A model generated the notes under the pieces. The model ran no database searches. It saw only the letters and a program-made list of their open reading frames with translations, and was not told the origin of the DNA. The translations under genes and the position numbers were made by a program. This document shows positions 1 through 47,564 of a DNA stretch of 47,564 bases, one piece after another (position 1 is the stretch's first letter; every line of letters begins with the position of its first letter). The DNA comes from Thermoplasmatales archaeon (lineage in GTDB: Archaea > Thermoplasmatota > E2 > UBA202 > JdFR-43), in the NCBI GenBank assembly GCA_014361245.1, contig JACIWB010000005.1, positions 1 through 47,564 on the forward strand, given 5' to 3'.

Positions 1-153
1 AAAATCCTTGCATTTGTGATACCATTTTCTTACTGCTTCATATGAAAATATTTCAAAATCTCTCAGAATTTTGCTGGTTTTTCTGTAGGATAGTCCAGCA
101 AAATATAGAAGAATAGTCAGTGCCTTTATTTTCCAATCTTTTCCTCAAACCAT
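1..153 (-). pseudogene. Transposase N-terminal fragment with in-frame stop
   Basis: Reading leftward from an ATG at 153-151, the frame gives Met-Val, then TGA at 147-145, then 48 open codons to the window edge. The open part includes ALTILLYFAGLSYRKTSKIL followed by a helix ending VRKWYHKCKDF. This resembles the helix-turn-helix N-terminus of archaeal DDE transposases, but I cannot assign an IS family. The TGA sits where a TGG Trp codon would give a continuous protein, so a nonsense mutation is likely. The rest of the element lies outside the window, so whether the catalytic part is intact is unknown. Confidence 0.6.
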
Positions 154-176
154 TTTCACTTTATATTTTTCTTAAG

Positions 177-189
177 TTGACGGTGTCAA
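177..189. repeat. Short palindrome at probable IS end
   Basis: TTGAC, a GGT spacer and GTCAA form a perfect 5-bp inverted repeat. It lies 24 bp beyond the transposase-like start codon and before the rpoK promoter region, where an insertion-sequence terminus would be expected. The matching other end lies outside the window, so this assignment is only positional. Confidence 0.35.
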
Positions 190-254
190 TTTAAAAAAGG
201 TAAAATTTTTAAATAGATAATATATTCCAACTCACGAATTTTAAAAGGGAGAAC

Positions 255-452
255 TTGAAGTATACAAGATTCGAAAAAGCAAGAATAATAGGAGCAAGGG
301 CATTGCAGATAGCGATGGGCGCACCCCTACTTATAAAAATATCGGATGATGTTATAGACCCCCTCCAACTTGCTCTTATGGAATTTGAGAAAGGAGTTAT
401 TCCAATAACTGTAAGGAGAAAAGGAAAACTTATAAAAGGACCTGTAGTATAA
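255..452 (+). CDS. rpoK: DNA-directed RNA polymerase subunit K (Rpo6)
   Basis: This is the small archaeal RNA polymerase subunit Rpo6, the homologue of eukaryotic Rpb6 and bacterial omega, which helps assemble and stabilise the core enzyme. The 65 residues match the archaeal form almost end to end: N-terminal [20 protein letters not shown], then the MGAPLL segment and a basic [13 protein letters not shown] tail. The start is a TTG at 255, with a purine-rich GGGAG at 247-251 just upstream. No in-frame ATG would keep the conserved N-terminus. AT-rich promoter-like sequence lies at about 206-226. rpsB follows after 9 bp, so the two genes are probably co-transcribed. Confidence 0.93.
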
Positions 453-458
453 GGTGAT
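453..458 (+). promoter_or_regulatory. Shine-Dalgarno site of rpsB
   Basis: GGTGAT follows directly after the rpoK stop codon and lies 3 bases before the rpsB ATG at 462. It matches the archaeal 16S rRNA tail complement and supports that start and translation of rpsB from a shared rpoK-rpsB mRNA. Confidence 0.7.
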
Positions 459-461
459 AGC

Positions 462-1064
462 ATGGAAGAGAAAAAATTACTCATTCCAGAGGAAACATAT
501 ATTTCATGTGGCGTGGAAATAGGCACCCAGCAAAAAACAGAGCATATGAGACCATTTATTGCAAGGGTAAGAAATGACGGTCTATATCTAATAGATATAG
601 AGGAGACAGATAAAAGAATAAGATATGCCGCTAAATTGCTTGCAAGATATGACCCAAAGAAAGTTGCGGTCGTTGCTATAAGGGTATATGCACACAAACC
701 AATAAAAATGCTTTCAGATATATGTGGTTTTGAGGCAATGCCCGGGAGATTTCCGCCAGGCACATTTACAAATCCGAATTCAGAAGATTATAAAGAAGTG
801 GATATACTTCTTTTGAATGATCCAATAGGAGATAAGCAGGCAATGAATGAAGCAATAAAGGTTGGATTACCAATCGTAGCACTTTGTGATACCAACAATG
901 AAACAAGTTTTGTTGATCTTGTTATCCCCGTGAATAATAAAGGAAGAAAATCTCTTGCATTAACCTACTGGCTACTTACAAGGGAAATATTGAAGGCAAG
1001 AGGGGATATAAAGAGCGATAATGAATTCCAATACAGGATAGAGGATTTCGAAGCTGAACTATAA
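462..1064 (+). CDS. rpsB: 30S ribosomal protein S2 (uS2)
   Basis: Ribosomal protein uS2 of the small subunit. The 200-residue product has family hallmarks: the early YISCGVEIGTQQKTEHMRPF segment, the RYAAKLLARYDPKKVAVVA helix, the MPGRFPPGTFTNPN loop, and the C-terminal GLPIVALCDTNNETSFVDLVIPVNNKGRKSLALTYWLL region. Length is normal for archaeal S2. It follows rpoK with its own GGTGAT site. Its stop codon ends one base before the stop of the convergent TIP49 gene, leaving no intergenic space. In many archaea rpoK and rpsB sit in a larger ribosomal operon; here the set is cut short on the left by insertion-sequence remnants. Confidence 0.95.
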   Translation: MEEKKLLIPEETYISCGVEIGTQQKTEHMRPFIARVRNDGLYLIDIEETDKRIRYAAKLLARYDPKKVAVVAIRVYAHKPIKMLSDICGFEAMPGRFPPGTFTNPNSEDYKEVDILLLNDPIGDKQAMNEAIKVGLPIVALCDTNNETSFVDLVIPVNNKGRKSLALTYWLLTREILKARGDIKSDNEFQYRIEDFEAEL

Positions 1065-2384
1065 TTATTCACCTAGCATAATTTCTTCATATTCTTTTAA
1101 ATATTTTATTGATCTTTTAACATCAACAAATAATCTCTCCGCCTCTTTTATATCTTCAATACATATTCTATCTCTCTTTTTGTTGCTTGCGATATATGAA
1201 GAAGGGGTTATGAGTTGCAGTGCATAGCGAAGCGATGCTCTGCTTCCTGTTTCGGTCAGATATTCAAGGGCTTCCTTTTCAATATTTACCTTCTCCTCTT
1301 CAATTCTTATTTCCAGTATTTTTTTAATTTCTTCCCTGCTATAATTTTTTGTCGTTATTATAAGCAATCTATCTATTAAATCAACAGGAATTCCATGAGG
1401 GGATTTTAAGTCAGTTCCTCTTATTCTTGAAATTCCTCTATTGGATGCAAGAATTATTATAGGGGCAAGCTCCGATTCCATTGCTCTGTTTAAAAATGCA
1501 AATGTCTCTATATCAAGCATATGGACCTCATCTATAAAAAGCACGCCAGGAATTATTTCAGCTTTTCCTGAATCAACCCATTCCTTAACTGTCTCATCCA
1601 CTTCCTGCCTTGTTTCATTTGTTATTTCTTCCTTTCCACCAAAAAACAGGGAAAAGAAGCCTCTTCTGGTGGATGCAACATCCAAATCATATAAAGATAC
1701 AACATAAACAAATTCCTTTTCCTTTGCTATGCTTCCCTCTGGAATTTCAACAGCTTCCTTTAATGATAAGTCAACATCTTCCTTTTTTGTTTTACCTATT
1801 TTTACAATTCTCCCGCTATCAGCATCAATCTGAATAATGTCCCCTGTCTCCACTCCCTGCTGTATAAGATTATTTGCAAATAGCTCATCTACTTTAAACT
1901 GCTTTTCCTCATCTTTGGTTCGAAGCTTTATTATCGCTGATTTTGGAATCTGCTGGTAAGGATTATAAGGATGCTGGACTTTTTGAATATCAATAAATGT
2001 TACCTCTCCTTCATATATCTTTCTCATTTCATGAACTCTCACACCTATTGCTTTCCTCATTGCCTGCATCAAAAACTCCGTCTTTTTCATTTCCAGTGAA
2101 TATATCTCAGAACCAGAAATCGAGACAAAAGGCACATCCTTTCCAAGTTCTTTTGCAATCCCAAGAGCAATCGCCGTCTTGCCTGTGCCAGGCGGACCCG
2201 CAAGCAGCACAGCCCTTCCAGCAAATTTTCCATTTTTTACCATTTCGACAATTATACCAGCTGCCTCTCTTGCCTCCTTTTGTCCGACAAGTCCGTCCGC
2301 TCCATCCACTGCCTTCATGTTTTCGAGACCAAGCCCTTTTACATGCGAATGAGTGCCTATTCTCTCAAATATTCTCTCCTCCAT
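1065..2384 (-). CDS. TIP49/RuvB-like AAA+ ATPase
   Basis: Archaeal homologue of eukaryotic RuvBL1/RuvBL2 (TIP49), AAA+ ATPases of chromatin-remodelling and assembly complexes. The 439 residues show Walker A GPPGTGKTA at 63-71, a long insertion at about 120-250 in the position of the TIP49 OB-fold domain II, Walker B VLFIDEVHMLD at 281-291, a sensor-like ILASNRG, and a C-terminal lid with the GSRASLRYALQL segment. Eukaryotic paralogues form hetero-hexamers; with one gene here the archaeal protein would be a homo-oligomer, which is inference. It is convergent with rpsB. The divergent neighbour is rpl40e, 123 bp away. Its archaeal role is not established. Confidence 0.9.
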   Translation of the reverse strand: MEERIFERIGTHSHVKGLGLENMKAVDGADGLVGQKEAREAAGIIVEMVKNGKFAGRAVLLAGPPGTGKTAIALGIAKELGKDVPFVSISGSEIYSLEMKKTEFLMQAMRKAIGVRVHEMRKIYEGEVTFIDIQKVQHPYNPYQQIPKSAIIKLRTKDEEKQFKVDELFANNLIQQGVETGDIIQIDADSGRIVKIGKTKKEDVDLSLKEAVEIPEGSIAKEKEFVYVVSLYDLDVASTRRGFFSLFFGGKEEITNETRQEVDETVKEWVDSGKAEIIPGVLFIDEVHMLDIETFAFLNRAMESELAPIIILASNRGISRIRGTDLKSPHGIPVDLIDRLLIITTKNYSREEIKKILEIRIEEEKVNIEKEALEYLTETGSRASLRYALQLITPSSYIASNKKRDRICIEDIKEAERLFVDVKRSIKYLKEYEEIMLGE

Positions 2385-2480
2385 GCTTGTTTAATCCAAA
2401 AAATTTTTAAAATTTTCTGTTACTCTTTTTATACTCTTCATCCTCTTTGTCTGTGGTTCGCTAATTTTTTTACAAGCAAA

Positions 2481-2492
2481 CTTTTATAAATA
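2481..2492 (+). promoter_or_regulatory. TATA-like promoter of rpl40e
   Basis: The box CTTTTATAAATA is centred about 22 bp before the rpl40e ATG at 2508. There is no Shine-Dalgarno sequence, so a leaderless transcript is likely. Confidence 0.55.
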
Positions 2493-2507
2493 GTTTTGTT
2501 TATCATC

Positions 2508-2675
2508 ATGGCAAATTTCCCTGAAGCAGAAGCAAGATTGCTTAACAAGCTCGTATGTATGAAATGCAATGCAAAAAATCCTTTAAAGGCGGAGAGATGC
2601 AGGAAATGTGGTTCAACCAGACTCAGGCTAAAATCAAAGGAGAGGGGTAAAGGAGCAGCCGGCGGCAAGGCATAG
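2508..2675 (+). CDS. rpl40e: 50S ribosomal protein L40e
   Basis: A 55-residue zinc-ribbon ribosomal protein of the large subunit (eL40), found by reading the frame from the ATG at 2508 to the TAG at 2673-2675. The N-terminus [20 protein letters not shown] and the two Cys pairs (CMKC at 17-20, CRKC at 31-34) define the zinc site. A basic Arg/Lys-rich tail follows. Eukaryotic eL40 is made as a ubiquitin fusion; here it stands alone, as is usual in archaea. The start lies about 22 bp from a TATA-like box. LarA follows on the same strand with its own TATA-like sequence. Confidence 0.93.
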
Positions 2676-2680
2676 AAACA

Positions 2681-2694
2681 AATTTAATATATTT
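2681..2694 (+). promoter_or_regulatory. TATA-like promoter of larA homologue
   Basis: AATTTAATATATTT is centred about 20 bp upstream of the ATG at 2708, just after the rpl40e stop. No Shine-Dalgarno motif is visible, so the larA homologue is probably transcribed separately as a leaderless mRNA. Confidence 0.45.
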
Positions 2695-2707
2695 CTTTTT
2701 TATCCTT

Positions 2708-3919
2708 ATGGAAGTTTTGTTTCCTTATGGGAAGGGTAAGCTTGGAATTGATATTCCAGATAAAAATATTATTAAGGTTGTTGAGGCAAGAGAAATAAGA
2801 GCAGAAAATGAAGGCGAGATAATAGAAAAAGGGCTGGATTTTGAAACTCTTAAGAAATTCACGGGTAAAATAGCGATTGTTGTTGATGACAAAACTCGCC
2901 CCTGTCCCACAAAAAAAATTCTTCCGTATTTGCTGGATGAAATTAAAGGAGAAATAAAGATAATTTTTGCGACAGGAACGCATGAAGCGGTTAATGAAAA
3001 GGAAGCATATGAACTGCTTGGAGATATAGCAAATAATTATGAATGGGTAAGCCACAGCCAGAATGCTGATTTTGTTGATGTTGGGGAGACAAAATTTGGG
3101 ACTCCATTGCTTCTAAATAAGGACTTTATGAAAGCTGATGTTAAAATTTTACTCGGGGATATAGAATACCATTACTTTGCTGGATATGGAGGGGGAAGAA
3201 AAAGTGTTTTGCCAGGTGTGGCTTCTGAGAAAACAATTGAAATAAATCATAAGAGGATGTTTCATGAAAATTCAAGATTTGGTATGCTGGATGGAAATCC
3301 TGTTAGCGATGATATGGAAAATGCAGCAGATATTGCGGGAGTAGATTTCTGCTTCAATGTAGTTATGAACAGCAGGCATGAAATAGTTGGGGCATTTTCT
3401 GGGGAGCATAAAAAAGTTTTAAGGGAAGGAGCAAAGATGGTTGATAAAATGTATAAAGTGGAAGTTGATGGCAAAGCTGATGCCGCAATAATTGCAGCTG
3501 ATGGGCATCCGCATGATATAAATCTTTATCAGGCAATGAAAGCGATTCAAACCGTTGTTGATGTTGTAAAGGAAGGGGGAAGCATATTTTTAATAGCTGA
3601 ATGTAGCGAGGGGCATGGAAGCAAGAAGTTTTATGATGAAATCGGAAAATATAAAAATAGCAATGAAGTAAAGGAAGATTTGCTTAAAAAATTCATTATG
3701 GGAAAGCACAAGGTTTATTACATGCTTAAAGCATGCGAAAAATTCAAAATTTATATGGTAACAAAAATGAGCGAGGAAATGGTATCTCATTTCAGGATGA
3801 AAAAAATAGAAGAAAATGAAATCATGGAAAATATATATAAAAATCATGGTAAGGATGCAAAAATTCTTGTTTCACCACATGCTTCAACAACTCTTGCAAC
3901 TCTAAAGCAAAATAATTAA
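2708..3919 (+). CDS. larA: LarA-family nickel-pincer racemase (lactate racemase-like)
   Basis: Member of the LarA family (DUF2088), whose founder interconverts D- and L-lactate with a nickel-pincer nucleotide cofactor bound to a lysine. The 403 residues retain VDDKTRPCP near 59-67, ATGTH with His92, EYHYFAGYGGGRKSVLPG with His155 and Lys165, and His181. The 10- and 16-residue spacings match those reported between His174, Lys184 and His200 of the Lactobacillus enzyme, so the cofactor lysine appears kept. The family includes racemases for other 2-hydroxy acids, so the substrate is not certain. The cofactor-synthesis genes larB, larC and larE are not in this window. The next gene, 22 bp on, encodes an adenosine-kinase family protein. 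Confidence 0.85.
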   Translation: MEVLFPYGKGKLGIDIPDKNIIKVVEAREIRAENEGEIIEKGLDFETLKKFTGKIAIVVDDKTRPCPTKKILPYLLDEIKGEIKIIFATGTHEAVNEKEAYELLGDIANNYEWVSHSQNADFVDVGETKFGTPLLLNKDFMKADVKILLGDIEYHYFAGYGGGRKSVLPGVASEKTIEINHKRMFHENSRFGMLDGNPVSDDMENAADIAGVDFCFNVVMNSRHEIVGAFSGEHKKVLREGAKMVDKMYKVEVDGKADAAIIAADGHPHDINLYQAMKAIQTVVDVVKEGGSIFLIAECSEGHGSKKFYDEIGKYKNSNEVKEDLLKKFIMGKHKVYYMLKACEKFKIYMVTKMSEEMVSHFRMKKIEENEIMENIYKNHGKDAKILVSPHASTTLATLKQNN

Positions 3920-3941
3920 ATTTTAATTTTTATTCAATTTT

Positions 3942-4427
3942 ATGATTGAAATAGAAATAGAGAAGCCACCCGAGATAAATTTTATTTTGGGGCAAACACA
4001 CTTTATAAAGAGTGTAGAAGATTTATATGAAGCAATGATGCATGTTCCAAATGCAAAATTTGGAATAGCATTTTGCGAAGCCTCTGGAAAATGTCTTATA
4101 AGATATGATGGAAATGATGAAGAAATGATAAATCTTGCAGTAAAAAATGCAGAGAAAATTTCAGCGGGACATACTTTCATAATTTTCATGAAAAACTGCT
4201 ATCCAATAAATGTGCTAAATTCAATAAAAAATATTCCAGAAGTATGCAGGATATACTGTGCAACAGCAAATCCAACAAAAATTTTAATTCATGAAACAGA
4301 AATTGAAGGCGAAAAAGGAAGGGCAATAATTGGAGTTGTTGATGGATTTAAGAGCAAGGGAGTGGAGAAGGAGAATGATAAAAAGGAAAGAATTGAACTT
4401 TTAAGGAAGATAGGGTATAAGAAATGA
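3942..4427 (+). CDS. Adenosine-specific kinase family protein (DUF355)
   Basis: A 161-residue single-domain protein matching the DUF355/adenosine-specific kinase family known from thermophilic archaea and bacteria. Typical segments are [20 protein letters not shown] near the N-terminus, [20 protein letters not shown], the [20 protein letters not shown] strand, and the glycine-rich [16 protein letters not shown] near the C-terminus. The family was named from structural and binding work on a Pyrobaculum protein; its physiological reaction is less certain. Length is normal. The last 27 bases overlap the convergent response-regulator gene tail-to-tail. The start has no Shine-Dalgarno motif and sits downstream of T/A-rich sequence. 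Confidence 0.85.
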
Positions 4428-4838
4428 TTTCTTTTCCTGTATAAATTTTTCAACCATTTTAGCAAATTCCTTGAAAGGAGTTGTCCTTCCAAATATTATC
4501 TTTGCTCCTACTCTCTTGAGCTCTTCAGCCCATTTTGTCCCAAACCATGCAGTATAGCCCCATATAACTGCTTCTGGATCAATTTCAAGAATTTTTTCAG
4601 TTGCCCTTATTCCTTCCATTTTAATCTTATCAATCTTTGTATCATCTTTCCCAGAAAGGTTTAAGTCCATTATAACAAGAGAAGGTTTCTCTCCTTTTAG
4701 GAACAACTCTTTATACAACTTTATTCCTTCTGTTGCAGAAAATGCACTTATAATTTCAACATCTCTTATTCTGCTTAAATAACTTTTAAGTATTTCATGT
4801 ATATCTGGCTCATCATCCACAATAAGTATTTTATTCAA
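4401..4838 (-). CDS. Stand-alone response regulator receiver
   Basis: A 145-residue CheY-like receiver with no output domain. Visible elements are the acidic pair Asp8-Asp9 after ILIV, the phospho-acceptor Asp58 in VIMDLNLSG, and the switch Thr96 in WGYTAW. The Lys expected before Pro-Phe is replaced: the local sequence is FGRTTPF, with Thr at that site. A short charged insertion ([11 protein letters not shown]) follows the Asp58 loop. Its start overlaps the end of the sensor gene by 8 bp, so the two are almost certainly translated together and should be partners. The altered Lys site suggests unusual phosphorylation-dependent switching. It could bind a target protein or pass phosphate onward; no target is visible. 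Confidence 0.85.
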
Positions 4839-7800
4839 CTATCTCACCTCTCTGTGTTACATTTTTAATAACCTTTTCTATTCTTTCAAGAGCTTTAATC
4901 GCCTTCTCTATCTTATCTTTTCCATCTTCCTCTTTTGCAAGCTCTAAATATCCTTTTGCTATAACAAGCGGATTGAAGAAATAGTGCGCCGCCCTGGCTT
5001 TAAAATCCATTTCCCTTTCAAGCGCCTCCTTAACTCTTTCAATTGCTTTCACTTTCGCTATGCCCCCCGCCAGCTCCTCGCTCACTGCTTCAAGCAATCT
5101 TATTTTGTTTTCCGTCAGTGGCTTCTCTTGTGTTCCCATCACCTGAATTATGCCATGAATTTCATTTTTTGTTTTCAAGGGCAAGGTTAGCAGTTCTTTC
5201 ATTTTATATTTTTTGTATAAATTTAGGTTGTAGGAAAGTGGCTTATAATTTTGGAGATTTTTTATATATCTTTTTTTCATTGTTAGAAATGATTTCACTG
5301 CTTCCCTTTTCTTATCATTCAGACTATACTCAACTATATTTCTTTCCAAAAATTCTTCTGGATAATTAAGATATGCAATTGGTATCAATGAATTTCTTTC
5401 TTTTTCATAAATAAATATGTTTCCATATTCAATATCAATTATATCAAGCAAGTTTTTAAGGAAGTTTTTGCATAAATCCTCCAACCTGTCGCTTTCATTA
5501 ACACATTTTCCTATATAATAGTGCAAATCAGATAGCTTTTTTATTTCCTCCTCCGCCTCTCTTTTTTCGCTTACATCTCTCAATATACCCATAACTTTTA
5601 CTTCTTCTCCAGCTCCTATTTCAACTGTTGTTGTTTCTACAATCCTCACTTTATTATCCTTTCTAACAATTCTGAATTCATATCTGCTCGGTATCTTCTT
5701 TCCTCTTATTCTTGCCATTTCTCTTTCCTTAATCAATTTTTTATCTTCTTCATATATAAGCTTCCAGAAACTGAAATCCTTGCTCAGCAATTCTTCCTTG
5801 CTATAGCCAGTTAATTTTTCAAAAGCGGGATTAACATATTGAAATCCAGATGGAGTTATAATATAAATTGCATCGCTTGCACTTTCAACAACACTGCGAT
5901 ACTTCTTTTCACTTTCTTCAAGAGCAATCAATGTTTTTATTTCTTCTGTCAAATCTCTTACAACCCCAAGCACAGCATATTTTCCTTCATAAGTAATTAC
6001 ATTTACACGAAATTCACATTCCCTTACATCTCCATTCTTTGTTAAAACTTTTGCTGAATAAAAGTTAGGGACTTCCTCACCTTTAGCCCTCTTTATTCCA
6101 TATTCCCTTACCCTTTCTCTATCATCGGGATGAATTAACTGATATATGTCATCTATGCTCAGCAATTCTTCCTTGGTATAGCCAGTAAGCTGGCAAACTC
6201 TATCATTTACAAATAAAAATTTATTTCCAGCATAAATATAAATTGCATCGCTGCTATTTTCAACAATTGTGCGATATTTTCTTTCACTTTCAATAAGTGC
6301 CTTATTCATTTCCTTTATTTTTGTTATTTCCTTGGCAATGTGAATAATCTTATCAACTTTTCCTTCTCTCATAACCGGAGAAACTGTAACTATGAACTCA
6401 CCTTGGACAGCACTCATCTCCATTGATTTTATTTCTGGCTTTGATGATATAAGCAAATCTACCATCGGACATTTTTCAGCTGGCTTCCTGCTGGAGTGGA
6501 AAATTTCATAACATTTTTTGCCAATAATTTCCTCTTTTCTCTTATTTAAAAGATTTAGGGCAGAAATATTTGCATCAAGAATTGTATGGTCGGGAGCAAG
6601 TATAAGGGAGGGGTCTGTTATTGAATTGAAAATTTTTTCCCATTCTTCCTTTGCATCCGTCAATGCCTTCTCTTTCTCCATCAACTCCGTTATATCTTCT
6701 GCAATTCCTTCATAATAAATAGTTTTTCCTTCCTTATCTCTCACCGCAATGGCACTTTCTCTAACCCAAACAATTTTTCCGTCTCTCCTCTTCCATGCAG
6801 ATATTCCTCTAAAATATCCATCTTTTTCTATCTGCTCTATAAATTTTTTCCTTTCATAACCCGGCTCATAATGTCTCTCATTTTTTAAATCTCTTTTCAT
6901 CAATTCTTCCACGCTTTCATAACCAAGCATTTTTGCAAGGAAAGGATTTGCAATCAATATTTTTCCATCAGGAGTTGTTCTGTATATGCCAACGCTTGCA
7001 TTTTCAAAAATTTTCCTGAATTTTTCCTCACTTTCTTTAAGAGCAATCTTTGCCCTCGTCTCCTCAGTTATATCTATCTGGAAGCCCCAAGCCCCGTAAA
7101 TTTTTCCGTCCTTAACAATTCCAATTAAGGAATTTGAAAAGTATCTTTCCTCTCCCTCTTTGTTTATTTCATGGGAAATCCCTCCATATATTTTGAAACC
7201 ATTTCTTATTGCCTGCCTTAAATACTCTCTATTCTCCTCACTGGCGGGCATGAATTCTGAAACCATTGCTCCAATAATCTCCTCCTTCCTTGCCCCAAGC
7301 ATTCTTGCATATGCATCATTGCATTCAACGCATCTTGCTTTAAATGCTTCCTCTATTATTTCTTCTTCAGGTAAGGAAATATCCAATGGCTTTTCAAGCA
7401 TGTAACAAAATACCCCAATTTCTGCATTGTTTAAAAAATAAGAAAATCTTTCCTCCTTCTCCCTTAATCTCTCCTCCATCTCCTTCTTTTCAGTTATATC
7501 TCTTATAATTCCTTCGTATCCTATCAATTTTCCCTTTTCATCCCTTACTTCGTGACTTGTTTCAAGAACAATCAATTTTTTTCCGTCCTTCCTTTTTATC
7601 TCAACTTCATAATCTTTAATATATCCTTTTTTAGCAACTTCTTCCATAATTTTCTCTCTCTCGCCCGGATTATAGTAAAAATCCTTTGCAATATCTATCT
7701 TAGAAAGCTCTTCCTTGCTTTCATAGCCGAGCAATTTTAAAGCAGCCTCATTTGCATCAATAAATTTCCCTTCAACTGTACTTGCAAGTATTGCATCCTT

Positions 7801-9069
7801 TGTTCTTTCAAACAAACGCTTGTATTTCTCTTCCGCCCTCCTTGTTTTTGTTATATCTGTTATTATTCCGAGAAGAGCTGGCTTTTTTTCATATTCTATA
7901 ATTCCTCCCGTTCCAACAGCCCAATATGTTTTTCCATCCTTAGCAACATATCTGAATTCCGGCACGCTTATCGCTTTTCCTTCAATTATATCTTTTATTG
8001 CATCCTCGACTTTTTTTCTGTCTTCTTCATGAACAACAGATAAATAACCAATCCTATTTAATTCATCTATATCATATCCAACAGCCTCTATAAAAGCTCG
8101 ATTTGCAAATTTTATCTCTCCATCCTGCAAAATAAATATTCCACTGCTGGATTTTTCAGCAATTGTTTTATAAATCTCTTCTTTCTCTTTTAATCTTTCC
8201 TCCGCCCTCTTTCTTTCAAAAGATTCCATCAAATTAACTACAAATTCAGCTACTGAAACAATAAAATTTTTTTCCTCAATACTCCATTCTCTAAAAGAAT
8301 TATGCTCATGGCATATAACTCCAATAAGTTTTCCATTCTTTCTTAAAGCAATGTCCATCATTGATACAATTCCAAATTCTTTCAAATATTCAGCATATTC
8401 ACTTGTTCTTTCATCCTTCATTGCATCGCTTGCATCTATCAATATGCTCTTTTCAAATGCTTCAAAATATCTTGGATAATTCTCAGCTTTTAGCACAATT
8501 CCTCTTTCATGAGAATTTTTACTCAGAGTATATAAGTCATAGCAGACAAGCTCCTTTTTATTTTCATCATAAAACCATAAACTAACTCTCTCCACACCAA
8601 GCGTTTTTGAAACAATTTCATTTATTCTTTTTACAGCAGAATCAAAATCTGGAAAAGGAGTTTTAAGCAAATCAAGAAGCACTTTCTTGTATTCAATATC
8701 TTTCCTTATCCTGCTCACTCTTTCCATGGCAATTTTTATCGAAAAGGGCAACCTTCTCAAGCTATCCTTAATTACATAGTCATCTAGCCCGTGCTTCATT
8801 GCCTCAATTACAACATCCTCGAAAATGCCTGAAAGAACCATTATTACAGGAACAAATTCCTTTCTCTTTTTAACTTCCCTTAAAACTCTTATTCCACTTC
8901 CCCATGGAATTTCATAATCAGTTATTACTACATCATATTCCCTATCAACAATTTCATAAAATTTTCTCTCGCTATATACCTCAAAAAATTCATCATTTGG
9001 AAAATAATTTTTAAGATAATCAACTATTTTTTTCATCTCCTCCCCGCTGGCAACAACAATAAATCTCAT
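4831..9069 (-). CDS. Giant REC-GAF-PAS(7)-GAF sensor with HisKA-like end and no ATPase domain
   Basis: A 1412-residue cytoplasmic sensor with no transmembrane segment. By eye the order is: degenerate receiver 1-120 (Asp51, Ser80 and Lys101 present, but Ala7-Ser8 replace the acidic pair), GAF 145-285, seven PAS units at about 297-410, 412-530, 535-670, 680-795, 805-918, 925-1042 and 1050-1170, a second GAF 1175-1340, and a C-terminal helical pair 1350-1412. That last part reads ARAAHYFFNPLVIAKGYLEL with His1362, like a histidine-kinase dimerisation/phosphoacceptor helix. The protein stops there, with no N, G1 or G2 boxes of an HATPase domain. PAS5 has a Cys-rich KCYEIFHSSRKPAEKCP loop that might bind metal or sense redox. 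It is co-translated with the response regulator. Confidence 0.85.
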   Translation of the reverse strand: MRFIVVASGEEMKKIVDYLKNYFPNDEFFEVYSERKFYEIVDREYDVVITDYEIPWGSGIRVLREVKKRKEFVPVIMVLSGIFEDVVIEAMKHGLDDYVIKDSLRRLPFSIKIAMERVSRIRKDIEYKKVLLDLLKTPFPDFDSAVKRINEIVSKTLGVERVSLWFYDENKKELVCYDLYTLSKNSHERGIVLKAENYPRYFEAFEKSILIDASDAMKDERTSEYAEYLKEFGIVSMMDIALRKNGKLIGVICHEHNSFREWSIEEKNFIVSVAEFVVNLMESFERKRAEERLKEKEEIYKTIAEKSSSGIFILQDGEIKFANRAFIEAVGYDIDELNRIGYLSVVHEEDRKKVEDAIKDIIEGKAISVPEFRYVAKDGKTYWAVGTGGIIEYEKKPALLGIITDITKTRRAEEKYKRLFERTKDAILASTVEGKFIDANEAALKLLGYESKEELSKIDIAKDFYYNPGEREKIMEEVAKKGYIKDYEVEIKRKDGKKLIVLETSHEVRDEKGKLIGYEGIIRDITEKKEMEERLREKEERFSYFLNNAEIGVFCYMLEKPLDISLPEEEIIEEAFKARCVECNDAYARMLGARKEEIIGAMVSEFMPASEENREYLRQAIRNGFKIYGGISHEINKEGEERYFSNSLIGIVKDGKIYGAWGFQIDITEETRAKIALKESEEKFRKIFENASVGIYRTTPDGKILIANPFLAKMLGYESVEELMKRDLKNERHYEPGYERKKFIEQIEKDGYFRGISAWKRRDGKIVWVRESAIAVRDKEGKTIYYEGIAEDITELMEKEKALTDAKEEWEKIFNSITDPSLILAPDHTILDANISALNLLNKRKEEIIGKKCYEIFHSSRKPAEKCPMVDLLISSKPEIKSMEMSAVQGEFIVTVSPVMREGKVDKIIHIAKEITKIKEMNKALIESERKYRTIVENSSDAIYIYAGNKFLFVNDRVCQLTGYTKEELLSIDDIYQLIHPDDRERVREYGIKRAKGEEVPNFYSAKVLTKNGDVRECEFRVNVITYEGKYAVLGVVRDLTEEIKTLIALEESEKKYRSVVESASDAIYIITPSGFQYVNPAFEKLTGYSKEELLSKDFSFWKLIYEEDKKLIKEREMARIRGKKIPSRYEFRIVRKDNKVRIVETTTVEIGAGEEVKVMGILRDVSEKREAEEEIKKLSDLHYYIGKCVNESDRLEDLCKNFLKNLLDIIDIEYGNIFIYEKERNSLIPIAYLNYPEEFLERNIVEYSLNDKKREAVKSFLTMKKRYIKNLQNYKPLSYNLNLYKKYKMKELLTLPLKTKNEIHGIIQVMGTQEKPLTENKIRLLEAVSEELAGGIAKVKAIERVKEALEREMDFKARAAHYFFNPLVIAKGYLELAKEEDGKDKIEKAIKALERIEKVIKNVTQRGEIVE

Positions 9070-9087
9070 TAAAATAAAAACTTTTTA

Positions 9088-9099
9088 TATATTTAAATA
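9088..9099 (-). promoter_or_regulatory. TATA-like promoter of sensor/response-regulator operon
   Basis: On the minus strand a TATTTAAATATA-type box is centred about 25 bp upstream of the sensor ATG at 9069. No Shine-Dalgarno sequence is seen, so the transcript is probably leaderless. Confidence 0.5.
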
Positions 9100-9130
9100 T
9101 AGCTTTTTTCCGATTTTCGCAAAGAAAATC

Positions 9131-9140
9131 CTTATATATA
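9131..9140 (+). promoter_or_regulatory. TATA-like promoter of Vps62-domain gene
   Basis: CTTATATATA lies about 20 bp before a GTG (9156) and 23 bp before an in-frame ATG (9159). This spacing fits a leaderless mRNA starting at or next to these codons. Confidence 0.55.
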
Positions 9141-9155
9141 AAATTATTTTTATAG

Positions 9156-10826
9156 GTGATGAAATTAAGTATAATTTTGGTATTTATATGTGCTTTTTTA
9201 GTTATACCATTTGCAAGAGCAATAGATACAGATAAGGATGGAATAAGTGACGAGGATGAATTATCCTATGCAAAAGAATTTGCTCCAATACTTTATTTTG
9301 AGAAAGGTGAAGAAGTTTATCCAGTTGCTGTTGAATACCACATAAAAAACTCGAATTTGAATAAAAGCGTTGATGGAGAAAATATTTTAGTTGATTCAAA
9401 TCCTTCAGCTGAAAATCTTTCAAAATATAAAAATCCAGATGAAAACTATTATCTTGACAACAGAAAAGGAAGCATAGATGATAACGGAATAATAGAGGAT
9501 TACATAAATGAAATGGAAGAGCTCGGCTACGCTGTTTATGCGAGAGTTACTCCTTCTGGAAGCAACATAGTAATACAATACTGGTTCTTCTATGCCTTCA
9601 ATAAAGGTCCTCTCAACATACATGAAGGCGACTGGGAAATGGTTCAATTAATAATTGACCCCTCGTCTCAGCCAACCTACGCAATGTACAGCCAGCACAA
9701 CGGCGGGCAGAAGGCGGAATGGAAAGATGTTGAAAAAGATGGAAATCACATTAAAGTATATGTTGCAAGAGGAAGCCATGCAAATTATTTCATGTATTAT
9801 CAGGGTAAAACGGGGCTTGCAAATGATGCAGTGGGCAAGAATGGAAAAATAATTTATCCAGATGATTATAATTTGGTGATATTATGGGAGAAAGGAAATC
9901 ATATAAGCCAGCAAAACTGGATTGATTTTGCTGGAAGATGGGGAGAATTTGGAAGTGCAGAAGATGAATTGAGGGGAAAGAGAGGTCCATATGGTCCAGC
10001 TTATAGAGAAAATGGAGAAATGTGGAATAAACCAGTTGAATGGGGAGAAAGTTTATCATCTCTCAGTCCTTTAATGCTAAAACTTGACTGGTTTTTCTAT
10101 AACTTTGTTCTTATATTCATGTTGCTAACAGTTTTATCCCTATTAATTATTTTATTCTCCATTTATCGCAGATATAAAAAGACCGGAAAGAAATCATTAT
10201 TCTTCCTTTCCATAGATGGTATGAATGCAAAAAGTATTGGAAATATTCTCTGTATATTGGGAATAGTTATTGCTTTTCTCTCTCTTTTATTCCCATGGTA
10301 TAGTGTTTTTGTAGATATTCAAGCTGGTTCATATAAAACCCCTGGTATGGTAAAAATAATCTCAATAGATGGAATGGAAGGAATAAAGTTAAACCTGATG
10401 GAGAAAAATAGTGGCTTAGTTCAATTCTTTTCATTTCCAATACCATTTTCATATGTAATTGGAATAGGATTGTTCCTTTTCATCCTTGGCTTTATTGGAA
10501 TAATTGAAAGCAGAAAAGCTGGTAGAAAATATATTTCGAGAGGGATAAAGTTAATGGTTCCTTTTATTCTAATAATAGCTGTTGCAATTTTAATTTCAAG
10601 AATTCCTTCAATGCAGAGCATTCCCTATCAGGACGATATAAAAGAAATTATGGAGAAAATATCATCCTCGCCATTAAAAGGAGATGAAAATCTTTTACTT
10701 CCAAATTATGGAAGTTTGCATCTTAAATGGGGAATTGATATTGGGGCAATAATGCTTCTCATTTCTGGAATTATTCTTATTATTGCTGGAATTATTGAAA
10801 TAAAAGCAAAAGAGGAAGTCAAATAA
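9156..10826 (+). CDS. Secreted/membrane protein with Vps62-like domain
   Basis: A 556-residue exported protein. Residues 1-23 form a signal peptide (KLSIILVFICAFLVIPFARA). DTDKDGISDEDE next resembles a calcium-binding thrombospondin-3-type loop. Residues about 37-290 resemble the Vps62/DUF946 family, with FAPILYFEKGEEVYPVAVEY, the IQYWFFYAFN strand, HEGDWEMVQLII, and VYVARGSHANYF. The C-terminal half has about five membrane segments (near 312-335, 362-385, 430-455, 470-490 and 535-552). Vps62-like domains occur in fungal, plant and some bacterial proteins without a settled function. The domain would face outside. GTG at 9156 and ATG at 9159 are both possible starts. The 3' end overlaps the convergent gene by 8 bp. 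Confidence 0.75.
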   Translation: MMKLSIILVFICAFLVIPFARAIDTDKDGISDEDELSYAKEFAPILYFEKGEEVYPVAVEYHIKNSNLNKSVDGENILVDSNPSAENLSKYKNPDENYYLDNRKGSIDDNGIIEDYINEMEELGYAVYARVTPSGSNIVIQYWFFYAFNKGPLNIHEGDWEMVQLIIDPSSQPTYAMYSQHNGGQKAEWKDVEKDGNHIKVYVARGSHANYFMYYQGKTGLANDAVGKNGKIIYPDDYNLVILWEKGNHISQQNWIDFAGRWGEFGSAEDELRGKRGPYGPAYRENGEMWNKPVEWGESLSSLSPLMLKLDWFFYNFVLIFMLLTVLSLLIILFSIYRRYKKTGKKSLFFLSIDGMNAKSIGNILCILGIVIAFLSLLFPWYSVFVDIQAGSYKTPGMVKIISIDGMEGIKLNLMEKNSGLVQFFSFPIPFSYVIGIGLFLFILGFIGIIESRKAGRKYISRGIKLMVPFILIIAVAILISRIPSMQSIPYQDDIKEIMEKISSSPLKGDENLLLPNYGSLHLKWGIDIGAIMLLISGIILIIAGIIEIKAKEEVK

Positions 10827-11256
10827 TCTTCTTTATTTCCTCAAAAAGCTCATCCACGCTTTCAAAATTTTTTATTCCAACATCCCAGCTTTTAAGCCCA
10901 TAAACTGGCTTTCCATGTTGCAAAGCCAATGCAATTTCTGAAAGAGTTCCATATTTTCCATCTATTGCTATAACAATGTCCCCGTTCATTACCACAAGAA
11001 CATTTCTTGCATATCCCATTCCAGTTAATATAACATAGTCAAGATATTTATTCCCATCACTTCTATCGTTTCCAGGAAGAATTCCTATTGTAATCCCTCC
11101 TTTTTCCTTTGCTCCCTTGCAAACTGCCTCCATTACTCCCCCTCGCCCGCCAGTAATAAGCACCGCTCCCATTTCCGCTATCCTGCGCCCTACTTCAACA
11201 GCCATCTCATATATTTCTTCGCTACAATTCTCTCCTCCTACAACACTCACATACAT
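10819..11256 (-). CDS. TIGR00725-type Rossmann-fold protein (LOG/MoCo-carrier-like)
   Basis: A 145-residue Rossmann-type protein of the TIGR00725 group, related to LOG/lysine-decarboxylase-like and molybdenum-cofactor carrier proteins. Key segments are MYVSVVGGENC, AVLITGGRGGVMEAVCKGAKEKGG with the nucleotide-binding glycines, and YARNVLVVMNGDIVIAIDGKYGTLSEIALAL near the C-terminus. I place the start at the ATG at 11256: it begins the first beta-strand, and a TATA-like box lies about 26 bp upstream. A frame extending to 11346 adds 30 non-conserved residues that would run into the divergent oxidoreductase gene. The ligand is unknown. Confidence 0.8.
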   Translation of the reverse strand: MYVSVVGGENCSEEIYEMAVEVGRRIAEMGAVLITGGRGGVMEAVCKGAKEKGGITIGILPGNDRSDGNKYLDYVILTGMGYARNVLVVMNGDIVIAIDGKYGTLSEIALALQHGKPVYGLKSWDVGIKNFESVDELFEEIKKII

Positions 11257-11296
11257 GTGGATAAAAAAATTTATGGAGATAAACTTTACTCGCAAG

Positions 11297-11307
11297 ATTA
11301 ATATATC
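11297..11307 (+). promoter_or_regulatory. TATA-like promoter of ferredoxin oxidoreductase operon
   Basis: ATTAATATATC is centred about 24 bp before the ATG at 11326 with no Shine-Dalgarno sequence. A separate AAGTTTATC-type box for the divergent gene lies at about 11278-11288 on the other strand. Confidence 0.5.
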
Positions 11308-11325
11308 CACCACTATTACCCCTTC

Positions 11326-12222
11326 ATGTATGAAATTCGCTTCCATGGAAGAGGTGGGCAGGGCGCCAGGATGGCCGCAGAAGCTTTTGCCCTTGCTGCC
11401 TTTTTAGAAGGAGATTATGCAGTTAGCTTCCCCTTTTTCGGAGCAGAGCGAAGGGGGGCGCCGGTGAGGGCATTTACAAGGGTTGATGATAAGAAAATAA
11501 GGATAAAGACGCAGGTTTATGAGCCAGATTATGTGGTAGTTTTGGATGAGACGCTTGTCGAAACGGAAGATGTTCTTGAAGGGCTTAAAGAGGATGGAAT
11601 TGTTATAATAAACACTGCAAGGAAGCCAGAAGAAGTTAAGCTTTCAAGGGAAGTAAGATGTGCGACTGTTGATGCAACAAGCATTGCTCTTGAAATCCTT
11701 GGAAGGCCAATAACAAATACTGCTATTCTTGGAGCTATAGCAAAGGCAACTGGTAGGGTTAGTATAGATGCAATAGAAAAGGCAATAATAGAAAAGTTTG
11801 GTGGAAAGTTGGGACAGGAAGCTGGGAAAAAGAATGCAAATGCAGCAAGAGTTGCTTATGAGAAAACTCTTGTTGGCTTATCTCAATCAGGCAAAGAATT
11901 TATACCTCGCAAAAAATGGTTGCCAGGCGTTGATGAAATGCCGATTGGAGGAGCAACTTCTTCGCTAACCACACCAGCTGGCAGGGTTGGAATTGGCTCA
12001 TTTTTGGAAAACAAGACGGGCGACTGGCGAACCTTCTTGCCAGTGATAGATGAAGAAAAATGCATTGGATGTCAGTTCTGCTGGTTTTATTGTCCAGAGG
12101 GATGCATCTCAATGAAGGATGGAAAGGCAAAAGTTGATTATGATTATTGCAAAGGTTGCGGGATATGTGCAAATGAATGCCCCGCAAAAGCAATTTCGAT
12201 GCAGAGAGAGGTGAGAACATGA
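11326..12222 (+). CDS. porG: 2-oxoacid:ferredoxin oxidoreductase gamma-delta fusion subunit
   Basis: Fused gamma and delta subunits of a pyruvate/2-oxoacid:ferredoxin oxidoreductase, which oxidatively decarboxylates keto acids to acyl-CoA and reduces ferredoxin. Residues 1 to about 185 are the gamma domain, with [20 protein letters not shown] and [14 protein letters not shown]. Residues 240-298 form a delta-type 2[4Fe-4S] ferredoxin: [15 protein letters not shown], then [12 protein letters not shown]. Between them is the linker [20 protein letters not shown], which resembles the start of free-standing delta subunits. This is the first gene of a three-gene operon; its stop overlaps the alpha start as ATGA. 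Pyruvate is the likely substrate from alpha/beta similarity, but this was not tested. Confidence 0.88.
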
Positions 12223-13400
12223 TTAAAAAGCTTGAGAGGAAAAAAATGGTTGTAACCGGTGACTATGCAAGCGCTTATGGGGCTTTGCTTTGCGATGTTG
12301 ATGTTGTAGCAGCATATCCTATAACACCTCAAACTCTTATAGTTGAGGAATTCTCGAATTTTGTTAACGATGGAATAACTGATGCAGAGCTGATTATGGT
12401 TGAATCAGAGCATTCAGCAATGAGTGCATGCATTGCGGCTCAGGCATGTGGAGTAAGAACCTTTACCGCTACTTCTTCGCAGGGGCTTGCATTAATGCAT
12501 GAAATGCTTTTTATTGCCTCCGCTTTAAGGCTCCCGATTGTAATGCCAGTTGTTAATCGTACCCTTGCTGCCCCCATCGGAATATGGTGCGAGCACAATG
12601 ACAGCATGCCGGAGCGCGATGCAGGCTGGCTCCAGATGAGCTGCGAGGATAACCAAGAAGTTCTTGATATGATAATAATGGCTTATAAAATAGGGGAAAG
12701 AAAGGATGTTTTATTGCCAGTGATGCCATGCCTTGATGCCTTTATATTAAGTCATACTGTTGAGCCAGTTGATGCTCCATCAAGCGATGAGGTTGCTGAA
12801 TTCCTTCCAAAATATAATCCATATGCAGAACTTGACCCAGAAAAGCCGATGGCAATAGGAACATTTACTCCGCCAGAATACATACAGGAGTTAAGATATC
12901 AGCAGCATGTTGCAATGGAAAGGGCAAAAAAGGCAATAAAAGAAGTTACAGAAGAATTTTATAAAAAATTTGGCAGGAATTACTATGGCCTTGTTGAAGA
13001 ATATAGATGCGATGATGCAGACTATATCCTAGTTACAAATGGAACCGTAACAGGCACAGCCCGTGAAGTTGTTGATGAATTGCGAAATAAGGGAAAGAAA
13101 GTAGGGCTTTTAAAGTTGCGCTTCTACCGCCCGTTTCCAGCTGAAGAACTTCGCAAAGTTGCTGAAAATGCTGAAGCAATTGGAATATATGATAGAGCAA
13201 TTTCCTATGGTGTTGGAGGTCCTCTTTTCATCGAGGCAAGAAATGCTCTCTATGGCTATACATTGCCAGTTTATAACTTCCTTGCTGGTTTGGGAGGGAG
13301 GGATGTAACAAAGAAGGATGTTGAGAAAATGTTTGAAATAATGATGGAAAAAAGGAAAGGAGAAATATATTGGCTTAATACAAGAGGGGTGAAAATATGA
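12219..13400 (+). CDS. porA: Pyruvate/2-oxoacid:ferredoxin oxidoreductase alpha subunit
   Basis: The alpha subunit of the ferredoxin oxidoreductase, 393 residues. It carries [20 protein letters not shown] and [18 protein letters not shown] near the N-terminus, [20 protein letters not shown] with [11 protein letters not shown] in the pyrimidine-binding domain, and [17 protein letters not shown] in the C-terminal domain. I use the ATG at 12219, which overlaps the preceding stop as ATGA and has GGTGA just upstream; a longer frame to 12177 has no such site. It overlaps porB by another ATGA at 13397-13400. The tight overlaps imply stoichiometric, coupled synthesis. Confidence 0.9.
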
Positions 13401-14281
13401 ATATTAAAGATCTGCCAGAAGAAAGCTTATTTACGCCAGGCCACACTGCTTGCGCTGGCTGCGCCGCTCCTGCAATAGTAAGGAATATGATGAAGATATT
13501 TGGGAAGGATACAATTGTTTATACTCCAGCAAATTGTCTGCTTGTTTTCAGTGGGACATATCCTCATTTAGCATGGAAGGTGCCATATTTGCATGAGGCA
13601 TTTGAAAATACAGCTGCATGCCTCTCTGGAATTGCAAGAGCATACAAGAAGAAAGGGAAGAAGGTGATTGCTGTTGGATTTGCAGGAGATGGAGGAACTT
13701 ACGATATTGGAATACAGGCTTTATCTGGAGCTGCTGAAAGGAATGAGGATGTTATATATGTTTGCTATGACAATGAGGCATATATGAATACGGGCATACA
13801 GCGAAGTGGAGCAACTCCTTACGGAGCAGATACTACAACAACTCCTGCTGGAAGAAAAATTCTTGGAAAGTTAGAGCATAAGAAGGATATGGCGGAAATA
13901 ATGAGAGCTCATGAAGTGCCATATGTTGCAACAATGAGCATTTCTCATCAGAAGGATTTCATTGAAAAAACAAAGAAAGCAAAAGAAATAAGTGGCTTCC
14001 GCTACCTTCATGTTCTTTCACCATGCCCAACTGGATGGAGGTTTGATCCTTCAAAAAGCATAGAAATGGCAAGGAAAGCGGTTGAAAGCGGGATGTGGAC
14101 ACTATATGAAGCGGAATATGGTGAGATAACAAACATCTACAAGCCGAAGAAAAAAATACCAGTTGAGGAATACATAAAGGGGCAGGGGCGCTTCCGCCAC
14201 CTCACGCCCGAAATGATCAAGGCGCTTCAGGATTGGGTTGATAGGAAATGGAAAAAACTTTATGGCGAGTTACCGCAATAG
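13397..14281 (+). CDS. porB: Pyruvate/2-oxoacid:ferredoxin oxidoreductase beta subunit
   Basis: The thiamine-diphosphate-binding beta subunit, 294 residues. HTACAGCAAP holds Cys19 and Cys22, and Cys47 in PANC and the later SPCPTGW complete the usual four-Cys pattern for a proximal [4Fe-4S] cluster. The ThDP motif is GDGGTYDIGIQAL at 98-110, ending in CYDNEAYMNTGIQRSG. A GGTGA ribosome site precedes the ATG, which overlaps the alpha stop. The presence of the Cys ligands and ThDP motif argues that the enzyme is active. The secreted M28 peptidase gene starts inside its last 34 bases. Confidence 0.92.
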   Translation: MNIKDLPEESLFTPGHTACAGCAAPAIVRNMMKIFGKDTIVYTPANCLLVFSGTYPHLAWKVPYLHEAFENTAACLSGIARAYKKKGKKVIAVGFAGDGGTYDIGIQALSGAAERNEDVIYVCYDNEAYMNTGIQRSGATPYGADTTTTPAGRKILGKLEHKKDMAEIMRAHEVPYVATMSISHQKDFIEKTKKAKEISGFRYLHVLSPCPTGWRFDPSKSIEMARKAVESGMWTLYEAEYGEITNIYKPKKKIPVEEYIKGQGRFRHLTPEMIKALQDWVDRKWKKLYGELPQ

Positions 14282-15459
14282 CAGCGTTTTGCGTTTTAAT
14301 TTTTCCAAACCTTTCTTTTTCCAATGAGAGCAATAAAGTTGAGGAAGTTATATATCTTTTGAATGAAGAAATGCTTCGCAACTATACTGAGGCAATAATT
14401 TCATTTGGGGCAAGGGTTACTGGAAGCGATGCTTGTAATAAATGTGCTGAATATATCTATGAAAAATTCTCCTCTTTTGGACTGAATGCAACAATCTATA
14501 ACTGGACTGATTTTTCTGGTTTCAGAAATTATGAGGGAATGAATGTTGAAGGAACTTTGCCTGGAGATGAAAAAGTAATCATTTTCAATGCACATTTTGA
14601 TAGCGTTGAAAATACTATCGGAGCGGATGATAATGCTGCTGGAGTGGCTGCATTGCTTGCTATTGCTGAAGTTATAAGCAAATTCGAATTTAATCATACA
14701 ATAAAGTTTGTTGCCTTCTCTGGAGAGGAGCAGGGCTTGCTAGGAAGCAATGAATATGCAAGAAATGCATATGAAAGAGATGATTTTATAATTGTTGAAA
14801 TGAATGCAGATATGATTGCCCATGCAGATGGAGAAAATGGTTCAAAATTCAGAATTTATGCAACTGAAGATGCTGACTGGATAACTGGAAAAATAAAGGA
14901 AATAAATGCAAATTATCTGAATTTTCAGCTTATAACTGGAAACATAAGCAGGAAATTTGGAGGAAGCGATTATCATTCATTTGCAAAATATGGGTTTGAG
15001 GCAATTGCATTTTTTGAATATGAATGGAATCCTTACATGCATCAACCAGAAGATAACTTAAGCAATGTCAATTTCACCTATTTATTAAAAACATCCCGCC
15101 TGATAGCGGCCACGCTCGCATGGCTTGCGGATGCTGAAATTGAAAAACCCTATTTCTCAATTTTATCTCCTCAAAGAGGGAAAATTTATTTTAATGAAAA
15201 AGAGGTATATGAACTTAAAAATGAAAAAATTTTTGCTTTTGGAAAAATTTGTTTAAGCTTATCTCCAAGAACAGAGGCGGAAAAATTTGAAGTTTATCTT
15301 GACAATAAAACACTTCATGTATTCAATGAGCCACCATATGAAATTGAGGTGGACAGATTCTCTTTTGGTAAGCATGAATTAAAAATAATTGCATATAATA
15401 AGGACAAATCTTCAACAGATTGGATTGAATTCTACTGGCTTAATTTAGGAATGAAATAA
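14248..15459 (+). CDS. Secreted M28-family metallopeptidase
   Basis: A 403-residue exported zinc peptidase of family M28 (aminopeptidase Y/PSMA-like). After a signal peptide (about residues 1-27, AFCVLIFPNLSFS) the M28 domain covers about 35-295. Ligand motifs run in order: FNAHFDS (His), GADDNAAG (Asp), FSGEEQGLLGS (catalytic and ligand Glu), MNADMI (Asp) and GGSDYHSF (His), so both zinc sites look intact. The C-terminal 100 residues look like an Ig-like beta domain for substrate or surface binding. No C-terminal membrane anchor is present. It overlaps porB by 34 bp. External peptide breakdown feeding the keto-acid oxidoreductase is a reasonable reading. Confidence 0.88.
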   Translation: MEKTLWRVTAIAAFCVLIFPNLSFSNESNKVEEVIYLLNEEMLRNYTEAIISFGARVTGSDACNKCAEYIYEKFSSFGLNATIYNWTDFSGFRNYEGMNVEGTLPGDEKVIIFNAHFDSVENTIGADDNAAGVAALLAIAEVISKFEFNHTIKFVAFSGEEQGLLGSNEYARNAYERDDFIIVEMNADMIAHADGENGSKFRIYATEDADWITGKIKEINANYLNFQLITGNISRKFGGSDYHSFAKYGFEAIAFFEYEWNPYMHQPEDNLSNVNFTYLLKTSRLIAATLAWLADAEIEKPYFSILSPQRGKIYFNEKEVYELKNEKIFAFGKICLSLSPRTEAEKFEVYLDNKTLHVFNEPPYEIEVDRFSFGKHELKIIAYNKDKSSTDWIEFYWLNLGMK

Positions 15460-15463
15460 TAAA

Positions 15464-16858
15464 TTAACTCTTTTTTAAATCTTTCCAGCTTAAAATCATT
15501 TTTTTTGCAATTTTCGCTTCATCCACTCTTTTAACTGGCATATTTTGAGGAGCATTTTTTAGAATTTCAGATGGTTCCTTTATAATTTTTTCAATTGCAT
15601 TGCTGAAATTGTCAAGTGTTTCTTTTGTTGCATCTTCAGTTGGTTCAATCATCATTGCTTCCTCAACAATAAGGGGGAAATAAACTGTTGGCGGATGAAA
15701 GCCATAATCAAGCAATCTCTTTGCAACATCCATTGCTCTTATATTTAAATTTTTTGTAGAAACAACAAATTCATGCATTCTTCGCCCGTAGAAAGGCACT
15801 TCAACTCCAGCTTTCCTCAATTTTTCCATTAAATAATTTGAATTAAGAACAGCTTTTTTGCTAACTTCTTCAAGTTTCTTCCCTTTCATAGTTATATATG
15901 CATATGCTTTAAGCAAAACAGAAAAATTTCCATAAAAATAACTCACCTTCCCTATTGAATCAGGCATTTCATAATCAAAAAAATATTTTCCATTTTTCTC
16001 CCTTACTCTCGGAACAGGTAGAAATCTTTCAAGAAAACTTTTCACTCCAACTGGCCCGCTTCCAGGTCCTCCTCCTCCATGAGGTGTTGCAAATGTTTTG
16101 TGCAAGTTTAGATGGACTATATCAAATCCCATTATTGCTGGGTTTGTTATTCCCATTATTGCATTTAAGTTTGCCCCATCATAGTAAAGCAAAGCTCCTT
16201 TTTTCTTAACCTCTCTCGCTATTTCAACTATATTCTTTTCAAATATTCCAAGCGTATTTGGATTTGTGAGCATGAAAACAGCGGTATCATCACTCAAAAC
16301 ACTTCTTAATGCTTCCATGTCCACCATTCCCTGCTTTGAAGGTATTTCAATAACATCAAACCCCGCCATTTTAGCAGATGCTGGATTTGTTCCATGGGCG
16401 GAATCTGGCACAATAACCTCTTTCCTTCTCTCACCTTTCTTTTCAAAATATGCTCTTGCAATCAGCAACCCAGTGAGCTCGCCATGCGCCCCCGCGCAAG
16501 GCTGCAGGGTAAAGGCATCCATTCCAGTTATCTCGCAAAGCATTTTTTCAAGCTTGTAAATTATCTCCAGGCAACCCTGAATATTTTTTTCGCTCTGCAG
16601 AGGATGAACATAATTTATTTTTTCGTTTCTTGCAATTTTTTCAAGAATTCTTGGATTATATTTCATTGTGCATGAGCCAAGAGGATAAAAGCCAGTATCA
16701 ACTCCGTAATTCATCTGACTTAAATGAATAAAATGCCTTATAACTTCCCTTTCTGCAAGATTTGGTATGTTCAGTTCCTTCCTCTCAATTCCTTCAATTT
16801 TTTCCTCCTCCCGCTCCTCAATTTCTATCAGAAGTTTTTCATCATATCTTGCCATCAT
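15464..16858 (-). CDS. gcvPB: Glycine dehydrogenase (decarboxylating) subunit 2
   Basis: The PLP-binding half of the split glycine-cleavage P-protein, 464 residues. It decarboxylates glycine and passes the aminomethyl group to the lipoyl H-protein. The PLP lysine is Lys254 in NLHKTFATPHGGGGPGSGP, with SAHGTNPASA at about 153-162 and the early FYPLGSCTMKYNP segment. Length is normal for subunit 2. Two adjacent ATGs (16858, 16855) could start it; both lie inside the last bases of gcvPA, so the pair is translationally coupled. GcvT, GcvH and the lipoamide dehydrogenase are not in the window. It ends 4 bp from the convergent M28 gene. Confidence 0.93.
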   Translation of the reverse strand: MMARYDEKLLIEIEEREEEKIEGIERKELNIPNLAEREVIRHFIHLSQMNYGVDTGFYPLGSCTMKYNPRILEKIARNEKINYVHPLQSEKNIQGCLEIIYKLEKMLCEITGMDAFTLQPCAGAHGELTGLLIARAYFEKKGERRKEVIVPDSAHGTNPASAKMAGFDVIEIPSKQGMVDMEALRSVLSDDTAVFMLTNPNTLGIFEKNIVEIAREVKKKGALLYYDGANLNAIMGITNPAIMGFDIVHLNLHKTFATPHGGGGPGSGPVGVKSFLERFLPVPRVREKNGKYFFDYEMPDSIGKVSYFYGNFSVLLKAYAYITMKGKKLEEVSKKAVLNSNYLMEKLRKAGVEVPFYGRRMHEFVVSTKNLNIRAMDVAKRLLDYGFHPPTVYFPLIVEEAMMIEPTEDATKETLDNFSNAIEKIIKEPSEILKNAPQNMPVKRVDEAKIAKKMILSWKDLKKS

Positions 16859-18128
16859 TCTCTATAACCTCTTTCATTTTTTCAATGCATTCATCAATCA
16901 AGTTTTTGCTATGCATTTCAGTAACTCCAAATAAAATTCCATTTCTGACATATTCATCTATTATAAGCCCGCTTTCAATCCCTTTTTCAAGAAGCTTTGA
17001 ATTGAATATCTTTGCATTCATTGGGCATATTGAAACAAATTCATTGAAGAATTTTCTTTTAAAAGGTAATTTAAATCCTATTTTCTCGAGTTTTTTTGCC
17101 ATATATTGAGCGTTCTCCATATTTTTAATTGCAATTTTCCTCAACCCATCTCTTCCAAGAATTGAAACATATGCAAGAAAAGATATGCAGAGCAATGCTT
17201 CGTTTGAACATATATTGCTTGTTGCCTTTCCACGCCTTATATGTTGCTCCCTTGTTTGCAATGTCATGCTGAAACATAATTTTTCCTCATCATTTGCTCC
17301 TATAATCTTTCCTGGCATTTGTCTCACGAATTCTTTTCTGCAGGCAAATATCCCAAGCATTGGTCCCCCAAAATTCATATGATTTCCCAGATATCCATTT
17401 CCTATAACAATATCCGCCCCATAGAATGAGGGGGGATTGAAAATTGCAAGGTAAAGAGGATCAACCCCGACAATAAGCAACGCATCATTTTTTTCCTTCA
17501 TCTCAAGAATTTCCTTATACCTATCATCTATTATCCCAAAAAAATTTGGATTCTCAATATATATTGCATCCGCCTGTCCGCCATCAATTTCAACAAGCCC
17601 TTCTTCATTATATTTTTTTTCAATAATTTCTATGCCCGCTCCCTTAACATAGTTTTTCAGCACACTCTTCTTGTGCCAGAATATATTTGAAGGAATAATA
17701 ACCTTCTTTCTCCCTTTTATCCTTTCCGCCATCAGGCAGGCTTCGCCGAGAGCGGTTGCGGCATCATACATTGATATATTTGCGGCATCCATTCCAGTGA
17801 GTTCGCATACAACAGATTGATATTCAAAGAGTGCTTGAAGCAGTCCTTGGGATGCTTCTGGCTGGTAGGGTGTGTAGGAAGTATAAAATTCTTCCCTGCT
17901 AACTATTTCTTCCACAGCTGGCGGAATATAATGTGGCTTTATTATTGGAAGAAAGGACAAAACTTCAAAAAATGATTTATTTTTCTCCAAAATTTTTTTT
18001 ATTTCTTCCTCAACCTCCATCTCTTCTTTTGGCTCTGGTAAGTTCAGCCCCCTTCTTATTTCCTTTGGTATATCTTCAAAAAGCTCTTCAATGCTTTTTA
18101 TTCCAATAAAATCAAGCATTTTCTTCAT
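16842..18128 (-). CDS. gcvPA: Glycine dehydrogenase (decarboxylating) subunit 1
   Basis: The N-terminal half of the split P-protein, 428 residues, forming the alpha/beta pair with gcvPB. Hallmarks are the early [20 protein letters not shown], the [20 protein letters not shown] segment and [20 protein letters not shown], then [11 protein letters not shown] near the middle. Subunit 1 lacks the PLP lysine, as expected. Its ATG at 18128 overlaps the stop of rps27ae as ATGA, so a catabolic enzyme is read on from a ribosomal-protein operon. The downstream overlap with gcvPB is 17 bp. Confidence 0.93.
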
Positions 18129-18277
18129 TGTTTTTTGAATTCAGTATAACCACAATTACCGCAACTTATCCTATTTTTGTGCTCCGCCATAAAAACGCCG
18201 GGCCCGCATTTCGGGCATTCTTTCCTTTTCCTCACTATTTTACCATCCTTCACTTCATATATCTCTCTTTTATTCAT
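18125..18277 (-). CDS. rps27ae: 30S ribosomal protein S27ae
   Basis: A 50-residue zinc-ribbon protein of the small subunit (eS31), found by reading the frame between rps24e and gcvPA. It starts [20 protein letters not shown] and continues with zinc ligands CPKCG (21-24) and CGNCGY (39-42), ending EFKKQ. The ATG at 18277 overlaps the rps24e stop as ATGA and is preceded by a strong AAGGAGGAG site. Its stop overlaps the gcvPA start in the same way. Eukaryotic S27a is a ubiquitin fusion; the archaeal version, as here, is free. Confidence 0.93.
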
Positions 18278-18296
18278 TTTTTCTCCTCCTTCTTTT
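18273..18296 (-). promoter_or_regulatory. Shine-Dalgarno block inside the rps24e tail
   Basis: On the minus strand this reads AAAAGAAGGAGGAG, then A-rich sequence and the rps27ae ATG overlapping the rps24e TGA. The GGAGGAG core is a strong ribosome site, and in the rps24e frame the same bases encode Lys-Glu-Glu-Lys-Lys-stop. The same 24 bases recur at 19244-19267. Confidence 0.75.
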
Positions 18297-18594
18297 CTTC
18301 TTTCTTCTTTTTCTCTTCCTTTATTCCAAGGTTCCTTGCAATTATATATGATGGCTCTATCTTTCTTGCATCTGCCTCTGATGGATAAATCTTTGCATAT
18401 ACCTTTGCCCTATTTTCTCCATATTTTTGCTTTATATACTGCAAAACAACAAATCCGTCTCTGCCAATAGCATTTTTTATTTCCTCCTTTATTTTTTGTC
18501 TCTCAGGTGTTTTTCCTTCATATCTCAGATTGCATTTAATTTCTTCCCTTTTAAACAGCTTATTTTCCTTCCTTTCTTCTATCTCTATATCCAT
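18274..18594 (-). CDS. rps24e: 30S ribosomal protein S24e
   Basis: Small-subunit protein eS24, 106 residues. The core runs from [20 protein letters not shown] through [20 protein letters not shown] and [20 protein letters not shown], then [20 protein letters not shown]. The last 15 residues are almost purely Lys/Glu (from [14 protein letters not shown]), and the DNA for this tail doubles as the ribosome site for rps27ae. It follows the dephospho-CoA kinase gene by one base and sits in an rpo7-spt4-kinase-rps24e-rps27ae run. Confidence 0.93.
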
Positions 18595-18595
18595 T

Positions 18596-19075
18596 CTATC
18601 CCTCCAGATTTTTCAGGAATTTTTCAACTTTATCGCGCTCCTTTCTTCCAACATTTACAACAACCATACCCTTAGATGGCATTCCATATATAACTGTTGT
18701 GTTATCTGGAGCAAGATATATGGCTGGCAAAGCAGCCAGATCTTCTTCGCCATCTACTTCTATCAATACTTTTTTATTCTCAATGTATGCAGTTGCTATT
18801 GCATTCCATAACTCACGGGTTATTTTGCTTGCAGGATTTTTAACCTTTATAATTTTTTCCGCAGAAAAATCTTTTCTTTCATATTCTTTCCTTTCAATTC
18901 TGTAATCAACTACTGCTATATCTGGTTTTATTCCTTCTTTTTCAAGCGACATTGTTACCATATCTCCCACACTCACTATCTTTCCCTTCAAATTTTCTTT
19001 CCTTATTTTCTTTGTAATTTTTCCCAATGGTTTTCTCAACTCTTCCTTTTTCTCATCTGGCACAATATACATCAT
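18596..19075 (-). CDS. GTP-dependent dephospho-CoA kinase (DUF359)
   Basis: A 159-residue DUF359 protein. The family was shown in Thermococcus kodakarensis to phosphorylate dephospho-CoA using GTP, the last step of CoA synthesis in many archaea, which lack bacterial CoaE. Visible motifs are IVSVGDMVTMSL, PDIAVVDYRIERK, VKNPASKITRELWNAI, VDGEEDLAALPAIYLAP and VIYGMPSKGMVVVNV. Length is typical. It overlaps spt4 by 4 bp and sits between transcription and ribosomal genes, an arrangement common in archaea. CoA supply links it loosely to the ferredoxin oxidoreductase and acyl-CoA ligase in this window, but not by operon. Confidence 0.92.
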   Translation of the reverse strand: MMYIVPDEKKEELRKPLGKITKKIRKENLKGKIVSVGDMVTMSLEKEGIKPDIAVVDYRIERKEYERKDFSAEKIIKVKNPASKITRELWNAIATAYIENKKVLIEVDGEEDLAALPAIYLAPDNTTVIYGMPSKGMVVVNVGRKERDKVEKFLKNLEG

Positions 19076-19248
19076 CTAACCTTCAGGGCATATTTTCCAG
19101 GAGCTTTGACCCCTACTTTCTGAGCAATTTTTGAATTATTTACATCCACTATTATCATATATCCCTGCCATTCATCGCTCGTCGCCTCTGAGCAGAAAGG
19201 GCATATATTTTTGTTTGTAAGAACATGACATTTTCTGCACGCCTTCAT
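19072..19248 (-). CDS. spt4: RNA polymerase subunit E''/elongation factor Spt4
   Basis: A 58-residue zinc-ribbon protein, formerly RpoE'', the archaeal Spt4 partner of Spt5 in transcript elongation. It begins MKACRKCHVLTNKNICPFC, giving two CxxC zinc knuckles (CRKC, CPFC), followed by WQGYMIIVDVNNSKIAQKVG and a PGKYALKV end. I take the ATG at 19248: it overlaps the rpo7 stop as ATGA and has a strong AAGGAGGAG site, while a start at 19278 would add 10 rpo7-overlapping residues. Spt5 is not in this window. Confidence 0.93.
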   Translation of the reverse strand: MKACRKCHVLTNKNICPFCSEATSDEWQGYMIIVDVNNSKIAQKVGVKAPGKYALKVR

Positions 19249-19267
19249 TTTTTCTCCTCCTTCTTTT
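19244..19267 (-). promoter_or_regulatory. Shine-Dalgarno block inside the rpo7 tail
   Basis: These 24 bases are identical to 18273-18296. They provide AAGGAGGAG ahead of the spt4 ATG and at the same time encode the Lys-Glu-Glu-Lys-Lys end of Rpo7. Confidence 0.75.
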
Positions 19268-19799
19268 GCTTCTGCCACTCCTCCTTTCCAAGGCCGGGCT
19301 GGCGGGCGGTTAAGCCAATTTTGCTTTCTCTTGGATTCATTTCATTTAGTGAGACAGTAACTATTCTTGCTCTTATCTTGTCTCCTACCTTCAAAACATT
19401 CTTTGTATCCTTCCCCTCTATCCTCTTATTATCTACATCTATAATCACTCTATCATTCATTATCTGGCTTTTATGCAGAAGGGCATCAAGTGGGCCAATA
19501 TGACAGAAGGCTCCAAACTCAACAATATCTGAAACTATCGCATCAACTACTTCATGCAATTCTGGTTTGAAGGTTATTGCATCAAAAGTAACTTTTTGAT
19601 ATATTCCACCATCCCCGTGAAGAATGTAACCTTCTCCCTTTCTTTTTACATTTTTTGTAACGAGTATTAAACCATACTCTTTATCCATTGTTCCTTCAAA
19701 TGTTTCCTGAACAATTTTTGCAACAACCTCTTCCAAGTCATGGCTTAGATGAGTTGGAGGAATTCTTATTGTGTTCTCTATTGTTGTTTCATAATACAT
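19245..19799 (-). CDS. rpo7: DNA-directed RNA polymerase subunit E' (Rpo7)
   Basis: Archaeal Rpb7 homologue, 184 residues, which with Rpo4 forms the RNA polymerase stalk that binds nascent RNA. The N-terminal tip domain includes MYYETTIENTIRIPPTHLSH and GTMDKEYGLILVTKN; a C-terminal S1 RNA-binding domain spans about residues 80-165, with DAIVSDIVEFGAFCHIGPLD and VGDKIRARIVTVSL. The start is the ATG at 19799, beginning the conserved N-terminus; an upstream frame to 19913 adds 38 non-conserved residues across the promoter. A TATA-like box lies about 26 bp upstream and is shared with divergent folC. Its partner rpo4 is at 43639-43950. Confidence 0.94.
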   Translation of the reverse strand: MYYETTIENTIRIPPTHLSHDLEEVVAKIVQETFEGTMDKEYGLILVTKNVKRKGEGYILHGDGGIYQKVTFDAITFKPELHEVVDAIVSDIVEFGAFCHIGPLDALLHKSQIMNDRVIIDVDNKRIEGKDTKNVLKVGDKIRARIVTVSLNEMNPRESKIGLTARQPGLGKEEWQKQKKEEKK

Positions 19800-19819
19800 G
19801 CTCCGAAATATAGAATTGC

Positions 19820-19830
19820 TTATAAATATT
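19820..19830. promoter_or_regulatory. Single central TATA element between rpo7 and folC
   Basis: TTATAAATATT reads as a TATA box on both strands. It lies about 26 bp from the rpo7 ATG (19799) and about 21 bp from the folC GTG (19846), the only element of this kind in the 46-bp gap. Both transcripts would be leaderless. Confidence 0.55.
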
Positions 19831-19845
19831 ATTGGTTTTTTAATC

Positions 19846-21021
19846 GTGTGGCTCGAAAAATTAAATGAAAATAAAATTTCTCTTAGTCTGGAAAGAATGG
19901 AAAAATTTATCATAGATAGAGGAAAAACAAAATATAAATGTATTCATGTGGGTGGAACAAATGGAAAAGGAAGCGTTTGCCATTTTATTTATAACATTTT
20001 GAGAGAAGATCATAAGGTTGGCTTATATACATCCCCTCATCTTGAAAGATTAAATGAAAGAATAGTTATAGATGGAATTGAAATAAGCAACGATGAAATA
20101 GAAAAATATAAATATTTGACCAGATACAATTTTACATATTTTGAAGCCCTCACTGCAATTGCAATAGAGCATTTTGAAAATAGAGATGTGGATTATGGAG
20201 TTTTTGAAGTAGGGCTCGGCGGCAGGCTGGATGCTACGAATGTTATAGAGCCAGAAATAAGCATAATTACAAATGTGTCGCTTGAGCATGAAAATTTTCT
20301 TGGAAAGGATATTGTTTCCATAGCAAGGGAAAAGGCAGGGATTATAAAAAATTCCCCTGTTGTTACTGCATGCAAAGGAGAAGCTCTTGAATTAATAAAA
20401 AATGTTGCGGAAGAAAAAAATGTTGAGCTATATGTAGTTGGCAGAGATGTTAAATGGGAAAAAATTGGAAATAAATTTTTAATTGATGCAGATGAAAAAT
20501 ATTCTGTTGAAACAAAAATGCAGGGGATTTTTCAGGGAGAAAACATAGCAATAGCAATAAAAGCTGGAGAGCTGTTAGGTATTGATAAGGAAAAAATAAT
20601 TGATGGAATAAAGAAAACATTTTTGCCAGGAAGAATGGAAAAAATAGGCAATTTTATTCTTGATGGATGCCACAATCCAGCTGCGATAGAAGCTTTCTCA
20701 AAATCTATTGTTGATTACAATAAGCTAATAATAATTTTTGGAGCAATGAGAGATAAGAACATTCCAGAAATGATTAAAAGATTACCAAAAGCAAGAGCTT
20801 ACATCGCAACGAAATCAAGCAGCGAGCGGGCCATGCCAGCGGGCGAAATAGCAGGCGTTGGCGCAAAAAATGGAGTTAGTTTTATTGTTAAGGAAGAAGT
20901 CGGGGAAGCAATTTCTTTTGCAGAAGAAATCGCAAATAAAAATGAAGTTATTTGCATAATTGGAAGTTTATATTTAGTTGGAGAAGCAAGGAAAATCATG
21001 AGAGAAAAAAATTATTTATAG
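19846..21021 (+). CDS. folC: Folylpolyglutamate/dihydrofolate synthase family (Mur ligase)
   Basis: A 391-residue Mur-ligase-fold enzyme of the FolC family, which adds glutamates to folates. The P-loop is HVGGTNGKGSVCHFIY; further motifs are GLYTSPHLERLNERI, FEALTAIAIEHFENRDVDYG, FEVGLGGRLDATNVI, SIITNVSLEHENFLG, REKAGIIK, and FLPGRMEK with ILDGCHNPAA. I choose the GTG at 19846 because it begins the family-like WLEKLN helix and sits downstream of the shared TATA box; starting at 19798 would place the promoter inside the gene. With formate-THF ligase and HutI nearby it supports use of folate-type C1 carriers. Confidence 0.88.
   Translation: MWLEKLNENKISLSLERMEKFIIDRGKTKYKCIHVGGTNGKGSVCHFIYNILREDHKVGLYTSPHLERLNERIVIDGIEISNDEIEKYKYLTRYNFTYFEALTAIAIEHFENRDVDYGVFEVGLGGRLDATNVIEPEISIITNVSLEHENFLGKDIVSIAREKAGIIKNSPVVTACKGEALELIKNVAEEKNVELYVVGRDVKWEKIGNKFLIDADEKYSVETKMQGIFQGENIAIAIKAGELLGIDKEKIIDGIKKTFLPGRMEKIGNFILDGCHNPAAIEAFSKSIVDYNKLIIIFGAMRDKNIPEMIKRLPKARAYIATKSSSERAMPAGEIAGVGAKNGVSFIVKEEVGEAISFAEEIANKNEVICIIGSLYLVGEARKIMREKNYL
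21011..21019 (+). promoter_or_regulatory. TATA-like promoter of PGF-CTERM gene
   Basis: TTATTTATA at the very end of folC lies about 26 bp before the GTG at 21041, matching leaderless initiation at that codon. Confidence 0.45.
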
Positions 21022-21040
21022 CGAAAAATAATTTAAGTAT

Positions 21041-21667
21041 GTGAAGAAAGCAATAATTTTTGCAATTTTTGCAATTCTGGCAATATCAACAGTTGTATCC
21101 GCTGAGAAAATTATTGATAAAGAAAATGATGTGCTATATGTTGAATGGGATGAAAATTTAAATAGTTATAAGAGCATTTCTTCTTCAAATAAACCGAATA
21201 TTGATATAAAAGAAGTATCATATGAAATAACAAGCGATGGAAATATTATTCTAAAGCTGAAAGTTTATGGAAATATAGAGAAATCGGATAAAGTTTTTTA
21301 TTGGATAAACCTGAATACAACAGAAAGAAACTATTATGTTGTTTTTTCAAATAATACCCAAATATGCTATAGCATGAAGGGAGAAAACATTTCAACCTAT
21401 ATTTCAGGTGAGTTAACTCATTATGGCGACACTATCGTAGCAACCTTTAAATCAGCTGGTTTAGGCGAGAAAATCGAATTTTTGGCTTATTCAGCGGAAT
21501 ATGAAAGGCTCGATGTTAGAAATAGATGGTATGGTGACTGGGTTCCAGATAAATTTTCTCCTGTTTATGAGGAAAAGCAGGAAACAAAAGAAAAGAAAGG
21601 TTTGCCTGGTTTTGAGCTAATTTTAATTTTGTTAGCTATTACGATTATATTATGGAGAAAAAGATAG
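21041..21667 (+). CDS. Secreted protein with PGF-CTERM-like anchor
   Basis: A 208-residue exported protein of unknown function. It has a signal peptide (about 1-22, IIFAIFAILAISTVVSA), a mostly beta-strand domain rich in Asn-X-Ser/Thr sites (for example NTTE, NNTQ, NIST), a charged KQETKEKK spacer, and a C-terminal LPGFELILILLAITIILWRKR. That end fits the PGF-CTERM pattern: Pro-Gly-Phe, a hydrophobic helix, a basic end, which is cut by archaeosortase A with lipid attachment in haloarchaea. The domain brings to mind proteins reporting on surface hydrolysis, but I do not recognise it. Its 3' end overlaps DUF429 by 16 bp. Confidence 0.75.
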   Translation: MKKAIIFAIFAILAISTVVSAEKIIDKENDVLYVEWDENLNSYKSISSSNKPNIDIKEVSYEITSDGNIILKLKVYGNIEKSDKVFYWINLNTTERNYYVVFSNNTQICYSMKGENISTYISGELTHYGDTIVATFKSAGLGEKIEFLAYSAEYERLDVRNRWYGDWVPDKFSPVYEEKQETKEKKGLPGFELILILLAITIILWRKR

Positions 21668-22167
21668 TTGGGCTGGATCTGGCGGCGCTTCCAAAAAATG
21701 AGAGTGGTGTTTGTATATTAAAGGAGAAACCTGAATTTTTTATTTTTTATGAGGATGAGGAAATATTATCTTTTTTTAAAAATTTTGAACCAGATATTGT
21801 AGCGATTGATGCCCCCCTCATGGAAGAAATTAGGATAAGGAAAGCTGATTTATTGCTTAAAAAATATGGGGCGATGCCTCCCACAATGCAAGGAATGAAA
21901 ATTTTAACCAAGAGGGCAAATAAACTTGTTAAAAAATTGAATTGCAGGGTTATAGAAGTTTTTCCAACAGCAACAGCAAAAATAATCGGGATTTATGATA
22001 AAAACTGGAGAAGCATGGCTGAGAAATTGGGGATAAATATAAAAAGTAAGCATGAATTGGATGCATATCTTGCAGCATATACTGCCCATCTCTACCTAAT
22101 AGGCGAAGCGGAGGAAGTGGGGGATGAGGAAAAGGTAGTTATTCCTAAAAAAAATAAAAAAGTTTAA
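21652..22167 (+). CDS. DUF429 RNase H-like protein
   Basis: A 171-residue protein of the DUF429 family, predicted to have an RNase H-like fold. It opens with KIVGLDLAALPKNESGVCIL, has the acidic VAIDAPL segment near 50, a central ILTKRANKLVKKLNCRVIEV FPTATAK region, and ends with the helix SKHELDAYLAAYTAHLYLIG, where the Asp/Glu residues would complete an acidic site. A basic Lys-rich tail follows. The start lies 16 bp inside the previous gene. No activity is established for the family; nuclease or nucleotide-binding roles are both guesses. Confidence 0.75.
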   Translation: MEKKIVGLDLAALPKNESGVCILKEKPEFFIFYEDEEILSFFKNFEPDIVAIDAPLMEEIRIRKADLLLKKYGAMPPTMQGMKILTKRANKLVKKLNCRVIEVFPTATAKIIGIYDKNWRSMAEKLGINIKSKHELDAYLAAYTAHLYLIGEAEEVGDEEKVVIPKKNKKV

Positions 22168-22190
22168 GTTTAACATCTCTTATATGCTTC

Positions 22191-25100
22191 ATGTATAAGG
22201 GGATGGGTTTAAATAAAATATTGCCTGTATTTGTTGGAATAGTAGTTTTAACTGTGATATTTTATGAAGCAAGAAGCAGTTACCCAAAAATAATATTTGT
22301 TGATGATGATTTTACAAATGATCCAGCAAATCATAAATGGAACAATATAGAAGATGCAATAAATGATGCAAATGATGGCGATACAATATTTGTTTTTAAT
22401 GGAACATATCAAAAAAATATTTTTATAAATAAGGAAATAAGGATTGTTGGGATAGGAGATGTAACTTTAGATGGAATTGGAAAAGATTATGCGATAAACA
22501 TTCTTTCAGAAAATGTAATTTTAGAAAACTTGAATGTAAGAAATGCCATAAAAGCTTTAATAAAAATATCAAAAGACAATGTTATCGTAAATAATTGCTC
22601 CTTTATAGGAAATAACATCACTGGTTTGGAAATAAATGCGAATAATATAGAGTTAAGAAATTGTAAGATAGAAGGAACATTCATAGCAATTAATGCAAGC
22701 GGTAGAAATATAAGAGTTATAAATACAAGCGTAGAAAATCCAGCAAAAGGATGGGGAATAATACTAAAAAATTCAAAGGATTGTTTATTTGAGAATATAA
22801 GCATCTCTAATATAGAAAATAAAAGCTTTAAAATAGAGAATTCATCAAATATAACCCTTTCAAAAATTTCTGTAAATAATTCATTCTGCGGAATACTATT
22901 GCTTGAAACAAATAACTCATCATTGTCTTTTATAAATCTTTCAGAAAATAAGATAGGGATAAAGATAGAAAAATCAATCAATAATACAATAAGGGATTGC
23001 AACTTTTTAAGAAATATAGGATATGGAATATATCTTGAAAATTCTTACAACAATTCAATATATCACAACAACTTTATTGATAATGGAATAAATGCGTTTG
23101 ATGATGGAGCAAACATATGGAATAAAAGCGTTGGCAATTACTGGAGCAACTACGCTGGCAGGGATGAAAATAATGATGGGATAGGAGATGAACCATATCA
23201 TTTTCTCAATTGTATAGATTTTCTTCCCTTAATTAATAAAATTGAATATCCTCCTTCTTTTGTTTGGGTTGATGATAATTATAATCAGCAAACAACTGGC
23301 TGGGGGATAGATCATTTCAATAACCTGCAGGAAGCCATAAATGCTGTTAAGGAGGGAGGAAAATGCCGTGTTTATAATGGGACTTATGGAAGAGTTTTCA
23401 TAAATAAAAGTTTGGAAATTTTTGGCGATAAAAATGCAAAAATAATTTCAAGCGGAGATGCTGTTATAATATCTGCAAAAGATTTAAAGATTGGAGGTTT
23501 TGAAATCTCTGGAAGCGAAAATTGCCTGAGAATTCAGAATTCAGAGAATTTGAGTATTTTTGATTGCAAATTCAGAAATGGATTATTTGGAATATATCTA
23601 ATAAATTCTTTCAACTGCTCTATCTGGAATTCTTCAGTATCAGGAAATACAAAAGGAATATACCTCTTCAATTCATCATTTGTAAATATCTCAAAAAGCA
23701 TTGTATCCAATAATTCATATTTTGGAATAGAAATAAGCCACAATTCATCTAAAAATACAATATATGATTGCTCGATAGAAAATAACGGATATTATGGTAT
23801 TTATATAATTTCATCAAATAACAGCATCTGGCATAATAACTTCATAAACAATACCGCATATGATATGGGTAAAAACGAATGGAATTCAGACTATGAGAGA
23901 GCGATTGGCAACTACTGGAGCAACTACGCTGGCAGGGATGAAAATAATGATGGGATAGGAGATGAGCCATATAGTCTGGAAGGCGGCGCAAATGATTTCT
24001 ACCCCCTAATGAATAAAATTTCTTATCCTCCAAAATTTGTGTGGGTAAGCCGCTCATTTAATGAAACAATTCCTGGCTGGGGCGTTGATCATTCCTCAAA
24101 CTTAAATGATGCAATTGAGATGCTACAAGAAGGCGGCGGGTGCTTTGTTTTTCCTGGATTATATGAGGAAAATGTTAGAATAGATAAGAAAGTTTTTATA
24201 GGGGGGCTAAATGCAACAATTGATGGAAATGGGGAAAGTGTTTTTAACTTATCGGGAAATAATATAAGCGTTTATAATTTGACTATAAGAAATTGCTGGG
24301 GAGATGCGGGAATAAAAATTTTTGGAGAGAATGTTTCTATAAGGGGATGCGAGATATACAGTAGCCATTATGGAATAAAAATATATGGGAGAAATGCGAC
24401 ATTGGAAAACTGCTCAATTCATGATAATTCATTTAATGGGATATATGTTGGAAAAAATGTTTCAAGAATAGCAAATTGCTCCATATATAACAACAATAAT
24501 GGAATTTACATTGAAAGCAATTCAAATAGAATAGAAAATAGCAGTTTCAATAACTGTGTTATATGCATTAAAATAATAAATTCTTCAGGAAATGAGATGT
24601 ATAAAAATATTTTCAGAAAAAGTATGTATGGCGTATATCTTACAAATTCTTCTGGAAATGCTATATATTTCAACAACTTCATTGAAAATGGAATAAATGC
24701 ATTTGATGATGGGGCAAACATATGGAATAAAAGCGTTGGCAACTACTGGAGCAACTACGCTGGCAGTGATGAAAATGTAGATGGGATAGGAGATGAACCA
24801 TATATAATAGATGAGAATAGCATTGATTATTTACCGTTGATAAAAGAAGCTGGTAAGCCAATATGCAAATTTAATTTTTCCCCTACAATTCCCTATTCTT
24901 TGGAAGAAGTGAGCTTTATCGATGCTTCCTTTGATTTTGACGGAGATATTGTTTCTTGGTTTTGGAGTTTTGGGGATGAAAATTATAGCAATGAGAGGAA
25001 TCCAAAACATGCATATGCTAAAAGAGGAATTTATAAAATAAAATTAACAGTATTTGACGATGAAGGGAAAAATGACACAATGGAAAAATATATAGAAGTT

Positions 25101-26765
25101 TTAAATTTGCCTCCAGTTGCAAACTTTACATGGGAGCCACTTAGCCCAACAGATTTAGATAATATCACTTTCAATGCTTCTTCAAGCTATGATTTAGATG
25201 GCTACATTGTAAATTATACATGGCAATTTGGAGATGGAAGCATTGCTTATGGAGAAATTGTCCAGCATAGATACACAGATAATGGAACATATAATGTTAC
25301 TCTAAGCATAATAGATGATGATGGAGGAGAAAATAATATAACAAAATCAATAGAAGTTTTAAATTTGCCTCCAGTTGCAAATTTCACATATGAGCCATTG
25401 CAGCCATTTTCTCTAACAACCATTACTTTCAATGCTTCTTCAAGCTATGATTTAGATGGCTACATAGTTAATTATACATGGCAATTTGGAGACGGAAGCT
25501 TCGGCTATGGCATAATTGCTGAGCATTCTTATAATTCCTCTGGAACATATAATGTTACTCTAAGCATAACAGATGATGATGGGGGAGAAAATAATATAAC
25601 AAAATCAATAGAAGTTTTGAATTTGCCTCCTGTTGCAAACTTTACTTGGCAGCCACCTAACCCAACAGATTTAGATAATATTATTTTCAATGCCTCTTCA
25701 AGCTATGATTTAGATGGAAGCATAGTCAATTATACATGGCAATTTGGAGATGGAAGCATTGCTTATGGAGAAATTGTCCAGCATAGATACACAGATAATG
25801 GAACATATAATGTTACTCTAAGCATAATAGATGATGATGGAGGGGAAAATAATATAACAAAATCAATAGTTGTTTTGAATGTGCCTCCAGTTGCAAACTT
25901 CTTTTCAATAGATAATGTTACAATCCTCGATAAAGTTTATTTCTATTCAGACAAGCCAAACTATGCTTCATTTGATCCTGATGGAAAAATAGTAAATTAT
26001 ACCTGGAGTTTTGGAGACGGAAATATCAGCCATGAAAAGAATCCTTCACATCAGTATAGGAACAAGGGTGTTTATAAAATAACCCTAACTGTTACAGATG
26101 ATGATGGAGCAAAATCAAATATTTCAAAGTCAATCATGGTAATAAACTTGCCTCCTTATGCAGATTTTGAATTTGAGCCAGCAAGCCCAACAGATTTGGA
26201 CCAGATATTTTTCAATGCAAACAAAAGCTATGATTTGGATGGTTCCATAGTTAATTTTACATGGCAATTTGGAGATGGAAATATTGGTTACGGAATAAAC
26301 ATAACTCATAAATATGCAGACAACGGGAGTTATCTTGTAATCCTCACTATAACAGATAACGATGGCAAAATTGCAACAAAAGAAAAGAGCATAGAGGTTG
26401 CAAATATTCCGCCCTATGCCGCCTTCTATGCGCCGGAGGAGGCAAGAGAAAAGGAGGAAGTTACTTTTGATGCATCAATGAGCCATGACACGGATGGTGA
26501 AATTGTTAGCTATTCTTGGGATTTGGATGGGGATGGTGTTATAGATGCTCAGGGCAAGGTAGTAAAGTATAGATATGAGCGCAGGGGGGCGTATACAGTA
26601 AAATTGATTGTTTTTGATAATGATGGGGCAAACAGCACTTTTTATGGCTTTATAAATATAAGGGAAAAGGAAAAAATACCTGGATTTGAGCTTGTGATAA
26701 TAATAGCTGCTTCAGCAATCCTTATATTTATGAGGAAGTATAGATTAGGAATATGGAGAATATAA
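22191..26765 (+). CDS. Giant surface protein: NosD-like beta-helix, seven PKD domains, PGF-CTERM
   Basis: A 1524-residue cell-surface protein. A signal or start hydrophobic helix (8-25, ILPVFVGIVVLTVIFYEA) precedes three right-handed beta-helix blocks of the NosD/copper-binding-repeat type, at about 34-352, 353-615 and 616-885. Each opens with a FVWV or IFVDDDF motif and an EAIN...GG segment; each ends with the Asp/Asn loop NYWSNYAGRDENNDGIGDEP. Seven PKD domains follow at about 890-1490, each with WxFGDG, a YxxxGxYxVxLxxxDDDG core and LPPVANF-type linkers. The end IPGFELVIIIAASAILIFMR fits PGF-CTERM anchoring. The many Asn-X-Ser/Thr sites suggest glycosylation. An alternative ATG at 22203 is possible. 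Adhesion or a carbohydrate-active scaffold is likely; no catalytic motif was seen. Confidence 0.88.
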   Translation: MYKGMGLNKILPVFVGIVVLTVIFYEARSSYPKIIFVDDDFTNDPANHKWNNIEDAINDANDGDTIFVFNGTYQKNIFINKEIRIVGIGDVTLDGIGKDYAINILSENVILENLNVRNAIKALIKISKDNVIVNNCSFIGNNITGLEINANNIELRNCKIEGTFIAINASGRNIRVINTSVENPAKGWGIILKNSKDCLFENISISNIENKSFKIENSSNITLSKISVNNSFCGILLLETNNSSLSFINLSENKIGIKIEKSINNTIRDCNFLRNIGYGIYLENSYNNSIYHNNFIDNGINAFDDGANIWNKSVGNYWSNYAGRDENNDGIGDEPYHFLNCIDFLPLINKIEYPPSFVWVDDNYNQQTTGWGIDHFNNLQEAINAVKEGGKCRVYNGTYGRVFINKSLEIFGDKNAKIISSGDAVIISAKDLKIGGFEISGSENCLRIQNSENLSIFDCKFRNGLFGIYLINSFNCSIWNSSVSGNTKGIYLFNSSFVNISKSIVSNNSYFGIEISHNSSKNTIYDCSIENNGYYGIYIISSNNSIWHNNFINNTAYDMGKNEWNSDYERAIGNYWSNYAGRDENNDGIGDEPYSLEGGANDFYPLMNKISYPPKFVWVSRSFNETIPGWGVDHSSNLNDAIEMLQEGGGCFVFPGLYEENVRIDKKVFIGGLNATIDGNGESVFNLSGNNISVYNLTIRNCWGDAGIKIFGENVSIRGCEIYSSHYGIKIYGRNATLENCSIHDNSFNGIYVGKNVSRIANCSIYNNNNGIYIESNSNRIENSSFNNCVICIKIINSSGNEMYKNIFRKSMYGVYLTNSSGNAIYFNNFIENGINAFDDGANIWNKSVGNYWSNYAGSDENVDGIGDEPYIIDENSIDYLPLIKEAGKPICKFNFSPTIPYSLEEVSFIDASFDFDGDIVSWFWSFGDENYSNERNPKHAYAKRGIYKIKLTVFDDEGKNDTMEKYIEVLNLPPVANFTWEPLSPTDLDNITFNASSSYDLDGYIVNYTWQFGDGSIAYGEIVQHRYTDNGTYNVTLSIIDDDGGENNITKSIEVLNLPPVANFTYEPLQPFSLTTITFNASSSYDLDGYIVNYTWQFGDGSFGYGIIAEHSYNSSGTYNVTLSITDDDGGENNITKSIEVLNLPPVANFTWQPPNPTDLDNIIFNASSSYDLDGSIVNYTWQFGDGSIAYGEIVQHRYTDNGTYNVTLSIIDDDGGENNITKSIVVLNVPPVANFFSIDNVTILDKVYFYSDKPNYASFDPDGKIVNYTWSFGDGNISHEKNPSHQYRNKGVYKITLTVTDDDGAKSNISKSIMVINLPPYADFEFEPASPTDLDQIFFNANKSYDLDGSIVNFTWQFGDGNIGYGINITHKYADNGSYLVILTITDNDGKIATKEKSIEVANIPPYAAFYAPEEAREKEEVTFDASMSHDTDGEIVSYSWDLDGDGVIDAQGKVVKYRYERRGAYTVKLIVFDNDGANSTFYGFINIREKEKIPGFELVIIIAASAILIFMRKYRLGIWRI
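23085..23198 (+). repeat. 114-bp coding repeat, copy 1 (of NosD blocks)
   Basis: This segment encodes GINAFDDGANIWNKSVGNYW and the Asp-rich loop that follows. It aligns base for base, with few changes, to 24690-24803. The last 66 bases recur also at 23907-23972 with only two differences. Such DNA identity in otherwise diverged blocks suggests recent duplication or gene conversion. Confidence 0.85.
23907..23972 (+). repeat. 66-bp coding repeat, middle copy
   Basis: Encodes the end-of-block loop GNYWSNYAGRDENNDGIGDE followed by PY. It differs from 23133-23198 at two positions, both silent or nearly so. Confidence 0.85.
24690..24803 (+). repeat. 114-bp coding repeat, copy 2 (of NosD blocks)
   Basis: Second copy of the segment at 23085-23198. 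It carries changes that give SDENVDGIGDEP in the loop, so the acidic ligand pattern is kept. Confidence 0.85.
25212..25327 (+). repeat. 116-bp exact repeat in PKD domain 2
   Basis: Identical over 116 bases to 25728-25843 (PKD domain 4), at an offset of 516 bp, which is two PKD units. PKD domain 3 between them is clearly less alike. Exact identity over a stretch with free silent sites points to gene conversion or recent expansion. Confidence 0.85.
25728..25843 (+). repeat. 116-bp exact repeat in PKD domain 4
   Basis: Partner of 25212-25327. The match begins in the NYTWQFGDG segment and runs to the IDDDGG turn. Confidence 0.85.
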
Positions 26766-27940
26766 AATTTATAAGAGATTCGCTGTACGGAAATATAAAG
26801 GTAGAGGGAATTATTCTTGAATTGCTTGAAACCGCTGAACTGCAGAGATTGCATGGAATAAAGCAACTTGGATTTACATATCTTGTTTATCCTGGAGCAA
26901 ATCATACGAGATTTGAACACTCTCTTGGAACAGCATTTATAGCAGGGAAGATATGTGAGGCATTAGGAATTGAGAAAGAAGAAATTGTTATTGCATCTCT
27001 TTTGCATGATGTTGGGCATGGTCCTTTTTCTCATACTCTTGAAAATATATTACATGAAAGGACGGGAAAAAATCATGTTGATATAGGAAAAGATATTATT
27101 CTTGGCAGAAAAATTTTAAGCGAGCATAAAAATGTTGCAGAAGTTCTTGAAAAATATGGGATAGATAATAAAGAAATTGTTGAAATTTTAAACGGCGAAA
27201 AAGAATATAGCTCAGAAATAATTCATGGTTCTCTTGATGCGGATCAAATAGATTATTTAATGAGAGATGCTTATTATACTGGTGTAGCTTATGGTGTTAT
27301 AGATAGCGATAGGTTAATTCAGACAATGAAATTATATGATGGGAAAATTGTTTTTGAAAAGAAAGGCATTAGCGCTCTTGAAAGCCTGCTTGTTGCAAGG
27401 GCGTTGATGTATTCTTCCGTTTATCTTCATAAAACTGTAAGGATAGCTGAATTAATGCTTGTAAAGGCAATAAAAAAAATTGATTTTGATTTTTCATTGC
27501 TTAATGATTGCGAGTTAATTGAAAAGCTTAAAAATTCAGGAGAATATCAAAAAGATATTGTAAGCAGGCTGAAATATAGAAAACTATTTAAGAAAGCTTT
27601 TGCAAAAAGTTTTGATGAGCTGAATGAAAAGGAAAGAGGAATTCTTGCAGAAGTAAATATAAGCGATGTTGAAGAAGAAATTGCAAAGAAAGTTGGCATA
27701 GATGATGGCTACATAATTGTTGATATTCCTGGAAAGGATATACTGCTTTCAGAACCAAGGATAAGAAAAGTTGATATAAAAGTTATTGACGATGGGAAAG
27801 TAAAAAATCTTGGAGAACTAACTCCTCTGGCAAATGCACTTCAAGCAAGGGGAATAACAGATTGGGCTATAATGGTATGCTGTCCCGAGGAGTATAGAAG
27901 GGAGGTAGAAAAGTATTCAAATAAAATAATATTTGGATAA
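26753..27940 (+). CDS. HD-domain phosphohydrolase (dNTPase/SAMHD1-like)
   Basis: A 395-residue HD-superfamily metal hydrolase. The early segment IRDSLYGNIKVEGIILELLE and LQRLHGIKQLGFTYLVYPGA matches SAMHD1/dGTPase-like archaeal proteins. Metal motifs are TRFEHSLGTAF (His), SLLHDVGHGPFSHTLE (His-Asp) and GSLDADQIDYLMRDAYYTGV (Asp). All four HD ligands look present. Relatives hydrolyse dNTPs or other nucleotides; the substrate here is unknown. It overlaps the giant surface-protein gene by 13 bp, and the macrodomain gene starts 2 bp after its stop, so nucleotide clean-up of the pair is plausible. Confidence 0.87.
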   Translation: MENIKFIRDSLYGNIKVEGIILELLETAELQRLHGIKQLGFTYLVYPGANHTRFEHSLGTAFIAGKICEALGIEKEEIVIASLLHDVGHGPFSHTLENILHERTGKNHVDIGKDIILGRKILSEHKNVAEVLEKYGIDNKEIVEILNGEKEYSSEIIHGSLDADQIDYLMRDAYYTGVAYGVIDSDRLIQTMKLYDGKIVFEKKGISALESLLVARALMYSSVYLHKTVRIAELMLVKAIKKIDFDFSLLNDCELIEKLKNSGEYQKDIVSRLKYRKLFKKAFAKSFDELNEKERGILAEVNISDVEEEIAKKVGIDDGYIIVDIPGKDILLSEPRIRKVDIKVIDDGKVKNLGELTPLANALQARGITDWAIMVCCPEEYRREVEKYSNKIIFG

Positions 27941-27942
27941 AG

Positions 27943-28482
27943 ATGATAATATCAATCGGAAAATCGAGCATCGAGATCGTAAAAGGGGACATAACAGCCC
28001 AGCAGGCGGAGGCGGTAGTTAATGCAGCAAACCCCCAACTCACTCCAGGCGGAGGGGTGAGCGGCGCAATCCACAGGGCGGCTGGCAGGGAGCTCTGGGA
28101 GGAATGCAAGAAGCTTGGGGGATGCAGGCCAGGAGAGGCAAAGATTACAAGTGGCTATAAACTTGCAAAATATGTGATTCATACGGTCGGGCCGATTTAT
28201 ACAGGGAAGCCAGAGGATGAGATTACTCTTGCCAATTGCTACAGGAACAGCTTAAAGCTGGCGATGGAGCATGGAATAAAGAGCATTGCATTTCCATCAA
28301 TAAGCACTGGCATATATGGCTATCCAGTTGAGGAAGCGGCAAGAATTTCTCTTGAAACAATTATATCCTTTCTTAGAGGGCATGAAGTTGAAATGGAAGT
28401 AAGGATTGTTCTTTATGATGATAGAACATATTTAACTTTTCTAAGGATTGCTGATGAACTCAAAAAGTTTTTAAAACTATAG
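27943..28482 (+). CDS. Macrodomain protein (O-acetyl-ADP-ribose deacetylase-like)
   Basis: A 179-residue single macrodomain. Typical features are VKGDITAQQAEAVVNAANPQ (ADP-ribose-binding Asp and Asn), PGGGVSGAIHRAAG, the strand KYVIHTVGPIY, and AFPSISTGIYGYPVEEAARI, the phosphate-binding loop near the end of the domain. It resembles MacroD-type enzymes that remove ADP-ribose or deacetylate O-acetyl-ADP-ribose. It follows the HD gene by 2 bp and is probably co-transcribed. The early coding region is noticeably richer in G and C (27960-28140) than its flanks. Confidence 0.92.
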   Translation: MIISIGKSSIEIVKGDITAQQAEAVVNAANPQLTPGGGVSGAIHRAAGRELWEECKKLGGCRPGEAKITSGYKLAKYVIHTVGPIYTGKPEDEITLANCYRNSLKLAMEHGIKSIAFPSISTGIYGYPVEEAARISLETIISFLRGHEVEMEVRIVLYDDRTYLTFLRIADELKKFLKL

Positions 28483-28528
28483 GTTTTTCCATTCAGGTGA
28501 AAAAATTATTGAGAAAATTCTTCCTTAT

Positions 28529-29473
28529 ATGGGCGGACTTTACACATTGATATGGATACCTATTGGCTTAATCATAAATATTTTACTTTCCAGAAAATTT
28601 GGTGAGGAAAAAGTGGAGAAAAAAATGAAAAAATTTGGATTGTTTCTTCTTTTTATTTTTGTTCCAATTCTTGTTTTCAAAAATTTCTTTAATGTAAATT
28701 TTGGCAAAGAAGAAATTGATTTCATCTTTGTATCAATCATTTTCATGTTTTTTCTTTATCTTATTGCTTATCTTTTTTCTCTGCGCAAGGCAAAAAATGA
28801 TTTAAAAACAATTGTTGTAAATCAGGGGCGCAGTTCTGCATTTATTGGAGGAGCATTGCTATCGATAGAAAAAATAGCAATTTATGCTGCTATATATATG
28901 AGCTTATTAGGGATTTATCTATTTGCAATAATTCCATATTTTTTATCAAGGGGAAAGGGAAAAAATCCTCTGCCATCCTATTTAAAAATTTATCCGTGGT
29001 ATTTGCTTGTTTTTCCAATTTCAGCGGTTTTGATACATTCCTATACCGGATTAACAACAAAAACAATGCAATATGGCTCAATAATTGATTTTCTATCATC
29101 GCTCACGATAATTTCTGGCTTATACTATGTTGGAGCGAGCATAAAGTTAAAGGATTTAAAATTAGGCGAGTTGAAGAAGATTTTTACAGGAAATGATGAA
29201 TTTAAAGTTGTTAAAGAAATTCTTGTAATAACTTTGCTATTAACCCCTCTTGTTTCATTCATTCTGCTCGCTCCCTTGCTTGCTTTCAAGATAATTCCTC
29301 TGGAATGGTTTATTGTTTTGCTTATAAATACAATCCTTCCAATTACAAGCACCAATATCTTCCTAGTTCCTTATGGAATAGATAGAAGAGCAACAGCCTT
29401 ATCTGTAACATGGTCAACAGTATTCTCAATTCCTATTTTCATTATTCTATTCAATTTTGTTTTGATGATTTAA
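28529..29473 (+). CDS. Multi-pass membrane protein, AEC-permease-like
   Basis: A 314-residue protein with about nine or ten hydrophobic segments. NQGRSSAFIGGALLS, a central GLYYVGASIKLKDLKLGELK, and the end LPITSTNIFLVPYGIDRRAT with ALSVTWSTVFSIPI resemble the auxin-efflux-carrier (AEC) family, which exports organic acids in bacteria; similarity is modest. The ATG at 28529 gives a first helix directly. The promoter is unclear; a GTG 32 bp upstream opens a 17-codon frame that overlaps the start. The 3' end lies 3 bp from the convergent paaK stop. Confidence 0.55.
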   Translation: MGGLYTLIWIPIGLIINILLSRKFGEEKVEKKMKKFGLFLLFIFVPILVFKNFFNVNFGKEEIDFIFVSIIFMFFLYLIAYLFSLRKAKNDLKTIVVNQGRSSAFIGGALLSIEKIAIYAAIYMSLLGIYLFAIIPYFLSRGKGKNPLPSYLKIYPWYLLVFPISAVLIHSYTGLTTKTMQYGSIIDFLSSLTIISGLYYVGASIKLKDLKLGELKKIFTGNDEFKVVKEILVITLLLTPLVSFILLAPLLAFKIIPLEWFIVLLINTILPITSTNIFLVPYGIDRRATALSVTWSTVFSIPIFIILFNFVLMI

Positions 29474-29476
29474 AAA

Positions 29477-30727
29477 TCATTCCTCCACAATTCTTTTTGC
29501 TTTTCCTTCGCTTCTTGGAAGCGAAAATGGCTTTACAATTTCAACTGGAATATGCAGGTTAAGCATTGTATAAATTTCATCCTCAATTCTTTTTGCAATT
29601 CCTTCATCTTCCGCCTCAACTCTAACTATAAGAGTTGTCATCTCCTTCTCCTTCTTCTTTACTATCTGATAATTTTCACTTCCTCCAGCCCTTATTATTG
29701 CTTCTTCTATTTGCGATGGAAATACTATTACTCCTTTAACCTTCATCATATCATCGCTCCTTCCTTTAATGCGTGATTGAATTGGCAGGGTGCGCCCGCA
29801 CTCGCAGGCTTCTTCGCTATAACTTGCTATATCTCTTGTCCTGAACCTTATTGCTGGAAATGCTTCTTTAGTAAGGGTTGTAAAAACGAGCTCACCTTCT
29901 CCTTCTTCTATTCTCTCGCCTGTTTTTGGATCAATCAACTCTGGCAGAAAATGGTCAGCATTTATATGCAATCTCTTTTCCTCACACTCGCTTACAACTC
30001 CAGGCCCTATTATTTCAGTCAATCCATAATGCTCGCAAGCCCCTATATTCCATTTCTCTTCAATTTTTCTCCTCATTTCATCGCTCCATGCCTCCGCTCC
30101 AAAAAAGCCAAGGCGAAGTTTGAAGTCATCGCTACAAAGACCCATTTCCTCTGCTACTTCTGCCATGTAGAGAGCATAGCTCGGTGTGCATGCAATGCAG
30201 GTTACTCCAAAATCTTTCATTATATTTATCTGCCTTTTTGTATTTCCAGAGCTAACTGGGATTACAAGAGCCCCAATTCTCTGGGCCCCTCTTTCAAATC
30301 CATGCGCCCCTGTAAATAATCCGTATCCATAGGAATTCTGCATTATATCATTTCTCCTCATTCCATTAGCCCATAATGAGCGTGCCATAACATCAGCCCA
30401 TATTTCAATATCTTTCTTCGTATATACATCTACAACTGGCTTTCCAGTTGTTCCAGATGAAGCATGGACTTCAATGCAGTCATCAAGCTGAACACAAAGC
30501 AATCCAAAAGGATAATAATTTCTCATTTCATCTTTTGTGAGGAAAGGTATTTTAGATAAATCTTCCAAGCTTTTTATATCACTTGGCTTTATTCCATGCT
30601 CATCAAACTTGCGATGATATATTTCATTCCTTTCGTATACAAACTTTATTACTTTTTTAAGCCTCCTTAATTGAAGCTTCTTTAATTCTTCCAGTGGCAT
30701 TGCCTCAATTTTTTCATCCCACATCAT
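29477..30727 (-). CDS. paaK: Phenylacetate-CoA ligase family
   Basis: An adenylate-forming enzyme of about 416 residues. It would activate an aryl or other carboxylate with ATP and CoA. Motifs are ASSGTTGKPVVDVYTKKDIE (ATP loop), YGYGLFTGAHGFERGAQRIG, GLTEIIGPGVVSEC, FRTRDIASY and the C-terminal IKGRSDDMMKVKGVIVFPSQ. Archaeal relatives act in reversible arylacetate activation with indolepyruvate-type oxidoreductases. The start is ATG 30727 or 30724, beginning MMWDEKIEAMPLEEL; a TATA-like box lies about 24 bp upstream. Its exact acid is not known. Confidence 0.9.
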   Translation of the reverse strand: MMWDEKIEAMPLEELKKLQLRRLKKVIKFVYERNEIYHRKFDEHGIKPSDIKSLEDLSKIPFLTKDEMRNYYPFGLLCVQLDDCIEVHASSGTTGKPVVDVYTKKDIEIWADVMARSLWANGMRRNDIMQNSYGYGLFTGAHGFERGAQRIGALVIPVSSGNTKRQINIMKDFGVTCIACTPSYALYMAEVAEEMGLCSDDFKLRLGFFGAEAWSDEMRRKIEEKWNIGACEHYGLTEIIGPGVVSECEEKRLHINADHFLPELIDPKTGERIEEGEGELVFTTLTKEAFPAIRFRTRDIASYSEEACECGRTLPIQSRIKGRSDDMMKVKGVIVFPSQIEEAIIRAGGSENYQIVKKKEKEMTTLIVRVEAEDEGIAKRIEDEIYTMLNLHIPVEIVKPFSLPRSEGKAKRIVEE

Positions 30728-30745
30728 GCTTGTAAATACAAAATC

Positions 30746-30755
30746 ATATAAAAAT
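30746..30755 (-). promoter_or_regulatory. TATA-like promoter of paaK
   Basis: The minus-strand box ATTTTTATAT is centred about 24 bp from the paaK ATG at 30727. For divergent fhs a second AT-rich box at about 30761-30772 is better placed, so this 64-bp gap probably holds two promoters. Confidence 0.45.
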
Positions 30756-30791
30756 TTAAATTTCATAAAACTTAAAACATGTGCAGCTATT

Positions 30792-32432
30792 ATGCCAATG
30801 CTTCAGCCAATTGAAGAAATTGCAAAAAAGATAGGAATAAGAGAAAGCGAATTAATTCTCTACGGCAAATACAAAGCAAAAGTAAGTCTGGATATTTTAA
30901 AAAGGATAAAGGGGAGAAAAAATGGAAAGCTAATTCTTGTAACAACAATAAATCCAACATTTGAAGGAGAAGGGAAAACAACAGTGACAATTGGCTTGGC
31001 CCAGGCTTTGGCAAAACTGGGGAAAAAAGTATGCCTTGCGATAAGGGAACCAAGCATCGCCCCTCTGATGGGTGCAAAGGGCGGCGGGACTGGCGGCGGG
31101 CGGAGCAAGGTAGAACCATCGCAGGATATAAATATGCATTTTACAGGAGATAAATATGCTGTGAGCATAGCCCATAATCTTCTTTCGGCATTGATTGACA
31201 ACCATATTTTTTACGGAAATTCACTGGATATAGATTCAAGATATATTCTTTGGCCGAGGGTTATTGATATTGGGGATAGAAATTTGAGGAATGTTGTTGT
31301 TGGATTAGGAGGAGCAAAGGATGGCGTGCCCCGCGAGGAAAGATTTTCGATTACAGCAGCTTCCGAAATAATGGCAATCCTTTGCCTTAGCGAGAGCATA
31401 GAGGAAATGAAGGAAAAAATAGGCAGAATAATAGTTGCTTATTCCAGAGATGGTGAGCCGATAAGAGCTGAAAAATTTAAAGCGGTTGGAGCTATGGCGG
31501 CGTTGCTTAAAGAAGCGATAATGCCAAACTTGGTTCAAACCACGGAAAATGTGCCAGCATTTGTTCATGGAGGTCCTTTTGCAAATATTGCTCATGGCTC
31601 GAGTAGCTTAATTTCGGCAAAAATTGGGCTGAAGCTCGCTGATTATTTCATAACGGAAGCTGGCTTTGGAACAGATTTGGGGGCTGAAAAATTTTTTGAT
31701 ATAGTTTGCAGGCATAATCTAAAGCCAGATATTGCAATAATTGTGGTTTCGCTGAAATCTCTTAAATGGCATGGGGGAATGAGCATTGAAGATGCAAAAA
31801 TGAAAAAAAGCACTAAAGCGGTTAGGAGAGGACTTGAAAACTTAGAGAAGCATGTTGAAAATATTCAAATTTTTGGCCTGCCAATGATCGTCGCTCTAAA
31901 CAAATTTAAAGGAGACAGCGATGAAGAAATTAAAATTGTTGAAAAATTTTGCGAGGAAAGAGAAATTCCCTTTGCAATAGCTGAGGTGTATGAAGAGGGC
32001 GGGGAGGGAGGAATTGAACTCGCTGGGAAAGTTATTGATACAATTTATAACAATAAGCCAAAATTCAAATTTCTTTATGAAAATGATTTGTCAGTAAAGG
32101 AGAAAATAGAGGTAATTGCTGAAAAAATATACGGTGCAGAGAGGGTTGTTTATACATTGCCAGCAGAAGATGATATCAGAAAAATAAATAAAATAGGGCT
32201 GAATGAAATGCAGGTATGCATTGCAAAAACACCATATAGCCTGTCAGATGATGCTTCTTTGCGCGGCAGGCCTAAAAACTTCAAGATAACGGTGAAGGAG
32301 GTCAGGCTCTCGGCGGGCGCGGGCTTCCTTGTGCCTGTTACCGGGAAAATTACAACGATGCCGGGCTTGCCATTGAAGCCATCCGCAGAGAATATAGATG
32401 TGGATGATAGGGGCAACATAATAGGGATTTAA
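30792..32432 (+). CDS. fhs: Formate-tetrahydrofolate ligase
   Basis: A 546-residue formyl-THF synthetase, which converts formate, THF and ATP to 10-formyl-THF, reversibly. The P-loop region is TINPTFEGEGKTTVTIGLAQ; further hallmarks are REPSIAPLMGAKGGGTGGGR, DINMHFTGDKYAVSIAHNLL, FVHGGPFANIAHGSSSL, TEAGFGTDLGAEKFFDI and PVTGKITTMPGLP. Length is typical. The ATG at 30792 begins the conserved MPMLQPIEEIAKKIGI; an upstream frame to 30726 lies in the divergent promoter. In an amino-acid fermenter it may run toward formate and ATP, which is inference. Presence of Fhs with FolC and HutI favours THF over methanopterin as C1 carrier. Confidence 0.93.
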   Translation: MPMLQPIEEIAKKIGIRESELILYGKYKAKVSLDILKRIKGRKNGKLILVTTINPTFEGEGKTTVTIGLAQALAKLGKKVCLAIREPSIAPLMGAKGGGTGGGRSKVEPSQDINMHFTGDKYAVSIAHNLLSALIDNHIFYGNSLDIDSRYILWPRVIDIGDRNLRNVVVGLGGAKDGVPREERFSITAASEIMAILCLSESIEEMKEKIGRIIVAYSRDGEPIRAEKFKAVGAMAALLKEAIMPNLVQTTENVPAFVHGGPFANIAHGSSSLISAKIGLKLADYFITEAGFGTDLGAEKFFDIVCRHNLKPDIAIIVVSLKSLKWHGGMSIEDAKMKKSTKAVRRGLENLEKHVENIQIFGLPMIVALNKFKGDSDEEIKIVEKFCEEREIPFAIAEVYEEGGEGGIELAGKVIDTIYNNKPKFKFLYENDLSVKEKIEVIAEKIYGAERVVYTLPAEDDIRKINKIGLNEMQVCIAKTPYSLSDDASLRGRPKNFKITVKEVRLSAGAGFLVPVTGKITTMPGLPLKPSAENIDVDDRGNIIGI

Positions 32433-32469
32433 AAATTTATTTATACTTCCTCCTATTAGATTAATAGAC

Positions 32470-33342
32470 ATGATTGATATAAGGAATAAGGCGGATGAGA
32501 TTGGAGAAAGAATAATAAAAACAAATTTTGCTCAGCAGGTTATAGGAAAAATAAAAAACAACAAGATTTTTAGGATAATTTATAGAGAAATGGAAAGGAT
32601 AATTGAAAAAAAGATGCTTGAGGAGATAAAAAAGGAAAATACGCCGAGACATATAGCAATAATAATGGATGGTAACAGGAGATATGCGATGAGGGAGGGA
32701 TTACCACCGTATAAGGGGCATGAAATTGGCGAAGATAAGCTTAAAGAAGTGATAGAATGGTGCTATGAAATAGGAACAAAAATATTGACTGTTTTTGCAT
32801 TTTCAACAGATAATTTTAAAAGATCAAAGGAAGAAGTGGAGCATTTAATGAAACTTTTTGAAGAAGATTTAAAGAAGTTATCTCAAGATGAAAAAATACA
32901 CGAGAAAAGGGTAAGGATAAAAATTATTGGAAGTGTTGATTTGTTGCCAAAAGAGGTGAGGGAAGCTGCAATAGATATTATGAAAAAAACTGAAAATTAT
33001 AACGAATATTATCTAAATATAGCAATTGGTTATGGTGGAAGGGAGGAAATTGTTGAAGCAATAAAGAGAATAGCAAAAGATATTGAAAATGGAAAAATTG
33101 AACCAGATAAAATAGATAAGGAAACAGTTTATTCCTACCTCTACACCTCTCATCTTCCTTTTCCAGACCCAGATTTGGTAATGCGCACATCTGGAGAGGA
33201 AAGAATATCAAATTTTTTGCTATGGCAGCTTGCTTATTCAGAATTATATTTTACAGATGTTTATTGGCCCGCTTTGAAAAAAACAGATTTTTTAAAAGCA
33301 ATTCAGTCTTATCAGAGGAGGCAGAGAAGATATGGAAAATAA
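32470..33342 (+). CDS. uppS: Polyprenyl diphosphate synthase (cis-prenyltransferase)
   Basis: A 290-residue cis-prenyltransferase of the undecaprenyl diphosphate synthase family, making the long-chain lipid carrier for glycan export and protein glycosylation. Motifs: HIAIIMDGNRRYAMREGLP with Asp67, GHEIGEDKLKEVIEWCYEIG, FAFSTDNFKRSKEEVEHLM, YGGREEIVEA and a C-terminal DPDLVMRTSGEERISNFLLW. About 40 residues precede the first motif compared with the bacterial enzyme, as in other archaeal forms. It overlaps the small DUF131 membrane-protein gene by 11 bp. The many Asn-X-Ser/Thr sites of the surface proteins in this window fit such a carrier. Confidence 0.92.
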   Translation: MIDIRNKADEIGERIIKTNFAQQVIGKIKNNKIFRIIYREMERIIEKKMLEEIKKENTPRHIAIIMDGNRRYAMREGLPPYKGHEIGEDKLKEVIEWCYEIGTKILTVFAFSTDNFKRSKEEVEHLMKLFEEDLKKLSQDEKIHEKRVRIKIIGSVDLLPKEVREAAIDIMKKTENYNEYYLNIAIGYGGREEIVEAIKRIAKDIENGKIEPDKIDKETVYSYLYTSHLPFPDPDLVMRTSGEERISNFLLWQLAYSELYFTDVYWPALKKTDFLKAIQSYQRRQRRYGK

Positions 33343-33685
33343 AATTCCTTTAATATTTTTTATATTTGCAATTATTGCATTTATATTTGCATTTATTGAA
33401 GGTGAGCTTAAAGCTGGATTATTTTTAATATTTCCATTTGTTTATGGAAATGGAATTTTCACCTTTATCGGAATAATTTTATTGTTTTTGTCTTTCCTCC
33501 TGTTTTTTATTTCCTCTCTTAAAAGAATTGAAGGAGAGGTTGAATATAAAGAAAGTAAAGGAGGAGTTATTTTAATAGGTCCTTTTCCAGTAATTATCTC
33601 AGATAATATAAAAAATGCATTATTTCTTTTAATATTTTCGTTGGTTGTTTTCATTGTTTTTGTTTTATTTTTCTTGGCTATTTAG
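33332..33685 (+). CDS. DUF131/TIGR00304 small membrane protein
   Basis: A 117-residue protein with three hydrophobic helices: about 5-22, 36-62 and 93-117. Between the last two is a soluble stretch, KGGVILIGPFPVIISDNIKN, that is the signature of the DUF131 (TIGR00304) family found in euryarchaea. No function is known. It starts 11 bp inside uppS, so the two are co-translated; a role near the membrane lipid-carrier is a guess by context. Its ATG follows the GAAGATATGG at the uppS end without a clear ribosome site. Confidence 0.8.
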   Translation: MENKIPLIFFIFAIIAFIFAFIEGELKAGLFLIFPFVYGNGIFTFIGIILLFLSFLLFFISSLKRIEGEVEYKESKGGVILIGPFPVIISDNIKNALFLLIFSLVVFIVFVLFFLAI

Positions 33686-33717
33686 AAAAATTATTTTATC
33701 CATATTATATTAATAGC

Positions 33718-35235
33718 ATGAAAGTTCGCATTGATGGTAAAAATATTGGAATAGAAGATGTTTTTAATGTTGCAAGAAAAAGATATAAGGTTGAGATAGG
33801 TAAAGAAGCAAAGAGAAGGGTGGAAAAAGGAAGAAAAAATTTATTGAATATAATTTCAAAAGATAAAGCTGTTTATGGAATAAATACTGGCTTTGGAGAA
33901 TTAGAAAATATAAAAATAAGTAAGGAAAAAATTAAGGAATTGCAAAAAAATTTGATAAGAAGTCATTCATGTGGGGTTGGAGAAGCCCTTGATGAAGAAA
34001 TTGTAAGGGCAATAATTTTTTTGCGATTGGTCTCGCTTGCAAAGGGTTATTCAGGTGTAAGATATGAAATAGTTAAGAAGCTTGCTGAAATGCTAAATAA
34101 AAATTTTTATCCATATATTCCATCGCAGGGCTCTGTAGGGGCGAGTGGTGATTTGGTGCCATTGGCTCATCTTGGGCTGGCGATGATGGGTGAGGGATTT
34201 GCTTTTTTTAATGGAAAGATAGAAAGCACAGGCAATGTATTCAAAAAGTTAGGAATTAAAAAAATTGAGTTTGATGCTAAGGAAGGAATTGCTATGATAA
34301 ATGGAACGCAGTTTATGGCTGGTATTGCTTGCTTAGCCCTGCATGATGCTGAGAATTTGTTAAAAAATGCCCAGATTGCAGGAGTAATGAGCTTGGAAGC
34401 TTTGAAAGGCACCGATCAAGCTTTTAGAGAGGAAATAAGCAAACTGCGCCCATATGAAGGACAGATGGCGGTTGCCAGAAATCTCTGGAAGCTTACAAGA
34501 GGAAGCGAAATAATTGCTTCTCATAAAAATTGTGAAAAAGTTCAGGATGCTTATACGCTAAGATGCATGCCCCAAGTATTTGGAGCTTTTCATGAATACT
34601 TGAACTTTCTGAAAAAAATTGTTGGGACAGAAATAAATTCTGTTACAGATAACCCTCTTATATTCGAAAATTTTGCATTATCGGGAGGAAATTTTCATGG
34701 CGATGCATTAGCAATCTCACTTGATTTACTCAATATTTTACTCACAAAAATGGGAAATTTTTCTGAAAGAAGAATATTTCGCCTTTTAGATGCAAAGCTA
34801 TCTGGATTACCACCTTTTCTTATAAAAGAGCCGGGAATAAACTCAGGAATGATGCTATTGCAATATGTAGCTGCCTCTCTTGCAAGTGAAAACAAAAGCT
34901 TGGCTTATCCAGCAAGCGTTGATAACATTCCAACTTCAGCAAATCAGGAGGATTATCAATCAATGGGGAGCATAGGGGCAAGAAAATGCATGCAAATAAT
35001 TAAAAACACAAGGAAAATAATAGCCATTGAATACATAGTTGCATCCCAGGCTTTGGATTTTTTCAAGCTCAAGGCATCTCCAGCAAGCATGAAGGCGAAA
35101 GAAATTGTGAGAAAATATGTTAAAGAGCTAAAAGAGGATAGAGCAATGTATGAGGATATAGAAAAAATTGAAAAAGCTGTTAATAGTGGGGAAATTGTAA
35201 GAGAAGTTGAAAAAATAGTTGGAAGGATGGAGTAA
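33718..35235 (+). CDS. hutH: Histidine ammonia-lyase
   Basis: A 505-residue aromatic amino-acid ammonia-lyase that converts histidine to urocanate and ammonia. The MIO cofactor triad Ala142-Ser143-Gly144 lies in GSVGASGDLVPLAHLGLAMM. Other hallmarks are AVYGINTGFGELENIKI with Tyr53, NLIRSHSCGVGEAL, the NGTQFMAGIACLAL helix, SVTDNPLIF, GGNFHGDALAISLDLL and the C-terminal VDNIPTSANQEDYQSMGSIG. All match histidase rather than phenylalanine lyase. EndoQ follows after 2 bp. HutI lies at 39456-40619; urocanate hydratase is not in the window. Confidence 0.93.
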   Translation: MKVRIDGKNIGIEDVFNVARKRYKVEIGKEAKRRVEKGRKNLLNIISKDKAVYGINTGFGELENIKISKEKIKELQKNLIRSHSCGVGEALDEEIVRAIIFLRLVSLAKGYSGVRYEIVKKLAEMLNKNFYPYIPSQGSVGASGDLVPLAHLGLAMMGEGFAFFNGKIESTGNVFKKLGIKKIEFDAKEGIAMINGTQFMAGIACLALHDAENLLKNAQIAGVMSLEALKGTDQAFREEISKLRPYEGQMAVARNLWKLTRGSEIIASHKNCEKVQDAYTLRCMPQVFGAFHEYLNFLKKIVGTEINSVTDNPLIFENFALSGGNFHGDALAISLDLLNILLTKMGNFSERRIFRLLDAKLSGLPPFLIKEPGINSGMMLLQYVAASLASENKSLAYPASVDNIPTSANQEDYQSMGSIGARKCMQIIKNTRKIIAIEYIVASQALDFFKLKASPASMKAKEIVRKYVKELKEDRAMYEDIEKIEKAVNSGEIVREVEKIVGRME

Positions 35236-35237
35236 AT

Positions 35238-36365
35238 ATGCTTGTAAATGCTGATTTCCATATTCATTCCTCATTTTCTGGCGGGTCTTCGGAAAAAATT
35301 GATTTAAAAAATCTTGCAATTGGGGCTAAAAAGAAGGGATTGAATATTTTGGGCACCGGCGATTGCCTGCATGAAAAATGGCAGAAAGAAATAAAGAAAT
35401 ATTATTCAAAAGGGAAAATAGAGGTGGAAGGAATAAATTTTGTACTCACTTGCGAAGTAGAAGACAAAAACAGGGTTCATCATCTTTTGCTCTTTCCAGA
35501 CTTTGACTCAGTTGAGCAATTCAAAGAAAGTGTAAAAAATTATATAAAGGATGAATTCAGCGGAAGGCCAAAAATTTTTGCTGGTGGAAATGAGCTTATT
35601 GAAATTTCCTTTGAAGCAAATGCTTTGGTTGGGCCGGCGCATGCCTTCACGCCCTATACTTCTCTATATGCTTATTTTAACTCAGTATTAGAATATTATG
35701 GAAAAAAACCATCTTTCGTTGAACTTGGGCTAAGTGCTGATTCAAACTATGCAGATAGAATAAAAGAATTAAATTCATTGCCTTTTTTAACAAATTCAGA
35801 TGCTCATTCTTCCTCACCTCACCGCTTGGGAAGGGAATTTAATAGAATTGAAATAAATGAGTTCAGCTGGGATGAAATAAAAAATGCAATTGCTAAAGGA
35901 AAAATAGCTATAAATGCTGGTTACCCTCCTGAAAAAGGTAAATATAATCGCACCGCTTGTTGTTTTTGCTATAGAATTTATGAAAAAAATGAGGCAGAAA
36001 AGATGGGATGGAAGTGCAGGTGTGGCGGAAAAATAAAAAAAGGAGTAAAGGATAGAATTGATGAGCTTGCTGATTACGATGAGCCAGTTCATCCTGAAAA
36101 TAGGGCGAGATATGTTCATCTTATACCTCTTGTAGAGATAATAGCATCCTCACTTCGCATAAGCCCCTATTCATCTCTTGCCATTAAAAGATGGGAAGAA
36201 CTTTTGAGCTTTGGAAGCGAAATAAATTTGCTTCTGGATGCAAATTTAAGCGAATTAAGGAAAAAATCTCCTCAAGCAATTATTGATGCAATTGCCTCTT
36301 TTAGAGAAGGAAAAATAAAAATAATTCCTGGCGGCGGGGGGAAATATGGGGAGCTGATAATATGA
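35238..36365 (+). CDS. Endonuclease Q-like PHP-family nuclease
   Basis: A 375-residue protein of the TIGR00375/EndoQ type. EndoQ in Thermococcales nicks DNA 5' of deaminated bases (uracil, hypoxanthine, xanthine) and abasic sites. The PHP N-terminus has ADFHIHSSFSGG and GTGDCLHEKW, a middle CEVEDKNRVHHLLLF, AGGNELIE, GPAHAFTPYTSLY, and TNSDAHSSSPHRLGREFNRI near 200-220. A zinc knuckle follows: ACCFCYRIY, then KCRCGGKIKKG. It lies 2 bp after hutH and overlaps rnhB by 4 bp, so it is translated with a ribonucleotide-repair nuclease. Assignment is by motifs; the activity has not been tested here. Confidence 0.87.
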   Translation: MLVNADFHIHSSFSGGSSEKIDLKNLAIGAKKKGLNILGTGDCLHEKWQKEIKKYYSKGKIEVEGINFVLTCEVEDKNRVHHLLLFPDFDSVEQFKESVKNYIKDEFSGRPKIFAGGNELIEISFEANALVGPAHAFTPYTSLYAYFNSVLEYYGKKPSFVELGLSADSNYADRIKELNSLPFLTNSDAHSSSPHRLGREFNRIEINEFSWDEIKNAIAKGKIAINAGYPPEKGKYNRTACCFCYRIYEKNEAEKMGWKCRCGGKIKKGVKDRIDELADYDEPVHPENRARYVHLIPLVEIIASSLRISPYSSLAIKRWEELLSFGSEINLLLDANLSELRKKSPQAIIDAIASFREGKIKIIPGGGGKYGELII

Positions 36366-37000
36366 TATGTGGTATAGACGAGGCGGGGCGCGGGCCTGTT
36401 ATAGGGCCGATGGTTGTTGCGGGTGTTTGGATTGAGGAAAGCGATGAAGAGAAGCTTTTAAGGGCAGGGGTTAAGGATTCGAAAAAACTCACGCCTGGAA
36501 GGAGGGAGGAAATTGCATCTTATATAAAAAATAATTTTGTTCATGAAATTGTGGTTATAGAAGCAAGTGATATAGATGATTTGAGGAAAACAATGACAAT
36601 TAATGAGCTTGAGGCATATATTTTTGCAAGTGTTGCCAATAAAAATTTTGCAAGAATTTATTTTATAGATTCTGCAGGAAATGACAGCAAAGAATTTGGG
36701 GAAATGATAAAAAAGAATTTGAAATATGGTGAAGTTATTTGCGAGCATAAGGCAGATGAAAATTATGCGGTTGTAAGTGCCGCTTCAATAATTGCAAAGG
36801 TTGAGAGAGACAGGCAAATTAAGAAAATTTCTGAAGAACTTGAAAAAATAATTAATAAACCTCTTGGAAGCGGTTATCCAAGCGATGAAAAAACAATAGA
36901 GTTCATAAGAGAATGGTTTGAAAAGTTCAATGAATTTCCACCACATACAAGAAAAAGCTGGAAAACATTGGAAAGGATAAAGCAGAAAAGATTGTTTTAA
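36362..37000 (+). CDS. rnhB: Ribonuclease HII
   Basis: A 212-residue type-2 RNase H that cuts RNA in RNA-DNA hybrids and at single ribonucleotides in DNA. It begins MICGIDEAGRGPVIGPMVVA with Asp6 and Glu7, then VKDSKKLTPGRREEI, YFIDSAGND (third acidic residue), and HKADENYAVVSAASIIAKVE (fourth Asp near the C-terminal half). The HTRKSWKTLERIKQ end is typical. It overlaps the EndoQ gene as ATGA. No promoter of its own is seen, so it depends on the hutH-EndoQ transcript. Confidence 0.94.
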   Translation: MICGIDEAGRGPVIGPMVVAGVWIEESDEEKLLRAGVKDSKKLTPGRREEIASYIKNNFVHEIVVIEASDIDDLRKTMTINELEAYIFASVANKNFARIYFIDSAGNDSKEFGEMIKKNLKYGEVICEHKADENYAVVSAASIIAKVERDRQIKKISEELEKIINKPLGSGYPSDEKTIEFIREWFEKFNEFPPHTRKSWKTLERIKQKRLF

Positions 37001-37040
37001 ATAGCAATAACTGAAAAATACTGCCTTTGTTTTACTATTT

Positions 37041-37646
37041 ATGGAAAATGAAGTAATTTCGTGTATAAAAGGAAGGAGAAGCGTAAGGAATTATTCTAAT
37101 AAGGATTTGCCGAAAGAAATAATAGAGGAAATTATAGATGCTGGAAGATATGCTCCCTCTGCAGAAAATAGGCAACCTTGGAGATTCATAGTTATTACAA
37201 ATAAAGATTTTATAAAAAAACTTTCAGAAGAAGTGAAAAGGGAAATAGGGAATATAATTAAAAATAGGAGAAAATTGAGAAAAAGATATAAGGAGCTGGA
37301 AGATGAGACAACGATATTTTTTCTTTTCGCAATTACAAAATCAAAAACCTCAATATTTTTTGATGCACCAGTAGTAGTATTTATAGTTACAGATGATAGG
37401 ATTTTTAATGATGAATCATGTGCATGCTGCGCCCAGAATATGATGCTTTATGCATGGAGCGTTGGTATTGGAAGTTGCTGGATAGGCTTTGCAAAATTTC
37501 TTGAGATGAACAGGGATATTATGAAAAAAATTGGTGTGCCAGATGGCTATCATATTTCTGCCTGTCTTACATTTGGTTATCCAGATAAAATCCCGCAAAC
37601 ACCTTTAAGAAATCCGATGGCGGACATAATAAAATGGATTGATTAA
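37041..37646 (+). CDS. Nitroreductase-family FMN oxidoreductase
   Basis: A 201-residue flavin reductase of the nitroreductase superfamily. It has FMN-contact motifs CIKGRRSVRNYSNKDLP, GRYAPSAENRQPWRFIVI, a central helix-rich insert and the GIGSCWIGFAKF segment with a C-terminal ACLTFGYPDKIPQTPLR. A Cys-rich ESCACCAQNMMLYAW stretch precedes the last motif. The family reduces nitro compounds, quinones, or flavins, so the true substrate is unknown. It ends in a 4-bp TTAA overlap with the convergent transketolase gene. Confidence 0.85.
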   Translation: MENEVISCIKGRRSVRNYSNKDLPKEIIEEIIDAGRYAPSAENRQPWRFIVITNKDFIKKLSEEVKREIGNIIKNRRKLRKRYKELEDETTIFFLFAITKSKTSIFFDAPVVVFIVTDDRIFNDESCACCAQNMMLYAWSVGIGSCWIGFAKFLEMNRDIMKKIGVPDGYHISACLTFGYPDKIPQTPLRNPMADIIKWID

Positions 37647-38569
37647 ATCATTTCCCTAGCAACTTTTGCAATATTCTCAGCAGTGAGCCCGTATTTTTCG
37701 AGCAATTCTTCTGCTTCTCCGCTTTCTCCAAAAACATCATTTATTCCTATTCTATGCATCTGGGTTGGCTTCCTTTGAATTGCCATCGCAATCGCATCTC
37801 CAAGCCCACCTATTACTGTATGCTCCTCGCAGGTTATTATTCTTCCTGTTTTGCTTGCCTTTTCAACAACTTTCTTATCAATTGGCTTTATTGTGGGCAT
37901 ATGAACAACCATTGCATCTATTCCTTCTTTCTTCAAAATTTCTCCCGCCTTTATTGCTTCTGCTGTCATTGTTCCTGTTGCTATTATTGCAACATCGTCT
38001 CCGTCTTTTAAAATATATCCCTTTCCTATCTTAAATTCTCCATGCTTTTCAAATATAACAGGAGCATCAGCCCTTCCAATGCGAACATAGCAAGGCCCAT
38101 AATAGTTTGCAATCTCGGGAACAACATCTTCCATTTCAGTGGCATCAGCTGGAGCAATAACCGTCATGTTTGGCAAAGCTCTCATCAAAGCAATATCCTC
38201 AAGCATTTGGTGGCTTGCCCCGTCTCCTCCAACAGATACGCCCGCATGCGTCGCAACAATTTTTACATTTAGGCAGGGATATGCTATTGACTGGCGGATT
38301 GCATCATAACATCTTCCTGTTGCAAAAACCGCGAATGTGGAGGCAAAAACTATCTTTCCACATGTTGCAAGGCCAGCTGCTATTCCCATCATATTTGCTT
38401 CCGCAATTCCAACATCAAAAAAGCGGTCTGGAAAAACTGTTCCAAATCTTTTTGTTTTTGTTGAAAGGGCTAAATCTGCATCGAGCACAACTACATCCTT
38501 ATTTTTATTTCCCAATTCAATCAATGCGGAGCTGTATGCATCTCTTAAATTCCTCTTTTCTTTAAACAT
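37643..38569 (-). CDS. Transketolase C-terminal subunit
   Basis: The C-terminal half of a split transketolase, 308 residues, holding the pyrimidine-binding and C-terminal domains. It shows RDAYSSALIELGNKNKDVVV, FFDVGIAEANMMGIAAGLAT, THAGVSVGGDGASHQMLEDI and the C-terminal FGESGEAEELLEKYGL. In archaea the pentose enzyme is commonly split this way. It overlaps the N-terminal subunit gene by 8 bp and follows it in the transcript. Transketolase without other pentose enzymes here serves sugar-phosphate and aromatic-precursor metabolism. Confidence 0.92.
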   Translation of the reverse strand: MFKEKRNLRDAYSSALIELGNKNKDVVVLDADLALSTKTKRFGTVFPDRFFDVGIAEANMMGIAAGLATCGKIVFASTFAVFATGRCYDAIRQSIAYPCLNVKIVATHAGVSVGGDGASHQMLEDIALMRALPNMTVIAPADATEMEDVVPEIANYYGPCYVRIGRADAPVIFEKHGEFKIGKGYILKDGDDVAIIATGTMTAEAIKAGEILKKEGIDAMVVHMPTIKPIDKKVVEKASKTGRIITCEEHTVIGGLGDAIAMAIQRKPTQMHRIGINDVFGESGEAEELLEKYGLTAENIAKVAREMI

Positions 38570-39404
38570 CTAACTCACGCTCCTCTTGTTCAAGCTCACT
38601 TATCGCTTTCATGTATTGTTCATGTGAAGGTGCTTTTCCATGGAATGATAGAGTTCCTTCCATAAATGACACACCTTTTCCTTTTATTGTGTTTGCTACT
38701 ATTATTGTTGGCTTTCCATTTTTCTTTATATTGTGAAATGTATCCAAAATTTCTTCAATATTATGCCCATCTATTTCAATCACATTCCATCCAAAAGCAC
38801 GCCATCTCCAGGCAATTGGTTCAATATGCATTATTTCTTCAGTTGGCCCATCTATCTGCAAGCCATTTCTATCAAGAATAGCAATTAAATTATCGAGCTT
38901 GAAATGAGAGGCAGAATTTGCTGCTTCCCATACCTCCCCCTCCTGCAATTCCCCGTCTCCAAGTATAACAAAAACTCTGTAATCCTTTTTATCAATTTTT
39001 CCGGCGAGAGCCATTCCAACAGCAACACTCAATCCATGCCCGAGCGAGCCAGTTGACATATCCACGCCTGGCACCTTCCTCATGCAAGGATGTCCCTGAA
39101 GGAAATGTCCAGTTTTTCGAAGATTTTTTAGTTCATCGACAGGGAAATAGCCAGACAAAGCAAGAGCGGCATATAGTGCGGGGCATGCATGCCCTTTCGA
39201 AAGAACAAGCCTGTCTCTATCCTCCCATTTAGGATTTTTTGGGTTGTGTCTCATTTCATGAAAGTAAAGGCAGGCAATTATATCAGCAATTGATAAACTC
39301 CCGCCTGGATGCCCAGAGCCAGCCCTATAAATTGATTCTATAACCCATTTTCTTATCTGTAAAGCAGTTCTTTTTATTTCTTTTACAAGTTTTTCTTCAT
39401 GCAT
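38562..39404 (-). CDS. Transketolase N-terminal subunit
   Basis: The N-terminal, thiamine-diphosphate-binding half of the split transketolase, 280 residues. Motifs are IYRAGSGHPGGSLSIADIIA, VLSKGHACPALYAALALSGY, STGSLGHGLSVAVGMALAGK and the ThDP signature GDGELQEGEVWEAANSASHF ending in LDRNGLQIDG. The ATG at 39404 lies about 27 bp from the TATA-like element it appears to share with divergent hutI, and has no Shine-Dalgarno motif. It forms a two-gene operon with the C-terminal subunit. Confidence 0.93.
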   Translation of the reverse strand: MHEEKLVKEIKRTALQIRKWVIESIYRAGSGHPGGSLSIADIIACLYFHEMRHNPKNPKWEDRDRLVLSKGHACPALYAALALSGYFPVDELKNLRKTGHFLQGHPCMRKVPGVDMSTGSLGHGLSVAVGMALAGKIDKKDYRVFVILGDGELQEGEVWEAANSASHFKLDNLIAILDRNGLQIDGPTEEIMHIEPIAWRWRAFGWNVIEIDGHNIEEILDTFHNIKKNGKPTIIVANTIKGKGVSFMEGTLSFHGKAPSHEQYMKAISELEQEERELDV

Positions 39405-39425
39405 TTTATATGAAATAAATTACAC

Positions 39426-39437
39426 ATATTTATTTAT
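39426..39437. promoter_or_regulatory. Single central TATA element between transketolase and hutI
   Basis: ATATTTATTTAT is AT-only and can act in both directions. It is centred about 25 bp from the hutI ATG (39456) and about 27 bp from the transketolase ATG (39404) within a 51-bp gap. Confidence 0.55.
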
Positions 39438-39455
39438 GATGATGGAATTACTTTT

Positions 39456-40619
39456 ATGAGCTTGCTGATAAAGAATATAGGAGAAATTTTTGATGGATAT
39501 GGCATAAGGAAGGAGAAATATATCTATATGGAGGAGGGAAAAATAAAAAGCATAGGAGAAAAAAAGAGGGCAGATGAAGTTATAGATGCTTGCAATAATT
39601 TTGTTATGCCGGGCTTTGTGGATTGTCATACTCATGCTGTTTTTGCTGGGTATAGAGATTTTGAAGTTGAATGGAAATTAGAAGGAGCAAGCTATAGAGA
39701 GATTGCGGAGAGAGGGGGAGGAATATTATTTACTGTGAGAGAAACAAGAAAGGCAAGCAAGGAAAAAATAAAGAGGGAAACAGAAAAAAGAATAGAGGAG
39801 ATGATAAAGCATGGAACAACAACAGTGGAAATTAAAAGCGGTTATGGACTTGATTTGAAAAATGAAGTAAAATTGCTTAAAGTGATAAACGGAATAGATA
39901 GAATCGATGCAATTCCAACATTTCTTGCACATGCAATTCCTGAGGGAGAAAATGAAAAAGATTATGTTGATTATATTTTAAATGAAGTAATTCCTTATAT
40001 AGGAGAAAGAAAAATGGCAAAATTCTGCGATGTTTTTTGCGAAAAAGGATATTTCAGCATTGATTCATCAAGAAAAATATTGCAAGCTGGAAAAAAATAT
40101 GGAATGATTCCAAAAATTCATGCAGATGAGTTTTCATGCATTGGATGCGGGAGGCTTGCAGGGGAAATTAAAGCATCTTCAGCAGACCATTTGCTGAAGG
40201 CAAGGTTGAATGATCTGAAACTGATGGCAAAAAATGGAGTAGTGGCTGTTTTGCTTCCTTTTGTGCCATTTTTACTTGATGAGCATTTTCCCTCATATGA
40301 AAATATGAAAAAATCTGGAGTTGATATTGCAATTGCAACCGATTTGAATCCAAATTGCTATGTTATGAATATGCAGCTCGCCCTTCAGATTGCCTGCTAT
40401 AAGATGGGAATTAAGGTTATTGACGCTTTAAAATATGCCACAATAAATTCTGCAAAAGCATTAAAAATGGATAGGGAGATTGGAAGCATAGAAAAGGATA
40501 AAAAAGCAGATTTAATAATTACAAATATTCCTTCCCATTCATTCATTGCCTATAAGATTGGAGTGAATTTCGTTAATAAAGTAATAAAAAATGGTGAAAT
40601 AATATACGAGAGCAACTAA
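39456..40619 (+). CDS. hutI: Imidazolonepropionase
   Basis: A 387-residue amidohydrolase that opens 4-imidazolone-5-propanoate to N-formimino-glutamate, the third step of histidine breakdown. The metal-binding start is VMPGFVDCHTHAVFAGYRDF with His58 and His60; the substrate segment is ERGGGILFTVRETRKASKEK, then HGTTTVEIKSGYGLDL, PKIHADEFSCIG, SADHLLKA, LLPFVPFLL and IATDLNPNCYVMNMQLALQI. Length is normal. It starts about 25 bp from a TATA-like element shared with transketolase. hutU is missing from the window. It ends in a 4-bp overlap with the convergent translin gene. Confidence 0.93.
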   Translation: MSLLIKNIGEIFDGYGIRKEKYIYMEEGKIKSIGEKKRADEVIDACNNFVMPGFVDCHTHAVFAGYRDFEVEWKLEGASYREIAERGGGILFTVRETRKASKEKIKRETEKRIEEMIKHGTTTVEIKSGYGLDLKNEVKLLKVINGIDRIDAIPTFLAHAIPEGENEKDYVDYILNEVIPYIGERKMAKFCDVFCEKGYFSIDSSRKILQAGKKYGMIPKIHADEFSCIGCGRLAGEIKASSADHLLKARLNDLKLMAKNGVVAVLLPFVPFLLDEHFPSYENMKKSGVDIAIATDLNPNCYVMNMQLALQIACYKMGIKVIDALKYATINSAKALKMDREIGSIEKDKKADLIITNIPSHSFIAYKIGVNFVNKVIKNGEIIYESN

Positions 40620-41242
40620 TCTAATTTCTTCAATATTTCTTCAATTTTATCCTCCAGTTCCCTGCTTTTCGTAAATAATATTACATCTTCTCTCATCCTT
40701 TCAACCATCCTCCTTATTGCATCCTGCTTCTTTTTTATGGGTATTAGGCCAGAAGGATAGTCAAATTCAAATATTTTATCACTTATTTCCTCTATTATTT
40801 CAAGCAACTTCTCTACTTCTTTTATATTTTTCTCCCTCAGCATATAAAATTCCTTTCTCTTTAGCTCTCCTACAGCGTCAGCAAGCCCCATCAGGTAGGC
40901 AGAGCAGCTCACATTTATTTCATCTGGGTAAGGAAAATCTTTATCCTCAATTATTGAGAGAAAAATTTCCGCCTCCGCAAGCTCCTGCATTGCGCCTTCC
41001 GTGTAGCCGGAGGATATTATATCCGGATGCTCCTTTGCTGAATCTTTTATTTCCTTTAATATTTTTTTCGCTTCCTCAATATATTTTTTTGCCTCATCAA
41101 TTTCTCCATAGTGTATCTTTTTAATGCTTTTCCTGCTGTTCCTTATTATATCCCTGCAAAACTTCAACGTCTTTTCTCGCAAATCATCCTTTTCATTCAG
41201 TTTTTTTTCTATAAAACCTGTTATCTCTTCAAGATTTTTCAT
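40616..41242 (-). CDS. Translin family protein
   Basis: A 208-residue all-helical protein of the translin family. Eukaryotic translin with TRAX forms the C3PO nuclease and binds single-stranded RNA and DNA; archaeal homologues form octamers. Segments that match are DDLREKTLKFCRDIIRNSRK, IHYGEIDEAKKYIEEA, GAMQELAEAEIFLSIIEDKD, AYLMGLADAVGELKRKEFYM and the C-terminal FDYPSGLIPIKKKQDAIRRM. The EFYM/GELKRKE region holds Glu residues of the sort used for catalysis in TRAX, but I cannot tell whether it is active. An AT-rich box at about 41256-41270 fits a promoter. Confidence 0.87.
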   Translation of the reverse strand: MKNLEEITGFIEKKLNEKDDLREKTLKFCRDIIRNSRKSIKKIHYGEIDEAKKYIEEAKKILKEIKDSAKEHPDIISSGYTEGAMQELAEAEIFLSIIEDKDFPYPDEINVSCSAYLMGLADAVGELKRKEFYMLREKNIKEVEKLLEIIEEISDKIFEFDYPSGLIPIKKKQDAIRRMVERMREDVILFTKSRELEDKIEEILKKLD

Positions 41243-41383
41243 AAAAGAAAAATACGAAAGAATATTAAATTTATCTGCTAATTCAGTTTTTCCGAAAGTG
41301 AAATTGCACCAATGGGATGGTATAAAAAATTGGCAAATCTGGCATATTTACTATGAATTTGGAAAGAAAAAGTAAAAAAGAAT

Positions 41384-42358
41384 TTATTTTTCATTCGGAT
41401 AAACTGTAATTATTTCCGCCTTCCTCTTTTTTATTAAAACATCTTCCTCAATTCTTATTCCGAAGTTTTTAGTATAAACTGCCGGCTCAATTGCAAAAAC
41501 CATGTTTTCTTTAAATAAAAAATTGGATTTTTTGCTTATGGAATAGCCATCATGCACATTTAAGCCAATGGAATGACCCAGTCCATGAATCATTTTAAAT
41601 TTATACCTTGAAAAAAATTTTTCTACTTTTTTATATACCTCACTTGCTTTTACTCCTTCCTTTAATTCATCAATTGCAATATTTAATGCTTCATTTACTA
41701 TTTCATATACTCTTTTTTCTCTCTGGCTGTAAAAAGACCTTGTAATATCCGAGCAGTAGCCATCATACTTTGCCCCACAATCAATTATAACTGGATTTGA
41801 AAATAATTTATTTGAAGGAACATGATGGGGAATTGATGTATTTTTTCCAAAAGCAACTATTGTTGGGAAGGCATTTTTTGCTTCTCTATTTATTTTGCAA
41901 TCTATTTCAAAAGCAACATCTTTTTCTCTTTTTCCATAAAAATTTAGCTTCTCAATAGATTTCAAGGTTAGCAGGCATGCCCTTCTTATTTTTTTTATTT
42001 CTTCTTTATCCTTTATTACCCTAACCTCCTTAATTTTTCTGCTTATATCAATAAAATTTGCCTTAAAATTTTTCTTCAAATAGATAAAATCATTGTATTT
42101 AAGAGCTTCTCCATTGAAACCAATTTTTTTTCCATCTAAAAAATCCTTCAAAATTTTTTTAAGCTCCTCCTTGCTATGATAAAAGATTCCCTCTCTTTCA
42201 AGGGGAGTGGAAATAATTTTTGCTCCTTCCTTTGTAACAATTGCAACGCTGTCCTCATGCAACCCTTTTGCTTTTGTAAAATAAAAAAAATTCTCATCAT
42301 TATTTTTTATAAATATCGCATCAACATCAGTCAAATCAAATATTTTTTTCCATCTCAT
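41384..42358 (-). CDS. M24-family Xaa-Pro dipeptidase/aminopeptidase
   Basis: A 324-residue metallopeptidase of the M24 prolidase family, which cuts peptides before proline. The metal ligands are in DCGAKYDGYCSDITRSF (two Asp), HGLGHSIGLNVHDGY (His), FAIEPAVYTKN (Glu) and RIEEDVLI (Glu), so the site is complete. It starts inside the last 23 bases of the KsgA gene and is the final gene of the TFB-to-KsgA run. Its position there is likely a convenience of operon structure; function pairs better with the secreted M28 peptidase in protein catabolism. Confidence 0.9.
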   Translation of the reverse strand: MRWKKIFDLTDVDAIFIKNNDENFFYFTKAKGLHEDSVAIVTKEGAKIISTPLEREGIFYHSKEELKKILKDFLDGKKIGFNGEALKYNDFIYLKKNFKANFIDISRKIKEVRVIKDKEEIKKIRRACLLTLKSIEKLNFYGKREKDVAFEIDCKINREAKNAFPTIVAFGKNTSIPHHVPSNKLFSNPVIIDCGAKYDGYCSDITRSFYSQREKRVYEIVNEALNIAIDELKEGVKASEVYKKVEKFFSRYKFKMIHGLGHSIGLNVHDGYSISKKSNFLFKENMVFAIEPAVYTKNFGIRIEEDVLIKKRKAEIITVYPNEK

Positions 42359-43082
42359 TTTTATCCTCCAGATATTTGCATAATTCCGCTATTTTCTCCG
42401 GGCTTATTTCCTCCACCCTCCTGTCAGCCACACCAGTTTTTTCCGCCGCCTCCCTTGCAAGCGGGCCCAGCGCAGCAACAGAATTCTTTATTTTTTTTCT
42501 TCTATGGGCAAAAAGAACCCTTACAACCCTATCAAATATTTCATAATTCAAATCAAATCTTTTTCCAATCGGCACAACTTTTACAATGCAGGAATCAACT
42601 TTTGGGATAGGGCGGAATGCTCTTCTCGGAACAATCTCAAGAATCTCAATGTCTGCTTTTGAATAAGCCATTACTGAGAGGCGGGAATAATTTTTTCCTT
42701 CTCTTGCAACAAGCCTTTCAGCAAATTCCTTTTGATACATAAGTATGCCGAGTTCAAATTTTTTTTCAAGTAATTTAAATGTTATTTCGGAAGAAATATG
42801 ATATGGAATATTTGAAATTACCTTATTGAAATATATATCATTTAAATCAATTTTTGTTACATCCTCATTTATCACTTCAACATTTTTTATATTTTTCAGT
42901 TTTGGTATAAACCTTTCGTCTATTTCAACTGCAATAACTTTGGCAATTTTAGCAATTTTTTTTGTTAAAATTCCATTTCCCGCTCCTATTTCAAGTACAA
43001 AATCATTTTTATTCAAATTTGCATAATTTACCTGTCTTTCAGCTATACTTTCATCTATCAAAAAATTCTGGCTGAATTTCAT
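42336..43082 (-). CDS. rsmA: 16S rRNA dimethyladenosine transferase (KsgA/Dim1)
   Basis: A 248-residue SAM-dependent methyltransferase that dimethylates two adjacent adenosines near the 3' end of 16S rRNA. It has SQNFLIDESIAERQVNYANL, the SAM loop VLEIGAGNGILTKKIAKIAK, AVEIDERFIPKL, the catalytic SNIPYHISSEITFKLLE and the KEFAERLVAREGKNYSRLSV region. The start overlaps the DUF655 stop by 4 bp; the end overlaps the M24 gene. Neighbours DUF655, Rpo4 and L21e are the usual archaeal companions. Confidence 0.94.
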   Translation of the reverse strand: MKFSQNFLIDESIAERQVNYANLNKNDFVLEIGAGNGILTKKIAKIAKVIAVEIDERFIPKLKNIKNVEVINEDVTKIDLNDIYFNKVISNIPYHISSEITFKLLEKKFELGILMYQKEFAERLVAREGKNYSRLSVMAYSKADIEILEIVPRRAFRPIPKVDSCIVKVVPIGKRFDLNYEIFDRVVRVLFAHRRKKIKNSVAALGPLAREAAEKTGVADRRVEEISPEKIAELCKYLEDKNEMEKNI

Positions 43083-43630
43083 TTTCTTAGAGGCGGGCGG
43101 GTAAATAAGCGGTATTTTTCATCTGGGTTCTGCAATTCTTCAAGAACCCTTTTAGCAATTAGTTTATCTGGATGATGAAGATTTTTTATCCTTGCAGATA
43201 AATCTTCAAAATTTTTGAAAGGAGCCTTCTTTCTTTCCTGTAAAATTTCGAGCATTGTTTTTTTACCCAGTCCCGGGATAAGTTCGAGGGCATGAAATCT
43301 GGTTGTTATCGGAGGAGATTCATTAAAAAATTTAACAAATCTATCTTCATTTTTCTTTACTATATCTATAAGAACATAAAAAAGTTCTCCCTGAGCTGTT
43401 GGTGTTAAATCTTCATAATTAACCCTTCCTTTTACCTTCATTATTTTATCTCTTTTCTCAAGCTCTTTTCCAACATAGACCCTTTCTCCTATATTGAGTG
43501 TGACATCTGGTTTTGGAGTGAGTTCAAGTAATGTAAATTCTTTTTCACCTATTCCATAGGCAACAGGTATCCTCCTATAACCAGTTCTTCCTGAGGGTAA
43601 ATAATCCAAAATATAAACAAAATCTTCCAT
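43079..43630 (-). CDS. DUF655 nucleic-acid-binding protein
   Basis: A 183-residue protein of the archaeal DUF655 family. The first half is an OB-like beta region (DFVYILDYLPSGRTGYRR and GERVYVGKELEKR); the second half has a helix-hairpin-helix-like segment, FHALELIPGLGKKTMLEILQ, and a basic end with TRPPLRK. It is found next to rpo4 and ksgA across archaea, so it is thought to act in RNA metabolism, but its role is unproven. It overlaps ksgA by 4 bp and lies 8 bp after rpo4. Confidence 0.88.
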   Translation of the reverse strand: MEDFVYILDYLPSGRTGYRRIPVAYGIGEKEFTLLELTPKPDVTLNIGERVYVGKELEKRDKIMKVKGRVNYEDLTPTAQGELFYVLIDIVKKNEDRFVKFFNESPPITTRFHALELIPGLGKKTMLEILQERKKAPFKNFEDLSARIKNLHHPDKLIAKRVLEELQNPDEKYRLFTRPPLRK

Positions 43631-43638
43631 TCTGCCTC

Positions 43639-43950
43639 CTATTTATATTTTTTAACCAGTTCAATAATTTTATTTATTTCCTCGTCAGATGGCATGTATG
43701 TTTCTTTTGCAAATATTGCAACTACTTCGTCTTTTTCTACTGGCAATAAATCCGCTATTTTGCACGCCTGTTTTTCATTAATTCTTCCTATTTTCATTAG
43801 CTCTTCTACAAGCTCCCTCCCTTCCTTAATGCTTATCGAAGATACTTTTTCGCTGTGTTCAAGAGCTATTTTTTGCTCCCTATTTAGTTCTCTTTTACTG
43901 CTAATCTTGCTCAATATATCTTTTATTTCAGAAATAAGGAGAATTTTCAT
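43639..43950 (-). CDS. rpo4: DNA-directed RNA polymerase subunit F (Rpo4)
   Basis: Archaeal Rpb4 homologue, 103 residues, partner of Rpo7 in the polymerase stalk. The sequence LLISEIKDILSKISSKRELN, then QKIALEHSEKVSSISIKEGR, RINEKQACKIADLLPVEKDE and a final PSDEEINKIIELVKKY helix is characteristic of the family. It overlaps L21e by 4 bp. Rpo7 is encoded about 24 kb away, at 19245-19799, so stalk subunits are produced from separate operons. Confidence 0.9.
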   Translation of the reverse strand: MKILLISEIKDILSKISSKRELNREQKIALEHSEKVSSISIKEGRELVEELMKIGRINEKQACKIADLLPVEKDEVVAIFAKETYMPSDEEINKIIELVKKYK

Positions 43951-44246
43951 CCTGATACCCTTCTCAAATGTTCAGGATAAGCGATTATATGCTTTATTTT
44001 GTTACCATCTCTTATCTTTAGTATATATGCCTTCCCCTGCCTCCCTGCGATGCTACCCGTTTTTCCCTGGTAGCGGGGATGGGGCATTCCATAATGGACA
44101 GAGGGATCTATCACTATTGCAACCTTTTCTCCCTCCTCAAATTTTTGCATTGCTCTTGTTATAACATTCATTTTTCCTTCTCTAAATTTTTTTCCCAATT
44201 TTTTTCTTGTTTTGCTCCTAAATCCTCTAGATCTTCTCATTTTCAT
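43947..44246 (-). CDS. rpl21e: 50S ribosomal protein L21e
   Basis: Large-subunit protein eL21, about 99 residues. It begins MKMRRSRGFRSKTRKKLGKK and continues with MNVITRAMQKFEEGEKVAIV, PSVHYGMPHPRYQGKTGSIA and IKHIIAYPEHLRRV. I prefer the ATG at 44246, preceded by GGGTG; a GTG at 44249 and an ATG at 44240 are also in frame. It overlaps the Pus10 gene by 20 bp and rpo4 by 4 bp, so all three are read from one mRNA. Confidence 0.92.
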   Translation of the reverse strand: MKMRRSRGFRSKTRKKLGKKFREGKMNVITRAMQKFEEGEKVAIVIDPSVHYGMPHPRYQGKTGSIAGRQGKAYILKIRDGNKIKHIIAYPEHLRRVSG

Positions 44247-45411
44247 CACCCACGTATATTACATCCAACTCTTCTACTTCTATTTCTGAGCCATATAACT
44301 CGCTAAGCGAAGGTATTGTCCTTCCATTATCTCCTGTTATGAGTTCCTTTATGTAAGTCCCGGCTTCTGCAACGACTTCAATTACTGCTTCATTCATTTT
44401 AATTTCCATTATTTTTATATCTATTATTTTTCTTTCCCTTATTTTTTCTGCCCGTCTATGGGAAACCCTGCTTGGAGTGCGTTGAGCTATTTTTCTACCC
44501 CTTAATGCATTTACCGCTTCATTAATTTTTCCATCGCCAGTGAATTTTATCTTTACCCTATATACTTTCTCGTATTTAGCACTTTTCAATTTTTCTATCT
44601 CGTTCCTGCTGGCATATCTTAAATTGCTTACCTCCACTTTTCCTTTTGCATATTCATTTATTTTTTTCTCAAGAATTTTTAAATCTATTTTTCTTTTTTT
44701 TGGATTCCTTAATTCAAGTATGAAGGGTCTGCCATTTCCAAGCATCAATACATCTATATCCTCTCTTCCCGCTCCATGAAAACTTTCGTCTTCTGCTTCA
44801 AACTGATGCAATGCTTCGTGAGCAATCAGTTCTTCCACACTTTCCTCATACATTTTCCCCTTATAATTGCAATATTTACATCCTATTCCTCTGCATTTCC
44901 TGCAATACCATTTTGTCTGAGGAATGCCCCTGATTAGCTTTTTGTATCTTCCATATATAAAAACTGGTTTTACATCCAATTTAACTCTATCAAATGAGGT
45001 GTCTATTATACCAACAATATCTGGAGATTCAAAATCAACTGTTTTTCCAGTAATTTTTTCAATTATTTTTCCTACCTCCCTGTCTATTTCCCTTTTTATG
45101 CTTTCACTATAATCTGTTTCTATTTCTTTTTCCTTCATTATTATTTCCTCATCAATCATGCACCCGACCAGAAAACTATCGAATTCATATTTTTTCATTT
45201 CTTCCATCAAAATTTTTGCATAATTTTCTATTTCCCCAGATATACCTGAACAAAGCCAGCATTTTTTTGGAGGAGTTTCATCAATTTTAAGTAGCGAGCA
45301 AAATTTTTTTCCTCTTTCATAATTTTTTAGTCCGTCTTTTAATTTTGCAAATTGTCTTCCAAGGCATGAATTGCAGAGCCCATAACTGGCTATTTTTTCA
45401 ATCTCTTTCAT
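44227..45411 (-). CDS. pus10: tRNA pseudouridine synthase Pus10
   Basis: About 394 residues; archaeal Pus10 makes pseudouridine 54 and 55 in the T-loop of tRNA. An N-terminal zinc-binding domain carries CNSCLGRQF and, 35 residues on, CWLCSG; a second Cys pair is at YCRKCRGIGCKYCNYKG. The catalytic part includes EALHQFEAEDESFHGAGRED with the catalytic Asp, NGRPFILELRNPKKR and the C-terminal EAGTYIKELITGDNGRTIPS. I use the ATG at 45411 because it starts the conserved KEIEKIASYGLC helix and overlaps RlmE by only 14 bp; a frame from 45447 is possible. Confidence 0.93.
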   Translation of the reverse strand: MKEIEKIASYGLCNSCLGRQFAKLKDGLKNYERGKKFCSLLKIDETPPKKCWLCSGISGEIENYAKILMEEMKKYEFDSFLVGCMIDEEIIMKEKEIETDYSESIKREIDREVGKIIEKITGKTVDFESPDIVGIIDTSFDRVKLDVKPVFIYGRYKKLIRGIPQTKWYCRKCRGIGCKYCNYKGKMYEESVEELIAHEALHQFEAEDESFHGAGREDIDVLMLGNGRPFILELRNPKKRKIDLKILEKKINEYAKGKVEVSNLRYASRNEIEKLKSAKYEKVYRVKIKFTGDGKINEAVNALRGRKIAQRTPSRVSHRRAEKIRERKIIDIKIMEIKMNEAVIEVVAEAGTYIKELITGDNGRTIPSLSELYGSEIEVEELDVIYVGDENEKI

Positions 45412-45991
45412 ATTTTCTATACCCTTTTGCAATGATATATACTTCACTGCTTGCTTTTCTGCTCGCCTGCGGGCGATGAAGTTTTACCATCCTGAAGGAT
45501 TTTTTAACATCTTCTAAAAATTCTTTAAAGTCACTGCCTTCGAAGATTTTACAAACAAAATTTCCACCTTCTTTTAGAAATTCTTTTGCAATTTTAAAGG
45601 CATGCTCGCATAGCCATACACTCCTTGCCTGGTCCATTTCATACTTTCCAGATAAGTTGGGGGATGCATCACTTATAACTGCATCAACCTCGCTTGCAAT
45701 ATCTTTTATTCTTGAAACAGTATTTTCATCGGTGATATCTCCTTCAATAAATTCGACACCCTCAATAGGCATCATTTTTTTTATATCAATCGCTATAACC
45801 CTTCCATATCTGGAAGCAACCTGGCTCCATCCCCCTGGTGACGCCCCGAGATCAATTATAATGCTTCCTTTCCTTAAAATATGATATCTGTTGTTTATCT
45901 GAATAAGTTTAAAAGCACTTCTCGCTCTATATCCCTGCTTTTTCGCCTCTTTGTAGTAATGGTCCTTTTTTCTTTCGGAAATCCATTTCAT
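45398..45991 (-). CDS. rlmE: 23S rRNA 2'-O-ribose methyltransferase RlmE (FtsJ/RrmJ)
   Basis: A 197-residue Rossmann SAM methyltransferase of the FtsJ/RrmJ family. It has KKQGYRARSAFKLIQINNRY (Lys of the K-D-K-E tetrad), IIDLGASPGGWSQVASRYGR (SAM loop), VDAVISDASPNLSGKYEMDQ (Asp), NFVCKIFEGSDFKEFLEDVK (Lys) and SEVYIIAKGYRK (Glu). The full tetrad is kept, so it should be active on 23S rRNA or, in archaea, perhaps tRNA. It overlaps the TFB stop by one base and Pus10 by 14 bp. Confidence 0.93.
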   Translation of the reverse strand: MKWISERKKDHYYKEAKKQGYRARSAFKLIQINNRYHILRKGSIIIDLGASPGGWSQVASRYGRVIAIDIKKMMPIEGVEFIEGDITDENTVSRIKDIASEVDAVISDASPNLSGKYEMDQARSVWLCEHAFKIAKEFLKEGGNFVCKIFEGSDFKEFLEDVKKSFRMVKLHRPQASRKASSEVYIIAKGYRKYERD

Positions 45992-46929
45992 TAAAGAACA
46001 ACATCAAGGTCAAGTTCTTCAGCAAGTTCCTTATATCTATTCCTTATTGTAACTTCTGTAACACCAGCAACATCCGCAACCTCCCGCTGTGTTCTTCTTT
46101 CCCCACAGAGTATTGATGCAATATAAATTGCTGCTGCAGCCACACCTGTTGGCCCTCTTCCAGAAGTAAGCTCCTTGTCTTCAGCTTGCTGAAGTATTTC
46201 AAGCGCTTTTGTCTTCACTTCCTCGCTAAGATTTAGTTCAGAGCAAAACCTCTCGACATAATCCTGCGGAAATGTTGGCATAAGTTTTAGATAAAGCTCC
46301 CTCGCCAAAAAGCGATATGTGCGTCCTATCTCCTTCCTATCGACTTTGGATGACATTGCCACCTCATCAAGTGTGCGCGGCACCCCGCACTGCCTGCAGG
46401 CGGCGTATATTGCTGCCGCCGTCACCCCCTCGATGCTTCTCCCTCTTATAAGGTTCTTTTCCACAGCCCTCCTATAAACCATTGCGGAAGCCTCTCTTAC
46501 ATTTCTCGATAAGTTCATATCAGTTGCTATTCTATCCAGTTCCTGTAAAGCTGCTGCAAGACTTCTTTCTGAAGAGCCTCCTACTCTTATTCTTCTCTGC
46601 CACTTCCTGAGCCTGTATAGCTGTGCCCTGTTTCTTGTTGGAATTGATTTTCCGTAGCTATCCTTGTTTTTCCATCCGATTACCGTGCTTAGCCCCTTAT
46701 CCGCTGCTGTATAATCAAGAGGTGCTCCTGTTCTTGCTCTCTTTTCTCTTTGTTCTGGGTCAAAAGCGCGCCATTCAGGCCCTTGGTCAATGTATGCATC
46801 ATCAACAACCAGCCCACAATCTTGGCAAACAAGCTCTCCTCTCTCATAATCTTGAACAAGATGGGTTGAACCACATTCGGGACACTTTTCAATTTCCTCT
46901 ATTTCAGCTTTTTTCTTAACCATTTTCAT
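45991..46929 (-). CDS. tfb: Transcription initiation factor IIB (TFB)
   Basis: A 312-residue TFB, which recruits RNA polymerase to TBP-bound promoters and reads the BRE. The N-terminal zinc ribbon is [20 protein letters not shown] followed by CGLVVDD; the B-finger region has [24 protein letters not shown]; two cyclin repeats follow, each starting near [11 protein letters not shown] and [10 protein letters not shown], with [20 protein letters not shown] and [20 protein letters not shown]. The HTH in [20 protein letters not shown] contacts the BRE. Starts at 46929 and 46923 are both possible. It heads the TFB-RlmE-Pus10-L21e-Rpo4-DUF655-KsgA-M24 run. Confidence 0.95.
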
Positions 46930-46964
46930 CCCTTTTTAAATTTTTCGGCAAAATAAAAACATTC

Positions 46965-46976
46965 TAATATATAAAG
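46965..46976 (-). promoter_or_regulatory. TATA-like promoter of the TFB-led operon
   Basis: On the minus strand CTTTATATATTA is centred about 41 bp from the ATG at 46929, implying a leader of roughly 15-20 bases, unlike the leaderless promoters elsewhere in the window. Confidence 0.5.
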
Positions 46977-47021
46977 TTTTTGGTCATGTCCAGTATTTCC
47001 GAATGTTGTGTTAGATTTTGA

Positions 47022-47048
47022 TTTTTGCAATCAAATTTTTTGCAAAAA
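47022..47048. repeat. Stem-loop with 9-bp arms
   Basis: TTTTTGCAA and TTGCAAAAA flank a 9-base loop. It lies in the AT-rich 236-bp gap between TFB and the transposase fragment. It could be an insertion-sequence end or just low-complexity DNA; no other gene is seen in this gap. Confidence 0.4.
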
Positions 47049-47131
47049 AATAAAAAATTTTTTATCAATTTAATTTAATTGTTCTGAAAACAAAAAATCA
47101 AAAAATAATTTCTTCTCTATAAAAATATTAG

Positions 47132-47155
47132 CGAAAGATAGTCCTATAACTTTCG
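47132..47155. repeat. Inverted repeat just past the transposase stop
   Basis: CGAAAG and CTTTCG are separated by 12 bases and lie 11 bp beyond the transposase stop codon. This suits an insertion-sequence end or a terminator hairpin for the transposase mRNA. Confidence 0.35.
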
Positions 47156-47165
47156 AGATAAATTA

Positions 47166-47564
47166 TTAAAAAATTTTGATGATTTTTTCATCGATTCTTT
47201 TAGCACAATTAATATTACATAGAACTTTTCTTTGCTTTATTAAATCAAGAATAGAATCTTTCCACTTTTCAGCTATTATAGAAATAAATTCTCTTATAAA
47301 GTACCACAGATTATAAAGGATAGCAGAAAATATGAAAAAGAAAAACCTTATAATAGGATTCTCTGTCTTCGTTTTTATCATAAAATTCTCTTGAGCATCT
47401 CTATAAAAATTTTCTATGTTCCATCTTCTCCTATATAGATCTGCAAGACTAAGAATATTTGATTCATCAATTTCAATGTTTGTGCAGAAAACATCGAAAT
47501 TTTTCCAATTTTCTTTATATTTGTTACCATTTGGAATGAAGAACAAGTTTGTTTTTATTTCTTC
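47166..47564 (-). CDS. IS4-like transposase, C-terminal part (cut by window edge)
   Basis: The C-terminal part of a DDE transposase; the frame stays open to the window edge, so the gene begins outside. The segment LADLYRRRWNIENFYRDAQE carries the Y-(2)-R-(3)-E-(6)-K signature of IS4-type elements, with Gln in the final Lys place. RFFFFIFSAILYNLWYFIRE follows, a helix common in these proteins, then a Lys-rich end at CAKRIDEKIIKIF. The C-terminus looks complete. It does not resemble the fragment at 1-153, so two element types flank the window. Confidence 0.75.
   Translation of the reverse strand, partial: EEIKTNLFFIPNGNKYKENWKNFDVFCTNIEIDESNILSLADLYRRRWNIENFYRDAQENFMIKTKTENPIIRFFFFIFSAILYNLWYFIREFISIIAEKWKDSILDLIKQRKVLCNINCAKRIDEKIIKIF

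Follow-up and report, generated by a model that had tools for sequence, protein, structure and literature searches.

The window analysed here, a 47.6-kb stretch of DNA that forms contig C5 of a 1.48-Mb, 105-contig assembly, carries on its plus strand a giant gene (22191-26765) that is a single open frame of 1,524 amino acids with no internal stop. Pfam finds in the protein seven stretches of PKD_4 (PF18911; 445 bits, gathering cut-off 27), three of NosD (PF05048; 166.8 bits, gathering cut-off 23.6) and three of Beta_helix. The product would be a secreted, probably C-terminally anchored surface protein in which three beta-helix blocks sit on a stalk of seven PKD domains. The features used throughout are given below, where G000 is the own genome and G001 a same-genus relative.

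22191-26765 (+): gene for the putative giant surface protein, 1,524 aa; open frame, Pfam NosD, Beta_helix and PKD_4, positional orthologs with a downstream HD gene
22290-23249 (+): right-handed beta-helix block 1 (NosD/CASH type); Pfam, AlphaFold model, fold matches to the AlgE6 A-module and NosD
23250-24026 (+): beta-helix block 2; Pfam NosD best stretch 407-581, start set by motif, model
24027-24854 (+): beta-helix block 3; Pfam Beta_helix best stretch 688-830, start set by motif, model
23085-23198 (+): loop 1 segment (GNYW...DxNxDGxGD), homogenised with loop 3; 7 differences in 114 bp against 24690-24803, core of 53 bp identical to loop 2
23907-23972 (+): loop 2 core, homogenised with loop 1; 2 differences in 66 bp
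24690-24803 (+): loop 3 segment; 114-bp segment in common with loop 1
24855-25109 (+): PKD1, one-to-one with the G001 ortholog; amino-acid identity 0.75 to unit 1 of G001 and at most 0.45 to its other units, starred tree pair
25110-25367 (+): PKD2, concerted; identities, unit tree, AU test
25212-25327 (+): 116-bp tract in PKD2 equal to the PKD4 tract; exact identity, codon-shuffle null
25368-25625 (+): PKD3, mosaic; patch comparison and permutation test
25504-25563 (+): patch in PKD3 matching a PKD unit of another gene of the same genome (C24:4726-4983); 52/60 against 41/60 to PKD2 and PKD4
25626-25883 (+): PKD4, concerted; identities, unit tree, AU test
25728-25843 (+): 116-bp tract in PKD4 equal to the PKD2 tract; exact identity
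25884-26660 (+): PKD5, PKD6 and PKD7, one-to-one with G001; amino-acid identity 0.79, 0.76 and 0.72 on the diagonal, starred tree pairs
26679-26762 (+): C-terminal PGFE motif, hydrophobic stretch and basic tail (sorting-like signal); read from sequence
26753-27940 (+): HD-domain gene overlapping the 3′ end and stop codon of the giant gene, synteny marker; Pfam HD and HD_assoc_2

An AlphaFold model of residues 30-975 (13 sequences) has a mean pLDDT of 92.9 and a pTM of 0.65. Fold comparison, whose rows cover mainly model residues 2-324 (block 1), matches this block to the A-module of the mannuronan C5-epimerase AlgE6 (model residues 5-321; VIA Z 31.8, 2.3 Å, 291 residues) and to NosD 7osf (model residues 23-324; Z 31.5, 2.4 Å, 294 residues), as well as to many polysaccharide-acting beta-helices, phage tailspikes and the pneumococcal adhesin PfbA (Z 28.7). 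Such matches to a predicted model show a beta-helix fold, not an activity, and adhesion or glycan binding would be a guess from fold and architecture. The family model NosD_copper_fam (TIGR04247) gives the giant 251.5 bits, below its cut-off of 300, and the genome contains no match at E≤1 to the nos_propeller domain of nitrous oxide reductase (PF18764), a weak test in which no control genome passed the cut-off.

Read by eye, the C-terminus from P1497 onwards consists of PGFE, a hydrophobic stretch and basic residues, and no CTERM sorting-signal model matches the giant protein at E≤1. The 208-aa neighbour (21041-21667) ends with a similar PGFE, hydrophobic and basic tail. The genome encodes an archaeosortase A (C1:93711-94445; TIGR04125, 149.4 bits, cut-off 75) and has no match to the exosortase family PF09721. 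Given the PGFE-type C-terminus, the similar neighbour and the archaeosortase A, export and anchoring of the giant protein are likely, and archaeosortase A may be what anchors its C-terminus. No functional link to the adjoining HD-domain gene is evident. Elsewhere in the window, 9156-10826 encodes a 556-aa protein with a match to Vps62 (PF06101, 45.7 bits), a family named from a vacuolar sorting protein, and searches for RNA families and tRNAs in the 47.6 kb returned none.

Exact repeats in the PKD stalk and the loops

The initial annotation had reported a 116-bp stretch of PKD2 to be identical to PKD4, with PKD3 between them different. This is exactly what we find: 25212-25327 and 25728-25843 agree at all 116 bp, and PKD3 differs from both tracts at 24 of these positions. 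All exact same-strand 24-mer repeats in the window lie inside the giant gene except one pair (18273-18296 and 19244-19267), which on the minus strand comprises a Shine-Dalgarno-like stretch and an ATG. The other tandem-domain giant of the window, a sensor gene (4831-9069) whose 1,412-aa product starts like a response regulator and holds about seven PAS domains and two GAF domains, has no exact internal 24-mer repeat.

For a codon-shuffle null, we kept the protein, reshuffled the gene's own synonymous codons 1,000 times and scored the longest intragenic exact repeat. In the giant gene the shuffles gave a median of 23 bp and a maximum of 50 bp against 116 bp observed, and the longest exact match between the giant and its G001 ortholog is 33 bp. 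The same test was applied to six genes in all, selected because their repeats are long from the 16 ortholog copies, every one of which had been scanned for exact repeats; observed lengths of 116, 160, 99, 113, 268 and 111 bp compare with shuffle maxima of 50, 42, 38, 53, 53 and 45 bp, so that the observed length was reached in 0 of 1,000 shuffles for each gene. Copying at the DNA level goes beyond protein constraint. Run tests on PKD2-4 were less informative. With silent sites alone the test was not significant in G000 (16 sites, P 0.21; P 0.02 with PKD6 added), while with all sites, where amino-acid constraint enters, P was ≤0.0004 for G000 and G001 and ≤0.005 for a further relative, G008. 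Low values also came from the control set of PKD1, 5, 6 and 7, both for the sum-of-squares statistic (P 0.0054 in G000, 0.0002 in G001 and 0.025 in G008) and, in G001, for the longest run (P 0.019). Because silent sites are few, constraint enters the all-site test and the control P values are low, we prefer the codon shuffle.

The loops lie near the end of each beta-helix block. The initial annotation had both a 66-bp and a 114-bp loop segment repeated with few changes across the three blocks, which holds for the former (at 23133, 23907 and 24738, with 2, 5 and 5 pairwise differences) but not for the latter, which is common to blocks 1 and 3 only (23085 and 24690, 7 differences). These exchanges join blocks 774 to 1,605 bp apart, and the blocks between exchanging loops remain distinct. 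The Asp/Asn calcium-type pattern noted earlier is borne out by fixed positions in 24 loops of eight genes, where the successive positions of DxNxDGxGD are D in 24, N or D in 24 (19 and 5), D or N in 24 (23 and 1), G in 24 and D in 24. We take these acidic positions to be in line with a calcium loop of the DxDxDG type, and the loops may thus be calcium-stabilised, as judged from their residues; a literature search for DxDxDG calcium binding in beta-helices returned nothing relevant.

Codon by codon, loops 1 and 3 of G000 are identical at 39 of 51 positions, with 4 silent and 8 other differences. Comparable values are found in G009 (41/51) and between the two loops read in G003 (41/51), G002 is intermediate (26/51), and the loops of G008, G017, G021 and G019 are not homogenised. 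Neither are those of G001 as aligned without gaps (18/51), where loop 3 carries a five-residue insertion: near residue 856 this ortholog (L010) reads NKSIGNRSVGNYW where G000 has NKSVGNYW. The insertion looks like a possible scar of misaligned exchange. Loops 1 and 3 of G009 have 113 exact bases in common. They differ from the G000 loops in protein and in codons, and homogenisation therefore looks separate in each. Loop tracts longer than the codon shuffles allow occur at ortholog loci L014 and L023. Loop trees of 75 columns resolved nothing (p 0.31-0.53 for orthologous loop pairs, 0.47 for the block-2 loops held together).

Orthologous loci and the origin of PKD3

Our ortholog search covered 59 genomes (58 relatives and the own genome) and yielded 16 usable copies, own included, whose loci are given L-numbers (L010 for G001, L016 for G019, L018 for G004 and L023 for G003). 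Relatives were found encoded on 26 named contigs, of which 19 are assigned to Thermoplasmata or Thermoplasmatales and several come from AUK- and HyVt-labelled isolates; judged from these, the organism would itself be one of the Thermoplasmata. The HD-domain gene adjoins the giant in 12 of the 16 loci (own included), and the other four stop short of the giant's 3′ end. Length variation, which had been proposed from the one sequence, is present between species: the number of PKD units ranges from 3 to 7, with seven in L009-L013 (five orthologs, own included), five in L014, L022 and L023, three in L015 and at least six in L017 and L018, the remaining copies being partial. The searches turned up no second genome of the species itself. 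At L016 a peptidase C13-like domain is inserted within PKD1 (protein residues 991-1140; 23.9 bits, cut-off 22.8), and a similar insert is visible by eye at L018, in a copy whose frame is moreover broken close to where that PKD ends.

Exact repeats of at least 62 bp occur in 10 of the 16 copies (own included, several partial). The six without one are L012, whose longest is 44 bp, and L016, L019, L020, L021 and L022, with none of 24 bp or more; all but L012 were read in part. The exact tracts are lineage-specific, each related species having its own sequence, with 160 bp (PKD2/3), 99 bp (PKD2/4), 113 bp (loops 1/3) and 268 bp (units two apart) among those of other species. PKD2 and PKD4 are the units linked by the longest identical tract of G000 and likewise by that of G008, and the 268-bp tract of G006 links the first and third of six units read. 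G006 is also the sole copy in which the longest tract is not shorter than one unit. The spacing of matches in G003 (L023) had suggested that this copy lost one beta-helix block, a reading that we rejected. The contig of this genome starts within a 111-bp exact copy of the block 2 start, repeated in block 3; either the start of block 3 was overwritten or the contig was cut there.

Comparison of G000 with G001 separates two sets of units. PKD1, PKD5, PKD6 and PKD7 match by position (amino-acid identity 0.75, 0.79, 0.76 and 0.72, against 0.34-0.63 in the off-diagonal cells of those rows and columns), whereas PKD2-4 give 0.64-0.74 for every pair whatever its position and 0.74-0.92 within the G000 gene and 0.72-0.92 within that of G001. 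The within-gene values in G000 are 0.92 for PKD2/PKD4, 0.81 for PKD2/PKD3 and 0.74 for PKD3/PKD4. A tree built from 29 units gives starred support to pairing by position for PKD1, PKD5, PKD6 and PKD7. It also places the last units of five genes together in one starred set. PKD2 and PKD4 of G000 pair with each other (92/80), as do PKD2 and PKD3 of G001 (92/93). The AU test rejects orthologous pairing of PKD2 (p 8.5e-5) and of PKD4 (p 4.0e-5) and does not reject that of PKD3 (p 0.064). The tree does not show PKD2-4 of G000 as one group, and the AU test does not reject that grouping (p 0.50). PKD2 and PKD4 evolve in concert; PKD1, 5, 6 and 7 do not.

PKD3 of G001 is a mosaic of a PKD4-like 5′ part and a PKD2-like 3′ part (permutation P 5e-5): of its 45 informative sites, unit nt 131-257 hold 27 PKD2-like and no PKD4-like sites, and the rest hold 2 and 16. 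Two further comparisons gave no bounded tract. PKD2 of G000, with PKD2 of G001 as the other parent, is PKD4-like over its full length, at 46 of 53 informative sites, and PKD3 of G001 was set against PKD3 of G000 and its own PKD2 (62/71). Both returned P 1.0 because almost the entire unit follows its neighbour in the own gene, a pattern that fits unit replacement as well as short tracts.

PKD3 of G000 had been noted as differing from the identical tracts on either side of it. This is not just the state of a unit that an exchange passed over, as its divergent patch matches another gene. This patch, unit nt 137-196 (25504-25563), agrees at 52 of 60 positions with a PKD unit (C24:4726-4983, hereafter C24u) in a 1,564-codon frame of the own genome with PKD and NosD matches, and at 41 of 60 with PKD2 and with PKD4. 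On its 3′ side PKD3 agrees with PKD2, PKD4 and C24u at 59, 56 and 33 of 62 positions, and in the adjoining 76 bases on its 5′ side at 71, 68 and 56; the first 60 bases of PKD3 are equally distant from all three (39, 36 and 38 of 60). A three-sequence permutation gave P 0.00035 (PKD4/C24u) and 0.00005 (PKD2/C24u) with the best segment at 25504-25540, values uncorrected for the choice of C24u, a unit selected post hoc because no other stretch compared gave a better match. PKD3 of the giant has the motif EHSYNSSG in common with the C24-type gene of G000 and with that of G001. This motif is absent from C24-type units aligned from 13 other genomes, from the PKD units of six compared relatives and from elsewhere in the loci examined. 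PKD3 thus probably differs in part because it acquired, once, a patch from another gene's PKD unit, and these matches would suggest the direction from the C24-type gene to PKD3. The absence of the patch from PKD3 of G001 gives no date for the exchange, because that unit itself seems overwritten by PKD2. In the patch region C24u agrees with its own G001 ortholog at 50 of 60 positions, about equal to the 52 of 60 between PKD3 and C24u; the exchange may therefore date from around the time when G000 and G001 separated and need not be recent.

Other genes of the genome also carry such repeats. Among 15 further PKD/NosD stretches, 8 contain exact self-repeats of at least 24 bp and 7 have none; six of the eight were scored within one frame (on contigs C24, C1, C9, C49, C3 and C10). 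The exact intragenic repeats in other PKD/NosD genes reach 85 bp (C49), the loci being those on C49, C1, C9, C3 and C10 (L097, L095, L096, L100 and L106), and the genes of the C1 cluster have exact stretches in common of up to 52 bp.

Probable gene conversion and its alternatives

We consider recurrent gene conversion of PKD2-4 and the loops to be very probable, chiefly inside the one gene and, in one probable instance, from another gene. The conversion proposed in the initial annotation is strengthened by the orthologs, in which PKD2-4 are concerted while PKD1, 5, 6 and 7 are not and other species have exact copies of their own. Tens to a few hundred bases would be copied, recurrently, between repeats of one gene (PKD2-4 and the Asp-rich loops), and on one occasion a tract from a different gene's PKD unit was probably copied into PKD3. 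Conversion through ordinary homologous recombination would be a likelier route than balanced unequal crossing-over. Related species share the copying process while the sequences are their own, so the process is real.

In the main competing explanation, PKD2-4 were lost and re-duplicated in each lineage by unequal crossing-over and their likeness reflects recent duplication. The variation in PKD number (seven in five orthologs, five in three and three in one), the high identity of whole adjacent units in G001 and the comparisons that fit whole-unit replacement without a bounded tract (P 1.0) all speak for it. We nevertheless regard it as unlikely, since the longest tract skips a unit in G000, G008 and G006, with a different PKD3 in between in G000, and since the longest tracts fall short of one unit in all copies but G006. 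Moreover, exactly seven units are kept in five orthologs, PKD1 and PKD5-7 stay in place in the same-genus pair, and the loop exchanges span 774 to 1,605 bp across intervening blocks that are distinct. Protein constraint or codon bias alone could be invoked for the loops, whose GNYW...DxNxDGxGD motif is near-invariant in protein and, as GNYWSDY...DxNxDGxGD, recurs in NosD, whose structure is solved (7o0y), and in the entry 2kzw for an uncharacterized protein. The protein-preserving shuffles of six genes speak against this, as do the orthologous loops of other genera, which keep the protein motif with many different codons, and we give this account next to no credence.

The identical tracts might also be products of assembly collapse or chimera, a concern raised with the initial annotation. 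The assembly is in 105 contigs, some of which end at PKD repeats: the first 125 bp of contig C24 exactly repeat its positions 4808-4932, and an exact repeat of 131 bp closes contig C45. It thus seems that repeats of 125-131 bp broke this assembly and the 116-bp repeat, which is below that size, did not. Each 116-bp copy has its own flanks, and other genomes show tracts of different sequence and extent in the same domains; we judge an assembly artefact very improbable, though a shade less so than constraint alone. As contigs seem to break at repeats of that size, the longest tracts may hide at contig ends. Gaps in the ortholog contigs fall inside or at the edge of PKD2-4 in G006, G013 and G005 and not in G010, G003 and G020 (G012 is ambiguous), which is suggestive only. 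Genes of this sort may be interrupted in short-read assemblies at the very places where exchange is youngest, and archaeal surface-protein variation may be under-reported.

With recurrent conversion as the preferred reading, converting units (PKD2-4, loops) and units that stay in place (PKD1, 5-7) within one gene offer a natural control. A wider and unlikely extension, which we rate only slightly above unequal crossing-over, is that surface-protein genes form a shared cassette pool, in which tracts homogenise the PKD stalk and patches are imported from other surface genes without dedicated silent cassettes. If true, it would mean a standing, antigenic-variation-like diversification of exposed stalk faces and loops, and if inter-gene patches are frequent, these archaea would have a general means of surface variation.

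Comparison with known systems

Literature searches for gene conversion in archaeal PKD domain proteins and for archaeal NosD beta-helix surface proteins found no match, and the part of PMC2447325 consulted holds nothing on exchange. Concerted evolution of paralogous genes in prokaryotes is treated by Wang and Chen (PMC6053082), as far as the consulted part of that paper goes. From the portion of Makarova et al. 2021 (PMC8416519) considered here, the PKD-repeat surface proteins of Methanosarcinales are mosaic, and their C-terminal Ig domains are either conserved or made alike through recombination. The giant resembles them in being archaeal and mosaic, with PF18911 repeats that recombination homogenises. 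Unlike that case, which as described there concerns loci of several genes, exchange is here resolved codon by codon in one positional ortholog group, with the units and loops named. The same portion describes VARTIG of Thermococcales, with a C-terminal Ig domain made hypervariable by exchange between species. Both are large archaeal Ig-fold proteins altered by recombination, but the last PKD of the giant keeps its place across species (the starred PKD7 pair of G000 and G001), and on this description the giant falls outside the VARTIG type.

Among bacteria, high DNA identity is proposed to drive intragenic recombination in Periscope Proteins (PMC8201768, in the part consulted), likewise surface proteins with a projecting stalk of near-identical tandem domains. 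Of the giant's units, PKD2/PKD4 (0.92) and PKD2/PKD3 (0.81) reach the Periscope level of tandem repeats of more than 50 residues at 80% identity or above, and PKD3/PKD4 (0.74) falls short. As far as that source allows comparison, the giant differs in that only PKD2-4 are near-identical, the putative anchor is of an archaeal type and length changes between species; conversion without change in number seems to dominate in it, unlike in Periscope Proteins. With NosD, which acts in nitrous oxide reductase maturation (7o0y), the giant has in common the beta-helix fold and the GNYWSDY...DxNxDGxGD loop, and it differs in its three blocks and PKD stalk and in its subthreshold NosD family score. In all, the copying is of a kind already known from other surface proteins, of which the giant is a well-resolved new case, and the probable inter-gene patch is its most interesting feature.
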